Shown: positions 1 to 64,000 of the stretch, piece by piece
How the letters are laid out: each line of letters begins with the position of its first letter
Position numbering within the stretch: the stretch's first letter is position 1
Assembly: GCF_017876655.1 (NCBI RefSeq)
Contig: NZ_JAGIOK010000001.1
Location: forward strand, 372,001 to 436,000
DNA: 64,000 nucleotides
From: Microbacterium imperiale
GTDB lineage: Bacteria; Actinomycetota; Actinomycetes; Actinomycetales; Microbacteriaceae
Direction of reading: 5' to 3'
Position numbers and translations under genes: made by a program
The notes under the pieces: model-generated
Database searches by the model: none
What the model saw: only the letters and a program-made list of their open reading frames with translations
What the model was told of the DNA's origin: nothing

Positions 1-737
1 ATCGCCTCGCGGGCCGGTAGCGGCGTGGGCGCCGGGGCGACGGCCACCGGCTCGGGCGACACCGCCGCGACCGTCTCACCGACCGGTGCCGCCGCGTCGA
101 GCGATCGGGACGCACGCGCGGCGCCGATCGGCAGCAGGAGCGCGAGCGCGATGGGCACGAGATACCCCACGGCCCCGCTCCACAGGGGCAATGCCAACGA
201 GACCGCGAACAGCAGCCCGGCCGCCGGTTGGGCGAGGAAGCTGTCGATCGTGATCTGCGCGGCCTGGATGCGCCCGTTCGCCCGTTCGAGCTGGTTGCGG
301 CGCACCAAGCCGGGAATGACCGCGTTCGTCGCGTTGTCGAACAGCGTCTCGCCGAATCCGAAGATCAGCGTGCCGATCAGCAGCCAGACGATGTCGAGGC
401 GGCCGGTCGCCGTCAGCACCGCCAACCCGATCGCGGCGAACCCGCGGATGCCGTTGGCGAGCGCCATGACGCGCCGCCGGTCGAATCGGTCGACGACGAC
501 ACCGGCGGGAACGCCGAACACGAGCCACGGGACGAACGCCGCCGCCGCGAGCAGCGAGATGAGCAAAGGATCACGCGTGAGGGTCGTCGCGATGAGCGGC
601 ACAGCCGTGCGACCGAGGCCGTCGGCGAGGTTGCTGAAGGCCGCGGCGGTCCACAGGCGGCTGAAGTCACGGCCCAGCGGGACGGGATGACCGGAGTGGA
701 GCTCGGCGGCGGCCTCCGCCTGCGTCGCGTTGCCCAT
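1..737 (-). CDS. MFS transporter, N-terminal part (runs off window)
   Basis: The reading frame opens with ATG at 737 and stays open to base 1, giving about 245 residues of a protein whose C-terminal half lies outside the window. Hydrophobic segments alternate with short loops. The loop GVVVDRFDRRRV after the second segment is the MFS motif-A type, and the N-terminus (LGRDFSRLWTAAAFSNLADG) is typical of multidrug-efflux MFS proteins. Only one base separates its ATG from the stop of the ArsR-like regulator upstream, so the two are co-transcribed and the exporter is probably the regulator's target. The substrate cannot be told from sequence. It would sit in the cytoplasmic membrane. Confidence 0.85.
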   Translation of the reverse strand, partial: MGNATQAEAAAELHSGHPVPLGRDFSRLWTAAAFSNLADGLGRTAVPLIATTLTRDPLLISLLAAAAFVPWLVFGVPAGVVVDRFDRRRVMALANGIRGFAAIGLAVLTATGRLDIVWLLIGTLIFGFGETLFDNATNAVIPGLVRRNQLERANGRIQAAQITIDSFLAQPAAGLLFAVSLALPLWSGAVGYLVPIALALLLPIGAARASRSLDAAAPVGETVAAVSPEPVAVAPAPTPLPAREA

Positions 738-738
738 G

Positions 739-1353
739 TCAGTTGCCCTCGAGCGGCAGCGGGAAGACGTCGGCACGCAGGGACACCGTGCGCGCGTCAT
801 CCGGCACGTCTTCGTCCCGAACGCGGTACTCGTCGACGAGCTCGTCGATGACGGCCTGGACGCGCTTCGAGACCTCGGCGAGCTGATCCGCGGTGAGCCG
901 AAGCGACGACGTGGCGATGAGCGAGTGCTGCGCCCAGGCGTCGAGCTCATCGTCGAGACTGGTCCCGACGAACCTCATCAGCTGACTGTGCCGCCGTCCG
1001 AGGAACTCGCTCATGACGACCTGCGATGCCGCGCGCCCGGCGGGCGTTCGAGCGGCTTCGGGGTTCGGGAACGACACCCCGCCGACGGGACGCTCCCACC
1101 ACCGCTCGCGCGCGGTGCCGCGACCCTCGACCTCGCGGATCAGGTCGTGCTTGGCCAGCGCGCGCAGGTGGTAACTCGTCGACCCCGACGACTCCCCCGT
1201 CATCTCCGCCAACGAGCTGGCGGTCTGCGGTCCGTACTGACTGAGGATGTCGTAGATCTGCACCCGGATGGGATGAGCGAGCGCTCGCAACGCGCCCGCG
1301 TCGAGGGTGCGCACATGCGAGCTGTCCGGGAGCGAGGGCTTGTCGTCGACCAT
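739..1353 (-). CDS. ArsR-family winged-helix repressor
   Basis: This 204-residue protein has an N-terminal winged helix-turn-helix (ALAHPIRVQIYDILSQYG, then SGSTSYHLRALAKHDLI), the fold of ArsR/HTH_20 repressors, followed by a longer helical C-terminal part. No metal-binding CxC is visible, so a metal-sensor role is not supported. I chose ATG 1353 over an upstream TTG at 1389 because a TATCTT -10 box (1361-1366) lies 7 bases upstream, giving a leaderless start, and because the TTG start would place the palindrome inside the gene. It precedes the MFS exporter by one base and is divergent from the M3 peptidase. Autoregulation is likely. Confidence 0.8.
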   Translation of the reverse strand: MVDDKPSLPDSSHVRTLDAGALRALAHPIRVQIYDILSQYGPQTASSLAEMTGESSGSTSYHLRALAKHDLIREVEGRGTARERWWERPVGGVSFPNPEAARTPAGRAASQVVMSEFLGRRHSQLMRFVGTSLDDELDAWAQHSLIATSSLRLTADQLAEVSKRVQAVIDELVDEYRVRDEDVPDDARTVSLRADVFPLPLEGN

Positions 1354-1356
1354 GTC

Positions 1357-1374
1357 TGCAAAGATATCTTTGCA
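1357..1374. promoter_or_regulatory. 18-bp perfect palindromic operator
   Basis: TGCAAAGATATCTTTGCA is a perfect palindrome starting 3 bp upstream of the arsR-like ATG. It covers the predicted -10 of that gene (1361-1366). Another TTTGCA half-site follows at 1383-1388, near the expected -35 of the divergent peptidase gene. The position fits an autorepression operator; binding itself is inferred. Confidence 0.6.
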
Positions 1375-1420
1375 ACGTGCGCTTTGCAAGACTTTCTCTG
1401 CATCGGTCTACGCTAGAGCC

Positions 1421-3478
1421 ATGACGGATCCCCACAACCCTCTGCTCGGCGCCTCGACGATGCCCCACGGACTGCCGGACTACCGCGCGATCCGGCCGGA
1501 GCATTACCTGCCCGCCTTCCAGGTGGCGTTCGAGGAACAGCGCTCCGAGATCCAGGCGATCGCGACGGACGACGCCGCCCCGACCTTCGCCAACACGATC
1601 GAGGCCTGGGAGCGCAGCGGCCGGCTCTTGGCGCACGTGGCGCACACCTTCTTCACCGTCAGTTCCGCCGATGCCACCCCCGAGATCCAGCGCATCGACG
1701 AGGAGCTCGCGCCCCTCATGTCGGCCCACAGCGATGGGATCCTGCTCGACGGCCGCCTGTACGACCGCGTCCGCCGCGTGCACGACGACCTCGCCCACTC
1801 GGACCTCACCCCGGAGCAGCGGTACCTGGTCGAACGCCGCTTCGTGCAGATGACTCATGCGGGCGCCGCCCTCGACGACGAGGCGAAGGCGCGACTGACG
1901 GAGATGAACAGCCGGCTCTCGGTGCTGACCACGACGTTCGAGAAGAACCTGCTGGCAGACACCAACGAGCTCGCGGTGGTCTTCGACGACGTCGCCGACC
2001 TCGACGGGCTCGGCGAGGGCGAGGTCTCCGCCGCCGCGCGAGCGGCCGCCGACCGCGGTATGCCCGGCCGCTTCGTCGTCACACTGACGCTCTTCACGGG
2101 CCACCCTCTGCTCGCTTCGCTGCGTCGACGCGCGAGTCGTGAGCGGGTGCTCGAGGCGTCGCGGCTGCGCGGCAGCCGCCCCGGCCAGCACGACAACCGC
2201 CCGGTCCTGCTCGAGATCGTCCGCCTCCGAGCCGAACGCGCCGCATTGCTCGGTTTCGCGTCGCACGCCGCCTACGTCACATCGGATCAGACGGCCGGCG
2301 ACCCGCGGGTCGTCGCCGACCTCCTGCGTCGCCTCGCGACGCCCGCCGCCCGCAACGCGCAGCGCGAGAAGTCGGAGCTCGTGCGCATCGCTGCGCAGGA
2401 AGCGCCCCTTCCGGAAGGTATCGGCGCGGCGGACTGGGCGTTCTACACCGAGAAGGTGCGGGCGGCGACGTTCGACATCGACACCGCCGCGCTGCGACCC
2501 TGGTTCGAGGCCGAACGCGTCCTGCACGACGGCGTCTTCTATGCGGCGACGCGGCTCTACGGCATCACTTTCCGAGAGCGTGCGGACCTGCCCGCATACC
2601 ACCCCCAGGCGCGAGTGTTCGAGGTGAGCGACGCCGACGGGTCGCACCTCGGCCTGTACATCCTCGACCTCTACACCCGCGACAGCAAGCGGGGCGGAGC
2701 GTGGATGAACTCGATCGTGTCGCAGTCCCACCTGCGCGGGACGACCCCGATCGTCGTGAACAACCTCAACGTGCCGCAGCCCGCCCCGGGTACTCCGACG
2801 CTGCTGACCCTGGACGAGGTGACGACGCTCTTCCACGAGTTCGGCCACGCGCTGCACGGGCTGTTCGCCACCGTCACGTACCCGAGCTTCGCGGGCACCA
2901 ACGTGTTCCGCGACTTCGTGGAGTTCCCGAGCCAGGTCAACGAGATGTGGATCTTCCGCCCCGAGATCCTCGCGAACTACGCGCGCCACATCGAGACGGG
3001 CGAGCCGTTGCCCGCATCGATCGTCGAGCGTTTGGAGGCCTCGAGCGCCTTCAACCAGGGCTTCGCCACGAGCGAGTACCTCGCTGCCGCGTGGCTCGAC
3101 CTCGCCTGGCACTCGCTTTCGGTCGATGAGGCGCGCAGCGTGGCGGATGTCGCGGCGTTCGAGGCCGCGGCACTCCGCGACATCGGCCTCGACGACCCGG
3201 CCGTACCCACGCGATACTCCTCGACGTACTTCGCGCATGTCTTCTCGGGCGGCTACAGCGCCGGCTACTACTCCTACATCTGGAGCGAGGTGCTGGACGC
3301 CGATACGGTCGAGTGGTTCGACGAGAACGGCGGACTCGAGCGGGCGAACGGCGACCGCTTCCGCGAGCGGCTGCTCGGCGTGGGCGGATCGAAGGACCCA
3401 CTCGAGGCCTATCGCGACTTCCGCGGCCGCGACGCGCGGATCGAGCCGCTGCTCGCGCGGCGCGGCCTCGGCGTCTAG
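1421..3478 (+). CDS. dcp: M3-family zinc oligopeptidase (peptidyl-dipeptidase Dcp-like)
   Basis: The 685-residue product is a soluble metallopeptidase of the thimet/Dcp family (M3), which trims oligopeptides in the cytoplasm. The zinc motif HEFGH is at residues 472-476 (H472 and H476 bind zinc, E473 is catalytic), and the third ligand is E501 in DFVEFPSQ. The C-terminal FSGGYSAGYYSYIW segment that shapes the substrate cleft is present. The length is normal for Dcp. The start ATG 1421 lies 6 bases after a TACGCT -10 box (1409-1414), so the mRNA is probably leaderless. Its stop TAG (3476-3478) overlaps the stop of the convergent reductase-like gene. Dcp and OpdA cannot be separated confidently by eye. 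Confidence 0.9.
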   Translation: MTDPHNPLLGASTMPHGLPDYRAIRPEHYLPAFQVAFEEQRSEIQAIATDDAAPTFANTIEAWERSGRLLAHVAHTFFTVSSADATPEIQRIDEELAPLMSAHSDGILLDGRLYDRVRRVHDDLAHSDLTPEQRYLVERRFVQMTHAGAALDDEAKARLTEMNSRLSVLTTTFEKNLLADTNELAVVFDDVADLDGLGEGEVSAAARAAADRGMPGRFVVTLTLFTGHPLLASLRRRASRERVLEASRLRGSRPGQHDNRPVLLEIVRLRAERAALLGFASHAAYVTSDQTAGDPRVVADLLRRLATPAARNAQREKSELVRIAAQEAPLPEGIGAADWAFYTEKVRAATFDIDTAALRPWFEAERVLHDGVFYAATRLYGITFRERADLPAYHPQARVFEVSDADGSHLGLYILDLYTRDSKRGGAWMNSIVSQSHLRGTTPIVVNNLNVPQPAPGTPTLLTLDEVTTLFHEFGHALHGLFATVTYPSFAGTNVFRDFVEFPSQVNEMWIFRPEILANYARHIETGEPLPASIVERLEASSAFNQGFATSEYLAAAWLDLAWHSLSVDEARSVADVAAFEAAALRDIGLDDPAVPTRYSSTYFAHVFSGGYSAGYYSYIWSEVLDADTVEWFDENGGLERANGDRFRERLLGVGGSKDPLEAYRDFRGRDARIEPLLARRGLGV

Positions 3479-4089
3479 CGCGGTCCTTCCCGCACGACGC
3501 CGCCGGTGGGAGCGCTTCGCGCAGATCGCCCGCCGGCGGGCGCGATGTCGTAGACCAGTCGTGCGAACGCGCCCACCTGCTCAGCCGACCGCAGCGAGAG
3601 CCGGTCTGACTCGATGCGGCGCGGAAGCACCGGTGCTCCCCCGCCGAGCGTCACGGGCGCGACCGAGACGGCGATCTGATCGAGCGCGTCGGCGTCGAAG
3701 AACTGACCGGCCACATCGCCGCCGCCGACGACCCAGACGTCGCGATGACCGGCCGCTTCTCGGATGCGAGGGAGGACGTCCGACACAGGGCCGGCGACGA
3801 ACCTGATGTCCGCGCCCGCAGGCCGGGGCAGCTCGCGTGACGTGAACACGAAGGTCGGTCGATCGCCGTGGAACTCCCGCCATCGCTCGGGGTGCGCAAG
3901 CAGATCCGACTCGGCGAGGAGCCATTCGTACGTTGTGGCCCCCTCGACGAGCACGCCGGCATCAGCGGGGATCAGGCTCGCGTCCGGCTGGTCACCCCCG
4001 TCGACCGCGAACAGCCAGGAGAGCGAGCCAGCCCCGTCGGCGATGAAGCCGTCGAGTGAGCTCGCCATGTCGTAGATGATGCGGCGCAT
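3475..4089 (-). CDS. RibD/dihydrofolate-reductase-family protein
   Basis: The 204-residue protein starts MRRIIYDMASSLDGFIAD, the hallmark of the RibD C-terminal/DHFR-like superfamily, and keeps the NADPH-binding VWVVGGGDVAGQFF motif and a VTLGGGAPVLP segment. These proteins are NADPH-dependent reductases; many are not true DHFRs and their substrates are unknown. The C-terminal 20 or so residues are low complexity. ATG 4089 follows a TAGCCT -10 (4096-4101) by 6 bases, suggesting leaderless transcription. The stop codon overlaps the stop of the M3 peptidase within a shared CTAG. Its function is not inferable beyond the family. Confidence 0.8.
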   Translation of the reverse strand: MRRIIYDMASSLDGFIADGAGSLSWLFAVDGGDQPDASLIPADAGVLVEGATTYEWLLAESDLLAHPERWREFHGDRPTFVFTSRELPRPAGADIRFVAGPVSDVLPRIREAAGHRDVWVVGGGDVAGQFFDADALDQIAVSVAPVTLGGGAPVLPRRIESDRLSLRSAEQVGAFARLVYDIAPAGGRSARSAPTGGVVREGPR

Positions 4090-4149
4090 ACCGGCAGGCT
4101 AATCGGCGCCTCCGACCTCACCCCAGCGGCGTCAGGTCGCTTTCGGACG

Positions 4150-5418
4150 TCAGGCGCTCTTGCGCTTCTGCCGCAGCACGAGCGTCGGCGGCGCACCGTC
4201 GTCGACAGCCGCGCGCGTGACGATGACCTTGTCGACATCGTCTGCCGAGGGGATCTCGAACATGATGGGGCCGAGGACATCCTCGAGGATGGCCCGTAGG
4301 CCGCGGGCGCCCGTCTTCCGAGCGACCGCGAGGTCGGCGATCGCGCGCAGCGCGTCGTCCTCGAACTCGAGCTCGACGCCGTCCAGCTCGAACATGCGCT
4401 GATACTGCTTGACGAAGGCGTTCTTCGGACCGGTCAGGATCTCGATGAGCGCCTTCTGGTCGAGCGGCGCGACCGAGGTCACGACGGGCAGGCGACCGAT
4501 GAACTCGGGGATGAGACCGAACTTGTGCAGGTCCTCGGGCTCGACCTCGCGGAACAGGTCGAGCTCCTTGTCCTTCTCCTGCAGAGGTGCGCCGAACCCG
4601 ACGCCGTGCTTGCCGACGCGCGACGAGATGATCTCCTCGAGACCCGCGAAAGCTCCCGCGACGATGAAGAGCACGTTCGTGGTGTCGATCTGGATGAACT
4701 CCTGGTGCGGGTGCTTGCGGCCACCCTGCGGCGGCACCGAGGCGACCGTGCCCTCGAGGATCTTCAGCAGCGCCTGCTGGACGCCCTCACCGGAGACGTC
4801 GCGCGTGATCGACGGGTTCTCGGCCTTGCGCGCGATCTTGTCGACCTCGTCGATGTAGATGATGCCCGTCTCGGCGCGCTTGACGTCGAAGTCGGCGGCC
4901 TGCAGCAGCTTGAGGAGGATGTTCTCGACGTCTTCGCCGACGTAGCCGGCCTCGGTCAGCGCCGTGGCGTCGGCCACCGCGAACGGGACGTTGAGACGCT
5001 TCGCCAGCGTCTGCGCGAGGTAGGTCTTGCCGCAGCCGGTCGGGCCGAGGAGCAGGATGTTGCTCTTCGCGAGCTCGACGTCGTCGGCCCGCTGCTCCGC
5101 GGGCTGCAGCGTCGCGTGCGCGCGGACGCGCTTGTAGTGGTTGTAGACGGCGACCGACAGGGCGCGCTTGGCGGGATCCTGCCCGACGACGTACTCCTCG
5201 AGGAACGAGAAGATCTCGCGCGGCTTGGGCAGATCGAACTCGGCGACCGACTCGTCACCCGATTCGGCCATCCGCTCTTCGATGATCTCGTTGCACAGCT
5301 CGACGCACTCGTCGCAGATGTAGACGCCGGGGCCCGCGATCAGCTGCTGCACCTGCTTCTGACTCTTGCCGCAGAACGAGCACTTGAACAGGTCAGCGCT
5401 CTCACCGATGCGAGCCAT
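4150..5418 (-). CDS. clpX: ATP-dependent Clp protease unfoldase ClpX
   Basis: ClpX is the AAA+ unfoldase that recognises tagged substrates and feeds them to ClpP. The 422-residue protein has the N-terminal C4 zinc-binding domain (C13, C16, C35, C38), Walker A GPTGCGKT at 125-132, Walker B in [10 protein letters not shown], the RKH pore loop (GGRKHPHQ) and a VGF tripeptide as the ClpP-docking loop. An AGGAGGGTAC ribosome site precedes ATG 5418. It lies downstream of clpP2 in the same direction, but a strong hairpin (5532-5573) separates them, so clpX probably also has its own promoter. Confidence 0.98.
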
Positions 5419-5531
5419 GTACCCTCCTGGATGCCGGATGCCGTCGCCCCCGGGGGGAACGCGGTGTTCCGAGCCTAACCTCTCCCACGGACATCCCCGC
5501 GGATTTCCGACGCCTCGCCGTCGATCGTCAT

Positions 5532-5573
5532 GAACGGCGACGGCCCCGGGTCTCCCCGGGGCCGTCGTCGTTC
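5532..5573 (-). terminator. Hairpin terminator after clpP2
   Basis: A 19-bp stem (one G-T wobble) with a TCTC loop is formed by 5532-5550 and 5555-5573, just past the clpP2 stop. No U-tract follows, as is usual for high-GC actinobacterial terminators. Confidence 0.7.
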
Positions 5574-5585
5574 ACTTCGCCTGCG

Positions 5586-6251
5586 TCACGCGGTGATGGC
5601 CGCGGGCGTGCGCTTGCGCGAGGTCAGCACCTGGTCCACGATGCCGTACTCCATCGCCTCGTGCGCCGACAGGATCTTGTCGCGGTCGATGTCCTTGTTG
5701 ACCTGCTCCTGCGTGCGGTTGGTGTGGCGCGCCATGGTCTCTTCGAGCCACGTCCGCATGCGGAGGATCTCGGCCGCCTGGATCTCGATGTCCGACGCCT
5801 GACCGTGACCGGCCTCGCCGACGGCGGGCTGGTGGATCAGGATGCGCGCGTTCGGCAGAGCCAGACGCTTGCCGGGCGCACCGGCGGCGAGCAGCACCGA
5901 GGCCGCCGACGCGGCCTGGCCGAGCACGACCGTCTGGATCTGCGGCGACACGTACTGCATCGTGTCGTAGATCGCCGTCATCGCGGTGAACGAGCCACCG
6001 GGCGAATTGATGTACATGATGATGTCGCGGTCGGGGTCCTGCGACTCGAGCACGAGCAGCTGGGCCATGACATCGTCAGCCGACGCGTCGTCGACCTGGA
6101 CGCCGAGGAAGATGACGCGGTCCTCGAACAGCTTGTTGTACGGGTCCTGGCGCTTGTAGCCGTAGGCGGTGCGCTCCTCGAACTGCGGCAGGATGTACCG
6201 GCTCGAGGGCATCGCTGCGCCGTGGGGAAGGCCGAAGGCGGGTGTGTTCAT
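5586..6251 (-). CDS. clpP2: Clp protease proteolytic subunit, second copy
   Basis: The 221-residue serine peptidase subunit has the catalytic triad S115 (GQAASAAS), H140 (ILIHQP) and D191 (DIDRDKI), and an N-terminal extension of about 30 residues typical of actinobacterial ClpP2. In actinobacteria ClpP1 and ClpP2 form a mixed 14-mer, with ClpP2 contacting the ATPase; that is family knowledge. It lies 23 bases downstream of clpP1, so the two are co-transcribed and probably made at a fixed ratio. A terminator hairpin follows, then clpX. Confidence 0.97.
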
Positions 6252-6274
6252 CGTTCTGTGTCTCCTTCGGGCGA

Positions 6275-6859
6275 TCAGTTCTCGGTGCCGCCGCCGCCGA
6301 CGACGTCGGTGGCCGATTCGCGGATGTGGTCGACGAAGCCGTACTCCAGCGCCTCCTGGGCGGTGAACCAGCGGTCGCGGTCTCCGTCCGCGTTGATCTG
6401 CTCGACCGACTTGCCGGTCTGCGCCGCGGTGATCTCGGCGAGGCGGCGCTTCATGTCGAGGATCAGCTGCGCCTGCGTCTGGATGTCGCTGGCCGTGCCG
6501 CCGAAGCCGCCGTGAGGCTGGTGGAGCAGCACGCGGGCGTTGGGCGTGATGTAGCGCTTGCCCTTGGTGCCCGCGGTCAGCAGCAGCTGGCCCATCGACG
6601 CGGCCATGCCGATGCCGACCGTGACGATGTCGTTCGGCACGAACTGCATCGTGTCGTAGATCGCCATGCCGGCGGTGATGGAGCCGCCGGGCGAGTTGAT
6701 GTAGAGGTAGATGTCCTTCTCGGAGTCCTCGGCTGCGAGCAGGAGGATCTTCGCGCAGATCTCGTTCGCGTTCTCGTCGCGCACCTCCGACCCGAGCCAG
6801 ATGATGCGGTCCTTCAGCAGTCTGTCGAAGACGCTGGTTGCGATGAGGGGGTCAGCCAT
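6275..6859 (-). CDS. clpP1: Clp protease proteolytic subunit, first copy
   Basis: This 194-residue ClpP has S88 (GMAASMGQ), H113 (LLHQPHG) and D162 (GDRDRW) as catalytic triad. It is the shorter paralogue, without the N-terminal extension of clpP2, and pairs with it in the actinobacterial hetero-oligomeric protease. The C-terminus ends in a short flexible GGGG stretch. It heads the clpP1-clpP2 unit. The promoter is expected in 6860-6961, between it and the tig terminator hairpin. Confidence 0.97.
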
Positions 6860-6961
6860 GTGTGCTCCTGATCCGAAGTTTCGTGACGTGTCGAATCTAC
6901 CGACGCGGGAGCGGGCCCCCGACCGTGTTCGCCGTGGGCATAGCCGTGTCGCGCCGCAACG

Positions 6962-6999
6962 ACGAGGGGGACGGATGCCGCAGCATCCGTCCCCCTCGT
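6962..6999 (-). terminator. Hairpin terminator after tig
   Basis: A 17-bp perfect stem (6962-6978 with 6983-6999) and a CGCA loop sits 22 bp beyond the tig stop. It separates trigger factor from the clpP pair. No U-tract is visible. Confidence 0.8.
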
Positions 7000-7021
7000 G
7001 CCGGTCAACCGGCGGGCGCGA

Positions 7022-8548
7022 TCACTCGGCCGCGGCCTCGTCGGCAGCCTTCTTCTTGGCCGGCGCCTTCTTGGTGGGGGCCTTCTTGGCCGGCGCCTTC
7101 TCGTCGGCGTCGGCGTCCGCGGCCTCGGCCTTCTTCTTGGCGGGGGCCTTCTTCGCCGGGGCCTTCTTCTTCGGGGCCTCTTCGGCCTCGATCACGGCGT
7201 CGGCGTCGGCAGCGGCGTCGGCGATCTCCTCGGCCTCGGCGACGACGTCCTCGCCGGCGGCCTCTTCGCCCTCGACGGCGATGAAGCCGGTGAGGTCGAC
7301 GGGCTTGCCGTCGGTGTCGACGACGGAGACCTTGCCGAGCGCGATCGCGAGGGCCTTGTTGCGCGCGACCTCGCCGACCATGACGGGCAGCTGGCCGTTC
7401 TCCTGCAGGGCGTTCACGAAGTCCTGGGGCGCCATGCCGTACTGGGCAGAGGCCTGGATGAGGTACTGCGTGAGCTCGTCCTGCGAGACCTGCACTTCGT
7501 GCGTCTCGGCGATCTTGTCGAGGATCATCTGCGTGCGGAACTGCTTCTCGCTCGCCTCGGCGACCTCGGCGCGGTGCTCGTCGTCCTCGAGGCGCCCCTC
7601 GCCCTCGAGGTGAGCGTGCACCTCGGCCTCGACGAGCGCCGCCGGGACGGGGATGTCCGCCTTCTCGAGCAGCGCGTCGACGAGCTTGTCGCGAGCCGCC
7701 GCACCCTGGGTGAAGACGCTCTGCTGCGAGACACGCTCGACCAGGCTCTCGCGGAGCTCGGCGATGGTGTCGAACTCGCTCGCCATCTGAGCGAAGTCGT
7801 CGTCGGCCTCGGGCAGCTCGCGCTCCTTGACGGCCTTGACCGTCACGGCCACCTCGGCCTCTTCGCCGGCGTGGTCGCCGCCGACGAGCTTCGAGCGGAA
7901 GGTGGTCTCCTCGCCCGCGGTCAGCGAGTCGATCGCCTCGTCGATGCCCTCGAGCAGCTCGCCCGAACCGACCTCGTACGACACGCCCTCGGCGCGGTCG
8001 ATCTCCTTGCCGTCGATCGTGGCGACGAGGTCGAGCTCGACGAAGTCGCCCTTCGCGGCGGGACGGTCGACGGTCACGAGGGTGCCGAAGCGGCCGCGCA
8101 GACGGTCGAGCTCCTCGTCGATCGCTGCGTCGTCGGTGGCGACGGCGTCGACCTCGATGGTGATGTCGTCGTAGGCGGGAAGCTCGAACTCGGGCCGGAC
8201 GTCGACCTCGACCTCGACCTTGAGGTCGCCGGAGAAGTCCTTGTCGCTCGGCCAGTCGATGACCTCGGCCGACGGGCGGCCGAGGACGCGCAGCTCGTTC
8301 GCGGTGACCGCTTCGCGGTAGAAGCCGTCGAGACCCTCGCTGACGGCGTGCTCGATGACCGCACCGCGGCCGACACGCTGGTCGATGATGGGAGCGGGCA
8401 CCTTGCCCTTGCGGAAGCCGGGGATCTGCACGTCCTGAGCGATGTGCTCGTACGCGTGGGTGATGCTCGGCTTGAGCTCGTCCGGGCTGACCGTGATGTG
8501 GAGCTTCACCCGGGTGGGGCTGAGCGTCTCGACGGTGCTGGTGACCAT
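7022..8548 (-). CDS. tig: Trigger factor with Lys/Ala-rich tail
   Basis: Trigger factor is the ribosome-bound chaperone that meets nascent chains. The 508-residue protein has the N-terminal ribosome-docking domain, a central FKBP-type PPIase domain (about residues 160-245, starting [14 protein letters not shown]) and the helical C-terminal arms. The last 50 or so residues form an actinobacterial extension of [10 protein letters not shown] repeats interspersed with Asp/Glu/Ala, which is disordered and histone-tail-like. The order tig, clpP1, clpP2, clpX is conserved in many bacteria and links folding with degradation. Confidence 0.97.
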
Positions 8549-8619
8549 GCCTGTCGTTCTCCTTTATCCGGCCGCGCAGGTGCGCGTCCGTTCGGTGGTC
8601 TGGGTTCGTGGGGCCGTAG

Positions 8620-8693
8620 TCGGGGCGACAGGATTTGAACCTGCGGCCTCCCGCTCCCAAAGCGGGCGCTCTACCAAGCTGAGCTACGCCCCG
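8620..8693 (-). tRNA. tRNA-Pro (anticodon TGG)
   Basis: On the minus strand a 74-nt cloverleaf starts CGGGGCGTAGCTC. The anticodon loop is CTTTGGG (anticodon TGG), the T-arm contains GGTTCAAATCC, and the acceptor strands CGGGGCG/CGCCCCG pair perfectly. CCA is not encoded. It is divergent from tRNA-Gly. Confidence 0.97.
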
Positions 8694-8728
8694 GGCGCGC
8701 CGCGACGTGCGTCGGGAAACGGCCGTGG

Positions 8729-8759
8729 TCAGTCTAGCCGACGGAGTCCGCTAGACTGA
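8729..8759. promoter_or_regulatory. Symmetric divergent promoter of tRNA-Pro and tRNA-Gly
   Basis: A perfect 10-bp inverted repeat (TCAGTCTAGC at 8729-8738, GCTAGACTGA at 8750-8759) places a TAGACT hexamer on each strand (plus 8752-8757, minus 8731-8736). TAGACT is a frequent -10 in this window. Each box faces its own tRNA gene, so this looks like a mirrored pair of promoters sharing about 30 bp. Confidence 0.55.
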
Positions 8760-8783
8760 TCGGGTTGCCGTTCGCACGGCTCC

Positions 8784-8857
8784 GGGGATGTAGCTCAATG
8801 GTAGAGCCTCAGTCTTCCAAACTGATGGTGCGGGTTCGATTCCCGTCATCCCCTCCA
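8784..8857 (+). tRNA. tRNA-Gly (anticodon TCC), integration site of the 5.5-kb element
   Basis: The cloverleaf is intact: acceptor GGGGATG/CATCCCC, D-arm TAGCTCAATGGTAGAGC, anticodon loop CTTCCAA (TCC at 8816-8818), T-loop TTCGATT, encoded CCA at 8855-8857. Its 3' half from the anticodon loop onward is duplicated at 14346-14391, so the element entered here and regenerated a complete gene. Confidence 0.98.
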
Positions 8858-8858
8858 C
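8813..8858 (+). repeat. Left attachment repeat (attL core)
   Basis: The 46-bp core runs from the anticodon loop of tRNA-Gly to one base past CCA and matches 14346-14391 at every position. The flanking bases differ on both sides (G vs A before; A vs G after), which fixes the repeat limits. Confidence 0.95.
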
Positions 8859-8873
8859 ATCGTTACCCCCAGG

Positions 8874-10100
8874 TCAGACGGCATTTTCGTCGGTGCTCAT
8901 CGCCACGCTGAGGATGGCCTGAAGCCCCGTCCGTGCCCTCCCCGTGCCCTTATCGCTCTCAACCACCGTCGTGAACGCCGCTCCGGCGAGGGCGTCCATC
9001 CGGTCAGCGACGAGCGCGTTGCGCTCCTCCGCGACGTGCTGATAGGTCATGGCGGCGGCGGTGGTGCGGTGACCGGCTCGGGCCATGAGTTCGCGCGTCG
9101 TCGCTCCCGCCTGCGCGGCGAGGGTGAGGCCCGCATGCCGCACGTCGTGGACGTGGAACTGCGGATGCCCCGCCGCCCTGCGCGCCTTCGCCCAGGCCTG
9201 TTGGATGCCGCTGTGCGTGAGCGGGGACCCATCGGGGCGGGTGAACATGGGCGACTTCGGGAACCCGCTCGTAGCGTCCAGGTGCTCGTGGAGGAGGAGG
9301 GCGAGGGTGCGGGGCACGGCGACGGTCCGTTCCTCCCCCGTCTTGGTGGGCGTGACGGTGGGGACGCCGCGCACGATGGCGACCTGGCGTTCGACCTTCA
9401 GCACCCCGTCCACGAAGTCGCCCCGCTGGAGCGCGACGAGTTCACCGAGGCGCAGGTGCGCGCCGAACATGGCCCGCATGGGCAGGTGGTAGCGCTCGGG
9501 CATCTTCTCCACGATGGCGGAGAGCACGTCGGGGGCCATGTAGGGACGCTCGGGCGCGGACGCGATCCCGGCACCCTTGATCTGGCAGGGGTTCGACGGG
9601 ATCAGGCCATCGGTCACTGCCGTGGCGAGGATGGAGCGAAGGAGCGCATACGCCTGCCGAACCGCCGTCTCCCCGGTGCCGCCACGCGCCGCGGAGGACG
9701 CCTGGAGCCCCTTCCTCGTCTTGGCGTACCAGGAGCGCACGAGCGGCGGGGTGATGGCGTTCAGCGGCGTGGTGGCGAGGGATGCCAGGTGCCGCCGATT
9801 CAGGTCCTCGTAGAGCACGCGGGTGCGGGGTGCGAGTCTGCCCCGTGAACCACCGTTCGCGATCCACTCGGCGGCGTAGGGGCCGAACGGTGCCTCTCCG
9901 GCGCGGTGGTCCCGGAACGTGCCGCGCATCTTGTCGGCGCGCACCCCGGCGAGCCAGTCGAGCGCCTCACGCTTCGTCGCGAACGTCGTCGGGGCGGTTA
10001 CGCGCTGGCCGTTGGCCTCCGGGTAGCGGGCCTGGTAGCGGCCCGAGGGCAGTTTGCGGACGGTCCCGAAGGATGCCCGGTTCGTCTTGCGCGCGCTCAT
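8874..10100 (-). CDS. int: Tyrosine-type site-specific integrase
   Basis: The 408-residue recombinase carries out integration and excision at tRNA-Gly. An N-terminal AP2-like arm-binding region (residues 10-65, GTVRKLPSGRYQARY) is followed by a SAM-like core-binding domain (70-180) and the catalytic domain. Catalytic residues are R217 (HLRLGEL), K253 (PTKTG), H318 and R321 (HDVRH), H344 (AGHRT) and nucleophile Y353 (MTYQH), so it is complete. The stop lies 15 bp from the attL core, the usual int position. ATG 10100 overlaps the upstream stop as ATGA and has an AGAGGAG ribosome site, so it is translationally coupled to the HTH protein before it. Confidence 0.96.
   Translation of the reverse strand: MSARKTNRASFGTVRKLPSGRYQARYPEANGQRVTAPTTFATKREALDWLAGVRADKMRGTFRDHRAGEAPFGPYAAEWIANGGSRGRLAPRTRVLYEDLNRRHLASLATTPLNAITPPLVRSWYAKTRKGLQASSAARGGTGETAVRQAYALLRSILATAVTDGLIPSNPCQIKGAGIASAPERPYMAPDVLSAIVEKMPERYHLPMRAMFGAHLRLGELVALQRGDFVDGVLKVERQVAIVRGVPTVTPTKTGEERTVAVPRTLALLLHEHLDATSGFPKSPMFTRPDGSPLTHSGIQQAWAKARRAAGHPQFHVHDVRHAGLTLAAQAGATTRELMARAGHRTTAAAMTYQHVAEERNALVADRMDALAGAAFTTVVESDKGTGRARTGLQAILSVAMSTDENAV
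8931..8952 (+). repeat. Putative integrase arm-type repeats, left side
   Basis: CCGTGCCCT occurs at 8931-8939 and again at 8942-8950, 11 bp apart, 73 bp inside attL and within the 3' end of int. The same 11-bp-spaced pair occurs near attR (14218-14238). The matching spacing near both ends suggests arm-binding sites. Confidence 0.45.
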
Positions 10101-10693
10101 CGCGTGCTCCTCTCGGTGGTTGTGGTGCGGCTCGGCCGACCGTCGAACATGCCGCGCTCTGCCGCGCGGTCTAGACGCCGCTGGACGGTGGCACGGCTCA
10201 TGTGTAGGGCCGCGGCGGTGGCGGCGATGGGGCTCGGGCTCCAGCGGTGCTTGCTGTACTCCTCGACCGCGGCGCGCAGTTCCTCGTCGGTGACCACCTG
10301 CCCGCGCTTCGGCGGAACGGGTGCGGGCTGGGGCGCGTTCTCGATGGCCTGAGCGACTCCCTCGAATCGAGCGAGCCCAGTGGGGCCGACCTCGCCCACG
10401 GATGCGGGAGGAGGGCCACCGACCGCGCGCCAGTGGATGGCTCGCACGACCTCGGGAACTCGGATCGCCCGGAGCGCGTTCGTGGTGACCTCCAGCGATG
10501 CGTCGGCGTCGGCCAGCAGGATGCCCGTGAGGATCACGCGCCCATCTTCGGCGGTGCCGGTGCGCACCCAGAACGACGGGGCCGCGGGCTCGCGCGTGTC
10601 TTCGATGAGGAGCCACCCGGCCCCCTGCGTGAGGCCCTCGGGCACGGGCTGGTCGTCTCTCACGTTCCATCGCGCGGTCTGCGTCATGAGCAT
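10097..10693 (-). CDS. HTH protein co-transcribed with integrase
   Basis: The 198-residue protein is unrecognised over its first 130 residues. Its C-terminal 60 residues form a helix-turn-helix (DEELRAAVEEYSKHR, then PIAATAAALHMSRATVQRRLDRA) like those of replication-initiator and phage regulatory proteins. Its stop overlaps the int ATG (ATGA), so both come from one leftward transcript starting in 10694-10844. It could be a recombination directionality or int-expression factor; nothing in the sequence decides this. Start may be ATG 10693 or 10687. Confidence 0.75.
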   Translation of the reverse strand: MLMTQTARWNVRDDQPVPEGLTQGAGWLLIEDTREPAAPSFWVRTGTAEDGRVILTGILLADADASLEVTTNALRAIRVPEVVRAIHWRAVGGPPPASVGEVGPTGLARFEGVAQAIENAPQPAPVPPKRGQVVTDEELRAAVEEYSKHRWSPSPIAATAAALHMSRATVQRRLDRAAERGMFDGRPSRTTTTERSTR

Positions 10694-10844
10694 GAGGCTA
10701 CATCGTTGGCGCGGGTCTTGCTACACCGATGCACCCGTGTCTCTATCGCTCTGCCCCGGAATCTCAGGTGTCTCACCCACCTGCGCCGAAGTTGAGATAG
10801 CAATATGTGCGCATCACTGTCTCATGTGACCTAGCGTGATGGCC
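10694..10844. promoter_or_regulatory. Divergent control region of the element
   Basis: This 151-bp gap separates the leftward int unit from the rightward operon. It holds an inverted repeat CAGGTG-N7-CACCTG (10765-10783), several TCTCA/TGAGA motifs (10762, 10771, 10793, 10820) and a TAGCGT -10 (10832-10837) exactly 7 bases before ATG 10845. The layout is that of a lysogeny-type switch controlled by the adjacent Xre protein; the operator assignment is inferred. Confidence 0.45.
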
Positions 10845-11081
10845 ATGAGCCTGATCGACACCGTGCGAACTCGAAGCGCACTCCCCACCCCGGCACTCCG
10901 CCGCGCCATCCGTGAGGCGGCGGGCGTCTCCCAGGGTCAGATCGCCCGCGAACTCGGCGTGCACCGCATGACCGTCTGCCGCTGGGAGGCAGGCACGTCC
11001 ACCCCGACCGGCGACCACCTGCACGCCTACGCGGCGATGCTGACCGCCCTCTCGGAAGCCACGCGAGGGGGTGCGCGATGA
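10845..11081 (+). CDS. Xre-family repressor of the element
   Basis: The 78-residue protein is almost entirely a Cro/C1-type helix-turn-helix: AIREAAGVSQGQIARELGVHRMTVCRWEAGTS. It probably controls the element's own divergent promoters. Starts at GTG 10836, ATG 10839 and ATG 10845 are all in frame. I chose 10845 because a TAGCGT -10 box ends 7 bases before it, fitting the leaderless pattern seen across this window, whereas the two upstream starts overlap or abut the box. The stop overlaps the next gene (ATGA), so it begins a coupled operon. Confidence 0.85.
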   Translation: MSLIDTVRTRSALPTPALRRAIREAAGVSQGQIARELGVHRMTVCRWEAGTSTPTGDHLHAYAAMLTALSEATRGGAR

Positions 11082-11314
11082 CCACGGCAACCCTCACGCT
11101 CGCTGACCTCCGCGACCGCGCGACGTGCACCATCCCCGAGGCATCCGCCGTGCTCGGCCTCTCCGCGTGGGCGGGCTACCAGGCCGCTCAGCGGGGCGAG
11201 ATTCCGGTGCTCACGCTCGGTCGCCGCAAGGTCGTGCCGGTCCCGGCGCTCCTCCGGATGCTCGACGGCGGGCCGGTAGACGAGCCCATCGCGCTCGCGC
11301 GCCCGAAGCGCTGA
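11078..11314 (+). CDS. Excisionase-like HTH_17 protein
   Basis: The 78-residue protein has a MerR-like winged helix of the excisionase (HTH_17) type: IPEASAVLGLSAWAGYQAAQRGEIPVL followed by the LGRRKVVPVPALLRML wing. Such proteins bend attachment-site DNA to direct excision or act as small transcription factors. ATGA overlap with the Xre gene couples their translation. Acting as the recombination directionality factor of the integrase is likely but not proven. Confidence 0.8.
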   Translation: MTTATLTLADLRDRATCTIPEASAVLGLSAWAGYQAAQRGEIPVLTLGRRKVVPVPALLRMLDGGPVDEPIALARPKR

Positions 11315-11335
11315 GCCGTCCGGAGGGTGACCCTG

Positions 11336-11452
11336 ATGGACACGACACAGCAGACCTCGGAGCCGTTCGTCTCGATGCTCGCCGCGCTCGACCGCTTCGA
11401 CGCGCACCTGGCCGAGTTCGCGCTCGCCGCAGTTGCGGAGGGTGAGCGATGA
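11336..11452 (+). CDS. 38-aa conserved-position small ORF
   Basis: A 38-residue ORF (MDTTQQTSEPFVSMLAALDR..., amphipathic helix after residue 12) begins at ATG 11336, 9 bases after a GGAGG ribosome site at 11322-11326. Its TGA overlaps the ATG of the initiator-like gene (ATGA). Spacing, ribosome site and coupling argue that it is translated. No family is recognised; it may serve to couple translation of the next gene or act as a small partner protein. Confidence 0.6.
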   Translation: MDTTQQTSEPFVSMLAALDRFDAHLAEFALAAVAEGER

Positions 11453-12186
11453 CCGAGACGAGAGACGGCTTCGCGCGCATCCCGGACTGGCTCACCCGCC
11501 ACGCCGTGCCCGCGCTCGGACTGACCGCCGCCGAGGGCTTCGTCTACGTCGCTGTGCGGTCGCGTGCGGACGCAGATGGGCTCGCCTGGCCGTCCTACCC
11601 GACCATCGCCCATGAGACGGGCACGAGCGAGAGCACGGCGGCGCGTGCGGTGAAGCGTCTCGTGCAGGTGGGGCTCCTCGAAGTTGCTGAGCCGGGTCGC
11701 CAGCACCAGGCCACGGTCTATCGCGTGGTCGAGCGCCCGAGCCTCCCTCCGAAGCCCGACCGCCCGCTGTCGAAGTCCGAACGCCGACGCGCTCAGGCTC
11801 CTCACCGTGGGGAGCCTGAAGCGGAATCGCCTGAGGGTCAGGCTCCTCATGGTGACGCCCAGGCTCCTCACGGTGGGGTGCTCAGGCTCCTCACTGTGGG
11901 TAGCGAAGTAGACACAGTGAAGAACACACAGGAAGTAGACACATCTACCCCCACCGCGCTTCGCGCGGCACCCCCCCAGAGGGGGGATGGAGCGGATGAC
12001 GTGAATGCGGATGGTCAGGCTCGTCTCTCGGCTCTCCTCCCAGCGTTCAGCGTGCCGGATGAGCAACGACGCCAGCCGCCCCCGACCTCACGTGCTCGCG
12101 CATCGGCGCATCGGCACGTCTTCGACCCCGTATCCGGCTACTGCGGGTGCGGCCTCCGTAACGACAGAGAGGAGGGTGCGAGATGA
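11449..12186 (+). CDS. Winged-helix replication-initiator-like protein with internal iterons
   Basis: The 245-residue protein has an N-terminal winged helix-turn-helix of the HTH_36/phage-O type (residues 20-92, WPSYPTIAHETGTSESTAAR then VKRLVQVGLLEV), a low-complexity middle (residues 100-200) and a C-terminal CxC-containing segment. The middle encodes QAPHxG three times because the DNA carries iterons there; the fourth iteron is read in another frame, so the repeat is conserved as DNA. This matches the lambda O design, in which the N-terminal domain binds iterons inside its own gene. I infer replication initiation using host helicase and primase. Start ATG 11449 overlaps the previous stop. 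Confidence 0.72.
   Translation: MTETRDGFARIPDWLTRHAVPALGLTAAEGFVYVAVRSRADADGLAWPSYPTIAHETGTSESTAARAVKRLVQVGLLEVAEPGRQHQATVYRVVERPSLPPKPDRPLSKSERRRAQAPHRGEPEAESPEGQAPHGDAQAPHGGVLRLLTVGSEVDTVKNTQEVDTSTPTALRAAPPQRGDGADDVNADGQARLSALLPAFSVPDEQRRQPPPTSRARASAHRHVFDPVSGYCGCGLRNDREEGAR
11794..11901 (+). repeat. Four 19-bp iterons (candidate replication origin)
   Basis: Copies of CAGGCTCCTCACNGTGGGG lie at 11794-11812, 11839-11857, 11860-11878 and 11883-11901. Start spacings are 45, 21 and 23 bp, about two helical turns each with one unit skipped. Copy 1 also forms an inverted repeat CAGGCTCC/GGAGCCTG (11794-11801 with 11811-11818). Each copy contains an imperfect CCTCAC-N-GTGGGG dyad. Confidence 0.7.
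11902..11950. other. A-rich stretch with 12-bp direct repeat, candidate unwinding element
   Basis: Directly after the iterons, 11901-11950 is about 54% A+T, far above its surroundings, with A strongly favoured over T on the plus strand. It contains a perfect 12-bp direct repeat GAAGTAGACACA at 11905-11916 and 11932-11943. Iterons followed by an A-rich tract are what theta-type origins look like; melting here is inferred. Confidence 0.5.
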
Positions 12187-12635
12187 GCACCCCACAGCAC
12201 GACCCGACCACAGCCGACCTCGCCGCGGAATACCTCCTCGGGGACCGGCCAGCACCGAAGGGCGTTCCCGCCCGCGTCGCCCGCGCGACCCGCAAGGCGA
12301 AGGCGCTCCAGATGCGCCGTGCGGGCATCTCCGTCGAGGTCATCGCCGCGCACCTGAAGGTGCACCCCCGCACCGTCTACACGTGGCTGAGAGATGCCCT
12401 CGCGGCGATCCCGCGTGAGGAGGCGAACGAACTGCGTCTGCTCGAACTCGACCGCCTCGATGCGATCTTCCGGGGGCTGTTCCCCGACGCAGTTGCGGGC
12501 GACGTGCGAGCCGCGGAGGGATGCCTGAAGGTGATGGAGCGCCGTGCGCGTCTCCTCAACCTCGACGCGGCGCACACGGCGGGCCTGGAGCAGGTGGGGA
12601 GCCTGCTCGACCGGCTCGTCAACGGGGAGGGCTGA
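12183..12635 (+). CDS. Terminase-small-subunit-like HTH protein
   Basis: The 150-residue protein has a helix-turn-helix at about residues 40-70 (KALQMRRAGISVEVIAAHL, then KVHPRTVYTWLRDAL) followed by a helical region (RLLELDRLDAIFRGLFP, then CLKVMERRARLLNLD). This organisation is that of phage small-terminase-like proteins, which bind packaging sites as oligomers. No large terminase is present, and phage satellites commonly carry only the small subunit to redirect a helper's packaging. Start ATG 12183 overlaps the previous stop (ATGA). A plain transcription factor is the alternative. Confidence 0.6.
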   Translation: MSTPQHDPTTADLAAEYLLGDRPAPKGVPARVARATRKAKALQMRRAGISVEVIAAHLKVHPRTVYTWLRDALAAIPREEANELRLLELDRLDAIFRGLFPDAVAGDVRAAEGCLKVMERRARLLNLDAAHTAGLEQVGSLLDRLVNGEG

Positions 12636-12638
12636 GCC

Positions 12639-12863
12639 GTGGTGCACAGCGCGCCCCGACCGTCCGACGTGGACCTCGCCCGCGCTCGCGCCAAGGCCGC
12701 GTTCCTGCCGTACCGGAGCGCGCTCGCCGCCCTGCCCGAGCCGGTGCGCGTGACCATCACCGCCTACACGGGCGCGCTCAGCGCGGAGGCCGCGGCCCAG
12801 CGTCACCGCGCACAGCGAGCAGAGGCCCGCCTCGACGCCATCCGCACCGAGAGGAGACGGTGA
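12639..12863 (+). CDS. 74-aa hypothetical protein of the element
   Basis: This small, highly charged helical protein is unrecognised. It starts at GTG 12639 (or 12642) after a GGGAGGG ribosome site and its stop shares one base with the next ATG (TGATG). The C-terminal half (EAAAQRHRAQRAEARLDAIR) is predicted to be a continuous helix, possibly a coiled coil. Its place between the TerS-like and HNH-like genes suggests a role in the same process. Confidence 0.65.
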   Translation: MVHSAPRPSDVDLARARAKAAFLPYRSALAALPEPVRVTITAYTGALSAEAAAQRHRAQRAEARLDAIRTERRR

Positions 12864-13285
12864 TGACCGCTCGCACCTACAAGGGCGTGCACCGTGCGAT
12901 CCGAGCCGCACGCGGATCAGCCGTAGGCCGACCATGCGCAGGACCCGACTGCGACCGCCCGGCCACGGGATGGGGCCTCGTGGGTCATCCGACGCAGTTC
13001 GGCTACCAGGCCGATGGCAGGGCTGTCTCGTGGTCGCTCGACCTCGACGCCTACGCGCCGCTGTGCACGCGCCACAACAGCCAGAAGGACGGCGGCGGCA
13101 ACTGGAGCCTCTGCCCGAGAGGGCACGCCCGCATCGCGTGGGGAACGGATGGCCACGGCCACTGCCTCGGATGCAAGCGCGAGCGGGACCGCGAGTACGC
13201 GCGACGCCGCAGAACCTCCCGCCAGTCGGCGGGGACCATCGCCCAGCAGGGCACCGACACCAACACAGAACGGAGGCCGTCGTGA
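12863..13285 (+). CDS. HNH/zinc-ribbon-like protein
   Basis: The 140-residue protein begins with a basic helix (HRAIRAARGSAVG) and then has paired metal-ligand candidates: CAGPDC (C25, C30), a conserved WSLDLDAYAPLC, CTRH (about C68, H71), and a C-terminal knuckle CPRGH...CLGC. The first half resembles the HNH-type proteins found in actinophages, where a CxxCH knuckle follows a 'SLD-D-Y' stretch; here the second knuckle reads CTRHNSQKD. HNH proteins next to terminase genes assist cos cleavage in many phages. Nuclease activity is not certain because the catalytic histidine cannot be assigned by eye. Confidence 0.55.
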   Translation: MTARTYKGVHRAIRAARGSAVGRPCAGPDCDRPATGWGLVGHPTQFGYQADGRAVSWSLDLDAYAPLCTRHNSQKDGGGNWSLCPRGHARIAWGTDGHGHCLGCKRERDREYARRRRTSRQSAGTIAQQGTDTNTERRPS

Positions 13286-13974
13286 CCATCGACAGCGCCA
13301 ACCTCATCACCCTCATCACCACCGCGCGCCGCGACCTCCTCGCCACGGCACGCGCCACCGACCCGCACCTGACGCCGGATGGGCTCCGCGCTCGCCAGCG
13401 TGCCGAGGTCGAAGCGATCCGGGCTCGACTCCTCGACGCGATGCCCGCCGAGCCCGCGGCCACCCCCGACCGCCAGCCCGTGCTCGACGCGCTCGCCCCG
13501 GCCACCGCGGACGACATCGCCCGCGTCCAGCACGAGCAGGCGAAGGTGAGCGCCCTCCTCGCCGCGGGCCGACTCCTCCCCGAGGTCATCGCGACCGCCA
13601 GCCGTGACCGGCTCGCCGCGATCCTCGACAGCGCGGAGACGAGCCCGGAAGTGCTGGAGGCACGCGACCCGGCATCCGTGCTCGGTGCGCTCCACGAGAT
13701 GATCTGGGGTCGACTCGTGCAGGTGGACGACGCGGCGCAGGCCATCGTCGCCGCCGAGGAGGCCACGACCCCCGCCCGTGCGTGGCGGTCGATCCTGGAG
13801 GGCGTCGCGACAGCGGGCTCGATCCCGTTCGAGGGCCGCGTGCTCCTCAACCGTGCCGACCCCGCCGTGCTGGGCCTCCTGGACGACGGGGACGCCGAAG
13901 CGGTGCCCGGCCCCTCCGGGAACCTCATCGAGTCGATGATGGACGGGCTCGACCGCGTGCCGGTGGACGCCTGA
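13282..13974 (+). CDS. 230-aa orphan protein, last gene of the element operon
   Basis: Unrecognised. The 230-residue protein is mostly alpha-helical with an acidic C-terminus and no cysteine cluster, transmembrane segment or known motif. Start GTG 13282 overlaps the previous stop (GTGA) and an AGGAGG-like GGAGG lies at 13272-13276. It is the largest unidentified gene in the element and precedes the operon terminator. In satellites the terminal gene often interferes with the helper phage or the host, but no such function can be read from the sequence. Confidence 0.75.
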   Translation: MTIDSANLITLITTARRDLLATARATDPHLTPDGLRARQRAEVEAIRARLLDAMPAEPAATPDRQPVLDALAPATADDIARVQHEQAKVSALLAAGRLLPEVIATASRDRLAAILDSAETSPEVLEARDPASVLGALHEMIWGRLVQVDDAAQAIVAAEEATTPARAWRSILEGVATAGSIPFEGRVLLNRADPAVLGLLDDGDAEAVPGPSGNLIESMMDGLDRVPVDA

Positions 13975-13988
13975 CCACCGATCACCGC

Positions 13989-14027
13989 CGAGGGGCGGGC
14001 TGGCCTACCCGGTTGGTCCGCCCCTCG
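13989..14027 (+). terminator. Terminator of the element operon
   Basis: A 10-bp perfect stem CGAGGGGCGG/CCGCCCCTCG (13989-13998 with 14018-14027) and a 19-nt loop lies 15 bp beyond the last stop codon. From here to 14345 (about 320 bp) I see no convincing gene, only arm-type repeats and a second hairpin. Confidence 0.65.
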
Positions 14028-14217
14028 CGCCGTGTGCGCCCGTCTGAGCGACTTTCACACCGTCCAGGCCCTCTCACCCCACCCTGCGCCCGTTCGTCGC
14101 TCTGTGCGTATCTCACGGCTCCTGGTGGTGCTCCAGCCTCGAATCTCTCTCCACAGCCCAGAGGGGCCGAAGATGCAACAGCCTGGCATCGCCAATGCCT
14201 CGCGTGAGGGGCTCAGA

Positions 14218-14259
14218 CCGTGCCCTATCCGTGCCCCTAGGGGGCCTCACGTGCCCTAA
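14218..14259 (+). repeat. Putative integrase arm-type repeats, right side
   Basis: Three same-orientation copies: GTGCCCTA at 14220, GTGCCCCTA at 14231 and GTGCCCTAA at 14251. The first two are 11 bp apart, as is the left pair at 8933/8944. They lie about 90-130 bp inside attR, a normal distance for attP arms. Confidence 0.45.
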
Positions 14260-14284
14260 CTCGACCTCACCAGACCACATGAGG

Positions 14285-14325
14285 GACCCCCGGCATCTCC
14301 GCGGTTCTGCGGGATTCCGGGGGTC
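14285..14325. terminator. Hairpin near attR
   Basis: GACCCCCGG (14285-14293) pairs with CCGGGGGTC (14317-14325), and the interior can extend the stem with CCGC/GCGG. It could insulate the element from leftward or rightward read-through at its right end. Confidence 0.5.
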
Positions 14326-14345
14326 GGCCTGGAGGGGGTGACCTA

Positions 14346-14391
14346 TCTTCCAAACTGATGGTGCGGGTTCGATTCCCGTCATCCCCTCCAC
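14346..14391 (+). repeat. Right attachment repeat (attR core), tRNA-Gly remnant
   Basis: This 46-bp copy of the 3' half of tRNA-Gly lacks the 5' half, so it is not a functional tRNA. It marks the right junction; host sequence resumes at 14392. Confidence 0.95.
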
Positions 14392-14392
14392 G

Positions 14393-14425
14393 GCTCCGAC
14401 GCGCACCGCATCCGCTCGTCGGAGC
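14393..14425. terminator. Host hairpin once adjacent to tRNA-Gly
   Basis: GCTCCGAC (14393-14400) pairs with GTCGGAGC (14418-14425), followed by TTCGTCATT. Without the element it would lie directly behind tRNA-Gly, probably as its terminator. It also lies just past the stop of the convergent carbonic-anhydrase gene and may serve both. Confidence 0.6.
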
Positions 14426-14429
14426 TTCG

Positions 14430-14966
14430 TCATTCCGCCCGCGCTGCGTCGTGCTCGGCGCGCAGCGCCACGTAGGTCTCGGCATTGCGTCGGAGACTCG
14501 CGCGCTCCTCGTCCGTCAGGGCTCGCCGGACCTTGGCCGGCACTCCGGCCACGAGCGAGCCCGGCGGCACGACCGTGCCCTCGAGCACGACGGCACCACC
14601 GGCCACGAGGGAACCCGCGCCGATGACGGCTCCGCTGAGCACCGTGCTGTTCATGCCGATGAGGCATCCGTCGCCGACGGTGCATCCATGGACGACGGCG
14701 TTGTGGCCGATCGAGACGTCATCGCCGATCGTCGTCGGCGACGCGGCATCCACGTGGATCACGACGCCGTCCTGGACGTTGCTCCGCTCACCGATGACGA
14801 CGCGCGACCGGTCGCCCCGGATCACCGCGTTGTACCAGACGCTCGACTCGGCTCCCAGCTCGACCGCGCCGACGATGCGGGCCCCGTCCGCCACGAACAC
14901 GGTCGGATGCAGCCGGGGCCGCAACTCCCCCAGCGCGACGACGGATGCGGCGGCGGAGACGGGCAC
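14430..14966 (-). CDS. Gamma-carbonic-anhydrase-family left-handed beta-helix protein
   Basis: The 178-residue protein is built of hexapeptide repeats (e.g. VVIGERSNVQDG, VSIGHNAVVHGC, CLIGMNSTVLSG) forming a left-handed beta-helix. The three zinc histidines of gamma-class enzymes are present: H71, H88 and H93. The family interconverts CO2 and bicarbonate, although many members have other or no measured activity. GTG 14966 lies 6 bases after a TAACGT -10 (14973-14978), suggesting leaderless transcription. It is divergent from dps. Confidence 0.85.
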   Translation of the reverse strand: MPVSAAASVVALGELRPRLHPTVFVADGARIVGAVELGAESSVWYNAVIRGDRSRVVIGERSNVQDGVVIHVDAASPTTIGDDVSIGHNAVVHGCTVGDGCLIGMNSTVLSGAVIGAGSLVAGGAVVLEGTVVPPGSLVAGVPAKVRRALTDEERASLRRNAETYVALRAEHDAARAE

Positions 14967-15005
14967 GCCATCACGTTACCCCTGGTGAGCCCAGCCTTCT
15001 CTTGC

Positions 15006-15033
15006 TTGCGGAATGTTCCGGGCTGAGTAGCGT
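15006..15033 (+). promoter_or_regulatory. Putative dps promoter
   Basis: TTGCGG (15006-15011) and TAGCGT (15028-15033) are spaced 16 bp. A GGAATGTTCC near-palindrome lies at 15010-15019 between them and may be a regulator site. dps has a leader of about 40 nt with a strong AAGGAGG site. Confidence 0.4.
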
Positions 15034-15077
15034 TTCATCCGTAGCAGGCCCCGACCTGCCGAGAAGGAGGCGCGACC

Positions 15078-15563
15078 ATGACCGACACGAACATCACCAC
15101 CCCCGCTCTCACCGCAGACCCGGAGGTCGCGGCCGCGACGGCGCAGTTCCTGACGCCCGTCGTCCACAAGATGCAGGCGCTCGTCGTCAACGGCAAGCAG
15201 GCGCACTGGAATGTCCGCGGCTCGAACTTCATCGCCATCCACGAGCTGCTCGACACGGTCGTGGCGCACGCCCAGGAGTACGCCGACACCGCCGCGGAGC
15301 GCATCGTCGCCCTCGGCCTGCCCGTCGACTCGCGGGTGTCGACGCTGGCCGACAAGACCACCACGGCCGTCCCCGCCGGCTTCGCGCAGTGGCGCGACGA
15401 GATCAAGGCCATCGTCTCCGACATCGATGCAGCCCTCATCGACCTGCAGGACGCGATCGACGGTCTCGACGAGGTCGACCTGTCGAGCCAGGACGTCGCT
15501 ATCGAGATCAAGCGCGGAGTCGACAAGGACCGCTGGTTCCTCCTCGCGCACCTCGCCGAGTGA
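15078..15563 (+). CDS. dps: Dps-family ferritin-like DNA-protection protein
   Basis: Dps forms 12-mers that oxidise and store iron and shield DNA in stress. The 161-residue protein shows the inter-subunit ferroxidase site: H43, H55, D59, D70 and E74 (KQAHWNVRG, IHELLD, EYADTAAE). The N-terminus is not lysine-rich, so direct DNA binding is uncertain. A GAAGGAGG ribosome site precedes ATG 15078. A strong hairpin follows, so it is monocistronic. Confidence 0.96.
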   Translation: MTDTNITTPALTADPEVAAATAQFLTPVVHKMQALVVNGKQAHWNVRGSNFIAIHELLDTVVAHAQEYADTAAERIVALGLPVDSRVSTLADKTTTAVPAGFAQWRDEIKAIVSDIDAALIDLQDAIDGLDEVDLSSQDVAIEIKRGVDKDRWFLLAHLAE

Positions 15564-15589
15564 CGCGTCCCGCTCACTGATCACGCCGC

Positions 15590-15623
15590 GAAGGCCCCGG
15601 ACCAGCATCGGTCCGGGGCCTTC
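15590..15623 (+). terminator. Terminator of dps
   Basis: A 14-bp perfect stem GAAGGCCCCGGACC/GGTCCGGGGCCTTC (15590-15603 with 15610-15623) and a 6-nt loop lies 26 bp past the dps stop. It can also end the leftward amidohydrolase transcript, whose stop is at 15657. Confidence 0.85.
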
Positions 15624-15656
15624 GACGTGGGCGTGCCGCGCGACGCGATCCGCGCG

Positions 15657-17156
15657 TCAGGCGACGTGGGTCGCGCGGCCCGCGAGCAGCGTTGCCTGAA
15701 CGCCGGTCACCCGCATCTCGACCGCGGTCGCCGCCGCCACGGGGTCACGGTCGACGACGATGAGATCGGCGACGTCGCCCGGCGCGATCGCCGAGCCGGT
15801 CTCCGAACCACCCGACGTCGAGGCGGCCAGGGCAACCGAGGCCGCGACGCGCTGGTGCGGACGCCACGCCTCGCGGTCGTCCCCGGTGCGGAACACCGCC
15901 GCCGCCATCGTCGACCAGGGATCGAGGGATGCCACCGGCGCATCCGATCCGAAGAGGAGGTTGGCACCCGCATCCGCCAGCTCGCGCATCGGATAGGCGA
16001 CCGAGGTCTGTCCGGCCCAGTACTCCTCGGCCATGTCCCGGTCGTCCACCGCGTGGGCGGGCTGGACGCTCGCGGCCACGCCGAGCCGGGCGAAACGGGG
16101 GATGTCGGCGTGGGCGACGAGCTGAGCGTGCTCGATCGTGCCGGTCGCCCCCGTCAGCGCGAACGCGTCGAGCGCATGAGTGTTCGCCACGTCGCCGATC
16201 GCATGGACCGCGCACGCGATGCCCGCGCCGGTGGCGCGCCGCATCAGCTGCACGAGTTCGTCCGGCGGCACCGTCATGACGCCGAAGTCGGTCGCCTGGC
16301 CGGGGTAATGGTGCGAGCACGCGGCGGTGCGCGTCCCGAGCGAGCCGTCGGTGATGACCTTGAACGGCCCCATCCGCACGAGTCCGCGCTGATCGATCGC
16401 ATCGCCCGTGGCCAAGCCCGCGGCGATGGCGCGCTCGAGGGAGCTCGCATACACGCCGAACGAGACGCGCACCGCATCGAAGCCGCGCGCGAGACGGCGC
16501 TGCCAGGCCTCCGGGTTCCACGCCATGTCGAGGTCGACGATCCCGACGACGCCGCGAGCCGCCGCCCGGTCCATCGCGTCGATCACGGCGGCGTCCGCGA
16601 GGTCGACGTCGAGAGCGTTCAACCGGCGGGAGATCTCGAACGCCGGTTCTTCGCGCAGGATGCCGTCGTCGGAGCTCATTCCCTCGCGCCGAAGAGCCGC
16701 CGAGTTCAGCCACACGCTGTGGACGTCGGAATTGATGAGGTAGGTGGGGACGTCGCCGGTCGCCGCGTCGAGGAGCTCGAGCGTCGGTGTGTCGCGCCAG
16801 AGAGCGTCGCGGTACCCCGATCCGACGCGGCGCCCGTCGTCGCCGACCGGTGCGGCGCCCATGACCGCCGCCGCCTGAGCGGCGGAATCCAGGCCGTCGA
16901 GCACGACACGGCGCGACGCGAGTGCCCACTGCACGGTGTGGATGTGGTGGTCCCACAGCCCCGGCAGCAGCCAGCCGCCGGCTCCGTCGATCACGGCCCC
17001 GGTCCGCGGCAACGCCCCCGCCGGGGCGATGTCGGCGACGACCCCGTCGACGAGATGGACGTCGACGAGGTCGGTCCCGAACGGATCGGTGCGGCCCGGA
17101 CCGGTCAGGCGGACGTTCGCCACGACACCGATCGAGGCGCCGCGCTCGACGCTCAT
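15657..17156 (-). CDS. YtcJ-type amidohydrolase
   Basis: The 499-residue protein belongs to the metal-dependent amidohydrolase superfamily. It has the composite beta-sandwich with VIDGAGGWLLPGLWDHHIH (HxH metal ligands), a long insertion as in YtcJ/NfdA proteins, TDGSLGTRTAA, HAIGD (histidine ligand), IEHAQLV (histidine ligand) and FGSDAPVASLDPW (aspartate ligand). These enzymes hydrolyse amide or formamide bonds; the substrate is unknown. The start ATG 17156 overlaps the stop of the paiB-like gene (ATGA), so it is the last gene of a leftward unit beginning at rpiB. Confidence 0.88.
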   Translation of the reverse strand: MSVERGASIGVVANVRLTGPGRTDPFGTDLVDVHLVDGVVADIAPAGALPRTGAVIDGAGGWLLPGLWDHHIHTVQWALASRRVVLDGLDSAAQAAAVMGAAPVGDDGRRVGSGYRDALWRDTPTLELLDAATGDVPTYLINSDVHSVWLNSAALRREGMSSDDGILREEPAFEISRRLNALDVDLADAAVIDAMDRAAARGVVGIVDLDMAWNPEAWQRRLARGFDAVRVSFGVYASSLERAIAAGLATGDAIDQRGLVRMGPFKVITDGSLGTRTAACSHHYPGQATDFGVMTVPPDELVQLMRRATGAGIACAVHAIGDVANTHALDAFALTGATGTIEHAQLVAHADIPRFARLGVAASVQPAHAVDDRDMAEEYWAGQTSVAYPMRELADAGANLLFGSDAPVASLDPWSTMAAAVFRTGDDREAWRPHQRVAASVALAASTSGGSETGSAIAPGDVADLIVVDRDPVAAATAVEMRVTGVQATLLAGRATHVA

Positions 17157-17806
17157 CGAGCTCCTCCCCGAGCCGCGCGCATGGCGCTGTGGGCGCGGCG
17201 CATCTCGGCGGCCAGACGCGGGTCGGCGTACGGGGTGGTGCCGGTCTCGAGCCGGTCCATGATCGTGTCGACGACCTCGTCCGGGCGGTTCTGACTGAGC
17301 TTGCGCTTCGCGCTCACCCGATCGGGCGTCAGCCGGAAACCGACGGTGCCCCGTTCGAGTCGTCGCACGAACTCCTCGTCGTTCGGGTGGGCCAGCATCG
17401 GGCGGGGATCGGGCGTCTGCGATTCCAAGCGGTCGACGAGCCGGTCGAGCACCCGAAGGTTCTCCTCGGTGTCGAGGATCTCGGGCACGCCGGCGAGATG
17501 AACCGCCACGAAGTTCCACGTCGGGACGGCGGGCGCATCGCCGTACCAGCTCGGCGAGATGTAGCCGTGCGGACCGGCGAACACCACGAGGAGCTCACGC
17601 TCGCCGAGCCCGTGGACGACGTCGTCGGGGCGGCCGACGTGCCCGACGATGGTCAGGTCGTCACGGTCCTCGTCGAGCAGCACGGCGTAGTGCGACGCGA
17701 CGAGCCCGTCGGGGGTCGAGCTCACGAGGGTCGCCCAGGGGTTCTCGTCGATCGTCCGGCGCAGCTCGGCGACATCCGTCATCGCGAAGCTCGGGTTCTG
17801 TCTCAT
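17153..17806 (-). CDS. PaiB-family FMN-binding regulator-like protein
   Basis: The 217-residue protein matches the PaiB/FMN-binding negative regulator family: RQNPSFAMTDVAELRRTIDENPWATLVS at the N-terminus, GHVGRPD, GPHGYISPSWYG and TWNFVAVHLAG. PaiB in Bacillus represses protease and sporulation genes, but most members are flavin-binding split-barrel proteins of unknown role. It lies 4 bases after the nei-like stop and overlaps the amidohydrolase start. Confidence 0.88.
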   Translation of the reverse strand: MRQNPSFAMTDVAELRRTIDENPWATLVSSTPDGLVASHYAVLLDEDRDDLTIVGHVGRPDDVVHGLGERELLVVFAGPHGYISPSWYGDAPAVPTWNFVAVHLAGVPEILDTEENLRVLDRLVDRLESQTPDPRPMLAHPNDEEFVRRLERGTVGFRLTPDRVSAKRKLSQNRPDEVVDTIMDRLETGTTPYADPRLAAEMRRAHSAMRAARGGAR

Positions 17807-17810
17807 CGCA

Positions 17811-18815
17811 TCATCTCTGGCAGTTCGGGCACCAGTACAGCTTTCGCGCGCCCATCTCTTCGAGCAGGATCGCGGTGCCGCACACGCGGCAGGGCAGGCC
17901 GGCGCGGTGGTACACCCAGTGCCGGTCGTCGCGGTGGGCCATCGCGCGACGCCAGGCCTCGGGGTCGAGGTCGTCCATCGTCATCATCTGGCCGGTCTCG
18001 ACGCCGATCGCCAGCAGTCGCACCCAGTCCCGCCACAGCTCCCGCACCGTCTCCTCCGGGACGTCACGCCCGGGGGTGTGGGGGTCCAGGCGCGCACGGA
18101 AGAGCATTTCGGCGCGGTACACGTTGCCGATGCCGCTCACGACGTTCTGGTCCATCAGCAGCAGACCGATCGGGGTCGGCTTGCGCCGCACGACGGCGGT
18201 GAAGCGCTCCTCACCCGCGGCGGGGTCGTCGACGAGCGGATCGGGTCCGAGCTTCGCGATGGTCGCCCGCACCTCGTCCGGGGTCTGCAGCTGACACGCC
18301 GTCGGGCCGCGCAGGTCGGCGCACGTGACGTCGGTGAGCAGGCGCAGCCGCACCTGTCCGACGACCGGCGGCGGCCATTCGGCCTCATCCACGTCGTCGT
18401 CGTCGAGACCCGTCGTCTGCTCGCTCATCCGCACCCGGACGCGGGTCCGCCGCGGCGCGCCGATCGAGGTCAACGAGTTCTCGCCCGCCGTGTCGAAGAT
18501 GCGGTCCACATCCGTCCCACGCTGATTGGTGTGGCCCATCCGGCCGTTCGCCGAGGCGATGGTGGCGTCGGCCAGCACCTCGCCCGCGAAGTCCCACGCG
18601 CCGTACATCCCGAGGTGCACCCGCAGCCAAACGTCGCCCTCGAAGTTCAGGAACATCTGTTTGCCGACGGCGCGCACGGCGACGGCCTCGCGGCCATTGA
18701 GCACCGCGGCGCCCTCGGCGAAGCGACCCTGCGGACTGGATGCCGCGACGGTGCGCCCCACGATGTTGCGGTCGAACTGCCGGGCGATGCGGTGGACGGA
18801 ATGCCCCTCGGGCAT
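17811..18815 (-). CDS. nei: Fpg/Nei-family DNA glycosylase-AP lyase
   Basis: The 334-residue base-excision enzyme begins MPEGHSVHR, with P2 as the Schiff-base nucleophile and E3 as general acid; the H2TH region contains LLLMDQNVVSGIGNVYRAEML and the C-terminal zinc finger is CRVCG...WCPNCQ. MPEGH rather than MPELP is typical of Nei (endonuclease VIII)-type actinobacterial proteins that remove oxidised pyrimidines. An acidic insertion (DDDDVDEAEWPPP) breaks the middle. Its ATG shares one base with the rpiB stop. Confidence 0.92.
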   Translation of the reverse strand: MPEGHSVHRIARQFDRNIVGRTVAASSPQGRFAEGAAVLNGREAVAVRAVGKQMFLNFEGDVWLRVHLGMYGAWDFAGEVLADATIASANGRMGHTNQRGTDVDRIFDTAGENSLTSIGAPRRTRVRVRMSEQTTGLDDDDVDEAEWPPPVVGQVRLRLLTDVTCADLRGPTACQLQTPDEVRATIAKLGPDPLVDDPAAGEERFTAVVRRKPTPIGLLLMDQNVVSGIGNVYRAEMLFRARLDPHTPGRDVPEETVRELWRDWVRLLAIGVETGQMMTMDDLDPEAWRRAMAHRDDRHWVYHRAGLPCRVCGTAILLEEMGARKLYWCPNCQR

Positions 18816-19360
18816 CAGCCCGCTTCCGGGTCGAACGAGTCGCCGGCCGGGAGCGGGGAGGTCGCCTCACGGCCGTCCTCGCGCGGGTCCGGGAGCAGGC
18901 TGCCGTCGGCCTCGTACGCGGCGAGCTGACCGATACGACGGGCGTGCCGCTCTTCGCCGCTGAAGGGCGTCGCGATGAAACGGTCGATGAAGGCGACCGC
19001 CTCGTCGAACGTGTGCTGGCGCGCCCCGATCGAGATCACGTTGGCGTCGTTGTGCTCGCGGGCGAGCTCGGCGGTGGCGAGGTTCCACACCAACGCCGCA
19101 CGCACGCCGTGCACCTTGTTCGCCGCCATCTGCTCGCCGTTGCCGGACCCGCCGAACACCACGCCGAGCGCTTCGACACCGGCCTGCTGGTCGCGCACGA
19201 CCGCCTGTGCCGCACGGATGCAGAACGACGGATAGTCGTCGAGGGCGTCGTACTCGACCGGGCCATGGTCGACGACCTCGTGACCGTGTTCGGCGAGGTG
19301 GTGCTGAAGCTGGGTGGAGAACTCGAGACCGGCGTGATCGGTCGCGATATGGATGCGCAT
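18815..19360 (-). CDS. rpiB: Ribose-5-phosphate isomerase B
   Basis: The 181-residue enzyme interconverts ribose-5-phosphate and ribulose-5-phosphate in the pentose phosphate pathway. MRIHIATDHAGLEFSTQL with the D-H pair, GVVFGGSGNGEQMAANK (the anion-hole loop; serine instead of cysteine, as in actinobacteria) and the helix NDANVISIGARQH are diagnostic. A C-terminal 30-residue extension is low complexity. ATG 19360 lies 6 bases after TAGGAT (19367-19372), so it is leaderless and heads the rpiB-nei-paiB-amidohydrolase unit. Confidence 0.95.
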   Translation of the reverse strand: MRIHIATDHAGLEFSTQLQHHLAEHGHEVVDHGPVEYDALDDYPSFCIRAAQAVVRDQQAGVEALGVVFGGSGNGEQMAANKVHGVRAALVWNLATAELAREHNDANVISIGARQHTFDEAVAFIDRFIATPFSGEERHARRIGQLAAYEADGSLLPDPREDGREATSPLPAGDSFDPEAG

Positions 19361-19472
19361 GGCACCATCCTATGAACGTGCGGGCCGCAGACGCGTAGGC
19401 TGGCACGGTTGCCGTCGGCGCCAGCAGCGCACGGCCGCCAAACCTCACCCCGACCCTGGGAGCAGAACGCAC

Positions 19473-22019
19473 GTGCCTGGAGAGAACCTCACCCGCATCG
19501 AGGCGCAGGAGCGCCGCGCGATCGTCGACACGCAGTCGTACGACGTCGCCCTCGACCTGACCGTCGGCGCGGAGGTGTTCCGCTCCCGCGTGGTCGTCCG
19601 CTTCGCCGCGACGGAGGGCGCCTCGACCTTCATCGACCTCATCGCTCGCGAGGTCCGCGAGATCACGCTCAACGGACGCACCATCGACACCGGAGCGTTT
19701 GCCGACTCGCGGATCGCCCTCGACGGTCTCGCGGCGCAGAACGAGCTCATCGTCGACGCCGACTGCCTGTACACGAACACGGGCGAGGGGCTGCACCGCT
19801 TCGTCGATCCCGTCGACGGCGAGGTGTACCTCTACTCGCAGTTCGAGGTGCCCGACTCGCGGCGCGTGTTCGCCGTCTTCGAGCAGCCCGACCTCAAGGC
19901 CGAGTTCCGCTTCACCGTGACCGCGCCGGCAGAGTGGAAGGTCGTGTCGAACTCCCCCACGCCCGAGCCGGTCCGCGGCGATGCGGGCACCGCCACGTGG
20001 GCGTTCGAGCCCACTCCCCGGATCTCCTCGTACATCACCGCGCTCGTGGCCGGTCCGTACGAAGAGGTCTTCTCGGAGCTCACGAGCGCCGACGGCCGCG
20101 TCATCCCGCTCGGGGTGTACGCCCGCAAGAGCCTCTGGCAGTACCTCGACGCCGACTACGTCTTCGAGAAGACTCGCCAGGGCTTCGCGTACTTCGAGGA
20201 CAAGTTCGGTGTGCCGTACCCGTTCGCCAAGTACGACCAGCTCTTCGTCCCCGAGTTCAACGCGGGCGCCATGGAGAACGCGGGCGCGGTGACCTTCACC
20301 GAGACGTACGTCTTCCGCTCGAAGGTCACCGACGCCGTCAAGGAACGTCGCGTCGTGACGATCCTCCACGAGCTCGCCCACATGTGGTTCGGCGACCTCG
20401 TCACGATGAAGTGGTGGAACGACCTCTGGCTCAACGAGTCGTTCGCCGAATGGGCGTCGACGATCGCGACCGCCGAGGCCACCGAGTGGACTGAGGCCTG
20501 GACCACGTTCAACGCGATGGAGAAGACCTGGGCGTACCGCCAGGACCAGCTGCCCTCGACCCACCCCGTCGTCGCCGAGATCAACGACCTCGAGGACGTC
20601 CAGGTCAACTTCGACGGCATCACCTACGCCAAGGGCGGCTCGGTTCTCAAGCAGCTCGCGGCCTGGGTCGGTGTCGAGGCCTTCTTCGCCGGCGTGTCGG
20701 CCTACTTCCGCAAGCACTCCTGGGGCAACACCGAGCTGAGCGACCTGCTCACCGAACTCGAGGCCACGAGCGGCCGCGAGCTGGGCACGTGGTCGAAGAA
20801 GTGGCTCGAGACGGCGGGGGTCAACACCCTCGAGCCCGAAATCACGACGGATGCCGACGGCACCATCACTCGCTTCGCCATCGTCCAGACGGCGCCCGCG
20901 GACTACCCGACCATCCGCCCGCACCGCCTGGGCGTCGGCTTCTACTCGCTGCGCGACGGCGCGCTCGTGCGCACGCATCACATCGAGCTCGACGTCGACG
21001 GCGACCTCACCGAGGTCCCCGAGCTGAAGGGGCGGACGCAGCCCGACCTGGTGCTGCTCAACGACGACGACCTCGCCTACGCGAAGATCCGCCTCGACGA
21101 CCGGTCGCTCCGCACGGCCATCGAGCACCTCGCGGAGATCAGCGACCCGCTCGCCCGCTCGCTGGTGTGGGGTGCGGCGTGGGACCAGACGCGCGACGCC
21201 GAGGCCTCCGCCACGGACTACATCGATCTCGTCCTGCGCAACATCGGCAGCGAGACCGAGTCGACCACGGTCCGCACGACGCTGGCCCAGCTGCAGCTGG
21301 CGGCGAACTCCTACGTCGCACCCGAGACTCGCGACGCCGCTCGCGCGCGGGTGGCCGACGGGCTGTGGGCGCTCGCCCAGCAGGCGGAGGCGGGCAGCGA
21401 CAGCCAGCTGCAGTTCGTCACCGCCTTCGCCTCGGCCGCAGCCACCGCCGAGCACGCCGAGGTGGTCCGCAGCCTGCGCTCTGGCGAGACGGCCCTCGCC
21501 GGCCTCGACATCGACGCCGACCTCTCGTGGGCGCTGCTGGTGTCGCTGGCGGCGTCCGGGGCTGTGTCCGCTGACGAGATCGATGCGGCGCTCGCAGCGG
21601 ACAACACCGCCAAGGGCGGCGAGTTCGCGGCTCAGGCCCGCGCCGCTCTGCCCACGGCCGAGGCCAAGCGCGCCGCCTGGACCTCGCTCGTCGAGCAGGC
21701 CGACCTGCCGAACACCGTCGTGCGCTCCGCAGCCGTGGGCTTCACCCACCCCGCCGGAGTCGCGCTCCTCACGCCGTACATCGAGGAGTACTTCGGGATG
21801 CTGCTGCCGATCTGGGAGTCGCGCACGTACCAGATCGCGCAGTACCTGATCGTGGGGCTGTACCCCGCCGCTCTGGCGAACGTCGAGCTGCGCACTGCGA
21901 CACGCGCCTGGCTGTCGCAGCACGGCGACGCCCCCGCAGCCCTGCGCCGCCTCGTCGCCGAGAACCTCGCCGGCGTCGAGCGGGCCCTGTCGGTGCAGGA
22001 GCGCGACGCGCAGGACTGA
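19473..22019 (+). CDS. pepN: Aminopeptidase N (M1 family)
   Basis: The 848-residue zinc aminopeptidase removes N-terminal residues from peptides in the cytoplasm. GAMEN is at 265-269 and the zinc site HELAHMWFG at 299-307 with third ligand E322 in LNESFAEW. The N-terminal saddle domain and C-terminal ERAP1-like helical domain are both full length. I chose GTG 19473 because a GGGAGC site lies 8 bases upstream and the conserved protein starts at PGENLTRIEA. A hairpin terminator follows. Confidence 0.96.
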   Translation: MPGENLTRIEAQERRAIVDTQSYDVALDLTVGAEVFRSRVVVRFAATEGASTFIDLIAREVREITLNGRTIDTGAFADSRIALDGLAAQNELIVDADCLYTNTGEGLHRFVDPVDGEVYLYSQFEVPDSRRVFAVFEQPDLKAEFRFTVTAPAEWKVVSNSPTPEPVRGDAGTATWAFEPTPRISSYITALVAGPYEEVFSELTSADGRVIPLGVYARKSLWQYLDADYVFEKTRQGFAYFEDKFGVPYPFAKYDQLFVPEFNAGAMENAGAVTFTETYVFRSKVTDAVKERRVVTILHELAHMWFGDLVTMKWWNDLWLNESFAEWASTIATAEATEWTEAWTTFNAMEKTWAYRQDQLPSTHPVVAEINDLEDVQVNFDGITYAKGGSVLKQLAAWVGVEAFFAGVSAYFRKHSWGNTELSDLLTELEATSGRELGTWSKKWLETAGVNTLEPEITTDADGTITRFAIVQTAPADYPTIRPHRLGVGFYSLRDGALVRTHHIELDVDGDLTEVPELKGRTQPDLVLLNDDDLAYAKIRLDDRSLRTAIEHLAEISDPLARSLVWGAAWDQTRDAEASATDYIDLVLRNIGSETESTTVRTTLAQLQLAANSYVAPETRDAARARVADGLWALAQQAEAGSDSQLQFVTAFASAAATAEHAEVVRSLRSGETALAGLDIDADLSWALLVSLAASGAVSADEIDAALAADNTAKGGEFAAQARAALPTAEAKRAAWTSLVEQADLPNTVVRSAAVGFTHPAGVALLTPYIEEYFGMLLPIWESRTYQIAQYLIVGLYPAALANVELRTATRAWLSQHGDAPAALRRLVAENLAGVERALSVQERDAQD

Positions 22020-22034
22020 GTCGACCCAAGCGCA

Positions 22035-22064
22035 GCGGGCGTCATACTCCGGTATGACGCCCGC
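22035..22064 (+). terminator. Terminator of pepN
   Basis: GCGGGCGTCATAC (22035-22047) pairs perfectly with GTATGACGCCCGC (22052-22064) across a TCCG loop, 16 bp after the pepN stop. Confidence 0.85.
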
Positions 22065-22124
22065 CGCGCGTTCCGGTACGAGGAGCCGACGACGCGGCCC
22101 ACATCGCGTCGATAGCGTGGGCGC

Positions 22125-23039
22125 ATGATCGTTGCAGAAGGCCTCACGAAGAGGTACGGAGACAAGACCGCGGTCGACGGCGTCAGCTTCACGGTTCCGT
22201 CGGGGAGGGTGACGGGGTTCCTCGGGCCGAACGGTGCCGGAAAGTGCACCACGATGCGCATGATCGTCGGACTCGATCGCCCGTCCTCGGGGCGCGTCAC
22301 CATCAACGGACGCGACTACCGCTCGTTGCGCTCCCCGCTCACCGAGGTCGGCATCCTCCTCGACGCCAAGGCCGTGCACACCGGCCGCAGCGCACGCAAT
22401 CACCTGCGGGCGATGGCGGCGACGCACGGCATCCCGCGCTCCCGTGTGGACGAGGTCATCGAGATCACCGGGCTCGGTTCGGTCGCGGGCAAACGCGCGG
22501 GCAAGTTCTCGCTGGGCATGGGCCAGCGGCTCGGGATCGCCGCCGCGCTGCTCGGTGATCCGCAGACCCTCATCCTCGACGAACCCGTCAACGGACTCGA
22601 CCCCGAGGGCGTGCGCTGGGTGCGGCAGTTCGTGCGCGGACAGGCCGCCCAGGGGCGCACCGTCCTGCTCTCGAGCCACCTGATGAGCGAGATGGCCCTC
22701 ACCGCGGACCACGTCATCGTGCTCGGGCGCGGACGAGTCCTCGCCGACGCCGGCATCGACGACCTCGTCCGGGCCTGGACCACCAACACCGTCACCGTCC
22801 GCAGCCCGCGCGCGGACGACCTCGCGCGCCTGCTCGCAGGCCCCGACGTCTCCGTGACGAGCGGGGAGGCCGGGGTGCTTCAGGTTTCCGGGATCGGTGC
22901 CCCAGCGATCGGCGACACGGCCGCGGCCAACGGCATCCCGCTCCACGAGCTGACCCCGCGCGTCGGGTCGCTCGAAGACGCCTACCTCGCCCTGACCGAG
23001 GGGTCCGTCGAATACCAGACGAAGGGGGCCGTGCGATGA
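22125..23039 (+). CDS. ABC transporter ATP-binding protein with Cys in Walker A
   Basis: The 304-residue ATPase of a CcmA/DrrA/BcrA-type exporter has Walker A GPNGAGKCT (34-42), signature FSLGMGQRLG, Walker B LILDEP and the D-loop NGLDPEG. Residue 41 directly after the Walker lysine is Cys (TGC) where Ser or Thr normally helps bind magnesium, which may weaken ATP hydrolysis; the codon is one base from TCC. It overlaps the permease gene (ATGA) and forms an operon with the two-component pair downstream. ATG 22125 follows TAGCGT (22113-22118) by 6 bases, so the operon is probably leaderless. Confidence 0.92.
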   Translation: MIVAEGLTKRYGDKTAVDGVSFTVPSGRVTGFLGPNGAGKCTTMRMIVGLDRPSSGRVTINGRDYRSLRSPLTEVGILLDAKAVHTGRSARNHLRAMAATHGIPRSRVDEVIEITGLGSVAGKRAGKFSLGMGQRLGIAAALLGDPQTLILDEPVNGLDPEGVRWVRQFVRGQAAQGRTVLLSSHLMSEMALTADHVIVLGRGRVLADAGIDDLVRAWTTNTVTVRSPRADDLARLLAGPDVSVTSGEAGVLQVSGIGAPAIGDTAAANGIPLHELTPRVGSLEDAYLALTEGSVEYQTKGAVR

Positions 23040-23845
23040 GCGCGACGACCGTCCAGAGCGCGCCGCCCGCGGCGCCCGCCGCCACCGGCTACCGACTGTC
23101 GGCCGGCCGATTGGTGCGCAGCGAGTTCATCAAGCTGCTGACCCTCCGCTCGACGTGGTGGTCGCTCGGGGTGACGGCGGCTCTCGCGATCGGCATCTCG
23201 CTGCTGATGGCGTGGGCGTCGACCGACTTCGGCGGCGACTTCAACCCCGTGCTGGCGATCACCGCGCCAATGCAGTTCACCATGCTGGTCGCCGGCATCC
23301 TCGGCGCGATGGCCATCACCGGTGAGTACTCCACCGGCATGATCCGGTCGACGTTCGCGGCCGAACCGCGGCGCGGCGCGGTCCTCGCAGCGAAGGCCGT
23401 CGTCGTCGCGGTGCTGCTCGCCGTCACGACCGTGGTCACCTCGACCGTCGCTCTCCTGGCTTCCGCCCCCATCTTCGGCGACCGCACGCTGGACTGGGGC
23501 GCGCCCGAGCAGTCGATCGTCCCGCTCGCGCTCGGCGTCCTCGCCATGGCCACCTTCGCCCTGCTCGGGCTCGGCTGGGGCTTCATCATCCGCAACGGCG
23601 CCGGCGCGATCGCGGCGACGGTGGGAATCCTGTTCGTCCTGCCCATCGTGCTGAGCCTGTTCGCGCTCGGCGGCGAGTCGTGGGCGTGGATCGTCGACCT
23701 GGGACAGTACCTCCCGGCCGCGGCCGCTCAGGTCGTGACCTCCCCCGCGCCCGACGACTTCTGGCCCGCGCTCATCACACTGCTCGCCTGGCCCGCGGCG
23801 ACCCTCCTGGGCGGCTGGGCCGTGCTCCGCACGGGCGACGCGTAG
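23036..23845 (+). CDS. ABC-2-type transporter permease
   Basis: The 269-residue membrane protein has about six hydrophobic segments after a cytoplasmic N-terminus (LVRSEFIKLLTLRSTWWSLG, the typical start of ABC-2 permeases in actinobacteria). It pairs with the overlapping ATPase gene to form an exporter, perhaps for a lipid, peptide or drug. The kinase gene begins one base after its stop, so expression of exporter and sensor is linked. Confidence 0.9.
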   Translation: MSATTVQSAPPAAPAATGYRLSAGRLVRSEFIKLLTLRSTWWSLGVTAALAIGISLLMAWASTDFGGDFNPVLAITAPMQFTMLVAGILGAMAITGEYSTGMIRSTFAAEPRRGAVLAAKAVVVAVLLAVTTVVTSTVALLASAPIFGDRTLDWGAPEQSIVPLALGVLAMATFALLGLGWGFIIRNGAGAIAATVGILFVLPIVLSLFALGGESWAWIVDLGQYLPAAAAQVVTSPAPDDFWPALITLLAWPAATLLGGWAVLRTGDA

Positions 23846-23846
23846 G

Positions 23847-25118
23847 GTGCCAGGAGTGACCTCACGAAGCCGTAGTTCGCCGTCTCCGGACGACGAACTG
23901 CGGCTTCCGCGTCCGCCCGGCGTCATGCGCCGGTTCTGGTCGCGACACCCCCGGATCGCCGACGTCCTGATCGCGGGCGTCTGTCTGCTGATCTCCCTCG
24001 TGCCCGCGACATCGTTCGCCGGCCGCGAGGATGCCGTCGGCGTCGCCCGGTACTGGCCCGCGACCGGGCCGTTCGTCGTCGGCCTCGTCGTCGTCGGCTG
24101 CGCGTCGCTGCTCGTTCGCCGACGATTTCCCCGTGCGGTCTTCGCGCTGGCCGTGGTCGTCGCGCACGCGTACCTGCTCGCACCCGTCGCCGTGGGCGGC
24201 CTCCTGCTGTGCATCAGCGCGTACTCCCTGGCCGTGTATCGCAGTACTCGGGCATGCCTGATCGGTGTGGGGATCGCTCTCGGCTCGCTCGCGACGAGCG
24301 CCGCCGTCCTCGGCTTGACCGGCGTCATCGGTCCCGCGATCGCCTGGAACGCCGTGATCGGCGAGGCCGTCGTCACGACGATCGGCGCTCTCATCGGCAC
24401 CAACGTCGGCAACCGCAAGCGCTACGTCGCCGCGCTCATCGACCGCTCCCGCCAGCTGGTCGTCGAGCGCGACCAGCAGACGCAGCTCGCGGCGGCCTCC
24501 GAACGCGAGCGCATCGCCCGCGAGCTCCACGACATCGTCGCGCACTCGCTCACCGTGATGGTCGCCCTCGCTGAGGGCGTGGCCGCTTCGACCGACATGA
24601 ACCGCGCACGCCCCGGGGCCGCGGCGATCGCGGCGACCGGCCGTGAAGCCCTGCGCGACATGCGCGCGACGCTCGGTGTGCTGCGGGAACCGGATGCCGC
24701 ACCACTCGCGCCGCTCGCCCGCGACACCGCCGCCGAGACAATCGCCTCGGCGCGCGCGGCGGGGTTCGACGCCACGCTGACGGTGGCGGGAGAACGACCC
24801 GAGCTCAGCAGCGCGGTGCAGCTGGCCATCTCGCGCATCGCGCAGGAGGCCGTCACCAACGCCATCCGACACGCGCGCGGCGCGACCCGCATCGACCTTC
24901 GCATCGCGTACGCGCCGACGTCGGTCACCGTCACCGTGAGCGATGACGGTGAGCCCGTCGACCCGCCGCCGGCCTCCGCGGGCGGTTACGGTCTGCGGAG
25001 GCTGCGGGAACGGGTGGAACTGACCGGCGGCACCGTGGCAGCGGGGCCGGCCCAGGGACGCGGGTGGCGGGTCCACGCCGTCCTCCCTCTCGAACAGGAG
25101 AACCATGACGAGTCCTGA
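23847..25118 (+). CDS. Sensor histidine kinase (HisKA_3/DesK type)
   Basis: The 423-residue kinase has a basic N-terminus, four to five transmembrane segments (about residues 35-185), and a HisKA_3 dimerisation domain with the phosphorylated histidine H228 in ARELHDIVAHSLTVM. The C-terminal ATPase domain contains the N-box (QEAVTNAIRHA) and a G-box GGYGLRRLRERVEL. Few residues are outside the membrane, as in kinases that sense envelope stress or antibiotics together with a neighbouring ABC exporter. The start GTG 23847 is assumed; GTG 23856 is also possible. It overlaps the regulator gene by 14 bases. Confidence 0.92.
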   Translation: MPGVTSRSRSSPSPDDELRLPRPPGVMRRFWSRHPRIADVLIAGVCLLISLVPATSFAGREDAVGVARYWPATGPFVVGLVVVGCASLLVRRRFPRAVFALAVVVAHAYLLAPVAVGGLLLCISAYSLAVYRSTRACLIGVGIALGSLATSAAVLGLTGVIGPAIAWNAVIGEAVVTTIGALIGTNVGNRKRYVAALIDRSRQLVVERDQQTQLAAASERERIARELHDIVAHSLTVMVALAEGVAASTDMNRARPGAAAIAATGREALRDMRATLGVLREPDAAPLAPLARDTAAETIASARAAGFDATLTVAGERPELSSAVQLAISRIAQEAVTNAIRHARGATRIDLRIAYAPTSVTVTVSDDGEPVDPPPASAGGYGLRRLRERVELTGGTVAAGPAQGRGWRVHAVLPLEQENHDES

Positions 25119-25779
25119 TGCCGCGCCGATCCGCGTCCTCATCGTCGACGATCAGACGCTCATCCGGTTGGGGTTCCGCATGGTGCTGGAGTCGACCGGC
25201 GACATCGACGTGGTGGGCGAGGCGTCCGACGGCGCCGAGGCGCTCACGGCGGTGGCGGAGCTGTCGCCCGATGTCGTCCTCATGGACGTGCGCATGCCGG
25301 GCGTCGACGGCATCGAGGCGACCGCCCGCATCCGTCGGACCCACCCCGACGTGCGCGTGCTGGTGCTCACGACCTTCGACCTCGACGAGTACGCCTTCGG
25401 CGCGCTCCGCGCGGGAGCCGGAGGATTCCTGCTCAAGGACGCCCGTCGCGATGAGCTCATCGCCGCGGTTCGGGCGGTCGCGGCGGGCGAGGCGACCCTG
25501 TCGCCCCGCGTCACGCGGCGCATGATCGATCTCGTCACCTCCGCGGGCCTCCCCGCACCCGAGCCGGCGCGGCCGACGACGCTGACCGCGCGTGAGGCGG
25601 AGGTCCTCGACGCCATGGCGCGGGGACTGACCAACGCCGAGATCGCTGCGACGCTGTTCCTCAGCGAATCGACGGTCAAGACGCACGTCGGCCGCATCCT
25701 GACGAAGCTGCCCGCTCGCGACCGCGTGCACGCCGTCCTCATCGCGCACGGCCTCGCGCAACCCGGCCTCGACGCCTGA
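25105..25779 (+). CDS. LuxR/NarL-family response regulator
   Basis: The 224-residue regulator has a receiver domain with phospho-acceptor D61 (VVLMDVRMPG), acidic D15/D16 and K110-type lysine (LLKDARRDE), and a C-terminal LuxR helix-turn-helix (LTAREAEVLDAMARGLTNAEI, then STVKTHVGRILTKL). It is the partner of the overlapping kinase and probably controls the exporter operon in which it lies. A GGAGAACC ribosome site precedes ATG 25105. Confidence 0.95.
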   Translation: MTSPDAAPIRVLIVDDQTLIRLGFRMVLESTGDIDVVGEASDGAEALTAVAELSPDVVLMDVRMPGVDGIEATARIRRTHPDVRVLVLTTFDLDEYAFGALRAGAGGFLLKDARRDELIAAVRAVAAGEATLSPRVTRRMIDLVTSAGLPAPEPARPTTLTAREAEVLDAMARGLTNAEIAATLFLSESTVKTHVGRILTKLPARDRVHAVLIAHGLAQPGLDA

Positions 25780-25836
25780 GCCGGGCCTCGGCGCGCTCGC
25801 GGCTGGGGCGCAGGAGCCGTCGTTAGGATCGGATCG

Positions 25837-26955
25837 ATGACCCCGTTCGACGCCTCCCCCGACCCCGCTCCCGTGGACTGGAACATCTCCATGACCGACT
25901 TCGTGACGTTCCTCACCGCCGCTGGATGGAACATCGTGAAGGTTGCGGCGATCGTCCTCGGAGCGTTCGCGCTGTCCTGGCTCATGCGGCGCCTGATCGG
26001 ACGGGTCGTCGAGCGGATCGTCCGCGGGGCGAAGACCCGTGCCGATGCCGAGGACACCCGCGCGATCGACATCTCGCCGCTGGCCGAAGTGCGCATCGTG
26101 CAGCGGACCCGAACGCTCGGCTCCATCCTGTCGAACATCGTGAACGTGACGATCGTCATCGTCGCCCTGCTCATGATCGTCGGGGTGCTCAACCCCGACA
26201 TCCTCGGCTCATTCACGCTCCTGTCGGCGGCGATCGGCGCCGGCCTCGGCTTCGGCGCGCAGAACATCGTCAAGGACGTCCTCAACGGCATGTTCATCGT
26301 CGCCGAGGATCAGATCGGCATCGGCGATGTCGTCGACCTCGGGCTCGCGACCGGGATCGTCGAGTACGTGAGCGTGCGGGTGACGCACGTCCGCGATGTC
26401 AACGGCACCCTCTGGTTCGTCCGCAACGGCGAGATCACGCGCATCGGCAACCTGTCGCAGGGGTGGGCGCGCGTCATCATCGATCTGTCGGTCCCCACCG
26501 ACGCGGACATCGACGACGTCGAGCAGACGATGCTCGACAGCGCGAAGGAGATGGCGCGCGAGTCGAAGTGGCGTGGACGCATCATCGAGAAGCCCGAGAT
26601 CTGGGGACTGGAGTCGGTCAACGGCGACGCCCTCGTGATCCGACTGGTCGTGAAGACGCGGCCGAATGCGAAGGATGACGTCGCTCGCGCGCTGCGCCTG
26701 CGGCTCAAGCGCGCGATGGACGACCTCGGGGTGAAGATCCCGCAGCTGAACTCCACCATCCTGAGCGGTCTCGACGGCGCTCAGAGCGTCCGCGGCGCGA
26801 ACCCGCCGAAGACCAAGCCGCAGCCCGTCGCACCCATCGCGACGCGACCGCGACCGCAATGGCGGCCGCGTCGCAAGAACGCGCCCATCGCTGACGCTTC
26901 GCCGCCGCGGGAGCGTCCGGACTCCCCCGCCGCCGACCCGAAGGACACACCGTGA
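25837..26955 (+). CDS. mscS: MscS-family mechanosensitive ion channel
   Basis: The 372-residue channel releases solutes on osmotic downshock. Two N-terminal transmembrane segments are followed by the pore helix TM3 (GAGLGFGAQNIVKDVLNGMF), the beta domain (EDQIGIGDVVDLG, VRVTHVRDVNGTLWFVRNGEI) and the cytoplasmic alpha-beta domain. A proline- and arginine-rich tail of about 60 residues follows. ATG 25837 lies 7 bases after TAGGAT (25824-25829), suggesting a leaderless start. It overlaps the haemoglobin gene (GTGA). Confidence 0.93.
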   Translation: MTPFDASPDPAPVDWNISMTDFVTFLTAAGWNIVKVAAIVLGAFALSWLMRRLIGRVVERIVRGAKTRADAEDTRAIDISPLAEVRIVQRTRTLGSILSNIVNVTIVIVALLMIVGVLNPDILGSFTLLSAAIGAGLGFGAQNIVKDVLNGMFIVAEDQIGIGDVVDLGLATGIVEYVSVRVTHVRDVNGTLWFVRNGEITRIGNLSQGWARVIIDLSVPTDADIDDVEQTMLDSAKEMARESKWRGRIIEKPEIWGLESVNGDALVIRLVVKTRPNAKDDVARALRLRLKRAMDDLGVKIPQLNSTILSGLDGAQSVRGANPPKTKPQPVAPIATRPRPQWRPRRKNAPIADASPPRERPDSPAADPKDTP

Positions 26956-27413
26956 CCGACACGCGCAGCTTCTACGACGAGGTCGGCGGACACGAGATCT
27001 TCGCGCGACTGGTCGAGGTGTTCTACCGCGAGGTGGCCACCGACGACGTCCTCCGCCCGATGTATCCCGAGGAAGACCTCGGCCCCGCCGCAGAGCGCCT
27101 CTTGCTCTTCCTCGAGCAGTACTGGGGCGGACCGACGACGTACGGCGAGACCCGGGGTCACCCGCGTCTGCGCATGCGGCACCGCCCGTTCCACGTCGAC
27201 CCGGACGCCCGTGATCGGTGGCTGCGTCACATGAGGACGGCCGTGGACGAGCTCGATCTTTCTCCGCTTCACGAGGCGACGCTCTGGGACTACCTCGAAC
27301 GCGCCGCTCACGCGATGGTCAACACCTTCGAGCCGTCGGGCATCGGCCCCGCTGCCGGCGTGGGCGCCACCGCCCTGCCGCTGCACCCCCGGACGACCGC
27401 CGACGACTCCTGA
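26952..27413 (+). CDS. glbO: Group II truncated haemoglobin
   Basis: The 153-residue haem protein shows the group II residues: Y25 (B10), Y38 (CD1), proximal H77 in RLRMRHRPF and W90 (G8) in RDRWLRHM. By analogy with mycobacterial GlbO it may bind oxygen or remove NO and peroxide. GTG 26952 overlaps the mscS stop. The last 25 residues are a disordered tail. Fusion to mscS by coupling is unusual but may be operon convenience only. Confidence 0.95.
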   Translation: MTDTRSFYDEVGGHEIFARLVEVFYREVATDDVLRPMYPEEDLGPAAERLLLFLEQYWGGPTTYGETRGHPRLRMRHRPFHVDPDARDRWLRHMRTAVDELDLSPLHEATLWDYLERAAHAMVNTFEPSGIGPAAGVGATALPLHPRTTADDS

Positions 27414-27437
27414 CCGCCTGCGCGGTGCGACGGGCTT

Positions 27438-28109
27438 CTAGCCGTTCCGACCGGTGGCGCGCACGGGCGTCAATCCCATCGCGACCGGGCCGCGCGTGAG
27501 CACGTGCCCGCGAGCGAACGAGACGCGCGTCCACACGTCGGTGCGGCGGACGACCGGCTGTTCCGCTCCCCCGATGAAGCCGAGCCCGACGGCGGCGAAG
27601 GCGACGCCCAGCGGCAGGCCCGCGAGGTCGTCGTCGGCGGCACCCCAGATCGACGAGCGGACGAGGTGGACGACATCGTCGCCGGCTCCCGTCGGCAGCT
27701 GACGAGCGACGGCAGCGATCCCCCACTGCGCGCGCAACGATACGCGCGCCGAATCGAGTCCGCCCGCATCACGCCAGCCGGAGCGCGGCGGTGAAACGCC
27801 GGCCCAGGAAGCGGTCACCGCGCTGTCGGGAAGACGGACGGCTCGGGCGTCGGCGTCCGCGGTCAGCGCCGCGGCACCGACCGCGAGGTCGCACTCGAGT
27901 TCGGGATCGACCGGGGCGGTGCGCATCCCCAGTACGAAGGGGGTTCCGTCCGCGAGCGAGCGCGGCGCAAGCGGCGCGCACGTTATGGCGAGGATGCCGT
28001 TGCCGCCCTGCAGCCGAATGACGCCGTCCCCCAGACGTGCGGCGCGGCCCGCGAAGGTGAGGACGTCGCGTGCCACCTCGGGCTGGGGGAACAGGAGGCG
28101 CGCAGACAT
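27438..28109 (-). CDS. Conserved hypothetical protein, 223 aa
   Basis: Unrecognised. The 223-residue protein has no transmembrane segment or catalytic motif that I can identify; it is rich in Ala, Gly and Val with beta-rich stretches (VIRLQGGNGILAITCAPLAP). I chose ATG 28109 because TAGTCT (28117-28122 on the minus strand) lies 7 bases upstream, giving a leaderless start; an upstream in-frame ATG would cross the divergent tesB start. The promoter is interlocked with that of tesB. Confidence 0.7.
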   Translation of the reverse strand: MSARLLFPQPEVARDVLTFAGRAARLGDGVIRLQGGNGILAITCAPLAPRSLADGTPFVLGMRTAPVDPELECDLAVGAAALTADADARAVRLPDSAVTASWAGVSPPRSGWRDAGGLDSARVSLRAQWGIAAVARQLPTGAGDDVVHLVRSSIWGAADDDLAGLPLGVAFAAVGLGFIGGAEQPVVRRTDVWTRVSFARGHVLTRGPVAMGLTPVRATGRNG

Positions 28110-28115
28110 CCGTCC

Positions 28116-28122
28116 TAGACTA
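28116..28122. promoter_or_regulatory. Overlapping divergent -10 boxes
   Basis: TAGACT on the plus strand (28116-28121) serves tesB at ATG 28130, and TAGTCT on the minus strand (28117-28122) serves the gene starting at 28109. Five of six positions are shared, so both promoters cannot be melted by polymerase at once. Confidence 0.5.
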
Positions 28123-28129
28123 CCGATCG

Positions 28130-29071
28130 ATGGCTGAGACAAGCGGAGAGACCGTACCCGAGACCCCCGCCGAAGAAGCCGACCCGGTTGCCGCGCTGCT
28201 GCGCGTTCTCGACCTCTCGTCGAGCGAGGCCCGCACCACCGAAGACATCTTCACCGGTGAGTCGCAGGTCATGCCGCAGGGCCGCGTCTTCGGCGGTCAG
28301 GTGCTGGCGCAGGCGACCATGGCGGCGATGCGCACCGTCCCCGACGAGCGCGTCCCGCACTCGATGCACGGTTATTTCCTGCGGCCGGGCGACTCGTCGC
28401 GCAACATCACGTTCTCGGTCGACCGGATCCACGACGGGAGATCGTTCTCGACGCGCCGCACGCAGGCCTTCCAGAACGGGTCGCCGATCTTCTCGATGAT
28501 CGCGTCGTTCGAGGACGAGGATCCGGGCGTGGAGCATGCCGAACCGATGCCGGAGGGCATCCCGCAGCCCGAAGACCTGCCGGGCCTCGAGCAGCAGCTG
28601 AGCGGTCTGCACCCGCTGAGCCGACGGATCTTCTCGGCGAACCCGATCGAGCTGCGTCATGTGACCGCGCCGATCTACCTCGAGCCGAGCGACCCGGCGA
28701 CCTCCCGACAGGCGGTATGGGCTCGCAGCCGGTCGCCGCTGCCGGATGACCCGACGATCCATCGGGCCGCTCTCGCCTTCCTCAGCGACCTCACGATCCA
28801 GGAGCCGGTGCTGCGCGCGCACGGACTCGCGTGGGCGACCCCGGGGCTGAAGGTGGCCAGCCTCGACCATGCGATGTGGTGGCACCGCTTCGCGCGGGTC
28901 GACGAGTGGCTGCTGTACGTGCAGGAGTCACCGAGCGCCCGCGGTGGGCGCGGACTGTCGACCGGACGCATTTACGACCGCGCCGGCACGCTCATCGCGA
29001 GCGTGGCGCAGGAGATCATGGTGCGCGTTCCGGACGGCGCGGACGGCGCAGCTCAGCGCCGGCGCGCGTAG
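28130..29071 (+). CDS. tesB: Acyl-CoA thioesterase II
   Basis: The 313-residue double-hotdog enzyme hydrolyses medium- to long-chain acyl-CoA. Landmarks are RVFGGQVLAQATMAA, HSMHGYFLRPGD, RRTQAFQNGSPIF, and in the second hotdog FLSDLTIQEPVL with the catalytic Asp, and LDHAMWWHR. ATG 28130 lies 8 bases after TAGACT, so it is probably leaderless. Its 3' end overlaps the 3' end of the convergent frameshifted thioesterase by 19 bases. Confidence 0.94.
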   Translation: MAETSGETVPETPAEEADPVAALLRVLDLSSSEARTTEDIFTGESQVMPQGRVFGGQVLAQATMAAMRTVPDERVPHSMHGYFLRPGDSSRNITFSVDRIHDGRSFSTRRTQAFQNGSPIFSMIASFEDEDPGVEHAEPMPEGIPQPEDLPGLEQQLSGLHPLSRRIFSANPIELRHVTAPIYLEPSDPATSRQAVWARSRSPLPDDPTIHRAALAFLSDLTIQEPVLRAHGLAWATPGLKVASLDHAMWWHRFARVDEWLLYVQESPSARGGRGLSTGRIYDRAGTLIASVAQEIMVRVPDGADGAAQRRRA

Positions 29072-29567
29072 ACGATCGGCTCGCCCACGACCGGGGCCCA
29101 CGCGGCGCGCATCTCATCGGTCAGCCGCACGGGACGACCGGTAGCGGTGGAGACCATGACCACAACGGCGGTGGATCGCGCGTAGCAGACCTGCGGCTCG
29201 TCGCCGCGAGGACTGAACACCTCGTAGCAGACGTCGATGCTCGAGCCGCCCATGCGGCCGATCCACAGCTGCACATCAAGCGGTCGCTGGCCGTAGGCAC
29301 CGGGGCGAGGTACTCGATCTCCTGCCGCGCGATCAGCGTCATCGTCTCGGCCGTCGCACTGAGCGCCCCGAGGATCGCGGTGGGAGGACCATCCAGGCCC
29401 GCCTCGGGCTTCCAGAAGGCCCGCAGGCGCGCTTCCTCGAGCAGCTTCAGCATCGAGGTGTTGTTCACGTGCCCGAGCGCGTCCAGATCGCCCCAGCGCA
29501 GGTGTATCGGGACGTGGACGCGGGCGTCCCCGGCGGTGCCCGCCGGGGACGGGGTGACCTCAGTCAC
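29053..29567 (-). pseudogene. Hotdog (4HBT) acyl-CoA thioesterase, frameshifted
   Basis: The N-terminal part (from GTG 29567) reads VHVPIHLRWGDLDALGHVNN, the 4HBT active-site segment, to IARQEIEYLAPV. The C-terminal part continues in another frame as YGQRPLDVQLWIGRMGG to the stop at 29053. The frames join if one base is added near 29295/29296, giving about 172 residues of normal family length. Either the gene is broken by a one-base deletion or this is a sequence error. GTG 29567 overlaps the ettA stop by 8 bases, so it would be the second gene of that transcript. Confidence 0.8.
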
Positions 29568-31239
29568 GCGTGAGCTTGCGGTACGTCGACTTCGCCGGGT
29601 TGGCGGCATCCGCTCCGAGACGCTCGATCTTGTTCGCCTCGTAGGCTTCGAAGTTGCCCTCGAACCAGTACCACTGCGCGGGGCTCTCGTCCGTGCCCTC
29701 GTACGCGAGGATGTGCGTGGCGATGCGGTCGAGGAACCACCGGTCGTGGGTGATGACGACGGCGCAGCCGGGGAACTCGAGCAGCGCGTTCTCGAGGGAG
29801 CTCAGGGTCTCGACGTCGAGGTCGTTGGTCGGCTCGTCGAGGAGCAGGAGGTTGCCGCCCTCCTTGAGCGTCAGCGCGAGGTTCAGGCGGTTGCGCTCAC
29901 CACCCGAGAGCACGCCGGCCTTCTTCTGCTGGTCGGGGCCCTTGAAACCGAACTTCGACACGTACGCGCGCGACGGGATCTCGGTCTTGCCGACCGTGAT
30001 GATGTCGAGTCCGTCCGAGACGACCTCCCAGAGGGTCTTCTCGGGGTCGATGTTGCCGCGCGACTGGTCGACGTAGCTGATCTTGACGGTCTCGCCGATC
30101 TTCAGGTCGCCGGCGTCGAGCGGCTCGAGGCCGACGATGGTCTTGAACAGCGTCGTCTTGCCGACGCCGTTGGGGCCGATGACTCCGACGATGCCGTTGG
30201 GCGGCAGGTTGAAGCTGAGGTTGTCGATGAGCACCCGGTCGCCGAACGCCTTGTGGAGCTTCTTGGCGTCGATGACCACGTTGCCCAGACGGGGACCCGC
30301 GGGGATCTGGATCTCTTCGAAATCGAGCTTGCGCGTGCGCTCCGCCTCGGCCGCCATCTCTTCGTAGCGTGCGAGACGCGCCTTCGACTTCGTCTGACGG
30401 CCCTTGGCCGAGCTGCGGACCCACTCGAGCTCGTCCTTGAGGCGCTTCGCGAGCTTGGCGTCCTTCTTGCCTTGGATGTCGAGGCGCTCGGCCTTCTTCT
30501 CGAGGTAGGTCGAGTAGTTGCCCTCGTACCCGATGAGGCGACCGCGGTCGACCTCGGCGATCCATTCGGCGACGTTGTCGAGGAAGTACCGGTCGTGCGT
30601 GATCGCGATGACGGCACCCTTGTACGACTGCAGGTGCTGCTCGAGCCACAGCACGCTCTCGGCGTCGAGGTGGTTGGTGGGCTCATCCAGAAGCAGCAGG
30701 TCGGGCTTCTGCAGCAGCAGACGCGCGAGCGCGACTCGGCGACGCTCACCACCGGACAGGGGCGCGACCGACGCGTCGGCGGGCGGAGTGCGCAGTGCCT
30801 CCATCGCCTGGTGGAGCTGCGAGTCGAGGTCCCAGCCGTCGGCCGCGTCGATCTCCTCCTGCAGCGTGCCCATCTCGGCCAGCAGCGCGTCGAAGTCCGC
30901 GTCGGGGTCGGCCATCAGGGCCGAGATCTCGTTGAACCGGTCGAGCTTGGCCTTGATCGCCACGCCCGCCTCGATGTTCTCGAGCACCGTCTTGGAGTCG
31001 TCCAGCTCCGGCTCCTGCATGAGGATGCCGACCGTGTACCCCGGCGTCAGCTTCGCCTCGCCGTTGGAGGGCTGGTCGAGGCCCGCCATGATCTTGAGGA
31101 TCGTCGACTTTCCGGCGCCGTTGGGGCCGACCATGCCGATCTTCGCTCCCGGAAGGAACGACATCGTGACGTCGTCGAGAATGAGCTTCTCGCCGACAGC
31201 CTTGCGGGCGCGGACCATGGAGTAGATGTACTCAGCCAT
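29560..31239 (-). CDS. ettA: Energy-dependent translational throttle protein EttA (ABC-F)
   Basis: The 559-residue protein has two ABC domains without membrane segments: first Walker A GPNGAGKST and signature LSGGERRRVALARLLLQ, second Walker A GPNGVGKTT and signature LSGGERNRLNLALTL, joined by the ABC-F linker. An arm insertion in the first domain (about residues 95-140) marks EttA, which gates translation at the ribosomal E site according to the ATP/ADP ratio. The -10 TAGAAT (31249-31254) is 9 bases before ATG 31239. Confidence 0.96.
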   Translation of the reverse strand: MAEYIYSMVRARKAVGEKLILDDVTMSFLPGAKIGMVGPNGAGKSTILKIMAGLDQPSNGEAKLTPGYTVGILMQEPELDDSKTVLENIEAGVAIKAKLDRFNEISALMADPDADFDALLAEMGTLQEEIDAADGWDLDSQLHQAMEALRTPPADASVAPLSGGERRRVALARLLLQKPDLLLLDEPTNHLDAESVLWLEQHLQSYKGAVIAITHDRYFLDNVAEWIAEVDRGRLIGYEGNYSTYLEKKAERLDIQGKKDAKLAKRLKDELEWVRSSAKGRQTKSKARLARYEEMAAEAERTRKLDFEEIQIPAGPRLGNVVIDAKKLHKAFGDRVLIDNLSFNLPPNGIVGVIGPNGVGKTTLFKTIVGLEPLDAGDLKIGETVKISYVDQSRGNIDPEKTLWEVVSDGLDIITVGKTEIPSRAYVSKFGFKGPDQQKKAGVLSGGERNRLNLALTLKEGGNLLLLDEPTNDLDVETLSSLENALLEFPGCAVVITHDRWFLDRIATHILAYEGTDESPAQWYWFEGNFEAYEANKIERLGADAANPAKSTYRKLTRD

Positions 31240-31289
31240 AACGGATCGATTCTAGTCGGCCGGGCGCCCGGCTCTCCGCCCCGCGCCGG

Positions 31290-31784
31290 TCACCAGTCGA
31301 TCGGCCGCGTCAGCCCGACCAGGCACCCGCCGCTCGGCAGCTCCGGGAGCACGAGCGCGGTCGGTGCCGGGGTCGAGGGTCCGACCTGTCCCACGAGGCA
31401 CTCCCCCTTCCAGAGCACCGAGAACTGCAGGCTGTCGACGGGGTCGTCCACGGACGTGCGGTCGGCGGTGACCTGCATCGCCGCCTTGTCGAAACCGGCG
31501 GCGACGAGGGCGTCGACGTATGCACGTCCGGCCACGTTGTCCGGCGTCGCCGCCACCTGCTCCATGACGGCCGTGAAGAGCGGCAGGTTGTCCGCTGCCG
31601 AGCCCTCGGGAACGAGGACCGGCCCCTGGGGTGCCGGTTCGGTGGTGGTCTCCACCGGGCTGGGCGTGGTGGGAACCGGCTCCGGGTTGGTCTGCGAGCA
31701 CCCCGCCACGGCCAGGGTCGCGGCGACGATCACCGCGGCTGCGGCGTGTCTCGGTCGGGGCGATGCGAAGCGGAGGGGGCGCAC
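31290..31784 (-). CDS. Small lipoprotein
   Basis: The 164-residue protein has a basic N-terminus, hydrophobic core and lipobox VAGC (Cys about residue 28), then a Pro/Thr-rich spacer and a compact domain with two cysteines near the C-terminus (GECLVGQVG, GGCLVGL). It is an extracytoplasmic lipid-anchored protein of a family seen in Microbacteriaceae; its role is unknown. GTG 31784 lies 6 bases after TAGACT (31791-31796), giving a leaderless start. Confidence 0.8.
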   Translation of the reverse strand: MRPLRFASPRPRHAAAAVIVAATLAVAGCSQTNPEPVPTTPSPVETTTEPAPQGPVLVPEGSAADNLPLFTAVMEQVAATPDNVAGRAYVDALVAAGFDKAAMQVTADRTSVDDPVDSLQFSVLWKGECLVGQVGPSTPAPTALVLPELPSGGCLVGLTRPIDW

Positions 31785-31827
31785 CCGTGCAGTCTAGGGC
31801 GCGGATCCGAACGGCCGCTGTCGAGCT

Positions 31828-32352
31828 TCAGAACGGCGCCGGCTCGGGCTCTGCAGGCGCCCAGTGCCCCTCGGCTGTCGCCGCCTCCGCCTGCTCCCGC
31901 GGCCCTGCGGCCGGAGTGCCCCCGGGGAGGGACCATGCCCCCGCCTCGGTGCCCCCCTCAGCGCCCGGCGCGGCCTCGGACGGCGAGGCCTCGCCCCCCG
32001 TGCGCTTGTGGAAGACGGCGGTGCCCCACTTGAGGTCCGGGCCGATCGCGTCGGCATCGACCTCGACCTCGATCCCCTTCTTGCCGCCGGCCTCCCATTC
32101 CTTCACGCGGAGCTTCCCGTCGACGATGACGCGTTGCCCCTTGCGCAGCGACGCGAAGGCGTTCTCGCCAAGCGAGCGGAAGACGCAGATGCGATACCAG
32201 TTCGTCGTCCCGTCGACCCATTCCCCCGACTGGGGATCGCGATAGCGCTGACTGCTCGCGAGCCGAAAGGTCGTCACGGGGATGCCGCTGCCGGTGCGGC
32301 GCTGCTCGGGCTCGGTCGCGATGTTGCCGATGACGGTGATGCGGTCGGACAT
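31828..32352 (-). CDS. ssb: Single-stranded DNA-binding protein paralogue
   Basis: The 174-residue protein has an N-terminal OB fold (MSDRITVIGNIATEPEQR, WYRICVFRSLGENAFASLRKGQRVIVDGKLRVKEW) followed by a disordered tail. The tail ends EPEPAPF rather than the acidic DDDIPF tip that recruits repair and replication proteins, suggesting the secondary actinobacterial SsbB-type paralogue rather than the main SSB, whose gene should lie near rpsF/rpsR outside this window. A GAGGAGC ribosome site precedes ATG 32352. Confidence 0.9.
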   Translation of the reverse strand: MSDRITVIGNIATEPEQRRTGSGIPVTTFRLASSQRYRDPQSGEWVDGTTNWYRICVFRSLGENAFASLRKGQRVIVDGKLRVKEWEAGGKKGIEVEVDADAIGPDLKWGTAVFHKRTGGEASPSEAAPGAEGGTEAGAWSLPGGTPAAGPREQAEAATAEGHWAPAEPEPAPF

Positions 32353-32454
32353 GTCTGCTCCTCAATCGAAGGGGACGCGGTGGTGGATGCTCCGACGCCC
32401 GAGTGCCCGTCGAGCGCCGGAGCACGTCCAGCATCGCGGCATCCGTGAACGCGA

Positions 32455-32492
32455 CGACGGCGGTTCCGCACGAGTGTGGGGAACCGCCGTCG
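32455..32492 (-). terminator. Terminator of msrA
   Basis: CGACGGCGGTTCC (32455-32467) pairs perfectly with GGAACCGCCGTCG (32480-32492) across a 12-nt loop, 23 bp past the msrA stop. Confidence 0.8.
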
Positions 32493-32514
32493 CCGGGAGG
32501 ATGGGGAGGAGCCG

Positions 32515-33042
32515 TCAGCTGCGGGCGTACTCCGCGAACCGCGCGCGCACTTTGTTGACCTTGGGCACCGCGACGGCCAGGCAGTATCCCTGGCCGGGGT
32601 TCTTCGCGAAGAAGTCCTGGTGGTACTCCTCGGCCGGGTAGAACGTCTCGGCCCGCTCGATCGTCGTCACGACGCCGCCGCCCCAGAGCTCGTCAGCCCG
32701 GGCCCGGGCGGTCTCGAAGAGCTCCGCCTGCGCGTCGTCGAGCGGGAACATCGCCGAGCGGTACTGCGTGCCCACGTCGGCCCCCTGCCGGTTGAGCTGG
32801 CGCGGGTCGTGCATGGTGAAGAACGCGTCCAGGATGACGTCCGCGGGGATCACCTCCGGGTCGAACGTGACCGAGACCGCCTCGGCGTGGCCGGTCGCCC
32901 CGGTGCAGACCGCCTCATAGCTGGGGTGCGGGCTGTGGCCGCCGATGTAGCCGGACACGACCTCGGTGACCCCGTTGAGGGCGCGGTACGCCGCGTCGAG
33001 GCACCAGAAGCAGCCGCCGGCGAGGATGAAGGTGGTGGTCAT
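32515..33042 (-). CDS. msrA: Peptide methionine-S-sulfoxide reductase
   Basis: The 175-residue enzyme repairs oxidised methionine. The catalytic cysteine C11 is in GGCFWC, and the conserved GYIGG, GHAEAV, FDP and TQYRS(A) segments are present; a resolving cysteine candidate is near the C-terminus (GQGYCLAV). ATG 33042 is preceded by GGAGC and, further up, a TATGGT -10 (about 33097-33102). It is divergent from a 75-aa ORF. Confidence 0.96.
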   Translation of the reverse strand: MTTTFILAGGCFWCLDAAYRALNGVTEVVSGYIGGHSPHPSYEAVCTGATGHAEAVSVTFDPEVIPADVILDAFFTMHDPRQLNRQGADVGTQYRSAMFPLDDAQAELFETARARADELWGGGVVTTIERAETFYPAEEYHQDFFAKNPGQGYCLAVAVPKVNKVRARFAEYARS

Positions 33043-33159
33043 GGAAAGCTCCGTTCTCCCGCTTTCGCGAGGTCTCACCATAGCCAACGCAGGAGCGTGC
33101 CGGGTGTTCCCGGCGATGTCGGAGGCCCGGCGTAGCGTCATCGACGAAAGGAGCAGCTC

Positions 33160-33387
33160 ATGATCACTTCCGCGCCGACCACCCCTCGCCTTGTCCGCCT
33201 CGGAGCCGATCGCTGGCGAGTGCTCGACCGCGACGGCAGCGTTCGCGGTCTCGTCGAAGCGGTCGCGACGCCCGCAGGCACGCGCTTTCGCGCTTCCCGT
33301 TTCCACGCAGCCTCGCGCGCGTTCCGGTCCGTCGGCGACTTCTGGACGATCGGCGAGGCGTCCGAGACCCTCCGGCTGTCACGCTGA
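33160..33387 (+). CDS. 75-aa conserved small protein
   Basis: Unrecognised small basic protein (LVRLGADRWRVLDRDGSVRGLVEAV...). An AAAGGAGC site 7 bases before ATG 33160 and a TAGCGT -10 (about 33132-33137) support expression. The WRVLDRDGSVRGLV segment looks like a small beta-sheet domain. Its context next to msrA and mocR gives no functional hint. Confidence 0.65.
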   Translation: MITSAPTTPRLVRLGADRWRVLDRDGSVRGLVEAVATPAGTRFRASRFHAASRAFRSVGDFWTIGEASETLRLSR

Positions 33388-33418
33388 CGCCCGATTGCAT
33401 CGTCTCCCCACCGCGCCG

Positions 33419-34828
33419 TCACACGAGAGCGTCGACCGGCGGCGGCCCCGACGTCGTGACGCCGGCGGTCACCTGGCCCCACACCTCCGCGAGCACCTCG
33501 ACAGCCCGTTCGAGGTCAGGGGGCGGCGCCGTGAAGGGGATGCGCAACCGGTTCTCATGCCCCCCTCCCACAGCGAACCGCGGGCCCGGACTGAGATAGA
33601 CCCCCTCGGCCCGAGCGCCCAGAACCAGAGGCGCACTGAGCGGCGCCGGGAGCCCGACCCACAGGGACACTCCCCCGGCGACACGGGGCGCATGCCACTC
33701 CGGCACGGCGCGGCTCAGAGCAGCTCGCAGCGTGTCGTGACCCGTCGAGAGCAGCTCGCCGCGTTGCGGGAGGATCTCCGGCATCCGCGCCAGCAGCCGC
33801 GTGGCGACCGCCTGCTCGAACTCGGGCGTCCCGAGGTCGCGCGCCGGTCGACCGGCGTGCAACCGGCGGATGACCTCCGGCTGAGCGCGCACCCACCCGA
33901 CGCGCAGCCCGCCCCACACGGTCTTGCCCAGCGACCCGAGTCGGATGACGTCCTCGTCGGCGAGGGTCAGCGGCATCCGTTCGTCGAAGTGCAGCTCGGC
34001 GGTCGTCTCGTCCACGACGATCGTGCAGCCCGACGCCGCGACGGCACGCACGGCACCCTGTTCCGCCTCGTCCATCGAGCGCCCGGTCGGGTTCTGGAAC
34101 GTGGGCATCAGGTAGGCCATCGCGGGACGGGTGCGCCGTGCTGCTTCGCGCAGGCGGTCGACGTCCCACCCGTCGTCCGTCGTCACCGGCACCGCGACCA
34201 GGCGCGCCCCCGCCTCGCGCAGCGCTTCGGCGGCATGCGGGTAGGTCGGTGTCTCGATGAGGACGCGGTCGCCTCGGGCGAGCAGGACTTCGGCGACCAG
34301 ATGAATCGCCGACTGCGCGCCCGCGGTGACGAGCACCTGCTCGACCGACGTGTGCAGACCGCGGACGGTGTAGCGGTCGGCGATGGCGGCGCGCAGCTGG
34401 CGGGAGCCCAGGGTGTCGTAACCGGTGCGTCCGACGAGGGTCGCCGCATCCGCCGCCGTTTCCGCGATGACGCCCGCGAGACCCGGCCAGGCGCTGGGAC
34501 TCGCCTGCTGCAGGTCGACCGAGCCCGGCGCGGCGAAAACCGTGCCCTCGCCGCGGATCGGCTGAGCCGTCGTGACGCTGCCCGATCCGCGCACGCTGTC
34601 GATGTGCCCCGAGGCACGCAGGCTCGCGTAAGCGCTGGCGACCGTCGTACGGCTCACCCCGAGCGTCTCGGCGAGCACGCGCTCGGCAGGCAGCAGTGTC
34701 CGTGCCGCGATGCGGTTGTCGAGACACAGCAGACGGATGCCGTCGGCGAGAGCCTCGTACGCGGGCTCGCGTGTCCGCCAGCCGCCGAGCGCGACGTCGA
34801 GCGCGCGGGCCGAGATACGGGAGTGCAT
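33419..34828 (-). CDS. MocR-type GntR/aminotransferase regulator
   Basis: The 469-residue fusion has an N-terminal GntR winged helix (RTLLPAERVLAETLGVSRTTVASAYASLRASG) and a fold-type-I aminotransferase domain with the PLP lysine K302 in SLGKTVWGG. MocR regulators sense amino-acid or vitamin metabolites through PLP. The divergent neighbour encodes a YczE-like membrane protein, the same pairing as Bacillus yczR/yczE, so yczE is the probable target. ATG 34828 lies 6 bases after TACGGT (34835-34840), suggesting a leaderless start. Confidence 0.93.
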   Translation of the reverse strand: MHSRISARALDVALGGWRTREPAYEALADGIRLLCLDNRIAARTLLPAERVLAETLGVSRTTVASAYASLRASGHIDSVRGSGSVTTAQPIRGEGTVFAAPGSVDLQQASPSAWPGLAGVIAETAADAATLVGRTGYDTLGSRQLRAAIADRYTVRGLHTSVEQVLVTAGAQSAIHLVAEVLLARGDRVLIETPTYPHAAEALREAGARLVAVPVTTDDGWDVDRLREAARRTRPAMAYLMPTFQNPTGRSMDEAEQGAVRAVAASGCTIVVDETTAELHFDERMPLTLADEDVIRLGSLGKTVWGGLRVGWVRAQPEVIRRLHAGRPARDLGTPEFEQAVATRLLARMPEILPQRGELLSTGHDTLRAALSRAVPEWHAPRVAGGVSLWVGLPAPLSAPLVLGARAEGVYLSPGPRFAVGGGHENRLRIPFTAPPPDLERAVEVLAEVWGQVTAGVTTSGPPPVDALV

Positions 34829-34845
34829 GCAGCCACCGTAATCGA

Positions 34846-34870
34846 ATTGGCATCTTCCGTAGCGGCCAAT
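34846..34870. promoter_or_regulatory. Inverted repeat between mocR and yczE
   Basis: ATTGGC (34846-34851) and GCCAAT (34865-34870) form a 6-bp inverted repeat with a 13-bp spacer. It spans the predicted -35 regions of both mocR (-10 at 34835-34840) and yczE (-10 about 34878-34883). It is a candidate MocR operator. Confidence 0.5.
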
Positions 34871-34889
34871 CATCGGCTGGAATGAGATC

Positions 34890-35546
34890 GTGTTCACCCG
34901 TGTCGTCCAACTCCTCGTCGGCCTCGCTCTGTTCGGGGCCGGCTGCGCCGTCATGATCGAGGCCGGTATCGGCCTCGACCCGTGGACCGTCTTCGCCGAA
35001 GGCATCAGCAACCGCACGGGTCTCGGCATCGGGTGGGTGGTGAACCTCACCGGGTTCCTCGTGCTGCTCGCGTGGATCCCGCTGCGACAGCGTCCGGGCA
35101 TCGGGACCGTGGCCAACATCCTGCTCGTCGGCACCGCGATCCAGCTGACACTGCCGCTGCTCTCCACGCCCGAGCCCTGGCTCCCACGCGTCGGGATGTT
35201 CCTCGCCGGAACCCTGCTCGTCGGGATCGCCTCGGGGATCTATCTCGGCGCACGCTGGGGAGCCGGGCCCCGCGACGGCCTCATGACCGGGCTGCACGAG
35301 CGCTTCGGTTGGCCCATCTGGGCCAGCCGGCTCGGCGTCGAGGCCACGGTGCTGCTGGTGGGGTGGCTGCTCGGCGGAACCGTGGGACTGGGTACCGTGC
35401 TGTTTGCGGTGCTCATCGGGCCGATCGTGCACGTGAGCGTCCCGCTGTTCGACCGGCGGCGCTCGTCACGCCGTGCGCGGACGCCCGACGAGCCTCCGGT
35501 CGAGAGCGACGCCCCCGCCGTCGGGCTCAGTGCTCCCGGAACGTAG
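34890..35546 (+). CDS. YczE/YitT-family membrane protein
   Basis: The 218-residue protein has five to six hydrophobic segments and the family motifs GAGCAVMIEAGIGLDPWTV and GARWGAGPRDGLM. The transported or bound molecule is unknown; yczE in Bacillus affects surfactin production by an unclear route. GTG 34890 follows a weak TGGAAT box by 6 bases. Its 3' end overlaps the convergent 71-aa gene by 20 bases. Confidence 0.88.
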   Translation: MFTRVVQLLVGLALFGAGCAVMIEAGIGLDPWTVFAEGISNRTGLGIGWVVNLTGFLVLLAWIPLRQRPGIGTVANILLVGTAIQLTLPLLSTPEPWLPRVGMFLAGTLLVGIASGIYLGARWGAGPRDGLMTGLHERFGWPIWASRLGVEATVLLVGWLLGGTVGLGTVLFAVLIGPIVHVSVPLFDRRRSSRRARTPDEPPVESDAPAVGLSAPGT

Positions 35547-35742
35547 GCCAGTCCGCGCCGGGCCCGAGGTGCGCGTGGAGAGCACTCTTTGCGATCTCCA
35601 TCGTCGGGTACGCGCCGAGTTCGGCGTCGGCCCCCGCCATCGTCACGGTGTACCGCCCGTCGAGCCGACGGATCATTCCGACCACTCCGCGGCTGCCGTA
35701 CGCGACCCAGAGTGCGGACGGACGTGTCTGCGTGTTCATCAT
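35527..35742 (-). CDS. 71-aa small protein
   Basis: Unrecognised. The protein (TRPSALWVAYGSRGVVGMIRRLDGRYTVTMAGADAEL...) reads like a small alpha-beta domain in which a beta hairpin precedes a helix (PTMEIAKSALHAHL), common among actinobacterial hypothetical proteins. A GGAAGGGG site precedes the tandem ATGs at 35742 and 35739. It converges with yczE. Confidence 0.6.
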   Translation of the reverse strand: MMNTQTRPSALWVAYGSRGVVGMIRRLDGRYTVTMAGADAELGAYPTMEIAKSALHAHLGPGADWPTFREH

Positions 35743-35802
35743 CGAACCCCTTCCGACACCCGCAGGCTACTCCCCGCCTGCACCCCGCACCAGCGGTGGG
35801 GC

Positions 35803-36402
35803 TCACGCGCGGGCAGCTCCTCCCGACAGGGCGTCGATATGGTGCTCGAGCATCGCCTCGGCGACACCCGCCAGGTCGGCCGGGCGCGTGCTGAGAAGCT
35901 GCAGCGCCAGCCCGTCGAGCAGCGCATGCAACCGAGCCGCCTCGCGCGGCAGGTCGGCATCGGGCGACATGCCGCCGGTCCGCTTGAGCTCCTGCAGCGC
36001 CGAGACGCACACGGTGCGGACGGCATCGTGCAGTTCCGCGACGCTGTCGCCGAGGTCTCGGTCGGTCAGAGCGAGCATCGCGAGCTGCAGTTGTGCCGCG
36101 AGTTCGCGGCGGCGGGCGTCGTCGAGCGGAAGAAGCTCCGACAGCAGACGCAGCACCAGCGGTCGCCCCTCACCCCGCAGAGCTGCGATGCGCCCCGCGA
36201 CGTCATCCCGGATGCGTCCGACGCAGAAGCGGCGCAGTGCCTCCTGCGTCGGGAACGCGCGGCGCAACGATGCGGTCGCGATGCCCGCCTCGTCCGCCAC
36301 CTTGCGGACGGAGAGTGCCGCGAGACCGTCGGCGGCGAGCACGCGGATCGCAGCCTCACCGATCTGACGGTCTCGTTCGTCGTGGTCGATCAGCCGCGGC
36401 AT
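35803..36402 (-). CDS. TetR-family regulator
   Basis: The 199-residue protein has the TetR N-terminal HTH (IGEAAIRVLAADGLAALSVRKVADEAGIATASLRRAF) and a helical ligand-binding domain. It follows a membrane-protein gene by 4 bases and an AGAGGA ribosome site precedes ATG 36402. It probably represses this two-gene unit through the palindrome at 37001-37010; the ligand is unknown. Confidence 0.9.
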   Translation of the reverse strand: MPRLIDHDERDRQIGEAAIRVLAADGLAALSVRKVADEAGIATASLRRAFPTQEALRRFCVGRIRDDVAGRIAALRGEGRPLVLRLLSELLPLDDARRRELAAQLQLAMLALTDRDLGDSVAELHDAVRTVCVSALQELKRTGGMSPDADLPREAARLHALLDGLALQLLSTRPADLAGVAEAMLEHHIDALSGGAARA

Positions 36403-36406
36403 CCCG

Positions 36407-36949
36407 TCATCCTCTCACCGCAGCCGGGGCTTTCTTCGGCCAGAGCGTGTAGCTGACGGCCCACAGGAGATCGATTCCGACGATTACGGCGAGCACGGGA
36501 AGGAACCCCTGCAGCTCAGCGGTTCGGGCCGGCGCGTCGACGACGAGGGTCAGGCCGACGATGATGCCCGCCGCGACCGCGGCCGCCACAAGCGTGCGGA
36601 GCACGTCCACCCAGCACTTGCGTGTGTAAGCCCACCCCATGAGGCGTGGCCGGGGCGACGCGCCGCGGAATCGCACGGCGAAGGCACGGTCGGCCCACGC
36701 GATCATGCGATGGCCGTAAGCGACAGAGATGCCGATGTAGAGCGCGGCGAGGCCGTGATGCCACGACGCGGTGCCGCCCCCGATGAGGTCGGCTGCGACG
36801 AGGATCAGGAGCACGACGTCGATCACCGGCGCGGCGACCAGCAGAGCGGCGCCCAGACGAGGCTTGCGCGCGACGTAGCGCGTGACCAGGCCGGCGATGA
36901 TGGCGACCCAGAACCCCACCTCGCAGGCGATGATGGCCAGCAGAATCAC
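36407..36949 (-). CDS. Integral membrane protein, 180 aa
   Basis: The protein has about five transmembrane segments (residues 3-23, 32-52, 62-80, 116-137 and 148-168) and a basic loop between segments 3 and 4 (RFRGASPRPRLMGWAYTRKCW). No family is recognised with certainty. It is probably co-expressed with the TetR gene that follows. GTG 36949 is preceded by GGGGGAG. Confidence 0.8.
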   Translation of the reverse strand: MILLAIIACEVGFWVAIIAGLVTRYVARKPRLGAALLVAAPVIDVVLLILVAADLIGGGTASWHHGLAALYIGISVAYGHRMIAWADRAFAVRFRGASPRPRLMGWAYTRKCWVDVLRTLVAAAVAAGIIVGLTLVVDAPARTAELQGFLPVLAVIVGIDLLWAVSYTLWPKKAPAAVRG

Positions 36950-37000
36950 GATGCTCCCCCGTCTCGTCGAACGTCAGACGACGACCGCATCCTTTTTAGC

Positions 37001-37010
37001 ACACGCGTGT
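37001..37010. promoter_or_regulatory. Palindrome upstream of the membrane protein-tetR unit
   Basis: ACACGCGTGT is a perfect 10-bp palindrome in an A/T-flanked stretch about 52 bp upstream of GTG 36949, close to a TAGTAA hexamer that could be the -10. It is a plausible TetR operator. Confidence 0.35.
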
Positions 37011-37076
37011 TACTACCGGCGGTGGGGCGCACAAGGAGTCCGTTGCACGGCGGCAGCGGTGGACGAATCGAGACGG

Positions 37077-37149
37077 CGCCCCCGACAGGATTCGAACCTG
37101 TGACCAACGGATTAGAAGGCCGCTGCTCTATCCACTGAGCTACGGAGGC
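37077..37149 (-). tRNA. tRNA-Arg (anticodon TCT)
   Basis: The minus-strand cloverleaf starts GCCTCCGTAGCTC with anticodon loop CTTCTAA (TCT) and T-loop TTCGAAT. Acceptor strands GCCTCCG/CGGGGGC pair with one T-G wobble. The anticodon stem has a C31/T39 mismatch next to the loop. CCA is not encoded. Confidence 0.95.
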
Positions 37150-37224
37150 CGGGCCCGCGCGGCGGACCGTCGCCTCCAGGCTACCCGCGCTCGGGTGTCG
37201 CACGCGGTCATTAGGATGGGCGGC

Positions 37225-37848
37225 ATGGTGGGAACAGCCGAGAACGACCGTCTCGTATGGATCGATTGCGAGATGACGGGGCTGGACCTCCGCGTCGACG
37301 AGCTCGTCGAGGTCGCCGTCATCGTGACCGATTACGAGCTGCGGCCGCTGGATGATGGCTTCCAGCTGGTCATCGCACCCAGCGAAGCCGCTCGCGCGAA
37401 CATGGGCGAGTTCGTCACCGCGATGCACGAGAGCTCGGGCCTGCTGCACGAGCTGGACAATGGCGTGCCCCTCGCCGAGGCCGAGGAGTCGGTTCTGGCC
37501 TACATCCAGCGCTTCGTGCCCGAGGGCAAAGCCGCTCTCGCCGGCAACACGATCGGCACCGACCGGATGTTCCTCGCGAAGTACATGCCGCGCGTGGACT
37601 CATGGCTGCACTACCGCAACGTCGATGTCTCGAGCATCAAGGAGCTGTCGCGCCGCTGGTTCCCCCGCGCCTACTTCCAGGCACCGGCCAAGGACGGCGG
37701 CCACCGCGCCCTCGCCGACATCCGGGAGTCGATTCGCGAGCTGGCGTATTACCGCGCCGCCGTGTTCGTGCCCGAGCCCGGACCCACCAGCGATCAGGCG
37801 CGCGCGACGGCAGAGGCCGTCGTGTCGTCGTACACCCCATCCGTGTAA
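37225..37848 (+). CDS. orn: Oligoribonuclease
   Basis: Orn is the 3'-5' exonuclease that degrades 2-5-nt RNA and pGpG. The 207-residue protein carries the DEDDh residues: D14 and E16 in WIDCEMTGLD, an Asp in GNTIGTDRMFL and H/D in GGHRALADIRES. A TAGGAT -10 (37212-37217) ends 7 bases before ATG 37225, so the gene is leaderless; in-frame ATG 37216 lies inside the box and is unlikely. The tRNA-His promoter (TACAAT at 37849-37854) begins one base after the stop. Confidence 0.96.
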   Translation: MVGTAENDRLVWIDCEMTGLDLRVDELVEVAVIVTDYELRPLDDGFQLVIAPSEAARANMGEFVTAMHESSGLLHELDNGVPLAEAEESVLAYIQRFVPEGKAALAGNTIGTDRMFLAKYMPRVDSWLHYRNVDVSSIKELSRRWFPRAYFQAPAKDGGHRALADIRESIRELAYYRAAVFVPEPGPTSDQARATAEAVVSSYTPSV

Positions 37849-37883
37849 TACAATCGTCTGGTTGCCCGGTTTCCGGGAGACAT

Positions 37884-37960
37884 GGTGGCTATAGCTCAGT
37901 TGGTAGAGCACCGCGTTGTGGTCGCGGGGGTCGCGGGTTCAAGTCCCGTTAGCCACCCCA
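37884..37960 (+). tRNA. tRNA-His (anticodon GTG)
   Basis: The cloverleaf has acceptor GTGGCTA/TAGCCAC, the extra G-1 (37884) opposite C73 (37957) that identifies tRNA-His, anticodon loop TTGTGGT region with GTG at 37918-37920, T-loop TTCAAGT and encoded CCA (37958-37960). Confidence 0.97.
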
Positions 37961-37986
37961 AGAAGCACCCCGCTTCGGGAGTGAAG

Positions 37987-38337
37987 ATGATCGAGATGGA
38001 TGCCGCGGCATTCGAAGAACTCGTCACGGACGAGCTCGATCGCCTTCCCAACGACATGGTCGACGGCCTCGACAACGTCATCTTCGTCGTCGAGGATCGT
38101 CCCGAGGACGGGAGCCTCGATCTGCTCGGCCTGTACGACGGGTTCGCCCTCACCGAGCGCGACCGATACGGGCAAGGCGAGCTGCCCGACCGCATCATCG
38201 TGTACCGCGAACCCCATCTGCATACGTGCGACGACCTCGCCACCCTGCGGGATGAGATCCACACGACGCTCGTCCACGAGATCGCCCACTTCTACGGCAT
38301 CGACGATGCCCGGCTGCATGAACTCGGGTGGGCGTGA
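37987..38337 (+). CDS. Zincin-like metallopeptidase-family protein
   Basis: The 116-residue protein belongs to the minimal metallopeptidase family (former DUF1025) with HEIAHFYGI and a third histidine in RLHELGW, i.e. HExxHxxG plus a distal H-E. The N-terminal half (MDAAAFEELVTDELDRLP) is characteristic of the family. Substrate unknown. It starts the metallopeptidase-clpS-DUF2017 unit; the stop shares one base with the clpS ATG. Confidence 0.88.
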   Translation: MIEMDAAAFEELVTDELDRLPNDMVDGLDNVIFVVEDRPEDGSLDLLGLYDGFALTERDRYGQGELPDRIIVYREPHLHTCDDLATLRDEIHTTLVHEIAHFYGIDDARLHELGWA

Positions 38338-38627
38338 TGGGCATGGCCCTCCCCGATCTCGACGAGGAGCTGCGGCTCAGCGCCGCCCCCGACGTCCCGT
38401 GGCAGACCGTGGTGTGGAACGACCCGGTCAACCTGATGTCCTACGTCGTCCACGTCTTCCGCGTTTACTTCGGTTTCTCGCGCGAGCGGGCGAACGAGCT
38501 CATGCTCGCGGTGCACAACGACGGCCACGCCGTCGTCGCGGAAGGGCCGCGAGAAGCGATGGAGGCGCATGCCCGTGCGATGCACGGATACGGGCTGTGG
38601 GCGACGGTGCGGCGGGCGGCATCGTGA
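38337..38627 (+). CDS. clpS: Clp protease adaptor ClpS
   Basis: ClpS delivers N-end-rule substrates to ClpC/ClpA with ClpP. The 96-residue protein has the N-degron-binding core VVWNDPVNLMSYVVHVF and the H residue in LAVHNDGHAVV. ATG 38337 overlaps the previous stop (TGATG) and its own stop overlaps the next start (GTGA). It supplies an adaptor for the ClpP1P2 protease encoded at 5586-6859. Confidence 0.95.
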   Translation: MGMALPDLDEELRLSAAPDVPWQTVVWNDPVNLMSYVVHVFRVYFGFSRERANELMLAVHNDGHAVVAEGPREAMEAHARAMHGYGLWATVRRAAS

Positions 38628-39085
38628 CGGATTCGGTGACGTTCATGCTGCCCGATGCCGAAGCGCAGTACCTTCGCGAGCTGGTCGAGCAGTACCTCGA
38701 ACTCGTGCGGTCGCCTGACGATGCCCGCGATCCGGCGATCCGGAGGCTCTCCCCCGATGCGTATCCCGACGAGGCCGATGCGTCCGCGGAGTTCCGGGCG
38801 TGGACCCGCGACGATCTGGCGGCGACACGCGCTGCCGACGCTGAGCGGGTGATCGAGGTGCTGCGGGAGCGCGAGCGGGCGGCAGAGCCGCGCCCCGAGC
38901 TGATCCTCGACGCGCCGTCTCAGACGGCGTGGCTGCGGACCCTCGCCGGCTTGCGCATCGTCCTCGCCGCGCGGATGGGAATCGTCGACGACGACAGCGT
39001 CGTGGCCGACGGCGATCCGCGCTACGACGTCTACGAGTGGCTCGGTTACCGCCAGGAGATGCTGCTGCAGTCGATGGCCGGCTGA
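38624..39085 (+). CDS. DUF2017 family protein
   Basis: The 153-residue helical protein (MLPDAEAQYLRELVEQYLEL, RELILDAPSQTAWLRTLAGLRIVLAARMG fragments, YEWLGYRQEMLLQ) matches DUF2017, which follows clpS in most actinobacteria. A role in Clp-mediated proteolysis is suggested only by this conserved linkage. GTG 38624 overlaps the clpS stop. Confidence 0.88.
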   Translation: MTDSVTFMLPDAEAQYLRELVEQYLELVRSPDDARDPAIRRLSPDAYPDEADASAEFRAWTRDDLAATRAADAERVIEVLRERERAAEPRPELILDAPSQTAWLRTLAGLRIVLAARMGIVDDDSVVADGDPRYDVYEWLGYRQEMLLQSMAG

Positions 39086-39661
39086 TCAGGCCACTTCGAC
39101 GATGTGGGTCGCGAGGGCACGCGGATCGTGAGAAGCGATGTGATCGTCCTCCTGCCGCGCCCACCGCTCCCAGTGCGGCCGATAGGTGTCTCCGTCGCGC
39201 CGCAACGCTCGCTCCTGGCGCACGTCGTCGGGAGCATCGAGCCACACACGTACGGAGGCGAGGGCGGCAGACGCCGGGGTGAGTGCTCCGCTGCCCTCCA
39301 GGAGGAGGGCACGCTCCGGCGGACACGTGCGAACGTCGCCGTACCGCTCCGCGGCCCAGTCCCACCGCTGCCATGTCGCCGGCCGGCGCTCGCGACGGGG
39401 AGCCAGGACGCGCGCATAGGCATAAGCCGACCCGGCGGCGAGGCCATCCCATCCCGGGTACAGGTCGTCGAGGGCGACCGACTCGACCTCCAGACCGTCC
39501 GGCCAACGCGCGACCAATGCCCGCGCGAACGTCGTCTTGCCCGCGCCGCTGCGTCCGTCGACGATCAGCACCATCCCGGGAACGACCGTGTCGAGGATCG
39601 CCGTGACGGCGTCCTCGACCGCGCGCGGGACCGGGTTACTTCTTGAGAGCGCGGATGACAC
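39086..39661 (-). CDS. P-loop nucleoside-kinase-like ATPase
   Basis: The protein has Walker A DGRSGAGKTTFA, then a VALDDLYPGWDGL acidic segment and a conserved ALLLEGSGAL strand, like the uridine-kinase/AAA_18 group. An LID-like arginine-rich helix (RQERALRRDGDTYRPHWERW) follows. It probably phosphorylates a small molecule, which cannot be named. The start is uncertain: GTG 39661 keeps the helix before the P-loop and overlaps the neighbouring gene by 26 bases; ATG 39574 gives a 162-residue version. Confidence 0.75.
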   Translation of the reverse strand: MSSALSRSNPVPRAVEDAVTAILDTVVPGMVLIVDGRSGAGKTTFARALVARWPDGLEVESVALDDLYPGWDGLAAGSAYAYARVLAPRRERRPATWQRWDWAAERYGDVRTCPPERALLLEGSGALTPASAALASVRVWLDAPDDVRQERALRRDGDTYRPHWERWARQEDDHIASHDPRALATHIVEVA

Positions 39662-39956
39662 GACTGAGCGTGCGCCCGACGACCCAGACGAACGGGATCG
39701 CGACCGCGACGAGCGAGACGAGATTCGGCTCGAACCGCAGGTCGTCGCCCTTCCGGACGTAGGCGCCGACGGGGATCGCGTAGCCGCCGCCCCCGCCACC
39801 GCTGTTGCCCTCGCCGTCCTCGCCGGCGCCGAAACCGCTCCAGCTCAGTGCCACGGGGATCAGGCGGATCCCGTCGACGTCCTGCTGCTCACCGTAGACG
39901 CTGGTGACGCCGAGGTTGGCGGTCTGCTTGCCGAGTTCGAGTGCGAGGTTGGGCAT
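39636..39956 (-). CDS. GerW/YtfJ-like small protein
   Basis: The 106-residue protein has the layout of the YtfJ/GerW family: an N-terminal helix, the strand IRLIPVALSWSGFGAGEDGEG, a glycine run (GGGGGGYAIPVGAYV) and a C-terminal hydrophobic helix (LVSLVAVAIPFVWVVGR). In non-sporulating actinobacteria its role is unknown. ATG 39956 lies 6 bases after TACGGT (39963-39968), suggesting leaderless transcription. Confidence 0.7.
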   Translation of the reverse strand: MPNLALELGKQTANLGVTSVYGEQQDVDGIRLIPVALSWSGFGAGEDGEGNSGGGGGGYAIPVGAYVRKGDDLRFEPNLVSLVAVAIPFVWVVGRTLSRVIRALKK

Positions 39957-39995
39957 GATCCCACCGTACCCGCCGCGCGCGTCGCGGTACAGGCG

Positions 39996-41255
39996 TCACC
40001 GCTCATGGTCGACGCGCGGGTTCGTCGGCATGGCTCCGACATCGCGGCGCGGACCGAGCACGCTCGCTCGGGTCACGGCGCCGCGACCGAACCGCGCGCG
40101 TGCGTCGTCGAGCGCGTCGTCGACGCGTCGCCATTCCGCGTCGTCGTCCCACAGCGTCAGGCCGCCGGTGCCATCGGGTCGCAGCTTCTCGGCGCGTACC
40201 CCGATGAGACGGACCGGCTGCGACAGCTCGACGCTCTCGAGCAGGTCGATCGCGGCCGATCCGATCCGCTGACCGACATTGGTCGGCAGCGGCAGGGTCT
40301 GCGACCGGCTGTAGGTCGAGAAGTCGGTGAGGCGCACCTTGATCGACACCGTCGCCGCCTCCCACCCACCGGCGCGGAGGCGAGCACCGACGCGGTCGGC
40401 GAGGCGGCGCAGCTCGGATCGCAGAACCGTGGTGTCCACGACATCATGCGAGAACGTCTCTTCGTGCGAGATGCTCTTCTCCACGCGCTCCGTCTGCACT
40501 TCACGTGCGTCGTGCCCGCGGGACAGGTGCCACACGCGCTCTCCCATCGCCGGTCCCAGCGCCCGGTCGAGGACGGACCGCGGCGTGTCCCACACGTCGG
40601 CGACGGTGCGGATGCCGCGGGTGAGCAGCGCCTCGGTCGCTTTCGGCCCGACTCCCCACAGCGCGCCCACCGGCCGCGCCCCGAGGAAGCGGAGCGTGTC
40701 AGCCTCGGCGACGACCAGCAGCCCATCGGGTTTCGAGATGGTGGAGGCCATCTTCGCCACGTGTTTGGTCGCGGCGACGCCGACGCTGCACGTGAGACCG
40801 GTCTCGTCCAGCACCCGGGACCGGATCAGCTGGGCGATCTCGCGCGGGCTCCCCCACAGCCGTCGGGCGCCGCTCACGTCCAGGAACGCCTCATCGATCG
40901 ACAGTGGCTCGACGAGCGGCGTGACGGACCGGAAGACGTCCATGACGCGTCGCGAGAGCTCGGCGTAGCGCTCGAACGTCGTCGGCACCACGATGGCCTG
41001 CGGGCACAGCTGCAGGGCTCGGGCGACCGGCATCGCCGACCGGACGCCGAACCGGCGCGCCTCGTACGAGGCGCTCGAGACGACACCGCGGCGCTCGACC
41101 CCGCCGACGATGATGGGCTTGCCGGCCAGCGACGGATCGTCGAGCACGGCCACCGCCGCGTAGAACGCGTCCATGTCGACGTGCAGGATGCGAGTGCCGG
41201 TGTCGTCGGCATCCGGCGCGGAAACCAGCCGCCCCGATCCGTCGCCGCGTCCCAT
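39996..41255 (-). CDS. dinB: DNA polymerase IV (Y family)
   Basis: The 419-residue translesion polymerase has the catalytic motifs HVDMDAFYAAV and SIDEAFLDVSG, the YEARRFGVRSAMP finger segment, paired helix-hairpin-helix motifs (GPKATEALLTRGI) and a full little-finger domain. It bypasses lesions with low fidelity. I do not see a C-terminal QLxLF clamp-binding motif, so it may be the DinB2-type paralogue. A terminator hairpin separates it from gatB upstream. Confidence 0.94.
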   Translation of the reverse strand: MGRGDGSGRLVSAPDADDTGTRILHVDMDAFYAAVAVLDDPSLAGKPIIVGGVERRGVVSSASYEARRFGVRSAMPVARALQLCPQAIVVPTTFERYAELSRRVMDVFRSVTPLVEPLSIDEAFLDVSGARRLWGSPREIAQLIRSRVLDETGLTCSVGVAATKHVAKMASTISKPDGLLVVAEADTLRFLGARPVGALWGVGPKATEALLTRGIRTVADVWDTPRSVLDRALGPAMGERVWHLSRGHDAREVQTERVEKSISHEETFSHDVVDTTVLRSELRRLADRVGARLRAGGWEAATVSIKVRLTDFSTYSRSQTLPLPTNVGQRIGSAAIDLLESVELSQPVRLIGVRAEKLRPDGTGGLTLWDDDAEWRRVDDALDDARARFGRGAVTRASVLGPRRDVGAMPTNPRVDHER

Positions 41256-41297
41256 GCGACCATTCTCCCCCGGACCGCCGACATCCGGCCCCCAACG

Positions 41298-41338
41298 ACG
41301 AACCGCGGAACGGCCCGAGTCGCCGTTCCGCGGTTCGA
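41298..41338 (-). terminator. Terminator of gatB
   Basis: CGAACCGCGGAACGGC (41299-41314) pairs with GCCGTTCCGCGGTTCG (41322-41337) around a 7-nt loop, just downstream of the gatB stop. It ends the gatCAB operon. Confidence 0.85.
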
Positions 41339-41349
41339 GAGACCCGCGC

Positions 41350-42867
41350 TTACTGCGCGGCGCGTTCGAGGATCAGTTCGCGCACGCGAGCCGCGTCGGC
41401 CTGACCCTTCATCGCCTTCATGACCGCGCCGATCACGGCGCCGGCAGCCTGGACCTTGCCGTCGCGGATCTTCGCGAGGACATCGGGCTGCGATGCGAGC
41501 GCGTCGTCGATCGCCGCGATCAGCGCACCGTCGTCCGAGACGACCGCGAGCCCCCGGGCGTCGACGACCTCCTGCGGGGTTCCCTCACCGTCGATGACGC
41601 CCTCGAGCACCTGGCGTGCCAGCTTGTCGGTCAGGGTGCCTGCGTCGACGAGCTGCTGCAGCGCCGCGACATCGGCGGGTGCCACGAGTGCCTGCGGCTC
41701 GGCGCCACGCGCGTTGGCGATGCGGGTGATCTCACCGGTCCACCACTTGCGGGCCGCGGTCGGCGCCGCCCCCGCCGCCACCGTGGCCTCGACCTCGGCG
41801 AGGAGGCCGCCGTTGACGACATCCTGGAACTCGAGATCGGTGAAGCCCCAGTCGCCCTGCAGGCGGCGACGACGCACGGCCGGCGGCTCGGGCAGAGCGG
41901 CGCGCAGCTCCTCGATCAGCTCGATCGACGGCGCCACGGGCAGCAGATCGGGCTCGGGGAAGTAGCGGTAGTCGTCGGCGTCGGACTTGGGCCGACCCGG
42001 CGAGGTCGTGCCGGTGTCCTCGTGCCAGTGGCGCGTCTCCTGGATGATCGTCCCGCCCTCGGCGAGGATCGCCGCCTGGCGCTGGATCTCGTAGCGCACC
42101 GCGCGCTCGACCGAGCGCATGGAGTTGACGTTCTTGGTCTCGGTGCGGGTGCCGAGCTTCGCCTGACCGCGCGGACGCAGCGAGACGTTCGCGTCGCACC
42201 GGAGGTTGCCGCGCTCGAGGCGCGCCTCGGAGATGCCCAGGCCGATGACGATGTCGCGGATCGTGCGGACGTACGCCTTGGCGATCTCCGGCGCCCGGTG
42301 CTCGGCTCCGAAGATCGGCTTCGTCACGATTTCGACGAGCGGGACGCCGGCGCGGTTGTAGTCGACGAGCGAGAACTCGGCACCCTGGATGCGACCGGTC
42401 GCGCCGCCCATGTGGGTCAGCTTGCCGGCGTCCTCCTCCATGTGCGCGCGCTCGATGTCGACCGTGACGGTCGTGCCGTCGGCGAGCTCGACCTCGACCG
42501 CGCCCTCGAAAGCGATGGGCTCGTCGTACTGGGAGATCTGGTAGTTCTTGCCGAGGTCCGGGTAGAAGTAGTTCTTCCGCGCGAACCGGCTCGACGGTGC
42601 GATGGAGCACCCGAGGGCGAGCCCGAGGCTGATCGAGGAGCGGATGGCCGTCTCGTTCACGACGGGCAGTGCTCCCGGCAGCCCCATGTCGACGGGCGCG
42701 ACGAGGGTGTTCGGAGCGGCGCCGTGGTTGTCGGGGTGAGCCGGGTTGGCGGCCGGCGAGAACATCTTGGTGCGGGTGTTCAGCTCGACGTGCACCTCGA
42801 AGCCGAGCACCGGCTCGAACAGCTCGAGCGCCTTGTCGAAGTCCATCAGTGCGACCTTGGCAGCCAT
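41350..42867 (-). CDS. gatB: Asp-tRNA(Asn)/Glu-tRNA(Gln) amidotransferase subunit B
   Basis: GatB binds the mischarged tRNA and activates its side chain. The 505-residue protein has the GatB signature [15 protein letters not shown], the zinc/metal-site region and [14 protein letters not shown], and a C-terminal YqeY-like helical tail ([26 protein letters not shown] in part). ATG 42867 shares a base with the gatA stop. The complex makes Gln-tRNA(Gln) and/or Asn-tRNA(Asn). Confidence 0.97.
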
Positions 42868-44378
42868 CAGCGTGCCCCTCCCAGGATCGGTGCGCGGTCG
42901 AGCAGCGGGCCGCCCCAGCTGTCGACCAGCAGTGCCTCCAGCGCGGCGCCGACGCGGTACAGCTGCGCGTCCTGGCGAGCCGGCGCGATGAACTGGATGC
43001 CGACGGGAAGACCGTCGTCCTCCGACAGCCCCGACGGGATCGAGATGCCCGGCACACCCGCGAGGTTGACCGGGATGGTCGTCACGTCGTTCAGGTACAT
43101 CTGCAGCGGATCGTCGATCTGCTCGCCGAGACGGAAGGCCGTCGTGGGCGCGGACGGCGTCGCGATGACGTCGACCTGCGCGAAGGCGTCGTCGAAGTCG
43201 CGCTGGATGAGCGTGCGCACCTTCTGGGCGCTGCCGTAGTACGCGTCGTAGTAGCCCGCCGACAGCGCGTAGGTGCCCAGGATGATGCGGCGCTTGACCT
43301 CGTCTCCGAAGCCGGCGTCGCGGGTCGCCGACATCACGTCCTCGACGGTGCCCCCGGGGACGTCGAGACGCATGCCGAACCGCACGGAGTCGAACTTCGC
43401 GAGGTTGCTGGAGGCCTCGGCCGGCAGGATCAGGTAGTACGCGGCGACGCCGTACTCGAAGTGCGGTGCGCTGATCTCGACGATCTCCGCGCCCTGCGCC
43501 TCCATCGCCGCCAGCGAAGCGCGGAAGGACGCGCTGACGCCGGGCTGGAAGCCCACGTCGGCCAGCTCGCGGATGACGCCGACCTTGAGCCCGCGCAGGA
43601 CGTCGCCGCGCGCGCCCTCGCGAGCGGCCGCCGCGAATGACGGCCACTGCTCGGCGAGCGAGGTCGAGTCGTGGGGGTCGTGCCCGCCGATGACGTCGTG
43701 GAGCAGGGCGGAGTCCAGCACCGTGCGGGACACCGGGCCGACCTGATCGAGGCTCGACGCGAGCGCGATCGATCCATAACGGCTCACGCCGCCGTAGGTG
43801 GGCTTGACGCCGACCGTGCCGGTGACGTGCGCGGGCTGGCGGATCGAGCCGCCCGTGTCGGAGCCGAGGGCGATCGGAGCTTCGAAGGCCGCGACCGCAG
43901 CGGCGGAGCCGCCGCCGGAGCCGCCGGGGATGCGGTCGAGGTCCCACGGGTTGCGCGTGGGACCGTAAGCGGAGTGCTCGGTCGAGGAGCCCATGGCGAA
44001 CTCGTCCATGTTCGTCTTGCCGAGGGGCACGAGACCGGCCGCGCGGGCACGGGCGACGACGGTGGCGTCGTAGGGCGACATGAAGCCCTCGAGGATCTTC
44101 GATCCGCTGGTGGAGGGCATGTCGGTCGTGACCAGGACGTCCTTGATGGCGAGCGGCACACCGGCGAGTTCGCCGAGGTGCTCACCCGCGGCGCGGCGGG
44201 AGTCGATGTCGGCAGCGACCTCGAGCGCGTGGTCGGACACGTGCAGGAAGGCGTGGACGTCGCCGTCGACCGCGGCGATCCGATCGAGGTGCGCGCGCGT
44301 GGCGTCGACGCTGCTGACGCTCCCCTCGGCCAGGCGAGCTGCGAGGTCGGCGGCGGTCAGCCGAGTGAGGTCGCTCAC
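42867..44378 (-). CDS. gatA: Amidotransferase subunit A
   Basis: GatA is the amidase that releases ammonia from glutamine or asparagine. The 503-residue protein has the Ser-cisSer-Lys triad: K79 (LAIKDVL), S154 (GGSGGGSAA) and S178 ([10 protein letters not shown]), at the same positions as in well-studied GatA proteins. Overlaps of 4 bases with gatC and 1 base with gatB ensure coordinated synthesis. Confidence 0.98.
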
Positions 44379-44674
44379 TGCTCCTCCCCCAGGATCGCGG
44401 TGACGCGGAACCGGTCCTCGGTCCGCTCGGGGGCGTTCTGGAGCACCTGCTCGAGGCTCAGCATGTCGCCGGGGACGTCCTCGCGGAAGACGTTCTCGAG
44501 CGAGATCGGGTGGCTCGTCGCCGGCACGTCGGGCGTGGCCACCTTCGACACCTTCGCGATGTTGTCGACGATGGCATCGAGCTGTCCGGTGAGACGCTCG
44601 ACCTCCTCGTCGCTCAGCTGGATCCGGGCGAGCACGCCGAGATGGCGCACGAGATCGGGGGTGATTTCAGACAC
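44375..44674 (-). CDS. gatC: Amidotransferase subunit C
   Basis: The 99-residue helical subunit stabilises GatA-Gat[24 protein letters not shown] is the conserved N-terminal helix and VFREDVPG the C-terminal belt. GTG 44674 lies 6 bases after TAGAAT (44681-44686), so the gatCAB operon begins leaderless. Confidence 0.96.
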
Positions 44675-44726
44675 CCGTCGATTCTAGTTGGGGCGGGCCG
44701 GAGCCCGAGACCCGTAGGGTGTTGGC

Positions 44727-46424
44727 GTGACGACCTACGACCCGCCGCGTCCTTGGATCGCCAGCTACGCCGAAGGGGTTCCCCAGGACCTGCCACCGAT
44801 CGAGGGCTCGCTCGTCGACATCGTCGCGACCTCGGCCCGCGAGCACCCCGACGCTCCGGCCCTCGAGTTCTTCGGGCGCACGATGTCGTATCGGCAGATG
44901 CAGGAGCGCATCGATCGCGCGGCGGCGTACCTGCGCGACGCCGGGGTCCGGCGCGGCGACCGGGTCGCGATCGTGCTCCCCAACTGCCCCCAGCACATCG
45001 TGGCCTTCTACGCCGTGCTGCGGCTGGGCGCCGTCGTGATCGAGCACAACCCGCTCTACACCCCGCGCGAGATGCGCAAGCAGTTCGAGGATCATGGGGC
45101 GAAGGTCGCCATCGTCTGGAGCAAGCTCGTGTCGGTGCTGCTCGAGTTCCCCGACGACCTCGCGCTCAGCGCCGTCATCGCCGTCGACATCACCACCGCG
45201 ATGCCCGTCCGCATGCGCGCCGCGCTGCGTCTGCCCATCGCCAAGGCGCGCGCCTCACGCGACGCGTTGACCGCCCCCGTCGCCCGCAACCGGGTCCACG
45301 GGTTCTGGTCGGACGCCGAGCGGCACGACCCGCTGCCGGCCAGCCATGTCGGTCCCACCACCGGCGACCTGGCGCTCATCCAGTACACGAGCGGTACGAC
45401 CGGCACACCCAAGGGCGCCGCTCTGACGCACCGCAATCTCCTCGCCAACGCCGCTCAGGCCCAGGCGTGGGTCCCCACCATCGAGCGCGGTGCGGGATGC
45501 GTGGTCTACGCCGTCCTGCCGATGTTCCACGCCTACGGGCTGACCCTGTGCCTCACATTCGCGATGTCGATGGGCGCGCGGCTCGTGCTCTTCCCGAAGT
45601 TCGACCCCGACCTCGTGCTGGCGGTGCACAAGCGTCACCCGGCGACGCTGCTCCCCCTCGTCCCGCCGATCGCGGAGCGGCTCCTGGCGGCAGCCGACGC
45701 CGCGGGCGTGTCGCTGGCCGGGACGCAGGTGGCGATCTCGGGCGCGATGGCGCTGCCGCATGAGCTGGTCGTGCCGTTCGAGGCGTCGACGGGCGGGTAC
45801 CTCGTCGAGGGCTACGGGCTGTCGGAATGCTCGCCCGTGCTCATGGCCAATCCCGTCGCCGAGAACCGGGTGCCGGGCACGGTCGGCCTGCCCCTCCCGG
45901 GCACCGAGTGCCGCGTCGTGGATCCCGACGAGCCGACGCGCGACGTCGAGCCCGGCGCACGCGGTGAGCTGCTCGTGCGCGGCCCCCAGGTCTTCAGCGG
46001 CTACTACGGCAAGCCGGAGGAGACCGAGAAGGTGTTCGTCGACGGGTGGTTCCGCACCGGGGACATCGTCACGATCGACGACGGCGGGTTCGTCCGCATC
46101 GTCGACCGCATCAAGGAGCTGATCATCACCGGCGGGTTCAACGTTGCCCCGACCGAGGTCGAGATCGCGCTGCGGCAGCATCCCCAGATCGCTGATGCCG
46201 CCGTCGTGGGTCTTCCCAGCGAGCACTCGGGTGAGGATGTCGTGGCCGCCGTCGTGCCGGTCCCCGGTGCCACGATCGACGAGGGCGACGTCCGGGACTT
46301 CTGCCGCGGCATCCTCACGCCGTACAAGGTTCCGCGTCGGATCGTCGTCGTCGACGAGCTGCCGAAGTCGATGATCGGCAAGGTTCTGCGCCGCCAGGTG
46401 CGCGACCGGCTGCTCGCTGGCTGA
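44727..46424 (+). CDS. fadD: Long-chain fatty-acid-CoA ligase
   Basis: The 565-residue AMP-forming enzyme activates fatty acids. The P-loop motif YTSGTTGTPKGA, the linker GYGLSECSPV, the DGWFRTGDIVTIDDGG hinge and the catalytic lysine region (PKSMIGKVLRRQV) are intact. GTG 44727 lies 6 bases after TAGGGT (44715-44720), suggesting leaderless transcription. It is divergent from gatC with a 52-bp gap. Confidence 0.94.
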   Translation: MTTYDPPRPWIASYAEGVPQDLPPIEGSLVDIVATSAREHPDAPALEFFGRTMSYRQMQERIDRAAAYLRDAGVRRGDRVAIVLPNCPQHIVAFYAVLRLGAVVIEHNPLYTPREMRKQFEDHGAKVAIVWSKLVSVLLEFPDDLALSAVIAVDITTAMPVRMRAALRLPIAKARASRDALTAPVARNRVHGFWSDAERHDPLPASHVGPTTGDLALIQYTSGTTGTPKGAALTHRNLLANAAQAQAWVPTIERGAGCVVYAVLPMFHAYGLTLCLTFAMSMGARLVLFPKFDPDLVLAVHKRHPATLLPLVPPIAERLLAAADAAGVSLAGTQVAISGAMALPHELVVPFEASTGGYLVEGYGLSECSPVLMANPVAENRVPGTVGLPLPGTECRVVDPDEPTRDVEPGARGELLVRGPQVFSGYYGKPEETEKVFVDGWFRTGDIVTIDDGGFVRIVDRIKELIITGGFNVAPTEVEIALRQHPQIADAAVVGLPSEHSGEDVVAAVVPVPGATIDEGDVRDFCRGILTPYKVPRRIVVVDELPKSMIGKVLRRQVRDRLLAG

Positions 46425-46466
46425 CCCCGCGGTCGCCGTCGGGCCGGCTCGGCGTGAGCGGTGCTG

Positions 46467-47633
46467 TCACCCGCCGAGACCGTGCCGCACCGATTCAGCG
46501 ACGACGCAAGCGAGGCCTCCTCCGCTCGATGCGGCGGTCCGCTGCAGCGACGCGCCGTTGCCGCGCTCGATGATCGAGGCGACACCGTCGTGCGTCTGCG
46601 ACCGCTCGAGAGGGGTCGCGAAGTGATCCTCGACGTACCGGAGAAGCGCCGCGACCGCCGCCGCGGCGGGGACCAGCCGTTGCTCGGTCGGGTGGATCAA
46701 CTCATCGTCGAGCGCCCATCTGCTCGCTCGCCAGCTGGCGAGGCGGATCGAGGCCGCCGAGCATGCCGCGGGCGCGTGGCCCGCCCGCCAGTCGGCGGCC
46801 GCACGGTCGACGAGTGCGCGCACCAGCACCGGGATCGTCACGGCGTCCTCCGGTCGCAGACACACGTCGGCGATGCGGATCTCGACCGTCGGGACATGGG
46901 ACGACAGTCGCGCGTCGAAGTAGATCATCCCGGTGTCGAGGCACACCCCCGATCCGACCGAGGCGGCGACCTCGCGCCGGTATGCATCGGGTGAACCGAA
47001 GATCTCGGTCGGCCCGGACGTCGGCCATCGTCCCCACGCCTGGTACCGGTAACTCGCGAACCCGGAGTCCGCGCCCTGCCAGAACGGCGAGTTGGCGCTG
47101 AGTGCGAGCACGAGCGGGAGCCAGGCGCGCACCCGGTCGAGCACCGCGATGCCCTCCTCGGGCGAGGTGACCGAGACGTGGATGTGCATCCCGCACGTCA
47201 GTTGCTCCTGGGCGGTCGCTCCGAACCGGGCGGCGATCTTCTCGTAGCGCGGCGACGGCGCCACGTGGGGTGTGCACGCGTCCGGGCACGTCGCGAGCGG
47301 AACAGCTCGCGCGCCCACCGCCTGCGCCGCCCGGTCGACGGTTCGCCGCCCCTCGGCGATCACGGCGACGAGTTCACTCCGCGTTCGCACGGGCGGGCTC
47401 ACCACCTCGATCTGCTCGCTCTTCAGCTCGCGGTGAAAGGCGATCGGCGCGCCCATCGGCCCGACTGCGGACAGCGAAGCCCGCTGCGCGACCAGCAGCG
47501 TCTCGTCCGCGGCGGGAATCGGGCGGAAGGTGGTGGCGTCGACGAGGAGGAACTCCTCCTCGATGCCGAGCGTGCGCAGACCTCCCGGTCCGCCCGCGGT
47601 CGGCAACAACTCCGGGCTGTGCAGCATCGTCAT
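46467..47633 (-). CDS. ybdK: YbdK-type carboxylate-amine ligase (GCS2 family)
   Basis: The 388-residue protein matches the glutamate-cysteine ligase family 2: LGIEEEFLLVDATT, FHRELKSEQIEVVSPP, CGMHIHVSV and VEIRIADVCLRPEDAV. Such enzymes have weak gamma-glutamyl ligase activity in E. coli; actinobacteria use mycothiol, so a role in glutathione synthesis is doubtful. ATG 47633 follows an AAGGGGG site. A perfect palindrome lies about 100 bp upstream. Confidence 0.88.
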   Translation of the reverse strand: MTMLHSPELLPTAGGPGGLRTLGIEEEFLLVDATTFRPIPAADETLLVAQRASLSAVGPMGAPIAFHRELKSEQIEVVSPPVRTRSELVAVIAEGRRTVDRAAQAVGARAVPLATCPDACTPHVAPSPRYEKIAARFGATAQEQLTCGMHIHVSVTSPEEGIAVLDRVRAWLPLVLALSANSPFWQGADSGFASYRYQAWGRWPTSGPTEIFGSPDAYRREVAASVGSGVCLDTGMIYFDARLSSHVPTVEIRIADVCLRPEDAVTIPVLVRALVDRAAADWRAGHAPAACSAASIRLASWRASRWALDDELIHPTEQRLVPAAAAVAALLRYVEDHFATPLERSQTHDGVASIIERGNGASLQRTAASSGGGLACVVAESVRHGLGG

Positions 47634-47732
47634 CTCATCCCCCTTCTCCGCGAACGTGGGAGGAGGCATGTCACCCCGGTACCCCGTGAGAGCACAGTCG
47701 GGCGCGGGAGCGTTGTTGTGAGGGGGATTGAC

Positions 47733-47746
47733 TTCCGGCGCCGGAA
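47733..47746. promoter_or_regulatory. 14-bp perfect palindrome between ybdK and ligA
   Basis: TTCCGGCGCCGGAA lies 100 bp upstream of ybdK and 47 bp beyond the ligA stop. It may be an operator for ybdK or part of a ligA termination region; the rest of 47634-47792 shows nothing recognisable. Confidence 0.3.
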
Positions 47747-47792
47747 AACCTATGTGGCGGCGGGGAGCCGACGGCACAGCGTTCGACGGCGG

Positions 47793-50114
<2,322 letters not shown>

Positions 50115-50168
50115 CTAGGCAGGGGGTCCGACGCGCACGGCGGGGTTTCCGCCCTCCCGGAGGATGCG

Positions 50169-51266
50169 CTAGGCGCCGACGGGGACAGCCGAGACGGTCC
50201 GGTCGATCGTGAACTGCCCGATCACGCGCGTCCCGTCGTAGATGACTGCGGTCTGCCCCGGGGCCACACCGTCGAACGGCACCTCGGGGATGACGACGAT
50301 CTCGTCATCGGTGAGCTCGGCACGCGCCGGTACCGGGTCGGCGTGGGCGCGAATCTGCGCCTCGCACGCGAACGAACGGTCCGACGGGGCGCGCCCCGCC
50401 CACGTGAACCGGCCACCGGCGATCTCCGCCGTGGCCAGCGCCTCCTTGGGGCCGACGACGACCCGGTTGTCGACGGGACGCACCTCGAGGACGAACCGCG
50501 GCTTGCCGTCGGGGGCGGGCACGCCCAGCTGCAGTCCGCGACGCTGGCCCACGGTGAAGGCGTGGGCGCCCTCATGACGCCCGACCACCGCGCCAGTGCG
50601 GTCGACGATCTCACCCGTCTCGGCCCCGACCTTGTCGGCGAGCCACCCGCGGGTGTCGCCGTCGGGGATGAAGCAGATGTCGTGGCTGTCGGGCTTCTGC
50701 GCCACCGTCAATCCGCGCTCCGCCGCCTCGGCGCGCACTTCGGCCTTGGATGGGGTCGACCCGAGCGGGAAGTAGGTGTGCGCCAGCTGTTCGGCCGTCA
50801 GCACGCCCAGGACATAGGACTGGTCCTTGGCGGCATCCGAGGCCCGGTGAAGCTCACGTCCGTCGGGACCGTCGACGAGGAGCGCGTAATGCCCCGTGCA
50901 CACGGCGTCGAAGCCGAGCTCGAGAGCCCGCTCGAGCAGTGCCGCGAACTTGATCTTCTCGTTGCAGCGCATGCAGGGGTTCGGCGTCCGACCCGCGCGG
51001 TACTCCGACACGAAGTCCTCGATGACGTCGTCGCGGAAGCGCTCCGAGAAGTCCCACACGTAGAACGGGATGCCGAGGCGATCGGCGGCACGCCGGGCGT
51101 CCATCGCGTCCTCGATCGTGCAGCATCCGCGGCTCCCGGCCCGCAGTGTGCCTCCCGCGCGTGACAGGGCCAGGTGCACGCCGACGACGTCGTGGCCGGC
51201 GTCGACGGCACGGGCCGCGGCGACCGCGGAGTCGACGCCACCACTCATGGCAGCCAGTACTCGCAT
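50169..51266 (-). CDS. mnmA: tRNA-specific 2-thiouridylase
   Basis: MnmA thiolates U34 of tRNA-Lys, -Glu and -Gln. The 365-residue enzyme has the PP-loop SGGVDS (8-13), cysteines C98 and C101 (NPCMRC) and the catalytic cysteine in [18 protein letters not shown] -10 (51273-51278) lies 6 bases before ATG 51266 and overlaps the stop of the cysteine desulfurase gene, so it can be transcribed both with that sulfur donor and from its own leaderless promoter. Confidence 0.97.
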
Positions 51267-51275
51267 CGCTCCAGT

Positions 51276-52457
51276 CTACGGGCGGCCCGCACGGCCGGCT
51301 CGGGCCGCCGATCCCCGGCGGTGGACTTCCGGAAGAGCGGCGAGGAACGCATCGACATCGGCATCCGTGCTCGTGCGTCCCAGGGTCAGCCGGAGCACCG
51401 CGCGGGCGTCGTCGGCGTCGCGGCCCAGCGCCAGGACGACGTGCGAGGGCTCGGCGACGCCCGCCTGGCACGCCGACCCGGTCGAGACCGCGATGCCGGC
51501 CGTGTCGAACAGGAAGAGCAGCGTCTCACCGATCGTGCCGGGGAAGAGAACGTGCACGTTGCCCGGCAGCCGATCGCGCAGGTCTCCGAGGATCACCGCC
51601 GAAGGAACGAGGGACCGGATGCCGCTGATGAGCCGATCCCGCAGGGCTTCGAGGCGGGCCGTCTCGCTCTCCCGCTCGCGCTCGGCGACCTCGAGTGCGG
51701 CGGCGAGCGCCGCGGCACCGGCGACGTCGGGTGTGCCCGCGCGGAGCCCGCGCTGCTGTCCACCCCCGTGCGCGAGCGGAGTCAGGTGCGCGTGACGAGA
51801 CACGACGAGCGCCCCGGTACCCACGGGAGCTCCGACCTTGTGCCCCGAGACCGACATGGCCAGGAGGCCATGAGCGCCGGCCCCGGCGCCGCGCCACGAG
51901 GCGAAGTCGAGCGGGACGGTGCCGAGCGCCGCGACGGCATCGAGATGCAACGGCACGCACGCCTCACGGGCCGCCGCCGCGAGGCCGGCGGGATCGTTGC
52001 GGGTGCCGACCTCGTTGTTGGCGACGAGCGCGGTCGCGAGGCCGGCTCCGGGCAGAGCGTCGGCGAAGGCGACGGCATCGATCCGCCCGACCGCGTCGAG
52101 CGGCACCGGGCGGATCGCAGCGTTCCACCGGGACGAGAGCCACGCGACGGCGTCCATGGTGGCGTGATGCTCACCGTCGGGAAGCACGATCGGCGCCGCC
52201 GCGTCGCCGGCCAGCCACAGACCCTTCACCGCGAGATTGATGGACTCCGTGCCGCCCGACGTGAAGACGACCTCGATGGGCTCGCAGCCGAGCGCGCGCG
52301 CGACGGCGTCTCGGGCGTCCTCGAGCAGTCGCCGCGCGGCCTGCCCGGCACCGTGCACGGACGACGCGTTGCCGAGGGTCTCGTGTGCGGCGAGCCAGGC
52401 ATCGCGCGCCTGGGCACGAAGCGGTGTCGTCGCTGCGTGATCGAGATAGACGACCAT
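51276..52457 (-). CDS. Cysteine desulfurase (NifS/IscS family)
   Basis: The 393-residue PLP enzyme takes sulfur from cysteine. VYLDHAATTPLR at the N-terminus, the PLP lysine in SVSGHKVGAPVG and the persulfide cysteine in STGSACQAG are present. Lying directly before mnmA, it probably supplies sulfur for tRNA thiolation. A GGGAGGGTGGC site precedes ATG 52457; only 45 bp separate it from the divergent glgX. Confidence 0.95.
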   Translation of the reverse strand: MVVYLDHAATTPLRAQARDAWLAAHETLGNASSVHGAGQAARRLLEDARDAVARALGCEPIEVVFTSGGTESINLAVKGLWLAGDAAAPIVLPDGEHHATMDAVAWLSSRWNAAIRPVPLDAVGRIDAVAFADALPGAGLATALVANNEVGTRNDPAGLAAAAREACVPLHLDAVAALGTVPLDFASWRGAGAGAHGLLAMSVSGHKVGAPVGTGALVVSRHAHLTPLAHGGGQQRGLRAGTPDVAGAAALAAALEVAERERESETARLEALRDRLISGIRSLVPSAVILGDLRDRLPGNVHVLFPGTIGETLLFLFDTAGIAVSTGSACQAGVAEPSHVVLALGRDADDARAVLRLTLGRTSTDADVDAFLAALPEVHRRGSAARAGRAGRP

Positions 52458-52502
52458 GCCACCCTCCCGAAGCGTTCACCGTCGCTCATTACTGTAGATC
52501 GC

Positions 52503-54572
52503 ATGCCCGACAGCACGATCGACGCCGGACTCCACGACCCCCGCTTCGCCGACCTGGGCGTGACGCTGCACGACGGCGGCGGCACGCTGCGGGTGTGGTC
52601 GGAGCGCGCGAGCGCCATCACCGTCGTGCTCTTCGACGACGACGACCTGGACTGGGCCATCGACGAGCGCACCCTCAGCCCCGTCGGCGGCGGCATCTGG
52701 GAGGCGCGGATCGACGCCCTGCGCCCCGGCGTCCGCTACGCCCTGCGGGTCGACGGTCCCCACGGGCCGGGCAACGTCTTCAACCCGCAGACGCTGCTGC
52801 TCGACCCGTATGCCCGCGGTGTCGTCTCGGGCGGTCCCGGCGACCACCGGTCGGTCGTCGTCGACCCGGCCTTCGACTGGAACGGCGTGCGCAAGCCCCG
52901 CGTGCCGCACGACCGCACCGTCATCTACGAGGCGCATGTGAAGGGCCTGACCAAGCGGCATCCCGACATCCCGCCCGCACTGCACGGCACCTACGCCGGT
53001 CTCGGCCACCCCGCCATGATCGACCACCTGATCTCGCTCGGGGTCACGAGCGTCGAGCTGTTGCCCATCCACGCGTTCGACAGCGAGCCGCGACTGCTCG
53101 CCCTCGGGCTGGCGAACTACTGGGGGTACAACTCGGTCGGGTTCTTCGCGCCCCACCCGGCGTATGCCACGCAGGAGGCTCGGCGCGCTGGGCCGACCGC
53201 GGTGCTGAACGAGCTCAAGACGACGGTGCGCGCCCTGCATGCCGCCGGTCTCGAGGTGATCCTCGACGTCGTGTACAACCACACAGCCGAGCTCGAGCTG
53301 GGCGGCCCGCGCTCCAGCTTCCGGGGTATCGACAACCGCGCCTACTACCGCCAGCAGGAGGACGGTGCGTACATCGACGTGACCGGATGCGGCAACGCCG
53401 TCGACACCTCGACCGACGGCGTCGCGCGACTCGTGCTCGACTCGCTGCGGTACTGGAGCGAAGAGGTGCAGATCGACGGGTTCCGCTTCGACCTCGCCGT
53501 CACGCTCGGTCGTGACGCCGCCCACGCGTTCGATCCCGAACACCCGCTGCTCCGCGCGATCGTCGACGATCCCGTCCTGCGCGACGACAAGATGATCGCC
53601 GAGCCGTGGGACATCGGCCTCGGCGGCTGGCACACCGGCGGCTTCGCCGCCGGATGGCAGGAATGGAACGACCGATACCGCGACGGCATCCGCAACTTCT
53701 GGCTGAGCGACATCGACTACCTGCGCCGGGCGGGAACGTCGCCGGCCGGCGTCGGCGGCCTCGCCACGCACCTGGCCGGATCGGCCCCGCAGTTCGGCAC
53801 GGAGCGCGGCCCGCTGGCGGGCGTGAACTTCATCACGGCGCACGACGGATTCACGCTGCGCGACCTGGTCTCGTACGACGCCAAGCACAACGAGGCCAAC
53901 GGGGAGCACGGACGCGACGGCGCGGAGACGAACCGCTCCTTCAACCACGGTGCCGAAGGCGAGACGAACCGGGAGCCCGTCCTCGCCGCCCGACGCCGCG
54001 CCATGCGCAATCTCGCGGGTACGCTCCTGCTCTCCGCCGGCGTGCCGATGCTGACCGCGGGCGACGAGATGGGACGCACGCAGCTGGGCAACAACAACGC
54101 GTACTGCCACGACAGCGCGCTCACGTGGGTCGACTGGCAGCTCGCCGACTGGCAGGTCGACCTCCTCGAGCACGTGCGGGCGCTGACCCGGCTGCGCGCC
54201 GAGAACCCGGCGTTGCGGCCGGCGCGGTACGCCGATCCCGCCGACGACGTGCCCGAGGCATCGGTCATGCACTGGTTCGACGCGGACGGCGAGGGCATGA
54301 CGCAGGCCCGCTGGACCGATCCGGAGCACCGCACCCTGCAGTACCTCGCGACATCCACGCCGGCGCACGAAGCGCCCAATCGCATCCTGCTGATCATCCA
54401 CGGCCGAGAGGATGACGCCGAGGTCACTCTCCCCGCCGCCGCGGACGTGAGCTCGTTCACCTCGCTCTGGTCGAGCGAGGACGAGCGCCCCCGCGCTCGC
54501 GGGCAGCGATTCGTCCCGGGCGACCGGCTCCGCGTCTCCGGTCCCTCCCTCCATTTGCTCAGAGCGGACTGA
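52503..54572 (+). CDS. glgX: Glycogen debranching enzyme GlgX
   Basis: The 689-residue GH13 enzyme hydrolyses alpha-1,6 branches of glycogen. An N-terminal CBM48 (about residues 15-100) precedes the barrel with DVVYNHTAE, nucleophile Asp in IDGFRFDLA, acid Glu in MIAEPWDIG and the third Asp in TAHDGFTL; GlgX-specific YYRQQEDGAYIDVTGCGN is present. A TACTGT box (52490-52495) 7 bases before ATG 52503 suggests leaderless transcription. The glgX-glgE-glgB order places it with GlgE-pathway genes. Confidence 0.96.
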   Translation: MPDSTIDAGLHDPRFADLGVTLHDGGGTLRVWSERASAITVVLFDDDDLDWAIDERTLSPVGGGIWEARIDALRPGVRYALRVDGPHGPGNVFNPQTLLLDPYARGVVSGGPGDHRSVVVDPAFDWNGVRKPRVPHDRTVIYEAHVKGLTKRHPDIPPALHGTYAGLGHPAMIDHLISLGVTSVELLPIHAFDSEPRLLALGLANYWGYNSVGFFAPHPAYATQEARRAGPTAVLNELKTTVRALHAAGLEVILDVVYNHTAELELGGPRSSFRGIDNRAYYRQQEDGAYIDVTGCGNAVDTSTDGVARLVLDSLRYWSEEVQIDGFRFDLAVTLGRDAAHAFDPEHPLLRAIVDDPVLRDDKMIAEPWDIGLGGWHTGGFAAGWQEWNDRYRDGIRNFWLSDIDYLRRAGTSPAGVGGLATHLAGSAPQFGTERGPLAGVNFITAHDGFTLRDLVSYDAKHNEANGEHGRDGAETNRSFNHGAEGETNREPVLAARRRAMRNLAGTLLLSAGVPMLTAGDEMGRTQLGNNNAYCHDSALTWVDWQLADWQVDLLEHVRALTRLRAENPALRPARYADPADDVPEASVMHWFDADGEGMTQARWTDPEHRTLQYLATSTPAHEAPNRILLIIHGREDDAEVTLPAAADVSSFTSLWSSEDERPRARGQRFVPGDRLRVSGPSLHLLRAD

Positions 54573-54619
54573 GGCGCAAGCCCGTTTTTCGAACCGGTCC
54601 CCCGCGATATGTTCGAGCC

Positions 54620-56700
54620 GTGGCATCACTGACGCGCACGACCGCATCCGTTCCGTTCCGCAGCACCGCCGAGATCCCGGTGCGGCCCGCCGTGGCCGTC
54701 TCCTCGGCGGGCGACACCGTGACGGGACGCGTCCCGTTGCAGCGACCAGCACCGTCGGTGCCCGGTGACCTGTTCCGCCCGTCGGCCTTCGCCGGTGAAG
54801 CGGTGCCGTTCCGGGTGACCGCCTTCCGCGAGGGGCACGACGCCATCGGCGTTCACCTGCGGCTGATCTCCCCCGACGGCGCGGAGTCACTGCACCGTCT
54901 CACGCCGCTCAACGACGGGTTCGACCGGTGGTCCGTGCTCGTCGCGCCGCTCAGCGAGGGGATCTGGCGGTTCCGCTACGAGGCCTTCGGCGACGACTTC
55001 GCGACGTGGCAGCACGCCGCCGCCATCAAGATCGCCGCCGGCGTCGACGTCGAGCTCATGCGCGAGTCCGGAGCGCTGCTGCTCAAGCGCGCAGCGGGTG
55101 AGAAGAGCCGGCCCGCTGCCGAGCGCAAGCGCCTGGATGCCGCTGCGGCACGCCTGCGGGATGTCGCAGCCGACGCCGTCGACGCGCTCGAGGTGGTTCG
55201 CGACGGCGAGCTCGCGAGCATCTTCGCCGCGCGGCCGCTGCAGTCGCTGCTCACCATCGGCGACCAGCGCGAGCTGCTCGTCGAGCGCGAGCGCGCCGGG
55301 GTAGGCGCGTGGTACGAGTTCTTCCCCCGGTCCGAGGGCGCCGAACGGCTGCCCGACGGCACCGTCCGCAGCGGCTCGTTCGTCACCGCGCGCGACCGCC
55401 TCGCCGGAGTCGCCGCCATGGGCTTCGACGTGCTCTACCTCCCGCCGATCCACCCGATCGGCCGCACCCACCGCAAGGGCCCCAACAACACCCTGACCGC
55501 CGGCCCGAACGATCCCGGGTCGCCGTGGGCCATCGGCGGCCCCGAGGGCGGACACGACGCCGTCCACCCCGACCTCGGCACCCTCGAGGACTTCCGCGGC
55601 TTCCTGGCCGCGGCATCCGACGCCGGTCTCGAGGTCGCCCTCGACCTCGCACTGCAGGCATCGCCCGACCACCCGTGGGTCACCGAGCACCCGGAGTGGT
55701 TCACGACCCTGCCGGACGGGTCCATCGCGTATGCCGAGAACCCGCCGAAGAAGTACCAGGACATCTACCCGATCAACTTCGACAACGACCCCGCCGGGAT
55801 CCGTGCCGAGGTGCTCCGGGTCGTGCGCCACTGGATCGCGCAGGGCGTGCGGATCTTCCGCGTCGACAACCCCCACACGAAGCCGCTGCAGTTCTGGGAG
55901 TGGCTCATCGCGACGATCGCGGACGAGACCCCCGGCGTCGTCTTCCTCGCCGAGGCTTTCACGCGCCCCGCTCCGATGCAGGGACTGGCGATGGCCGGCT
56001 TCCAGCAGAGCTATTCGTACTTCACCTGGCGCAACACGAAGGAGGAGCTCGAGGAGTTCCTCGCCTCGGTCGCTCACGACACGGCGGACTTCATGCGTCC
56101 CAACCTGTTCGTGAACACACCCGACATCCTGACCGAGTACCTGCAGTACGGCGGACGCCCGGCGTACAAGATCCGCGCCGCGATCGCCGCCACCGCCGGT
56201 GCGTCCTACGGCGTGTACGCCGGCTACGAACTGGTCGAGAACGTCGCGCGGCCCGGCTCGGAAGAGAACATCGACAACGAGAAGTACGAGTACAAGCTGC
56301 GCGACTGGGCCGCAGCCGAGGAGCGCGGCGAATCGCTCGCACCGTTCCTCACCCGGCTGAACGAGATCCGCCGCGCGCACCCCGCGCTGCGCCAGCTCCG
56401 GAACCTCTCGTTCCACTGGTCGGACGACGAGGCGATCGTCGTGTTCTCGAAGCACCTGCCCGCCGAGCTCACCGCCGACGGCGTCGCCGACACGATCCTC
56501 GTCGTCGTGAACGTCGACGCCCACTCGGCTCGCGAGACGACCGTCCACCTCGACACGACCGTCTGGGGCATCGCGCCCGGCGACGAGTACGAGGTCGAGG
56601 ATCTGCTCACCGGCGCCGTCTGGACCTGGAACGACCACAACTATGTGCGCCTCGACGCCTTCGTCGAACCGGTGCACATCCTGCACGTGAAGGAACGCCG

Positions 56701-56704
<4 letters not shown>
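54620..56704 (+). CDS. glgE: Alpha-1,4-glucan:maltose-1-phosphate maltosyltransferase GlgE
   Basis: GlgE extends alpha-glucan using maltose-1-phosphate. The 694-residue GH13_3 enzyme has an N-terminal beta-sandwich, the segment PPIHPIGRTHRKGPNNTL, ENPPKKYQDIYPINFDND, nucleophile Asp in FRVDNPHTKP and acid Glu in FLAEAFTRP. GTG 54620 lies 6 bases after TATGTT (54608-54613): leaderless. It overlaps glgB (ATGA). The treS-pep2 genes that make maltose-1-phosphate are not in the window. Confidence 0.97.
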
Positions 56705-58836
<2,132 letters not shown>

Positions 58837-58842
58837 TACGCG

Positions 58843-58892
58843 GATACGACGAGGGGGCCAGCACCGTCAGGTGCCGGCCCCCTCGTCGTATC
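58843..58892. terminator. Bidirectional terminator between glgB and the thioredoxin gene
   Basis: A 17-bp perfect stem (58843-58859 with 58876-58892) encloses a second 5-bp stem (GCACC-GTCA-GGTGC). It lies between convergent genes and can serve both. Confidence 0.88.
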
Positions 58893-58894
58893 GG

Positions 58895-59848
58895 TCAGAA
58901 CAGCAGGGAGGCCAGGCGTCCCCGGGCGGCGATGACGCGCGGGTCGGAGTCGCCGACGAGGCCGAAGAGTTCGAGCAGCCGCGCGCGGACAGCGGCACGC
59001 TCGTCATCTCGCGTGGCCGAGAACAGGTCGAGCAGGCGACCGAACGCATCCTCGACGTGTCCCCCGGCGATGTCCAGATCGGCCACGAGGAGCTGCGCCT
59101 CGACGTCGCTCGGAGACCCGGCGGCGGCAGCGCGGGCGGCCGCGAGATCCACGTCCTGCACGCGGGCGAGAAGCTTCACCTGGCCGAGACCTGCGGCAGC
59201 GTCGGCATCGCGGGGATTCTCGGCGAGAGCCTGCTCGTAGGCCGCGACGGCACGGGGGTAGTCCCCCGCCTCGATCGCGGCGAAGGCTTCGGCGTGCAGC
59301 GGCGGCAGCGGCGGTTCGGTGGGCTCGGCCTCGCCGTCAGCGGCATCCTCGCCCGCGGGCACGGTGCCGGTGACGCCGTGCTGCGCTGCCAGCTGCAGCA
59401 GCTGTGCGAACACCTCGCGCACCTGCTGCTCCGGAACGGCACCGGTGAACAGCGGAACCGGCTGCCCCGCGACGAGGGCGACGACCATGGGGATGGACTG
59501 GGCGCGGAAACCCTGTGCCAGCTGCGGATTGGCGTCGACGTCGACCTCGGCCAGCACCAGACGTCCGGCGAGCTCGGTCACGACCTTCTCGAGCACGGGG
59601 CTGAGCTGCTTGCACGGCCCGCACCACTCGGCCCAGAGGTCGACGACGACCGGCACCGTGCGCGACAGTTCGAGGACCTCGCCGAAGCTCTGGTCGGTCA
59701 CGTCGAAGATCAGTCGCGACGTCGCACCCGCATCGGTGCCCGCCGGGGGCGCCGCCGGCGCGGCACCGGCACTGGGTGCCGGGCGGTTGCGCAGCGAGGA
59801 GAGGTCGATGGCGCCGCGGAGCACGGCACTGGAGGTGGGATCGCTCAT
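58895..59848 (-). CDS. Thioredoxin-TPR protein (CnoX/YbbN-like)
   Basis: The 317-residue protein has a disordered Pro/Ala N-terminus, a thioredoxin domain with WCGPCK (C76, C79) and cis-Pro in AQSIPMVVAL, and a C-terminal helical TPR-like region (LHAEAFAAIEAGDYPRAVAA...). This is the architecture of CnoX/YbbN chaperedoxins, although actinobacterial versions keep the redox-active CGPC motif. The ATG directly follows the stop of the upstream membrane protein (TGAATG). Confidence 0.92.
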   Translation of the reverse strand: MSDPTSSAVLRGAIDLSSLRNRPAPSAGAAPAAPPAGTDAGATSRLIFDVTDQSFGEVLELSRTVPVVVDLWAEWCGPCKQLSPVLEKVVTELAGRLVLAEVDVDANPQLAQGFRAQSIPMVVALVAGQPVPLFTGAVPEQQVREVFAQLLQLAAQHGVTGTVPAGEDAADGEAEPTEPPLPPLHAEAFAAIEAGDYPRAVAAYEQALAENPRDADAAAGLGQVKLLARVQDVDLAAARAAAAGSPSDVEAQLLVADLDIAGGHVEDAFGRLLDLFSATRDDERAAVRARLLELFGLVGDSDPRVIAARGRLASLLF

Positions 59849-61633
59849 TCAGACAACCTTCGCGGAGAGGACATTGGACCGGTACCCGAGGAACTGGATG
59901 GGCTGCGAGGAGCCGGCCCCGGGGACGAAGAAGAACAGCTGGTCGGCGTACGTCGTGGTGAAGCCGGTGGATGACTGCGAGACGCCGGTGAGCGCGCTCG
60001 CGACCGGGTTCGTGTCGGGCACGTTGATCACGGCGTCCGGGTTGCTCGGGGTGAAGGTGTGATCCTCGGTGATGGTGACGGCGACGATGGCGCCGCTCTC
60101 GAGGGTCTGCAGCGCGATGGGCGCCTGGTTCCCGGCTTGAGTCGTGAACGACACCGAGCCGGTCTCGGCACCGGTCTGGTTGAAGTCGTTCGTGATCTGC
60201 TCGCGATTGGCGGTCACGCCTGCGCGGAACGCGTCACCTTCCGCTTCGAACAGCTGCGCGTACGGGCTCGCGTCTCCGTTGGTCAGCAGATCGGCGTAGG
60301 CCGCCGCCAGATCCTGGGGCGCCAGCACGAGGAACGGCGAGTCCGGCGCCACCTGCGCCGCGCCGAGGTAGGACGGCGCCAGTTCGGGGAAGGTGTCGGT
60401 CGCCAGCTCGGCGATGTAGCCGAGCTTGTAGTTCGCCCACGGATCCTGCTGGCTGACGGTCATGATCGTGTCGGCCGCGCCGTCGCTGCCCTCGACCACG
60501 GCGAGGAACGTTCGGGGCCACTGCTCGAACGTCTCGGGGAGCAGGATCTCGAGCGGCTCGGCCGGGATCGGCGGCAACGGGGCCCGGTCGGCGATCTTCG
60601 AGCGGAGGGTGTAGTTGGTCTCGCGCTCGGCGAGGGCAGGGCCGCTCAGCCGGGTCGCCGCGAGGGCGGCATCCGCCGAGGCATCGGCCGTCGACACATC
60701 CTCGGCGATGCGCGCGAGGATGCGCTCGGCCTGCTTCTCGGTGACCGCGGGCGGCGCCTGGTCGGGATCGGCGACGACCGTGGTCGTCGGGGACGGGGTC
60801 GCGGTGGGCGCGAGCTGCGGCCACGCGTCGGCGGAGCAGCCCGACAGCGCGACGATCGAGACGAGCGGCAGGGCCAGGAGAGCCTGACGTCCGCGCGTGA
60901 GCTTCCGGCGCGGCGGCCGCGCGGAGATGACGCCCTTGGCCTCGTTCTCGACGGAGATGTCGATCGGCTGCGTCTGGGTCATCGGGATGCCCTTGCGTCG
61001 CGGACCGCGCGAGCGGCGGAGGTGCCGCCAGCCGAGCGCGTACATGATGATGCCGAACAGCAGCAGCACACCGCCGAGGACGATCAGCGGCCCTGCCCAC
61101 GGCGTGTTGGATTCGATCGGCCAGGTCACCTCGATGTCGGCGGGAGCGGGCGCGGTGCCGTCCGAGGCGATCACGAGACTCATCTCCTCGGGCAGCTGCA
61201 GAGACGTCTGCAGCGCATCGTCGCGCTGGAACTCCTCGAGCCAGAGGTCTGAGCCCACCGGGGAGGGCATCGGGGCGGCCGTGCCGTCCTCGTTGGGAGC
61301 GGGGGTCGCGGTCGCGGCGACCTCCGAGACGGTGGCGTCGCCGTCCTCGCCCACCGAGATGCGGTTGTGCTCGGTGCGAGACAGCCATGCCTCGACGTCC
61401 GCGGTGCGGCCGTACGCAGCGAAGACGGTGCCCTCGCCGCGGATGCTGAGGGTCTGCGCGCCTGGACGAGAGGTGAGCACATCGCCCTCGAGCATCGTGA
61501 ACGGCGCATCCCCCGCGACCGTCACCGACTCGCTGACCGTCTCGGGCCCGCGCAGGATCGTCCGCTGCGCGATGCCGGCCCCGATCATCACGGTGGCCAA
61601 CACGAACGCGACGACAGCCCACACGAAACGCAC
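59849..61633 (-). CDS. Large membrane protein with internal lipobox-like segment
   Basis: Unrecognised protein of about 594 residues. Hydrophobic segments lie near residues 3-22, 183-202 and 252-266, separated by an extracytoplasmic domain with a Pro/Ala/Thr-rich linker; a large C-terminal domain of about 325 residues follows. The third segment ends VALSGC, exactly like a lipoprotein lipobox, in mid-protein. I chose GTG 61633 because GGAGAGG lies 9 bases upstream; GTG 61651 is also in frame. It may be two ancestral genes joined: a bitopic membrane protein and a lipoprotein starting near the internal MTQTQPID. Confidence 0.75.
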   Translation of the reverse strand: MRFVWAVVAFVLATVMIGAGIAQRTILRGPETVSESVTVAGDAPFTMLEGDVLTSRPGAQTLSIRGEGTVFAAYGRTADVEAWLSRTEHNRISVGEDGDATVSEVAATATPAPNEDGTAAPMPSPVGSDLWLEEFQRDDALQTSLQLPEEMSLVIASDGTAPAPADIEVTWPIESNTPWAGPLIVLGGVLLLFGIIMYALGWRHLRRSRGPRRKGIPMTQTQPIDISVENEAKGVISARPPRRKLTRGRQALLALPLVSIVALSGCSADAWPQLAPTATPSPTTTVVADPDQAPPAVTEKQAERILARIAEDVSTADASADAALAATRLSGPALAERETNYTLRSKIADRAPLPPIPAEPLEILLPETFEQWPRTFLAVVEGSDGAADTIMTVSQQDPWANYKLGYIAELATDTFPELAPSYLGAAQVAPDSPFLVLAPQDLAAAYADLLTNGDASPYAQLFEAEGDAFRAGVTANREQITNDFNQTGAETGSVSFTTQAGNQAPIALQTLESGAIVAVTITEDHTFTPSNPDAVINVPDTNPVASALTGVSQSSTGFTTTYADQLFFFVPGAGSSQPIQFLGYRSNVLSAKVV

Positions 61634-61790
61634 GAAGAAACACCTCTCCACATCCGGAACGGGACCACCGAACGCTTGATCGACGTTTCAGACTATCGAA
61701 AACGACCTGAAAGCGTCGTGAGAGGGGCGCCTGGCGGGCAACATCCGCTTCTGATCGTAGGGTGAGTTGATCCGACCCCGGGAGGCGTCC

Positions 61791-62861
61791 GTGAAGTTGC
61801 AGAACCCGTTCCGCACGGCGCTCATCGCCACGCTCGGCGTCGGCGTCGGGATCCTCATCATCGGCGGCATCCAGACGCTGTCGACGATTCTGCTCTACGT
61901 CGGAACCGCGCTCTTCCTCGCACTCGGGCTCGACCCGGTCGTGTCGTGGCTCGAACGACGCAAGCTCCCCCGCTGGGCGGCGCTGCTGATCACCTTCGCC
62001 GCACTGCTCGCCGCCTTCGCAGGCATCATCCTCATGGTCGTGCCGATCATCGTGTCGCAGATCTCACAGCTGGTCGCCGCGATCCAGGACCTCGTGACCG
62101 GCGGACAGTGGGATCCCGTCACCGCGATCAAGGACTGGCTGACGGCGACCTTCCCGCAGCTCGACGTCGACGAGCTCTTCCAGTACCTCTCCGACTGGTA
62201 CGCCTCGCTCGACATCGGCGCCATCGGCGGCTCGATCACCGAATCGCTCATCACCATCGGCGGAACGATCATCAGCGGCTTCACCGGCGCGGTCATCGTC
62301 CTGATCCTGACGATCTACTTCACGGCATCGACGCCGAGCCTCAAGGCCGCCGTCTACCAGCTCGTGCCCGCTTCGCGTCGCCCGCGGTTCATCGACCTCT
62401 CCGAGCAGATCACCGCCTCGGTCGGCTTCTACGTCATGGGGCAGGTGTCGCTCGGCGTCATCAACGGTGTGCTCAGCGCCATCTTCCTCAGCGTCATCGG
62501 GGCCCCATTCCCCGCCGTCCTGGCCGTCATCGCGTTCTTCTTCTCGCTCATCCCGCTGGTCGGAACACTGACGGGATCGGCGATCATCGTGCTGACCTGC
62601 CTGATCCCCGGGCTCTCCGACCCGCAGACGGCGCTGTGGGCGGCGATCTGGTACATCGTGTACATGCAGGTCGAGGCGTACCTCATCTCGCCGCGCATCA
62701 TGAACCGCGCCGTCTCGATCCCGGGCGCCGTCGTCGTCATCGCGGCGCTCGCGGGAGCCGCCCTCGGTCAGCTGCTCGGCGCCCTCGTCGCCATCCCGGT
62801 CGCCGCCAGCATCCTGATCATCTACCGCCAGGTGGTCATCCCCCGGCAGAACGAGCGCTGA
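61791..62861 (+). CDS. AI-2E (PerM/YdiK) family transporter
   Basis: The 356-residue membrane protein has the eight-segment layout of the AI-2 exporter family: a helical hairpin, a long soluble loop (about residues 95-145) and the conserved VYMQVEAYLISPRIMNRAV with GAVVVIAALAGAALGQLLGA segments in the C-terminal half. Substrates range from autoinducer-2 to ions; none can be assigned here. A GGGAGGCG site precedes GTG 61791. Its stop abuts the convergent hydrolase stop. Confidence 0.9.
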   Translation: MKLQNPFRTALIATLGVGVGILIIGGIQTLSTILLYVGTALFLALGLDPVVSWLERRKLPRWAALLITFAALLAAFAGIILMVVPIIVSQISQLVAAIQDLVTGGQWDPVTAIKDWLTATFPQLDVDELFQYLSDWYASLDIGAIGGSITESLITIGGTIISGFTGAVIVLILTIYFTASTPSLKAAVYQLVPASRRPRFIDLSEQITASVGFYVMGQVSLGVINGVLSAIFLSVIGAPFPAVLAVIAFFFSLIPLVGTLTGSAIIVLTCLIPGLSDPQTALWAAIWYIVYMQVEAYLISPRIMNRAVSIPGAVVVIAALAGAALGQLLGALVAIPVAASILIIYRQVVIPRQNER

Positions 62862-63608
62862 TCAGGCGGAGGGCGCTGCGTCGCGGCCCGCGTCCTCGTC
62901 CCACTCGTCGGCGAGCGGGAGGGCGTCGGGATGGACCGCCGCCACGATCTCGGTCAGCACGCGCCGCGTCTGGTTCTCGCCCACCCACAGATGCTTCCCG
63001 CCCTCGACGGCGATGAGCGTCGCCTGCGGGACCGTCGCGAAGCGCTCGCGCGCTTCGGCGGGACGCAGATAGTCGTCGAACTCGGGAACGACGATGACGA
63101 CACGTCGAGAGTCGCCCGCCCACGCCGCCACCTCGGCGGCGCTCGCGCGATGCAGCGGCGGCGAGAGGAGGATGATCCCCTCGACGTCGTGGTCGCGACC
63201 GTACTTCAGCGCCAGCTCGGTGCCGAAGGACCAACCGACGAGCCACGGCCGGGGCAGCCCGCGCTCGCGGACGAGATCCATGGCGGCGGCGACGTCGAAC
63301 GCCTCGGCGACGCCGCCGTCGAACGCGCCGTCACTCGTGCCGCGCGGCGACGTGGTACCGCGTGTGTTGAAGCGCAGCACCGCCAGATCGGCGAGGGCCG
63401 GCAGCCGCCCGGCGGCCTTGCGCAGGATGTGCGAGTCCATGAAGCCGCCCGCCGTCGGGAGCGGATGCAGCGTCACGAGGGTCGCCGCCGGCGCCCCGCT
63501 CTCCGGAAGCGCGAGCTCGCCGACCAGTCGCAGCCCGTCGATCGTGTGCAGTTCGATGTCTTCGCGGCGGGCGGGCAGCTGAACCGGCCCGCGGATCTCG
63601 ATCGTCAT
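62862..63608 (-). CDS. Alpha/beta hydrolase
   Basis: The 248-residue protein has the alpha/beta-hydrolase fold with nucleophile S127 in GWSFGTE, an oxyanion strand VTLHPLPTAGG, an FNTRGTTSPRG segment as in the serine-aminopeptidase/S33-like group and a C-terminal VEGGKHLWVGE histidine. Substrate unknown. ATG 63608 has a GGAGGATCGC ribosome site and overlaps the upstream small gene (ATGA). Confidence 0.88.
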   Translation of the reverse strand: MTIEIRGPVQLPARREDIELHTIDGLRLVGELALPESGAPAATLVTLHPLPTAGGFMDSHILRKAAGRLPALADLAVLRFNTRGTTSPRGTSDGAFDGGVAEAFDVAAAMDLVRERGLPRPWLVGWSFGTELALKYGRDHDVEGIILLSPPLHRASAAEVAAWAGDSRRVVIVVPEFDDYLRPAEARERFATVPQATLIAVEGGKHLWVGENQTRRVLTEIVAAVHPDALPLADEWDEDAGRDAAPSA

Positions 63609-63886
63609 GCGATCCTCCAACATGCTGAGTGCCAATGCCGGCGTGCGGCCAGGTCTGCGGCATCACCCAGGACCCCGTCGGCGCGCCACGCGACGAGGTG
63701 GGCGACCCCGACGCCGATCTGCCGACCGCATCCGGGGCAGACGTAGGTCTTCTGCGCCTGGGTGGCCGAGATGGGTTGGACCGTCCACTCGAACCCGCGG
63801 CGCGTCTCGCTGCGCTTCCAGCCGTTGAGCAGACGCTCGAACGATTCGTCCGGCGGATCGGGACGACGACGGTGGGACCGGGGCAT
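63605..63886 (-). CDS. Small protein with zinc-knuckle-like CxxC...H/C motif
   Basis: The 93-residue protein has a basic N-terminus, a TYVCPGCGRQIGVGVAHLVAW core and a final RRHWHSACWRIA, so two Cys plus a His/Cys pair could bind zinc. It is a conserved-looking actinobacterial hypothetical protein. ATG 63886 was chosen because the protein begins with the family-like MPRSHRRRPD; longer starts would approach the upstream gene stop. Confidence 0.7.
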   Translation of the reverse strand: MPRSHRRRPDPPDESFERLLNGWKRSETRRGFEWTVQPISATQAQKTYVCPGCGRQIGVGVAHLVAWRADGVLGDAADLAARRHWHSACWRIA

Positions 63887-63897
63887 GAGTAGCCGGG

Positions 63898-64000
63898 TCA
63901 CCACCAGTGGTTGCTCGTCCAGAAGGCGTGTGCGGCGGCCCAGCTGCCGTAACGCCCGACCGCGTACCCGTGGGCCCAGCGCAGATTGTCGACCGGGTTG
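63898..64000 (-). CDS. C-terminal end of a cell-wall-hydrolase-like protein (runs off window)
   Basis: An open frame from the window edge reads NPVDNLRWAHGYAVGRYGSW then AAAHAFWTSNHWW and stops at 63898-63900. This tail is typical of lytic-transglycosylase/aggregation-promoting-factor C-terminal domains of secreted peptidoglycan hydrolases in actinobacteria, which end in ...FW..N.WW. Only 33 residues are visible, so the full domain structure is unknown. Confidence 0.7.
   Translation of the reverse strand, partial: NPVDNLRWAHGYAVGRYGSWAAAHAFWTSNHWW

Follow-up and report, generated by a model that had tools for sequence, protein, structure and literature searches.

What kind of mobile element occupies the tRNA-Gly gene of Microbacterium imperiale is the question raised by a locus within the 64,000-nucleotide stretch of DNA analysed here (the window). 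The favoured answer, with a probability of about 0.84, is a minimal, cargo-free satellite of the PICI type, belonging to a Microbacteriaceae lineage and redirecting siphophage packaging, with a putative helper and with predicted excision and packaging. The features of the element are as follows.

8784..8857, plus strand: intact tRNA-Gly(TCC), the integration target (ARAGORN and Rfam)
8813..8858: attL, a perfect 46-bp repeat equal to the 3' part of tRNA-Gly
8874..10100, minus strand: tyrosine integrase (int), 408 aa (PF00589, E=2.6e-16; phrog_1, E=5.7e-52)
8924..8952: candidate integrase arm-type repeats, two CCGTGCCCT copies (repeat family D19; putative function)
10097..10693, minus strand: C-terminal HTH regulator, 198 aa (weak HTH matches below Pfam cut-offs)
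10694..10844: putative divergent control region
10845..11081, plus strand: small XRE-type HTH protein (PF01381, E=1.4e-9)
11078..11314, plus strand: putative excisionase-like HTH protein, 78 aa (HTH_17, E=0.0085, and 'excise', E=0.067, both under curated cut-offs)
11327..11452, plus strand: conserved small protein, 41 aa (homologues in loci L036, L037, L136 and L148)
11449..12186, plus strand: phage-type replication initiator (rep), 245 aa (phrog_270, E=1.5e-12; phrog_391, E=8.7e-11)
12183..12635, plus strand: probable small terminase (TerS), 150 aa (phrog_645, E=5.1e-24)
12639..12863, plus strand: conserved protein of the s74-znf-p230 cassette, 74 aa
12863..13285, plus strand: Cys-rich HNH/zinc-ribbon-like protein, 140 aa (phrog_4160, E=5e-8; weak phrog_826 HNH, E=0.005)
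13282..13974, plus strand: p230, orphan all-alpha protein and family marker, 230 aa (AlphaFold pLDDT 93)
13975..14029, plus strand: strong terminator-like hairpin after p230 (-36.9 kcal/mol for 13975-14030)
14033..14282: conserved non-coding block, 89% identical to L148
14037-14128: sub-block, candidate pac/cos or origin (83% to L036, 82% to L037)
14211..14258: candidate integrase arm-type repeats near attR, three copies (family D19; putative function)
14346..14391: attR, a perfect 46-bp repeat

The identical 46-bp repeats (8813-8858 and 14346-14391) bound an element of 5487 bp, in which the gene lengths sum to 4956 bp. There is no tRNA 5' half upstream of the second repeat, which fits the expectation for attR. 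The integrase and one HTH gene lie on the minus strand and eight genes on the plus strand, ten in total; six of the nine gene junctions are overlaps, one is a 3-bp gap and the remaining gaps are 151 and 12 bp. The genome itself holds no second copy of the element, its only match being 32 bp long. tRNA-Gly(TCC) is present in 11 of the 29 relative loci scanned for tRNAs, and nine of these were measured. In seven of the nine, 32-602 bp separate it from one and the same hexapeptide-repeat gene, and tRNA-Pro lies on the far side of that gene, in the order seen in the window; these seven uninterrupted sites are, by their sequence, empty sites. The corresponding distances in the other two are 1.1 and 1.4 kb. 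The original prediction of a 5.5-kb element in tRNA-Gly, with an intact integrase and ten tightly overlapped genes, is thus borne out by the repeats, the intact tRNA, the empty sites and the junctions. Its description of the element as self-contained fits integration and control; a helper is expected to be required.

Family scans of the ten proteins (E<=1 for Pfam and PHROGs, E<=0.1 for NCBIfam and PADLOC) recognised, among the matches listed, no capsid, portal, tail, large-terminase, relaxase or FtsK/TraB family, in agreement with the prediction; for the XRE protein the PHROG negative covers 25 of 65 rows. Head, tail and lysis genes of a complete prophage were not recognised in these proteins by Pfam or PHROGs, and P4 core genes (alpha, psu, delta, sid) were not named in the general Pfam scan of the ten. 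Between p230 and attR (371 bp) no cargo gene was called, the family scans having covered the ten proteins. The gene predicted to be replication-like falls in phage-type initiator families; its product shares 28% identity over 112 aa with gp44 of the phage Gingerbug and matched replication-initiator families only, with no primase or helicase family in Pfam or PHROGs. The Cys-rich protein has relatives in the Microbacterium phages RobsFeet, ClearAsMud and Hendrix.

The gene predicted to be packaging-like is a homologue of a phage gene 1 located near the large terminase (TerL). Its product is 50% identical to Gingerbug gp1 over 121 aa and homologous to gene 1 of Gingerbug, DelaGarza, Lesiram and Jace. 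TerL directly follows the homologue in Jace, a TerL, a portal and a capsid match lie downstream of it in prophage L137, and gene 1 is separated from the terminase gene by three genes in Gingerbug and six in DelaGarza. The window-element clade joins Gingerbug in the TerS tree with support of 100/99, and the whole-element DNA matched three phage records, the best match being to Gingerbug gene 1. TerS is under strong purifying selection, with omega of 0.04 relative to L148 and 0.17-0.19 relative to L036/L037. PHROGs labels the family 'RNase E' and not terminase, the solved-structure matches are to generic HTH folds only, and sub-threshold Pfam Terminase_5 matches fall inside the HTH parts of both TerS (E=0.033) and the XRE protein (E=0.17). 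Homology and position indicate that the product of 12183-12635 is probably a small terminase and, by homology, a packaging redirector of the kind that terS provides in PICIs.

The regulatory module is divergent and adjoins int in gene order, as in PICIs. The 198-aa HTH protein, which is 98-99% identical in L148 and L136, is from its position within the int operon probably the master repressor. Identity at 10694-10840 is 94.6% to L148 and 92.5% to L136. The xre gene most likely starts at 10845, correcting an earlier call, because the near-identical copy L148 has a stop just upstream. The repeats at 8924..8952 match the set near attR, and the hairpin after p230 is 91% identical to that of L148, where an insert comes after it. 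No cos/pac sequence in common with Gingerbug was found. p230 itself gave no confident PDB or BFVD match in structure searches and was not found by tblastn in 50,697 phage records; a profile search did not find it in eleven TerS-bearing loci (L137-L147), nor in Gingerbug (searched whole) or in Jace, RobsFeet and ClearAsMud (in part). At larger distance its omega is 0.57-0.63, less constrained than TerS.

p230 served as the marker for assembling the family; with it, related elements were found in 26 of 295 genomes of the genus, and the family is spread over several related bacterial genera. The presence of genes was judged by homology because codon-based callers missed genes in the window (int, rep, znf and others). 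A copy in another genus matches about 4.0 of the 5.5 kb at 89-93% identity (tig: 74%) and differs by swapped int, rep and znf modules, which indicates recent cross-genus transfer with module swapping. The locations of related elements vary, some lying at one or another tRNA and others next to pilus genes; the names tadA, tadB, tadC, Doc and SocA (in L148) were assigned by eye and are presumed. Repeats overlap a called tRNA in 15 of 33 p230 loci, of which 14 span 4.7-11.8 kb and one is a 2.7-kb remnant. The 33 include L038, L053 and L055, which are fragments or a remnant, and leave out L061/G181 (E=3.6e-4, unconfirmed by the p230 profile), L031 as a duplicate of L036, and G593, G539 and G076 (E 1.5e-5 to 2.2e-4). 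TerS went undetected in nine of the 33 and is weak or distant in three, as counted with profiles built partly from the same loci. TerS, an integrase and repeats that overlap a tRNA occur together in L138, L139 and L145, where p230 was not found; therefore neither gene is universal. The fears that other genomes would hold only degenerate copies, or that homologues would always lie in full-length prophages, are contradicted by the intact copies, one of them nearly identical in another genus, and by the distribution of p230.

Under the satellite reading, infection by a helper siphophage would lift the repression, probably exerted by the 198-aa HTH regulator, and the integrase with the excisionase-like protein would circularise the element. 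Rep would produce concatemers, and the satellite TerS would join the helper TerL, steering packaging by headful filling to the satellite's own site, for which 14037-14128 is the best candidate. About seven 5.5-kb copies would fill the normal head of a 39.7-kb Gingerbug-type genome, as in PICMIs, and therefore no capsid remodelling would be required. p230 probably helps to take over packaging or assembly. Within the element's own genome, a helper prophage was rejected on the two families searched, phrog_2 terminase and phrog_533 portal, neither of which matched; the portal test is narrow, its control being positive in 1 of 14 genomes.

A variant of this explanation, not exclusive of it, is that p230 remodels the capsid and the element is packaged as a monomer in a head of small size, in the manner of SaPIs and P4. 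The predicted all-helical fold of p230 would suit this, since many scaffolding proteins are all-helical, and p230 accompanies a packaging gene in many loci. However, p230 has no confident structural match, and the 4.7-11.8 kb spans have no evident size class, which speaks against a single small head of fixed size. The T=4 form of a 39.7-kb head would also hold about 17 kb, by our own volume estimate (T^1.5 scaling, T=7 assumed). The variant is unlikely.

Less probable still is a small integrative, plasmid-like or mobilizable element with its own initiator, moved by occasional conjugation or generalized transduction, whose TerS-like protein would be only a DNA-binding regulator. The winged-helix nature of the Rep initiator, the generic HTH in the N-terminal half of TerS and the PHROGs naming are compatible with it, but relaxase, FtsK/TraB and other conjugation families were not found in the ten proteins, and the phage homologues of TerS lie at or near TerL. 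Tape-measure genes, and TerL in two sister loci, would be of no evident use to such an element. Among 72,556 plasmid records p230 was unmatched and rep matched one, over 74 residues, and a plasmid origin was rejected on these grounds; an AICE was rejected because TraB/FtsK was not found in the ten proteins. A decayed prophage that retained int, regulators, rep and TerS would explain the phage-type genes and the tRNA location, like that of many prophages, but is very improbable and was rejected given ten intact, mostly overlapping genes, purifying selection, a similar gene order recurring among repeat-bounded elements, the failure to find p230 in phage records or prophage-type loci and the near-identical copy in another genus.

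The satellite reading invites comparison with known systems. Like PICIs (SaPIs with their own TerS), the element has an att-site integrase, divergent regulators, a replication gene, its own probable TerS and no recognised structural genes, and its relatives carry defence genes; unlike them it has no recognised primase-type rep or cpm/ppi/rpp gene, its p230 marker is new to the libraries searched and its host belongs to the Microbacteriaceae. The available text of PMC13376191 gives phage satellites 7-20 kb, whereas the window element has 5.5 kb and its tRNA-bounded sisters 4.7-11.8 kb. The PICMIs of Vibrio, as the available part of PMC10803314 describes them, are minimalist satellites of about 6 kb, roughly 1/8 the size of the genome of their helper, that have no capsid-remodelling genes or terS, insert next to fis and are packaged as concatemers. 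The window element resembles them in its small size, lack of recognised capsid-remodelling genes and putative concatemer packaging, and differs in its TerS homologue and its tRNA-Gly site. According to the accessible sections of PMC10690885, the Streptomyces satellites MulchRoom and MiniFlayer are actinobacterial siphophage satellites, MulchRoom with a tyrosine integrase, and they and cf-PICIs encode capsid, portal and both terminase subunits; no capsid, portal or other shell gene was recognised in the window element. Vibrio PLEs encode a tape-measure protein and build chimeric tails, in the excerpted account of PMC12987554, and some relatives of the window element share this gene content, although the element itself has no tape-measure gene. 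Gingerbug-type Microbacterium siphophages are alike in TerS, the rep-like gp44 and the tape measure of sister loci, and differ as full 39.7-kb phages with head and tail genes.

The family is apparently undescribed. A broader claim, held with somewhat more belief than doubt, is that it constitutes a new p230-marked group of Microbacteriaceae satellites with a satellite-only protein of apparently new all-helical fold for takeover of packaging or assembly, with tape-measure tail rebuilding in some, and with the window element as its cargo-free minimum of ten genes and 5.5 kb. Its packaging modules may be interchangeable: a Gingerbug-type TerS, a second TerS-like protein that may or may not come with TerL, or an HTH protein of another kind. 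The gene order p230-TerS-TerL occurs in L054 and L056, and tape-measure matches to Gingerbug's (41-57% identity) in L036, L049, L046 and L154. Many phages have been isolated from such hosts, and it becomes possible to test how ten genes are enough to hijack the packaging motor of a phage and whether a sister-locus tape-measure protein rebuilds tails outside Vibrio. Most descriptions of PICIs come from Firmicutes and Gammaproteobacteria, according to the available part of PMC10803314, and for Actinomycetota that of PMC10690885 names Streptomyces satellites that encode capsids, together with some predicted PICIs identified through a portal protein; if the reading is true, a compact TerS-based family with a p230 marker would be new to Actinomycetota within the literature searched.

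Restriction and abortive-infection genes are frequent cargo in the sister loci: 46 neighbouring proteins of our choosing, some of them ORFs of uncertain reality, include restriction-modification, GmrSD, AbiJ and antitoxin-type families. Thirty-six lie in repeat-bounded spans (two of these spans, L138 and L145, being without p230) and ten in loci without located ends. The families listed are 25 of 35 for Pfam, 25 of 169 for PADLOC and 25 of 66 for PHROG, in tables that, except the first, do not attribute them to proteins, so that a rare structural family could be hidden. Together with the siphophage-type tape-measure genes, the defence genes lend support to the PICI-like reading of the original prediction, and those for restriction and abortive infection suggest that the elements have a part in carrying phage defence from one genus to another.

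The element at 8813-14391 is read as a minimal, cargo-free phage satellite of the PICI type, with a probability of about 0.84. The two identical 46-bp repeats claimed in the original prediction are both present where they had been placed, and a perfect repeat of this length far exceeds, in our judgement, what chance would produce. An intact tRNA-Gly(TCC) (8784-8857) has the left copy as its 3' end; no tRNA 5' half precedes the right one. The ten-gene, tightly overlapped content that had been described was likewise confirmed, with six of the nine junctions overlapping and summed gene lengths of 4956 of the 5487 bp in the element. The genes are as follows.

8874-10100, minus strand, integrase (int; PF00589, phrog_1)
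10097-10693, minus strand, 198-aa HTH regulator
10845-11081, plus strand, xre, divergent from int and the HTH regulator
11078-11314, plus strand, excisionase-like gene (xis)
11327-11452, plus strand, 41-aa gene
11449-12186, plus strand, rep (replication-initiator families phrog_270, phrog_391 and phrog_8102)
12183-12635, plus strand, probable small terminase, TerS (phrog_645, E=5.1e-24)
12639-12863, plus strand, 74-aa gene (s74)
12863-13285, plus strand, Cys-rich HNH/zinc-ribbon-like gene (znf)
13282-13974, plus strand, 230-aa orphan protein (p230)

A strong hairpin lies 3' of p230, followed by ~0.3 kb without a called gene. Plus-strand copies of the motif CGTGCCC lie close to both att sites, at 8932, 8943, 14219, 14230 and 14250, with one further plus-strand copy in the element (11505) and four on the other strand; the copies flanking the att sites are candidate arm sites of the integrase. 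No second copy of the element exists in its own genome (3.17 Mb, two contigs). A tRNA scan of 29 relative loci found tRNA-Gly(TCC) in 11 and none within the 1.5-kb flanks of the remaining 18. In seven of the nine loci where the distance was measured, 32-602 bp separate it from the same hexapeptide-repeat gene, and all seven have tRNA-Pro on its other side, as in the window; the empty tRNA-Gly site is therefore the native state. Upstream of the element, the gene at 7022-8548, named tig (trigger factor) by eye, encodes a long alanine/lysine-rich C-terminal tail.

The gene at 12183-12635 is a putative small terminase. PHROGs names phrog_645 'RNase E', a label that is probably wrong because its members are gene 1 near the large terminase (TerL) and look like small terminases: in the Microbacterium siphophage Gingerbug the terminase is gene 5, in the phage DelaGarza it is gene 8, and in the phage Jace gene 1 overlaps the terminase large subunit. 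In the relative locus L137, matches to TerL, portal and capsid proteins come after the TerS homologue. With the whole element as DNA query, three of 50,697 phage records matched, the best at the TerS gene of Gingerbug (70% over 203 bp). In a tree of 26 TerS sequences, with long branches and 8 of 23 forks open, the clade of the window joins Gingerbug with support of 100/99. Searches of solved structures with TerS returned generic HTH proteins and nothing else. The rep protein shares 28% identity over 112 aa with Gingerbug gp44.

The protein p230 marks a wider family. Matches at E<=0.001 were found in 27 of 295 genomes of the genus; one carrier, G181, failed the p230 profile check, leaving 26 with the window's own included. 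In the wider family of bacteria 12 of 398 genomes matched, nine of them strongly (E<=9e-36) and in 8 of 85 genera. Apart from the window, p230 is present at 33 distinct loci, in some of them as a fragment. Fifteen of the 33 have direct repeats that extend over a called tRNA (Gly(CCC), Ala, Pro, Val, Lys, Tyr or Ser), giving 14 spans of 4.7-11.8 kb and one 2.7-kb remnant; in L149 the repeat is 47 bp long and no tRNA was called there. Six loci adjoin what we take to be tadABC-like pilus genes, so tadC or its vicinity may be an integration hotspot, and three lie near a presumed tadA-like gene only. By profile, a TerS-like gene belonging to one of two types is clear in 21 of the 33 loci, weak in 3 and missing from 9. 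The order p230-TerS-TerL occurs in L054 (7465-10037) and L056 (7526-10125), where the TerS-like HTH protein is of the second type. The predicted structure of p230 is of high confidence (pLDDT 93.1, pTM 0.79) and all alpha; Foldseek found no match with E<=0.001 in PDB or BFVD, and VIA-align gave middling Z at most. The protein was not found in phage and plasmid records by tblastn, nor by profile in the phage stretches examined and the TerS loci L137-L147. Three of the latter (L138, L139 and L145) combine TerS, an integrase and tRNA-overlapping repeats with no p230 found; they are related elements that lack the marker or carry one too divergent to see, and possibly a sister group of satellites. 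We lean modestly towards the p230-marked satellites of Microbacteriaceae being a new family in which p230 acts in the takeover of packaging or assembly; the three TerS elements lacking p230 count slightly against this and against the PICI-type reading.

Comparison with L148, a locus from a different genus, indicates that the element moved between genera recently and that modules were exchanged, because the two elements are far closer (92.6% over 1836 bp, 89.5% over 1893 bp and 89.2% over 250 bp) than tig of the two genomes (74% identical over 1.2 of 1.5 kb aligned), while int past residue 101 (57%), rep (35%) and znf (65%) have diverged. TerS and p230 are 98.7% and 95% identical, respectively. 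Values of omega against L148, from our own Nei-Gojobori script, are 0.04 for TerS, 0.07 for the HTH regulator, 0.10 for p230 and 0.19 for xis, and higher for xre (0.39, two changes only), s74 (0.40) and znf (0.46). Against L036 and L037, two other relative loci, they are 0.17-0.19 for TerS and 0.57-0.63 for p230. Of the genes compared, TerS is thus under the tightest constraint, which would be expected of a protein that has to fit the TerL of a helper.

The non-coding block at 14033-14282, which L148 shares at 89% identity, could be a pac site, a cos site or an origin. Its core (14037-14128) also occurs in L036 and L037; a profile search across the loci examined turned up no further genome with it. 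The elements that carry it are those whose TerS is at least 82% identical; L136 has such a TerS, but its sequence stops short of the block. No match to the block was found in Gingerbug. In L148 the p230 hairpin and the block are separated by a ~1-kb insert (10229-11245) holding two frames that by eye are Doc-like and SocA-like; the insert marks a cargo slot, which the window element leaves empty.

The anatomy, att sites, homologies, distribution and transfer between genera can be taken as established by sequence comparison. For the life cycle, a helper phage would induce the element, which would excise and replicate into concatemers, and TerS would direct headful packaging together with the helper TerL. 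The 5.53-kb unit is about one seventh of a 39.7-kb helper genome, and for a 6.1-kb PICMI full-size heads were shown to take up eight copies joined in a concatemer (PMC10803314). Element sizes vary widely across the family, which agrees better with concatemers in full-size heads than with a fixed small head. A literature search on phage satellites and PICIs in Microbacterium, Microbacteriaceae and Actinobacteria, covering few subscription journals, gave one directly relevant paper, on capsid-encoding Streptomyces satellites (PMC10690885), and an earlier description is possible. That paper mentions that Actinomycetota hold homologues of known satellites as well as predicted PICIs, and that the predicted PICIs have a portal protein in common; the window element is without it. 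Satellites in soil Actinobacteria are named in a review (PMC11389934).

Among the matches listed for 46 proteins neighbouring the family loci are NgoMIV, Eco29kI and NgoFVII restriction enzymes, DNA methylases, GmrSD, AbiJ and SocA, and no portal or capsid family. In L054, the p230-TerS-TerL row continues with what by eye are a cytosine methylase and a PLD-type protein. In L040, a second, split integrase match (5725-7023) outside the repeat-bounded element suggests a neighbouring or tandem element. An HTH protein of ~113 aa with a Cys-Pro-His-Cys end lies between rep and s74 in L042 (3192-3668) and L149 (3764-4105), where no TerS was detected, and is possibly an alternative packaging or regulatory module. 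When 33 of the 69 Gingerbug proteins, a set without the tail-assembly chaperones, were used as tblastn queries, the only matches in p230 loci besides gp1 were to the terminase (L054, L056), gp44 (L149, L042) and the tape measure. The last has 41-57% identity and covers nearly the whole protein in L036 (5794-7947) and L049 (11294-13543), both assigned as tape measure by PHROGs, and part of it in L046 (638-1780) and L154 (4174-4893). No other tail genes were found beside it in these four loci, and a lone tape measure resembles the way in which Vibrio PLEs reportedly build chimeric tails (PMC12987554).
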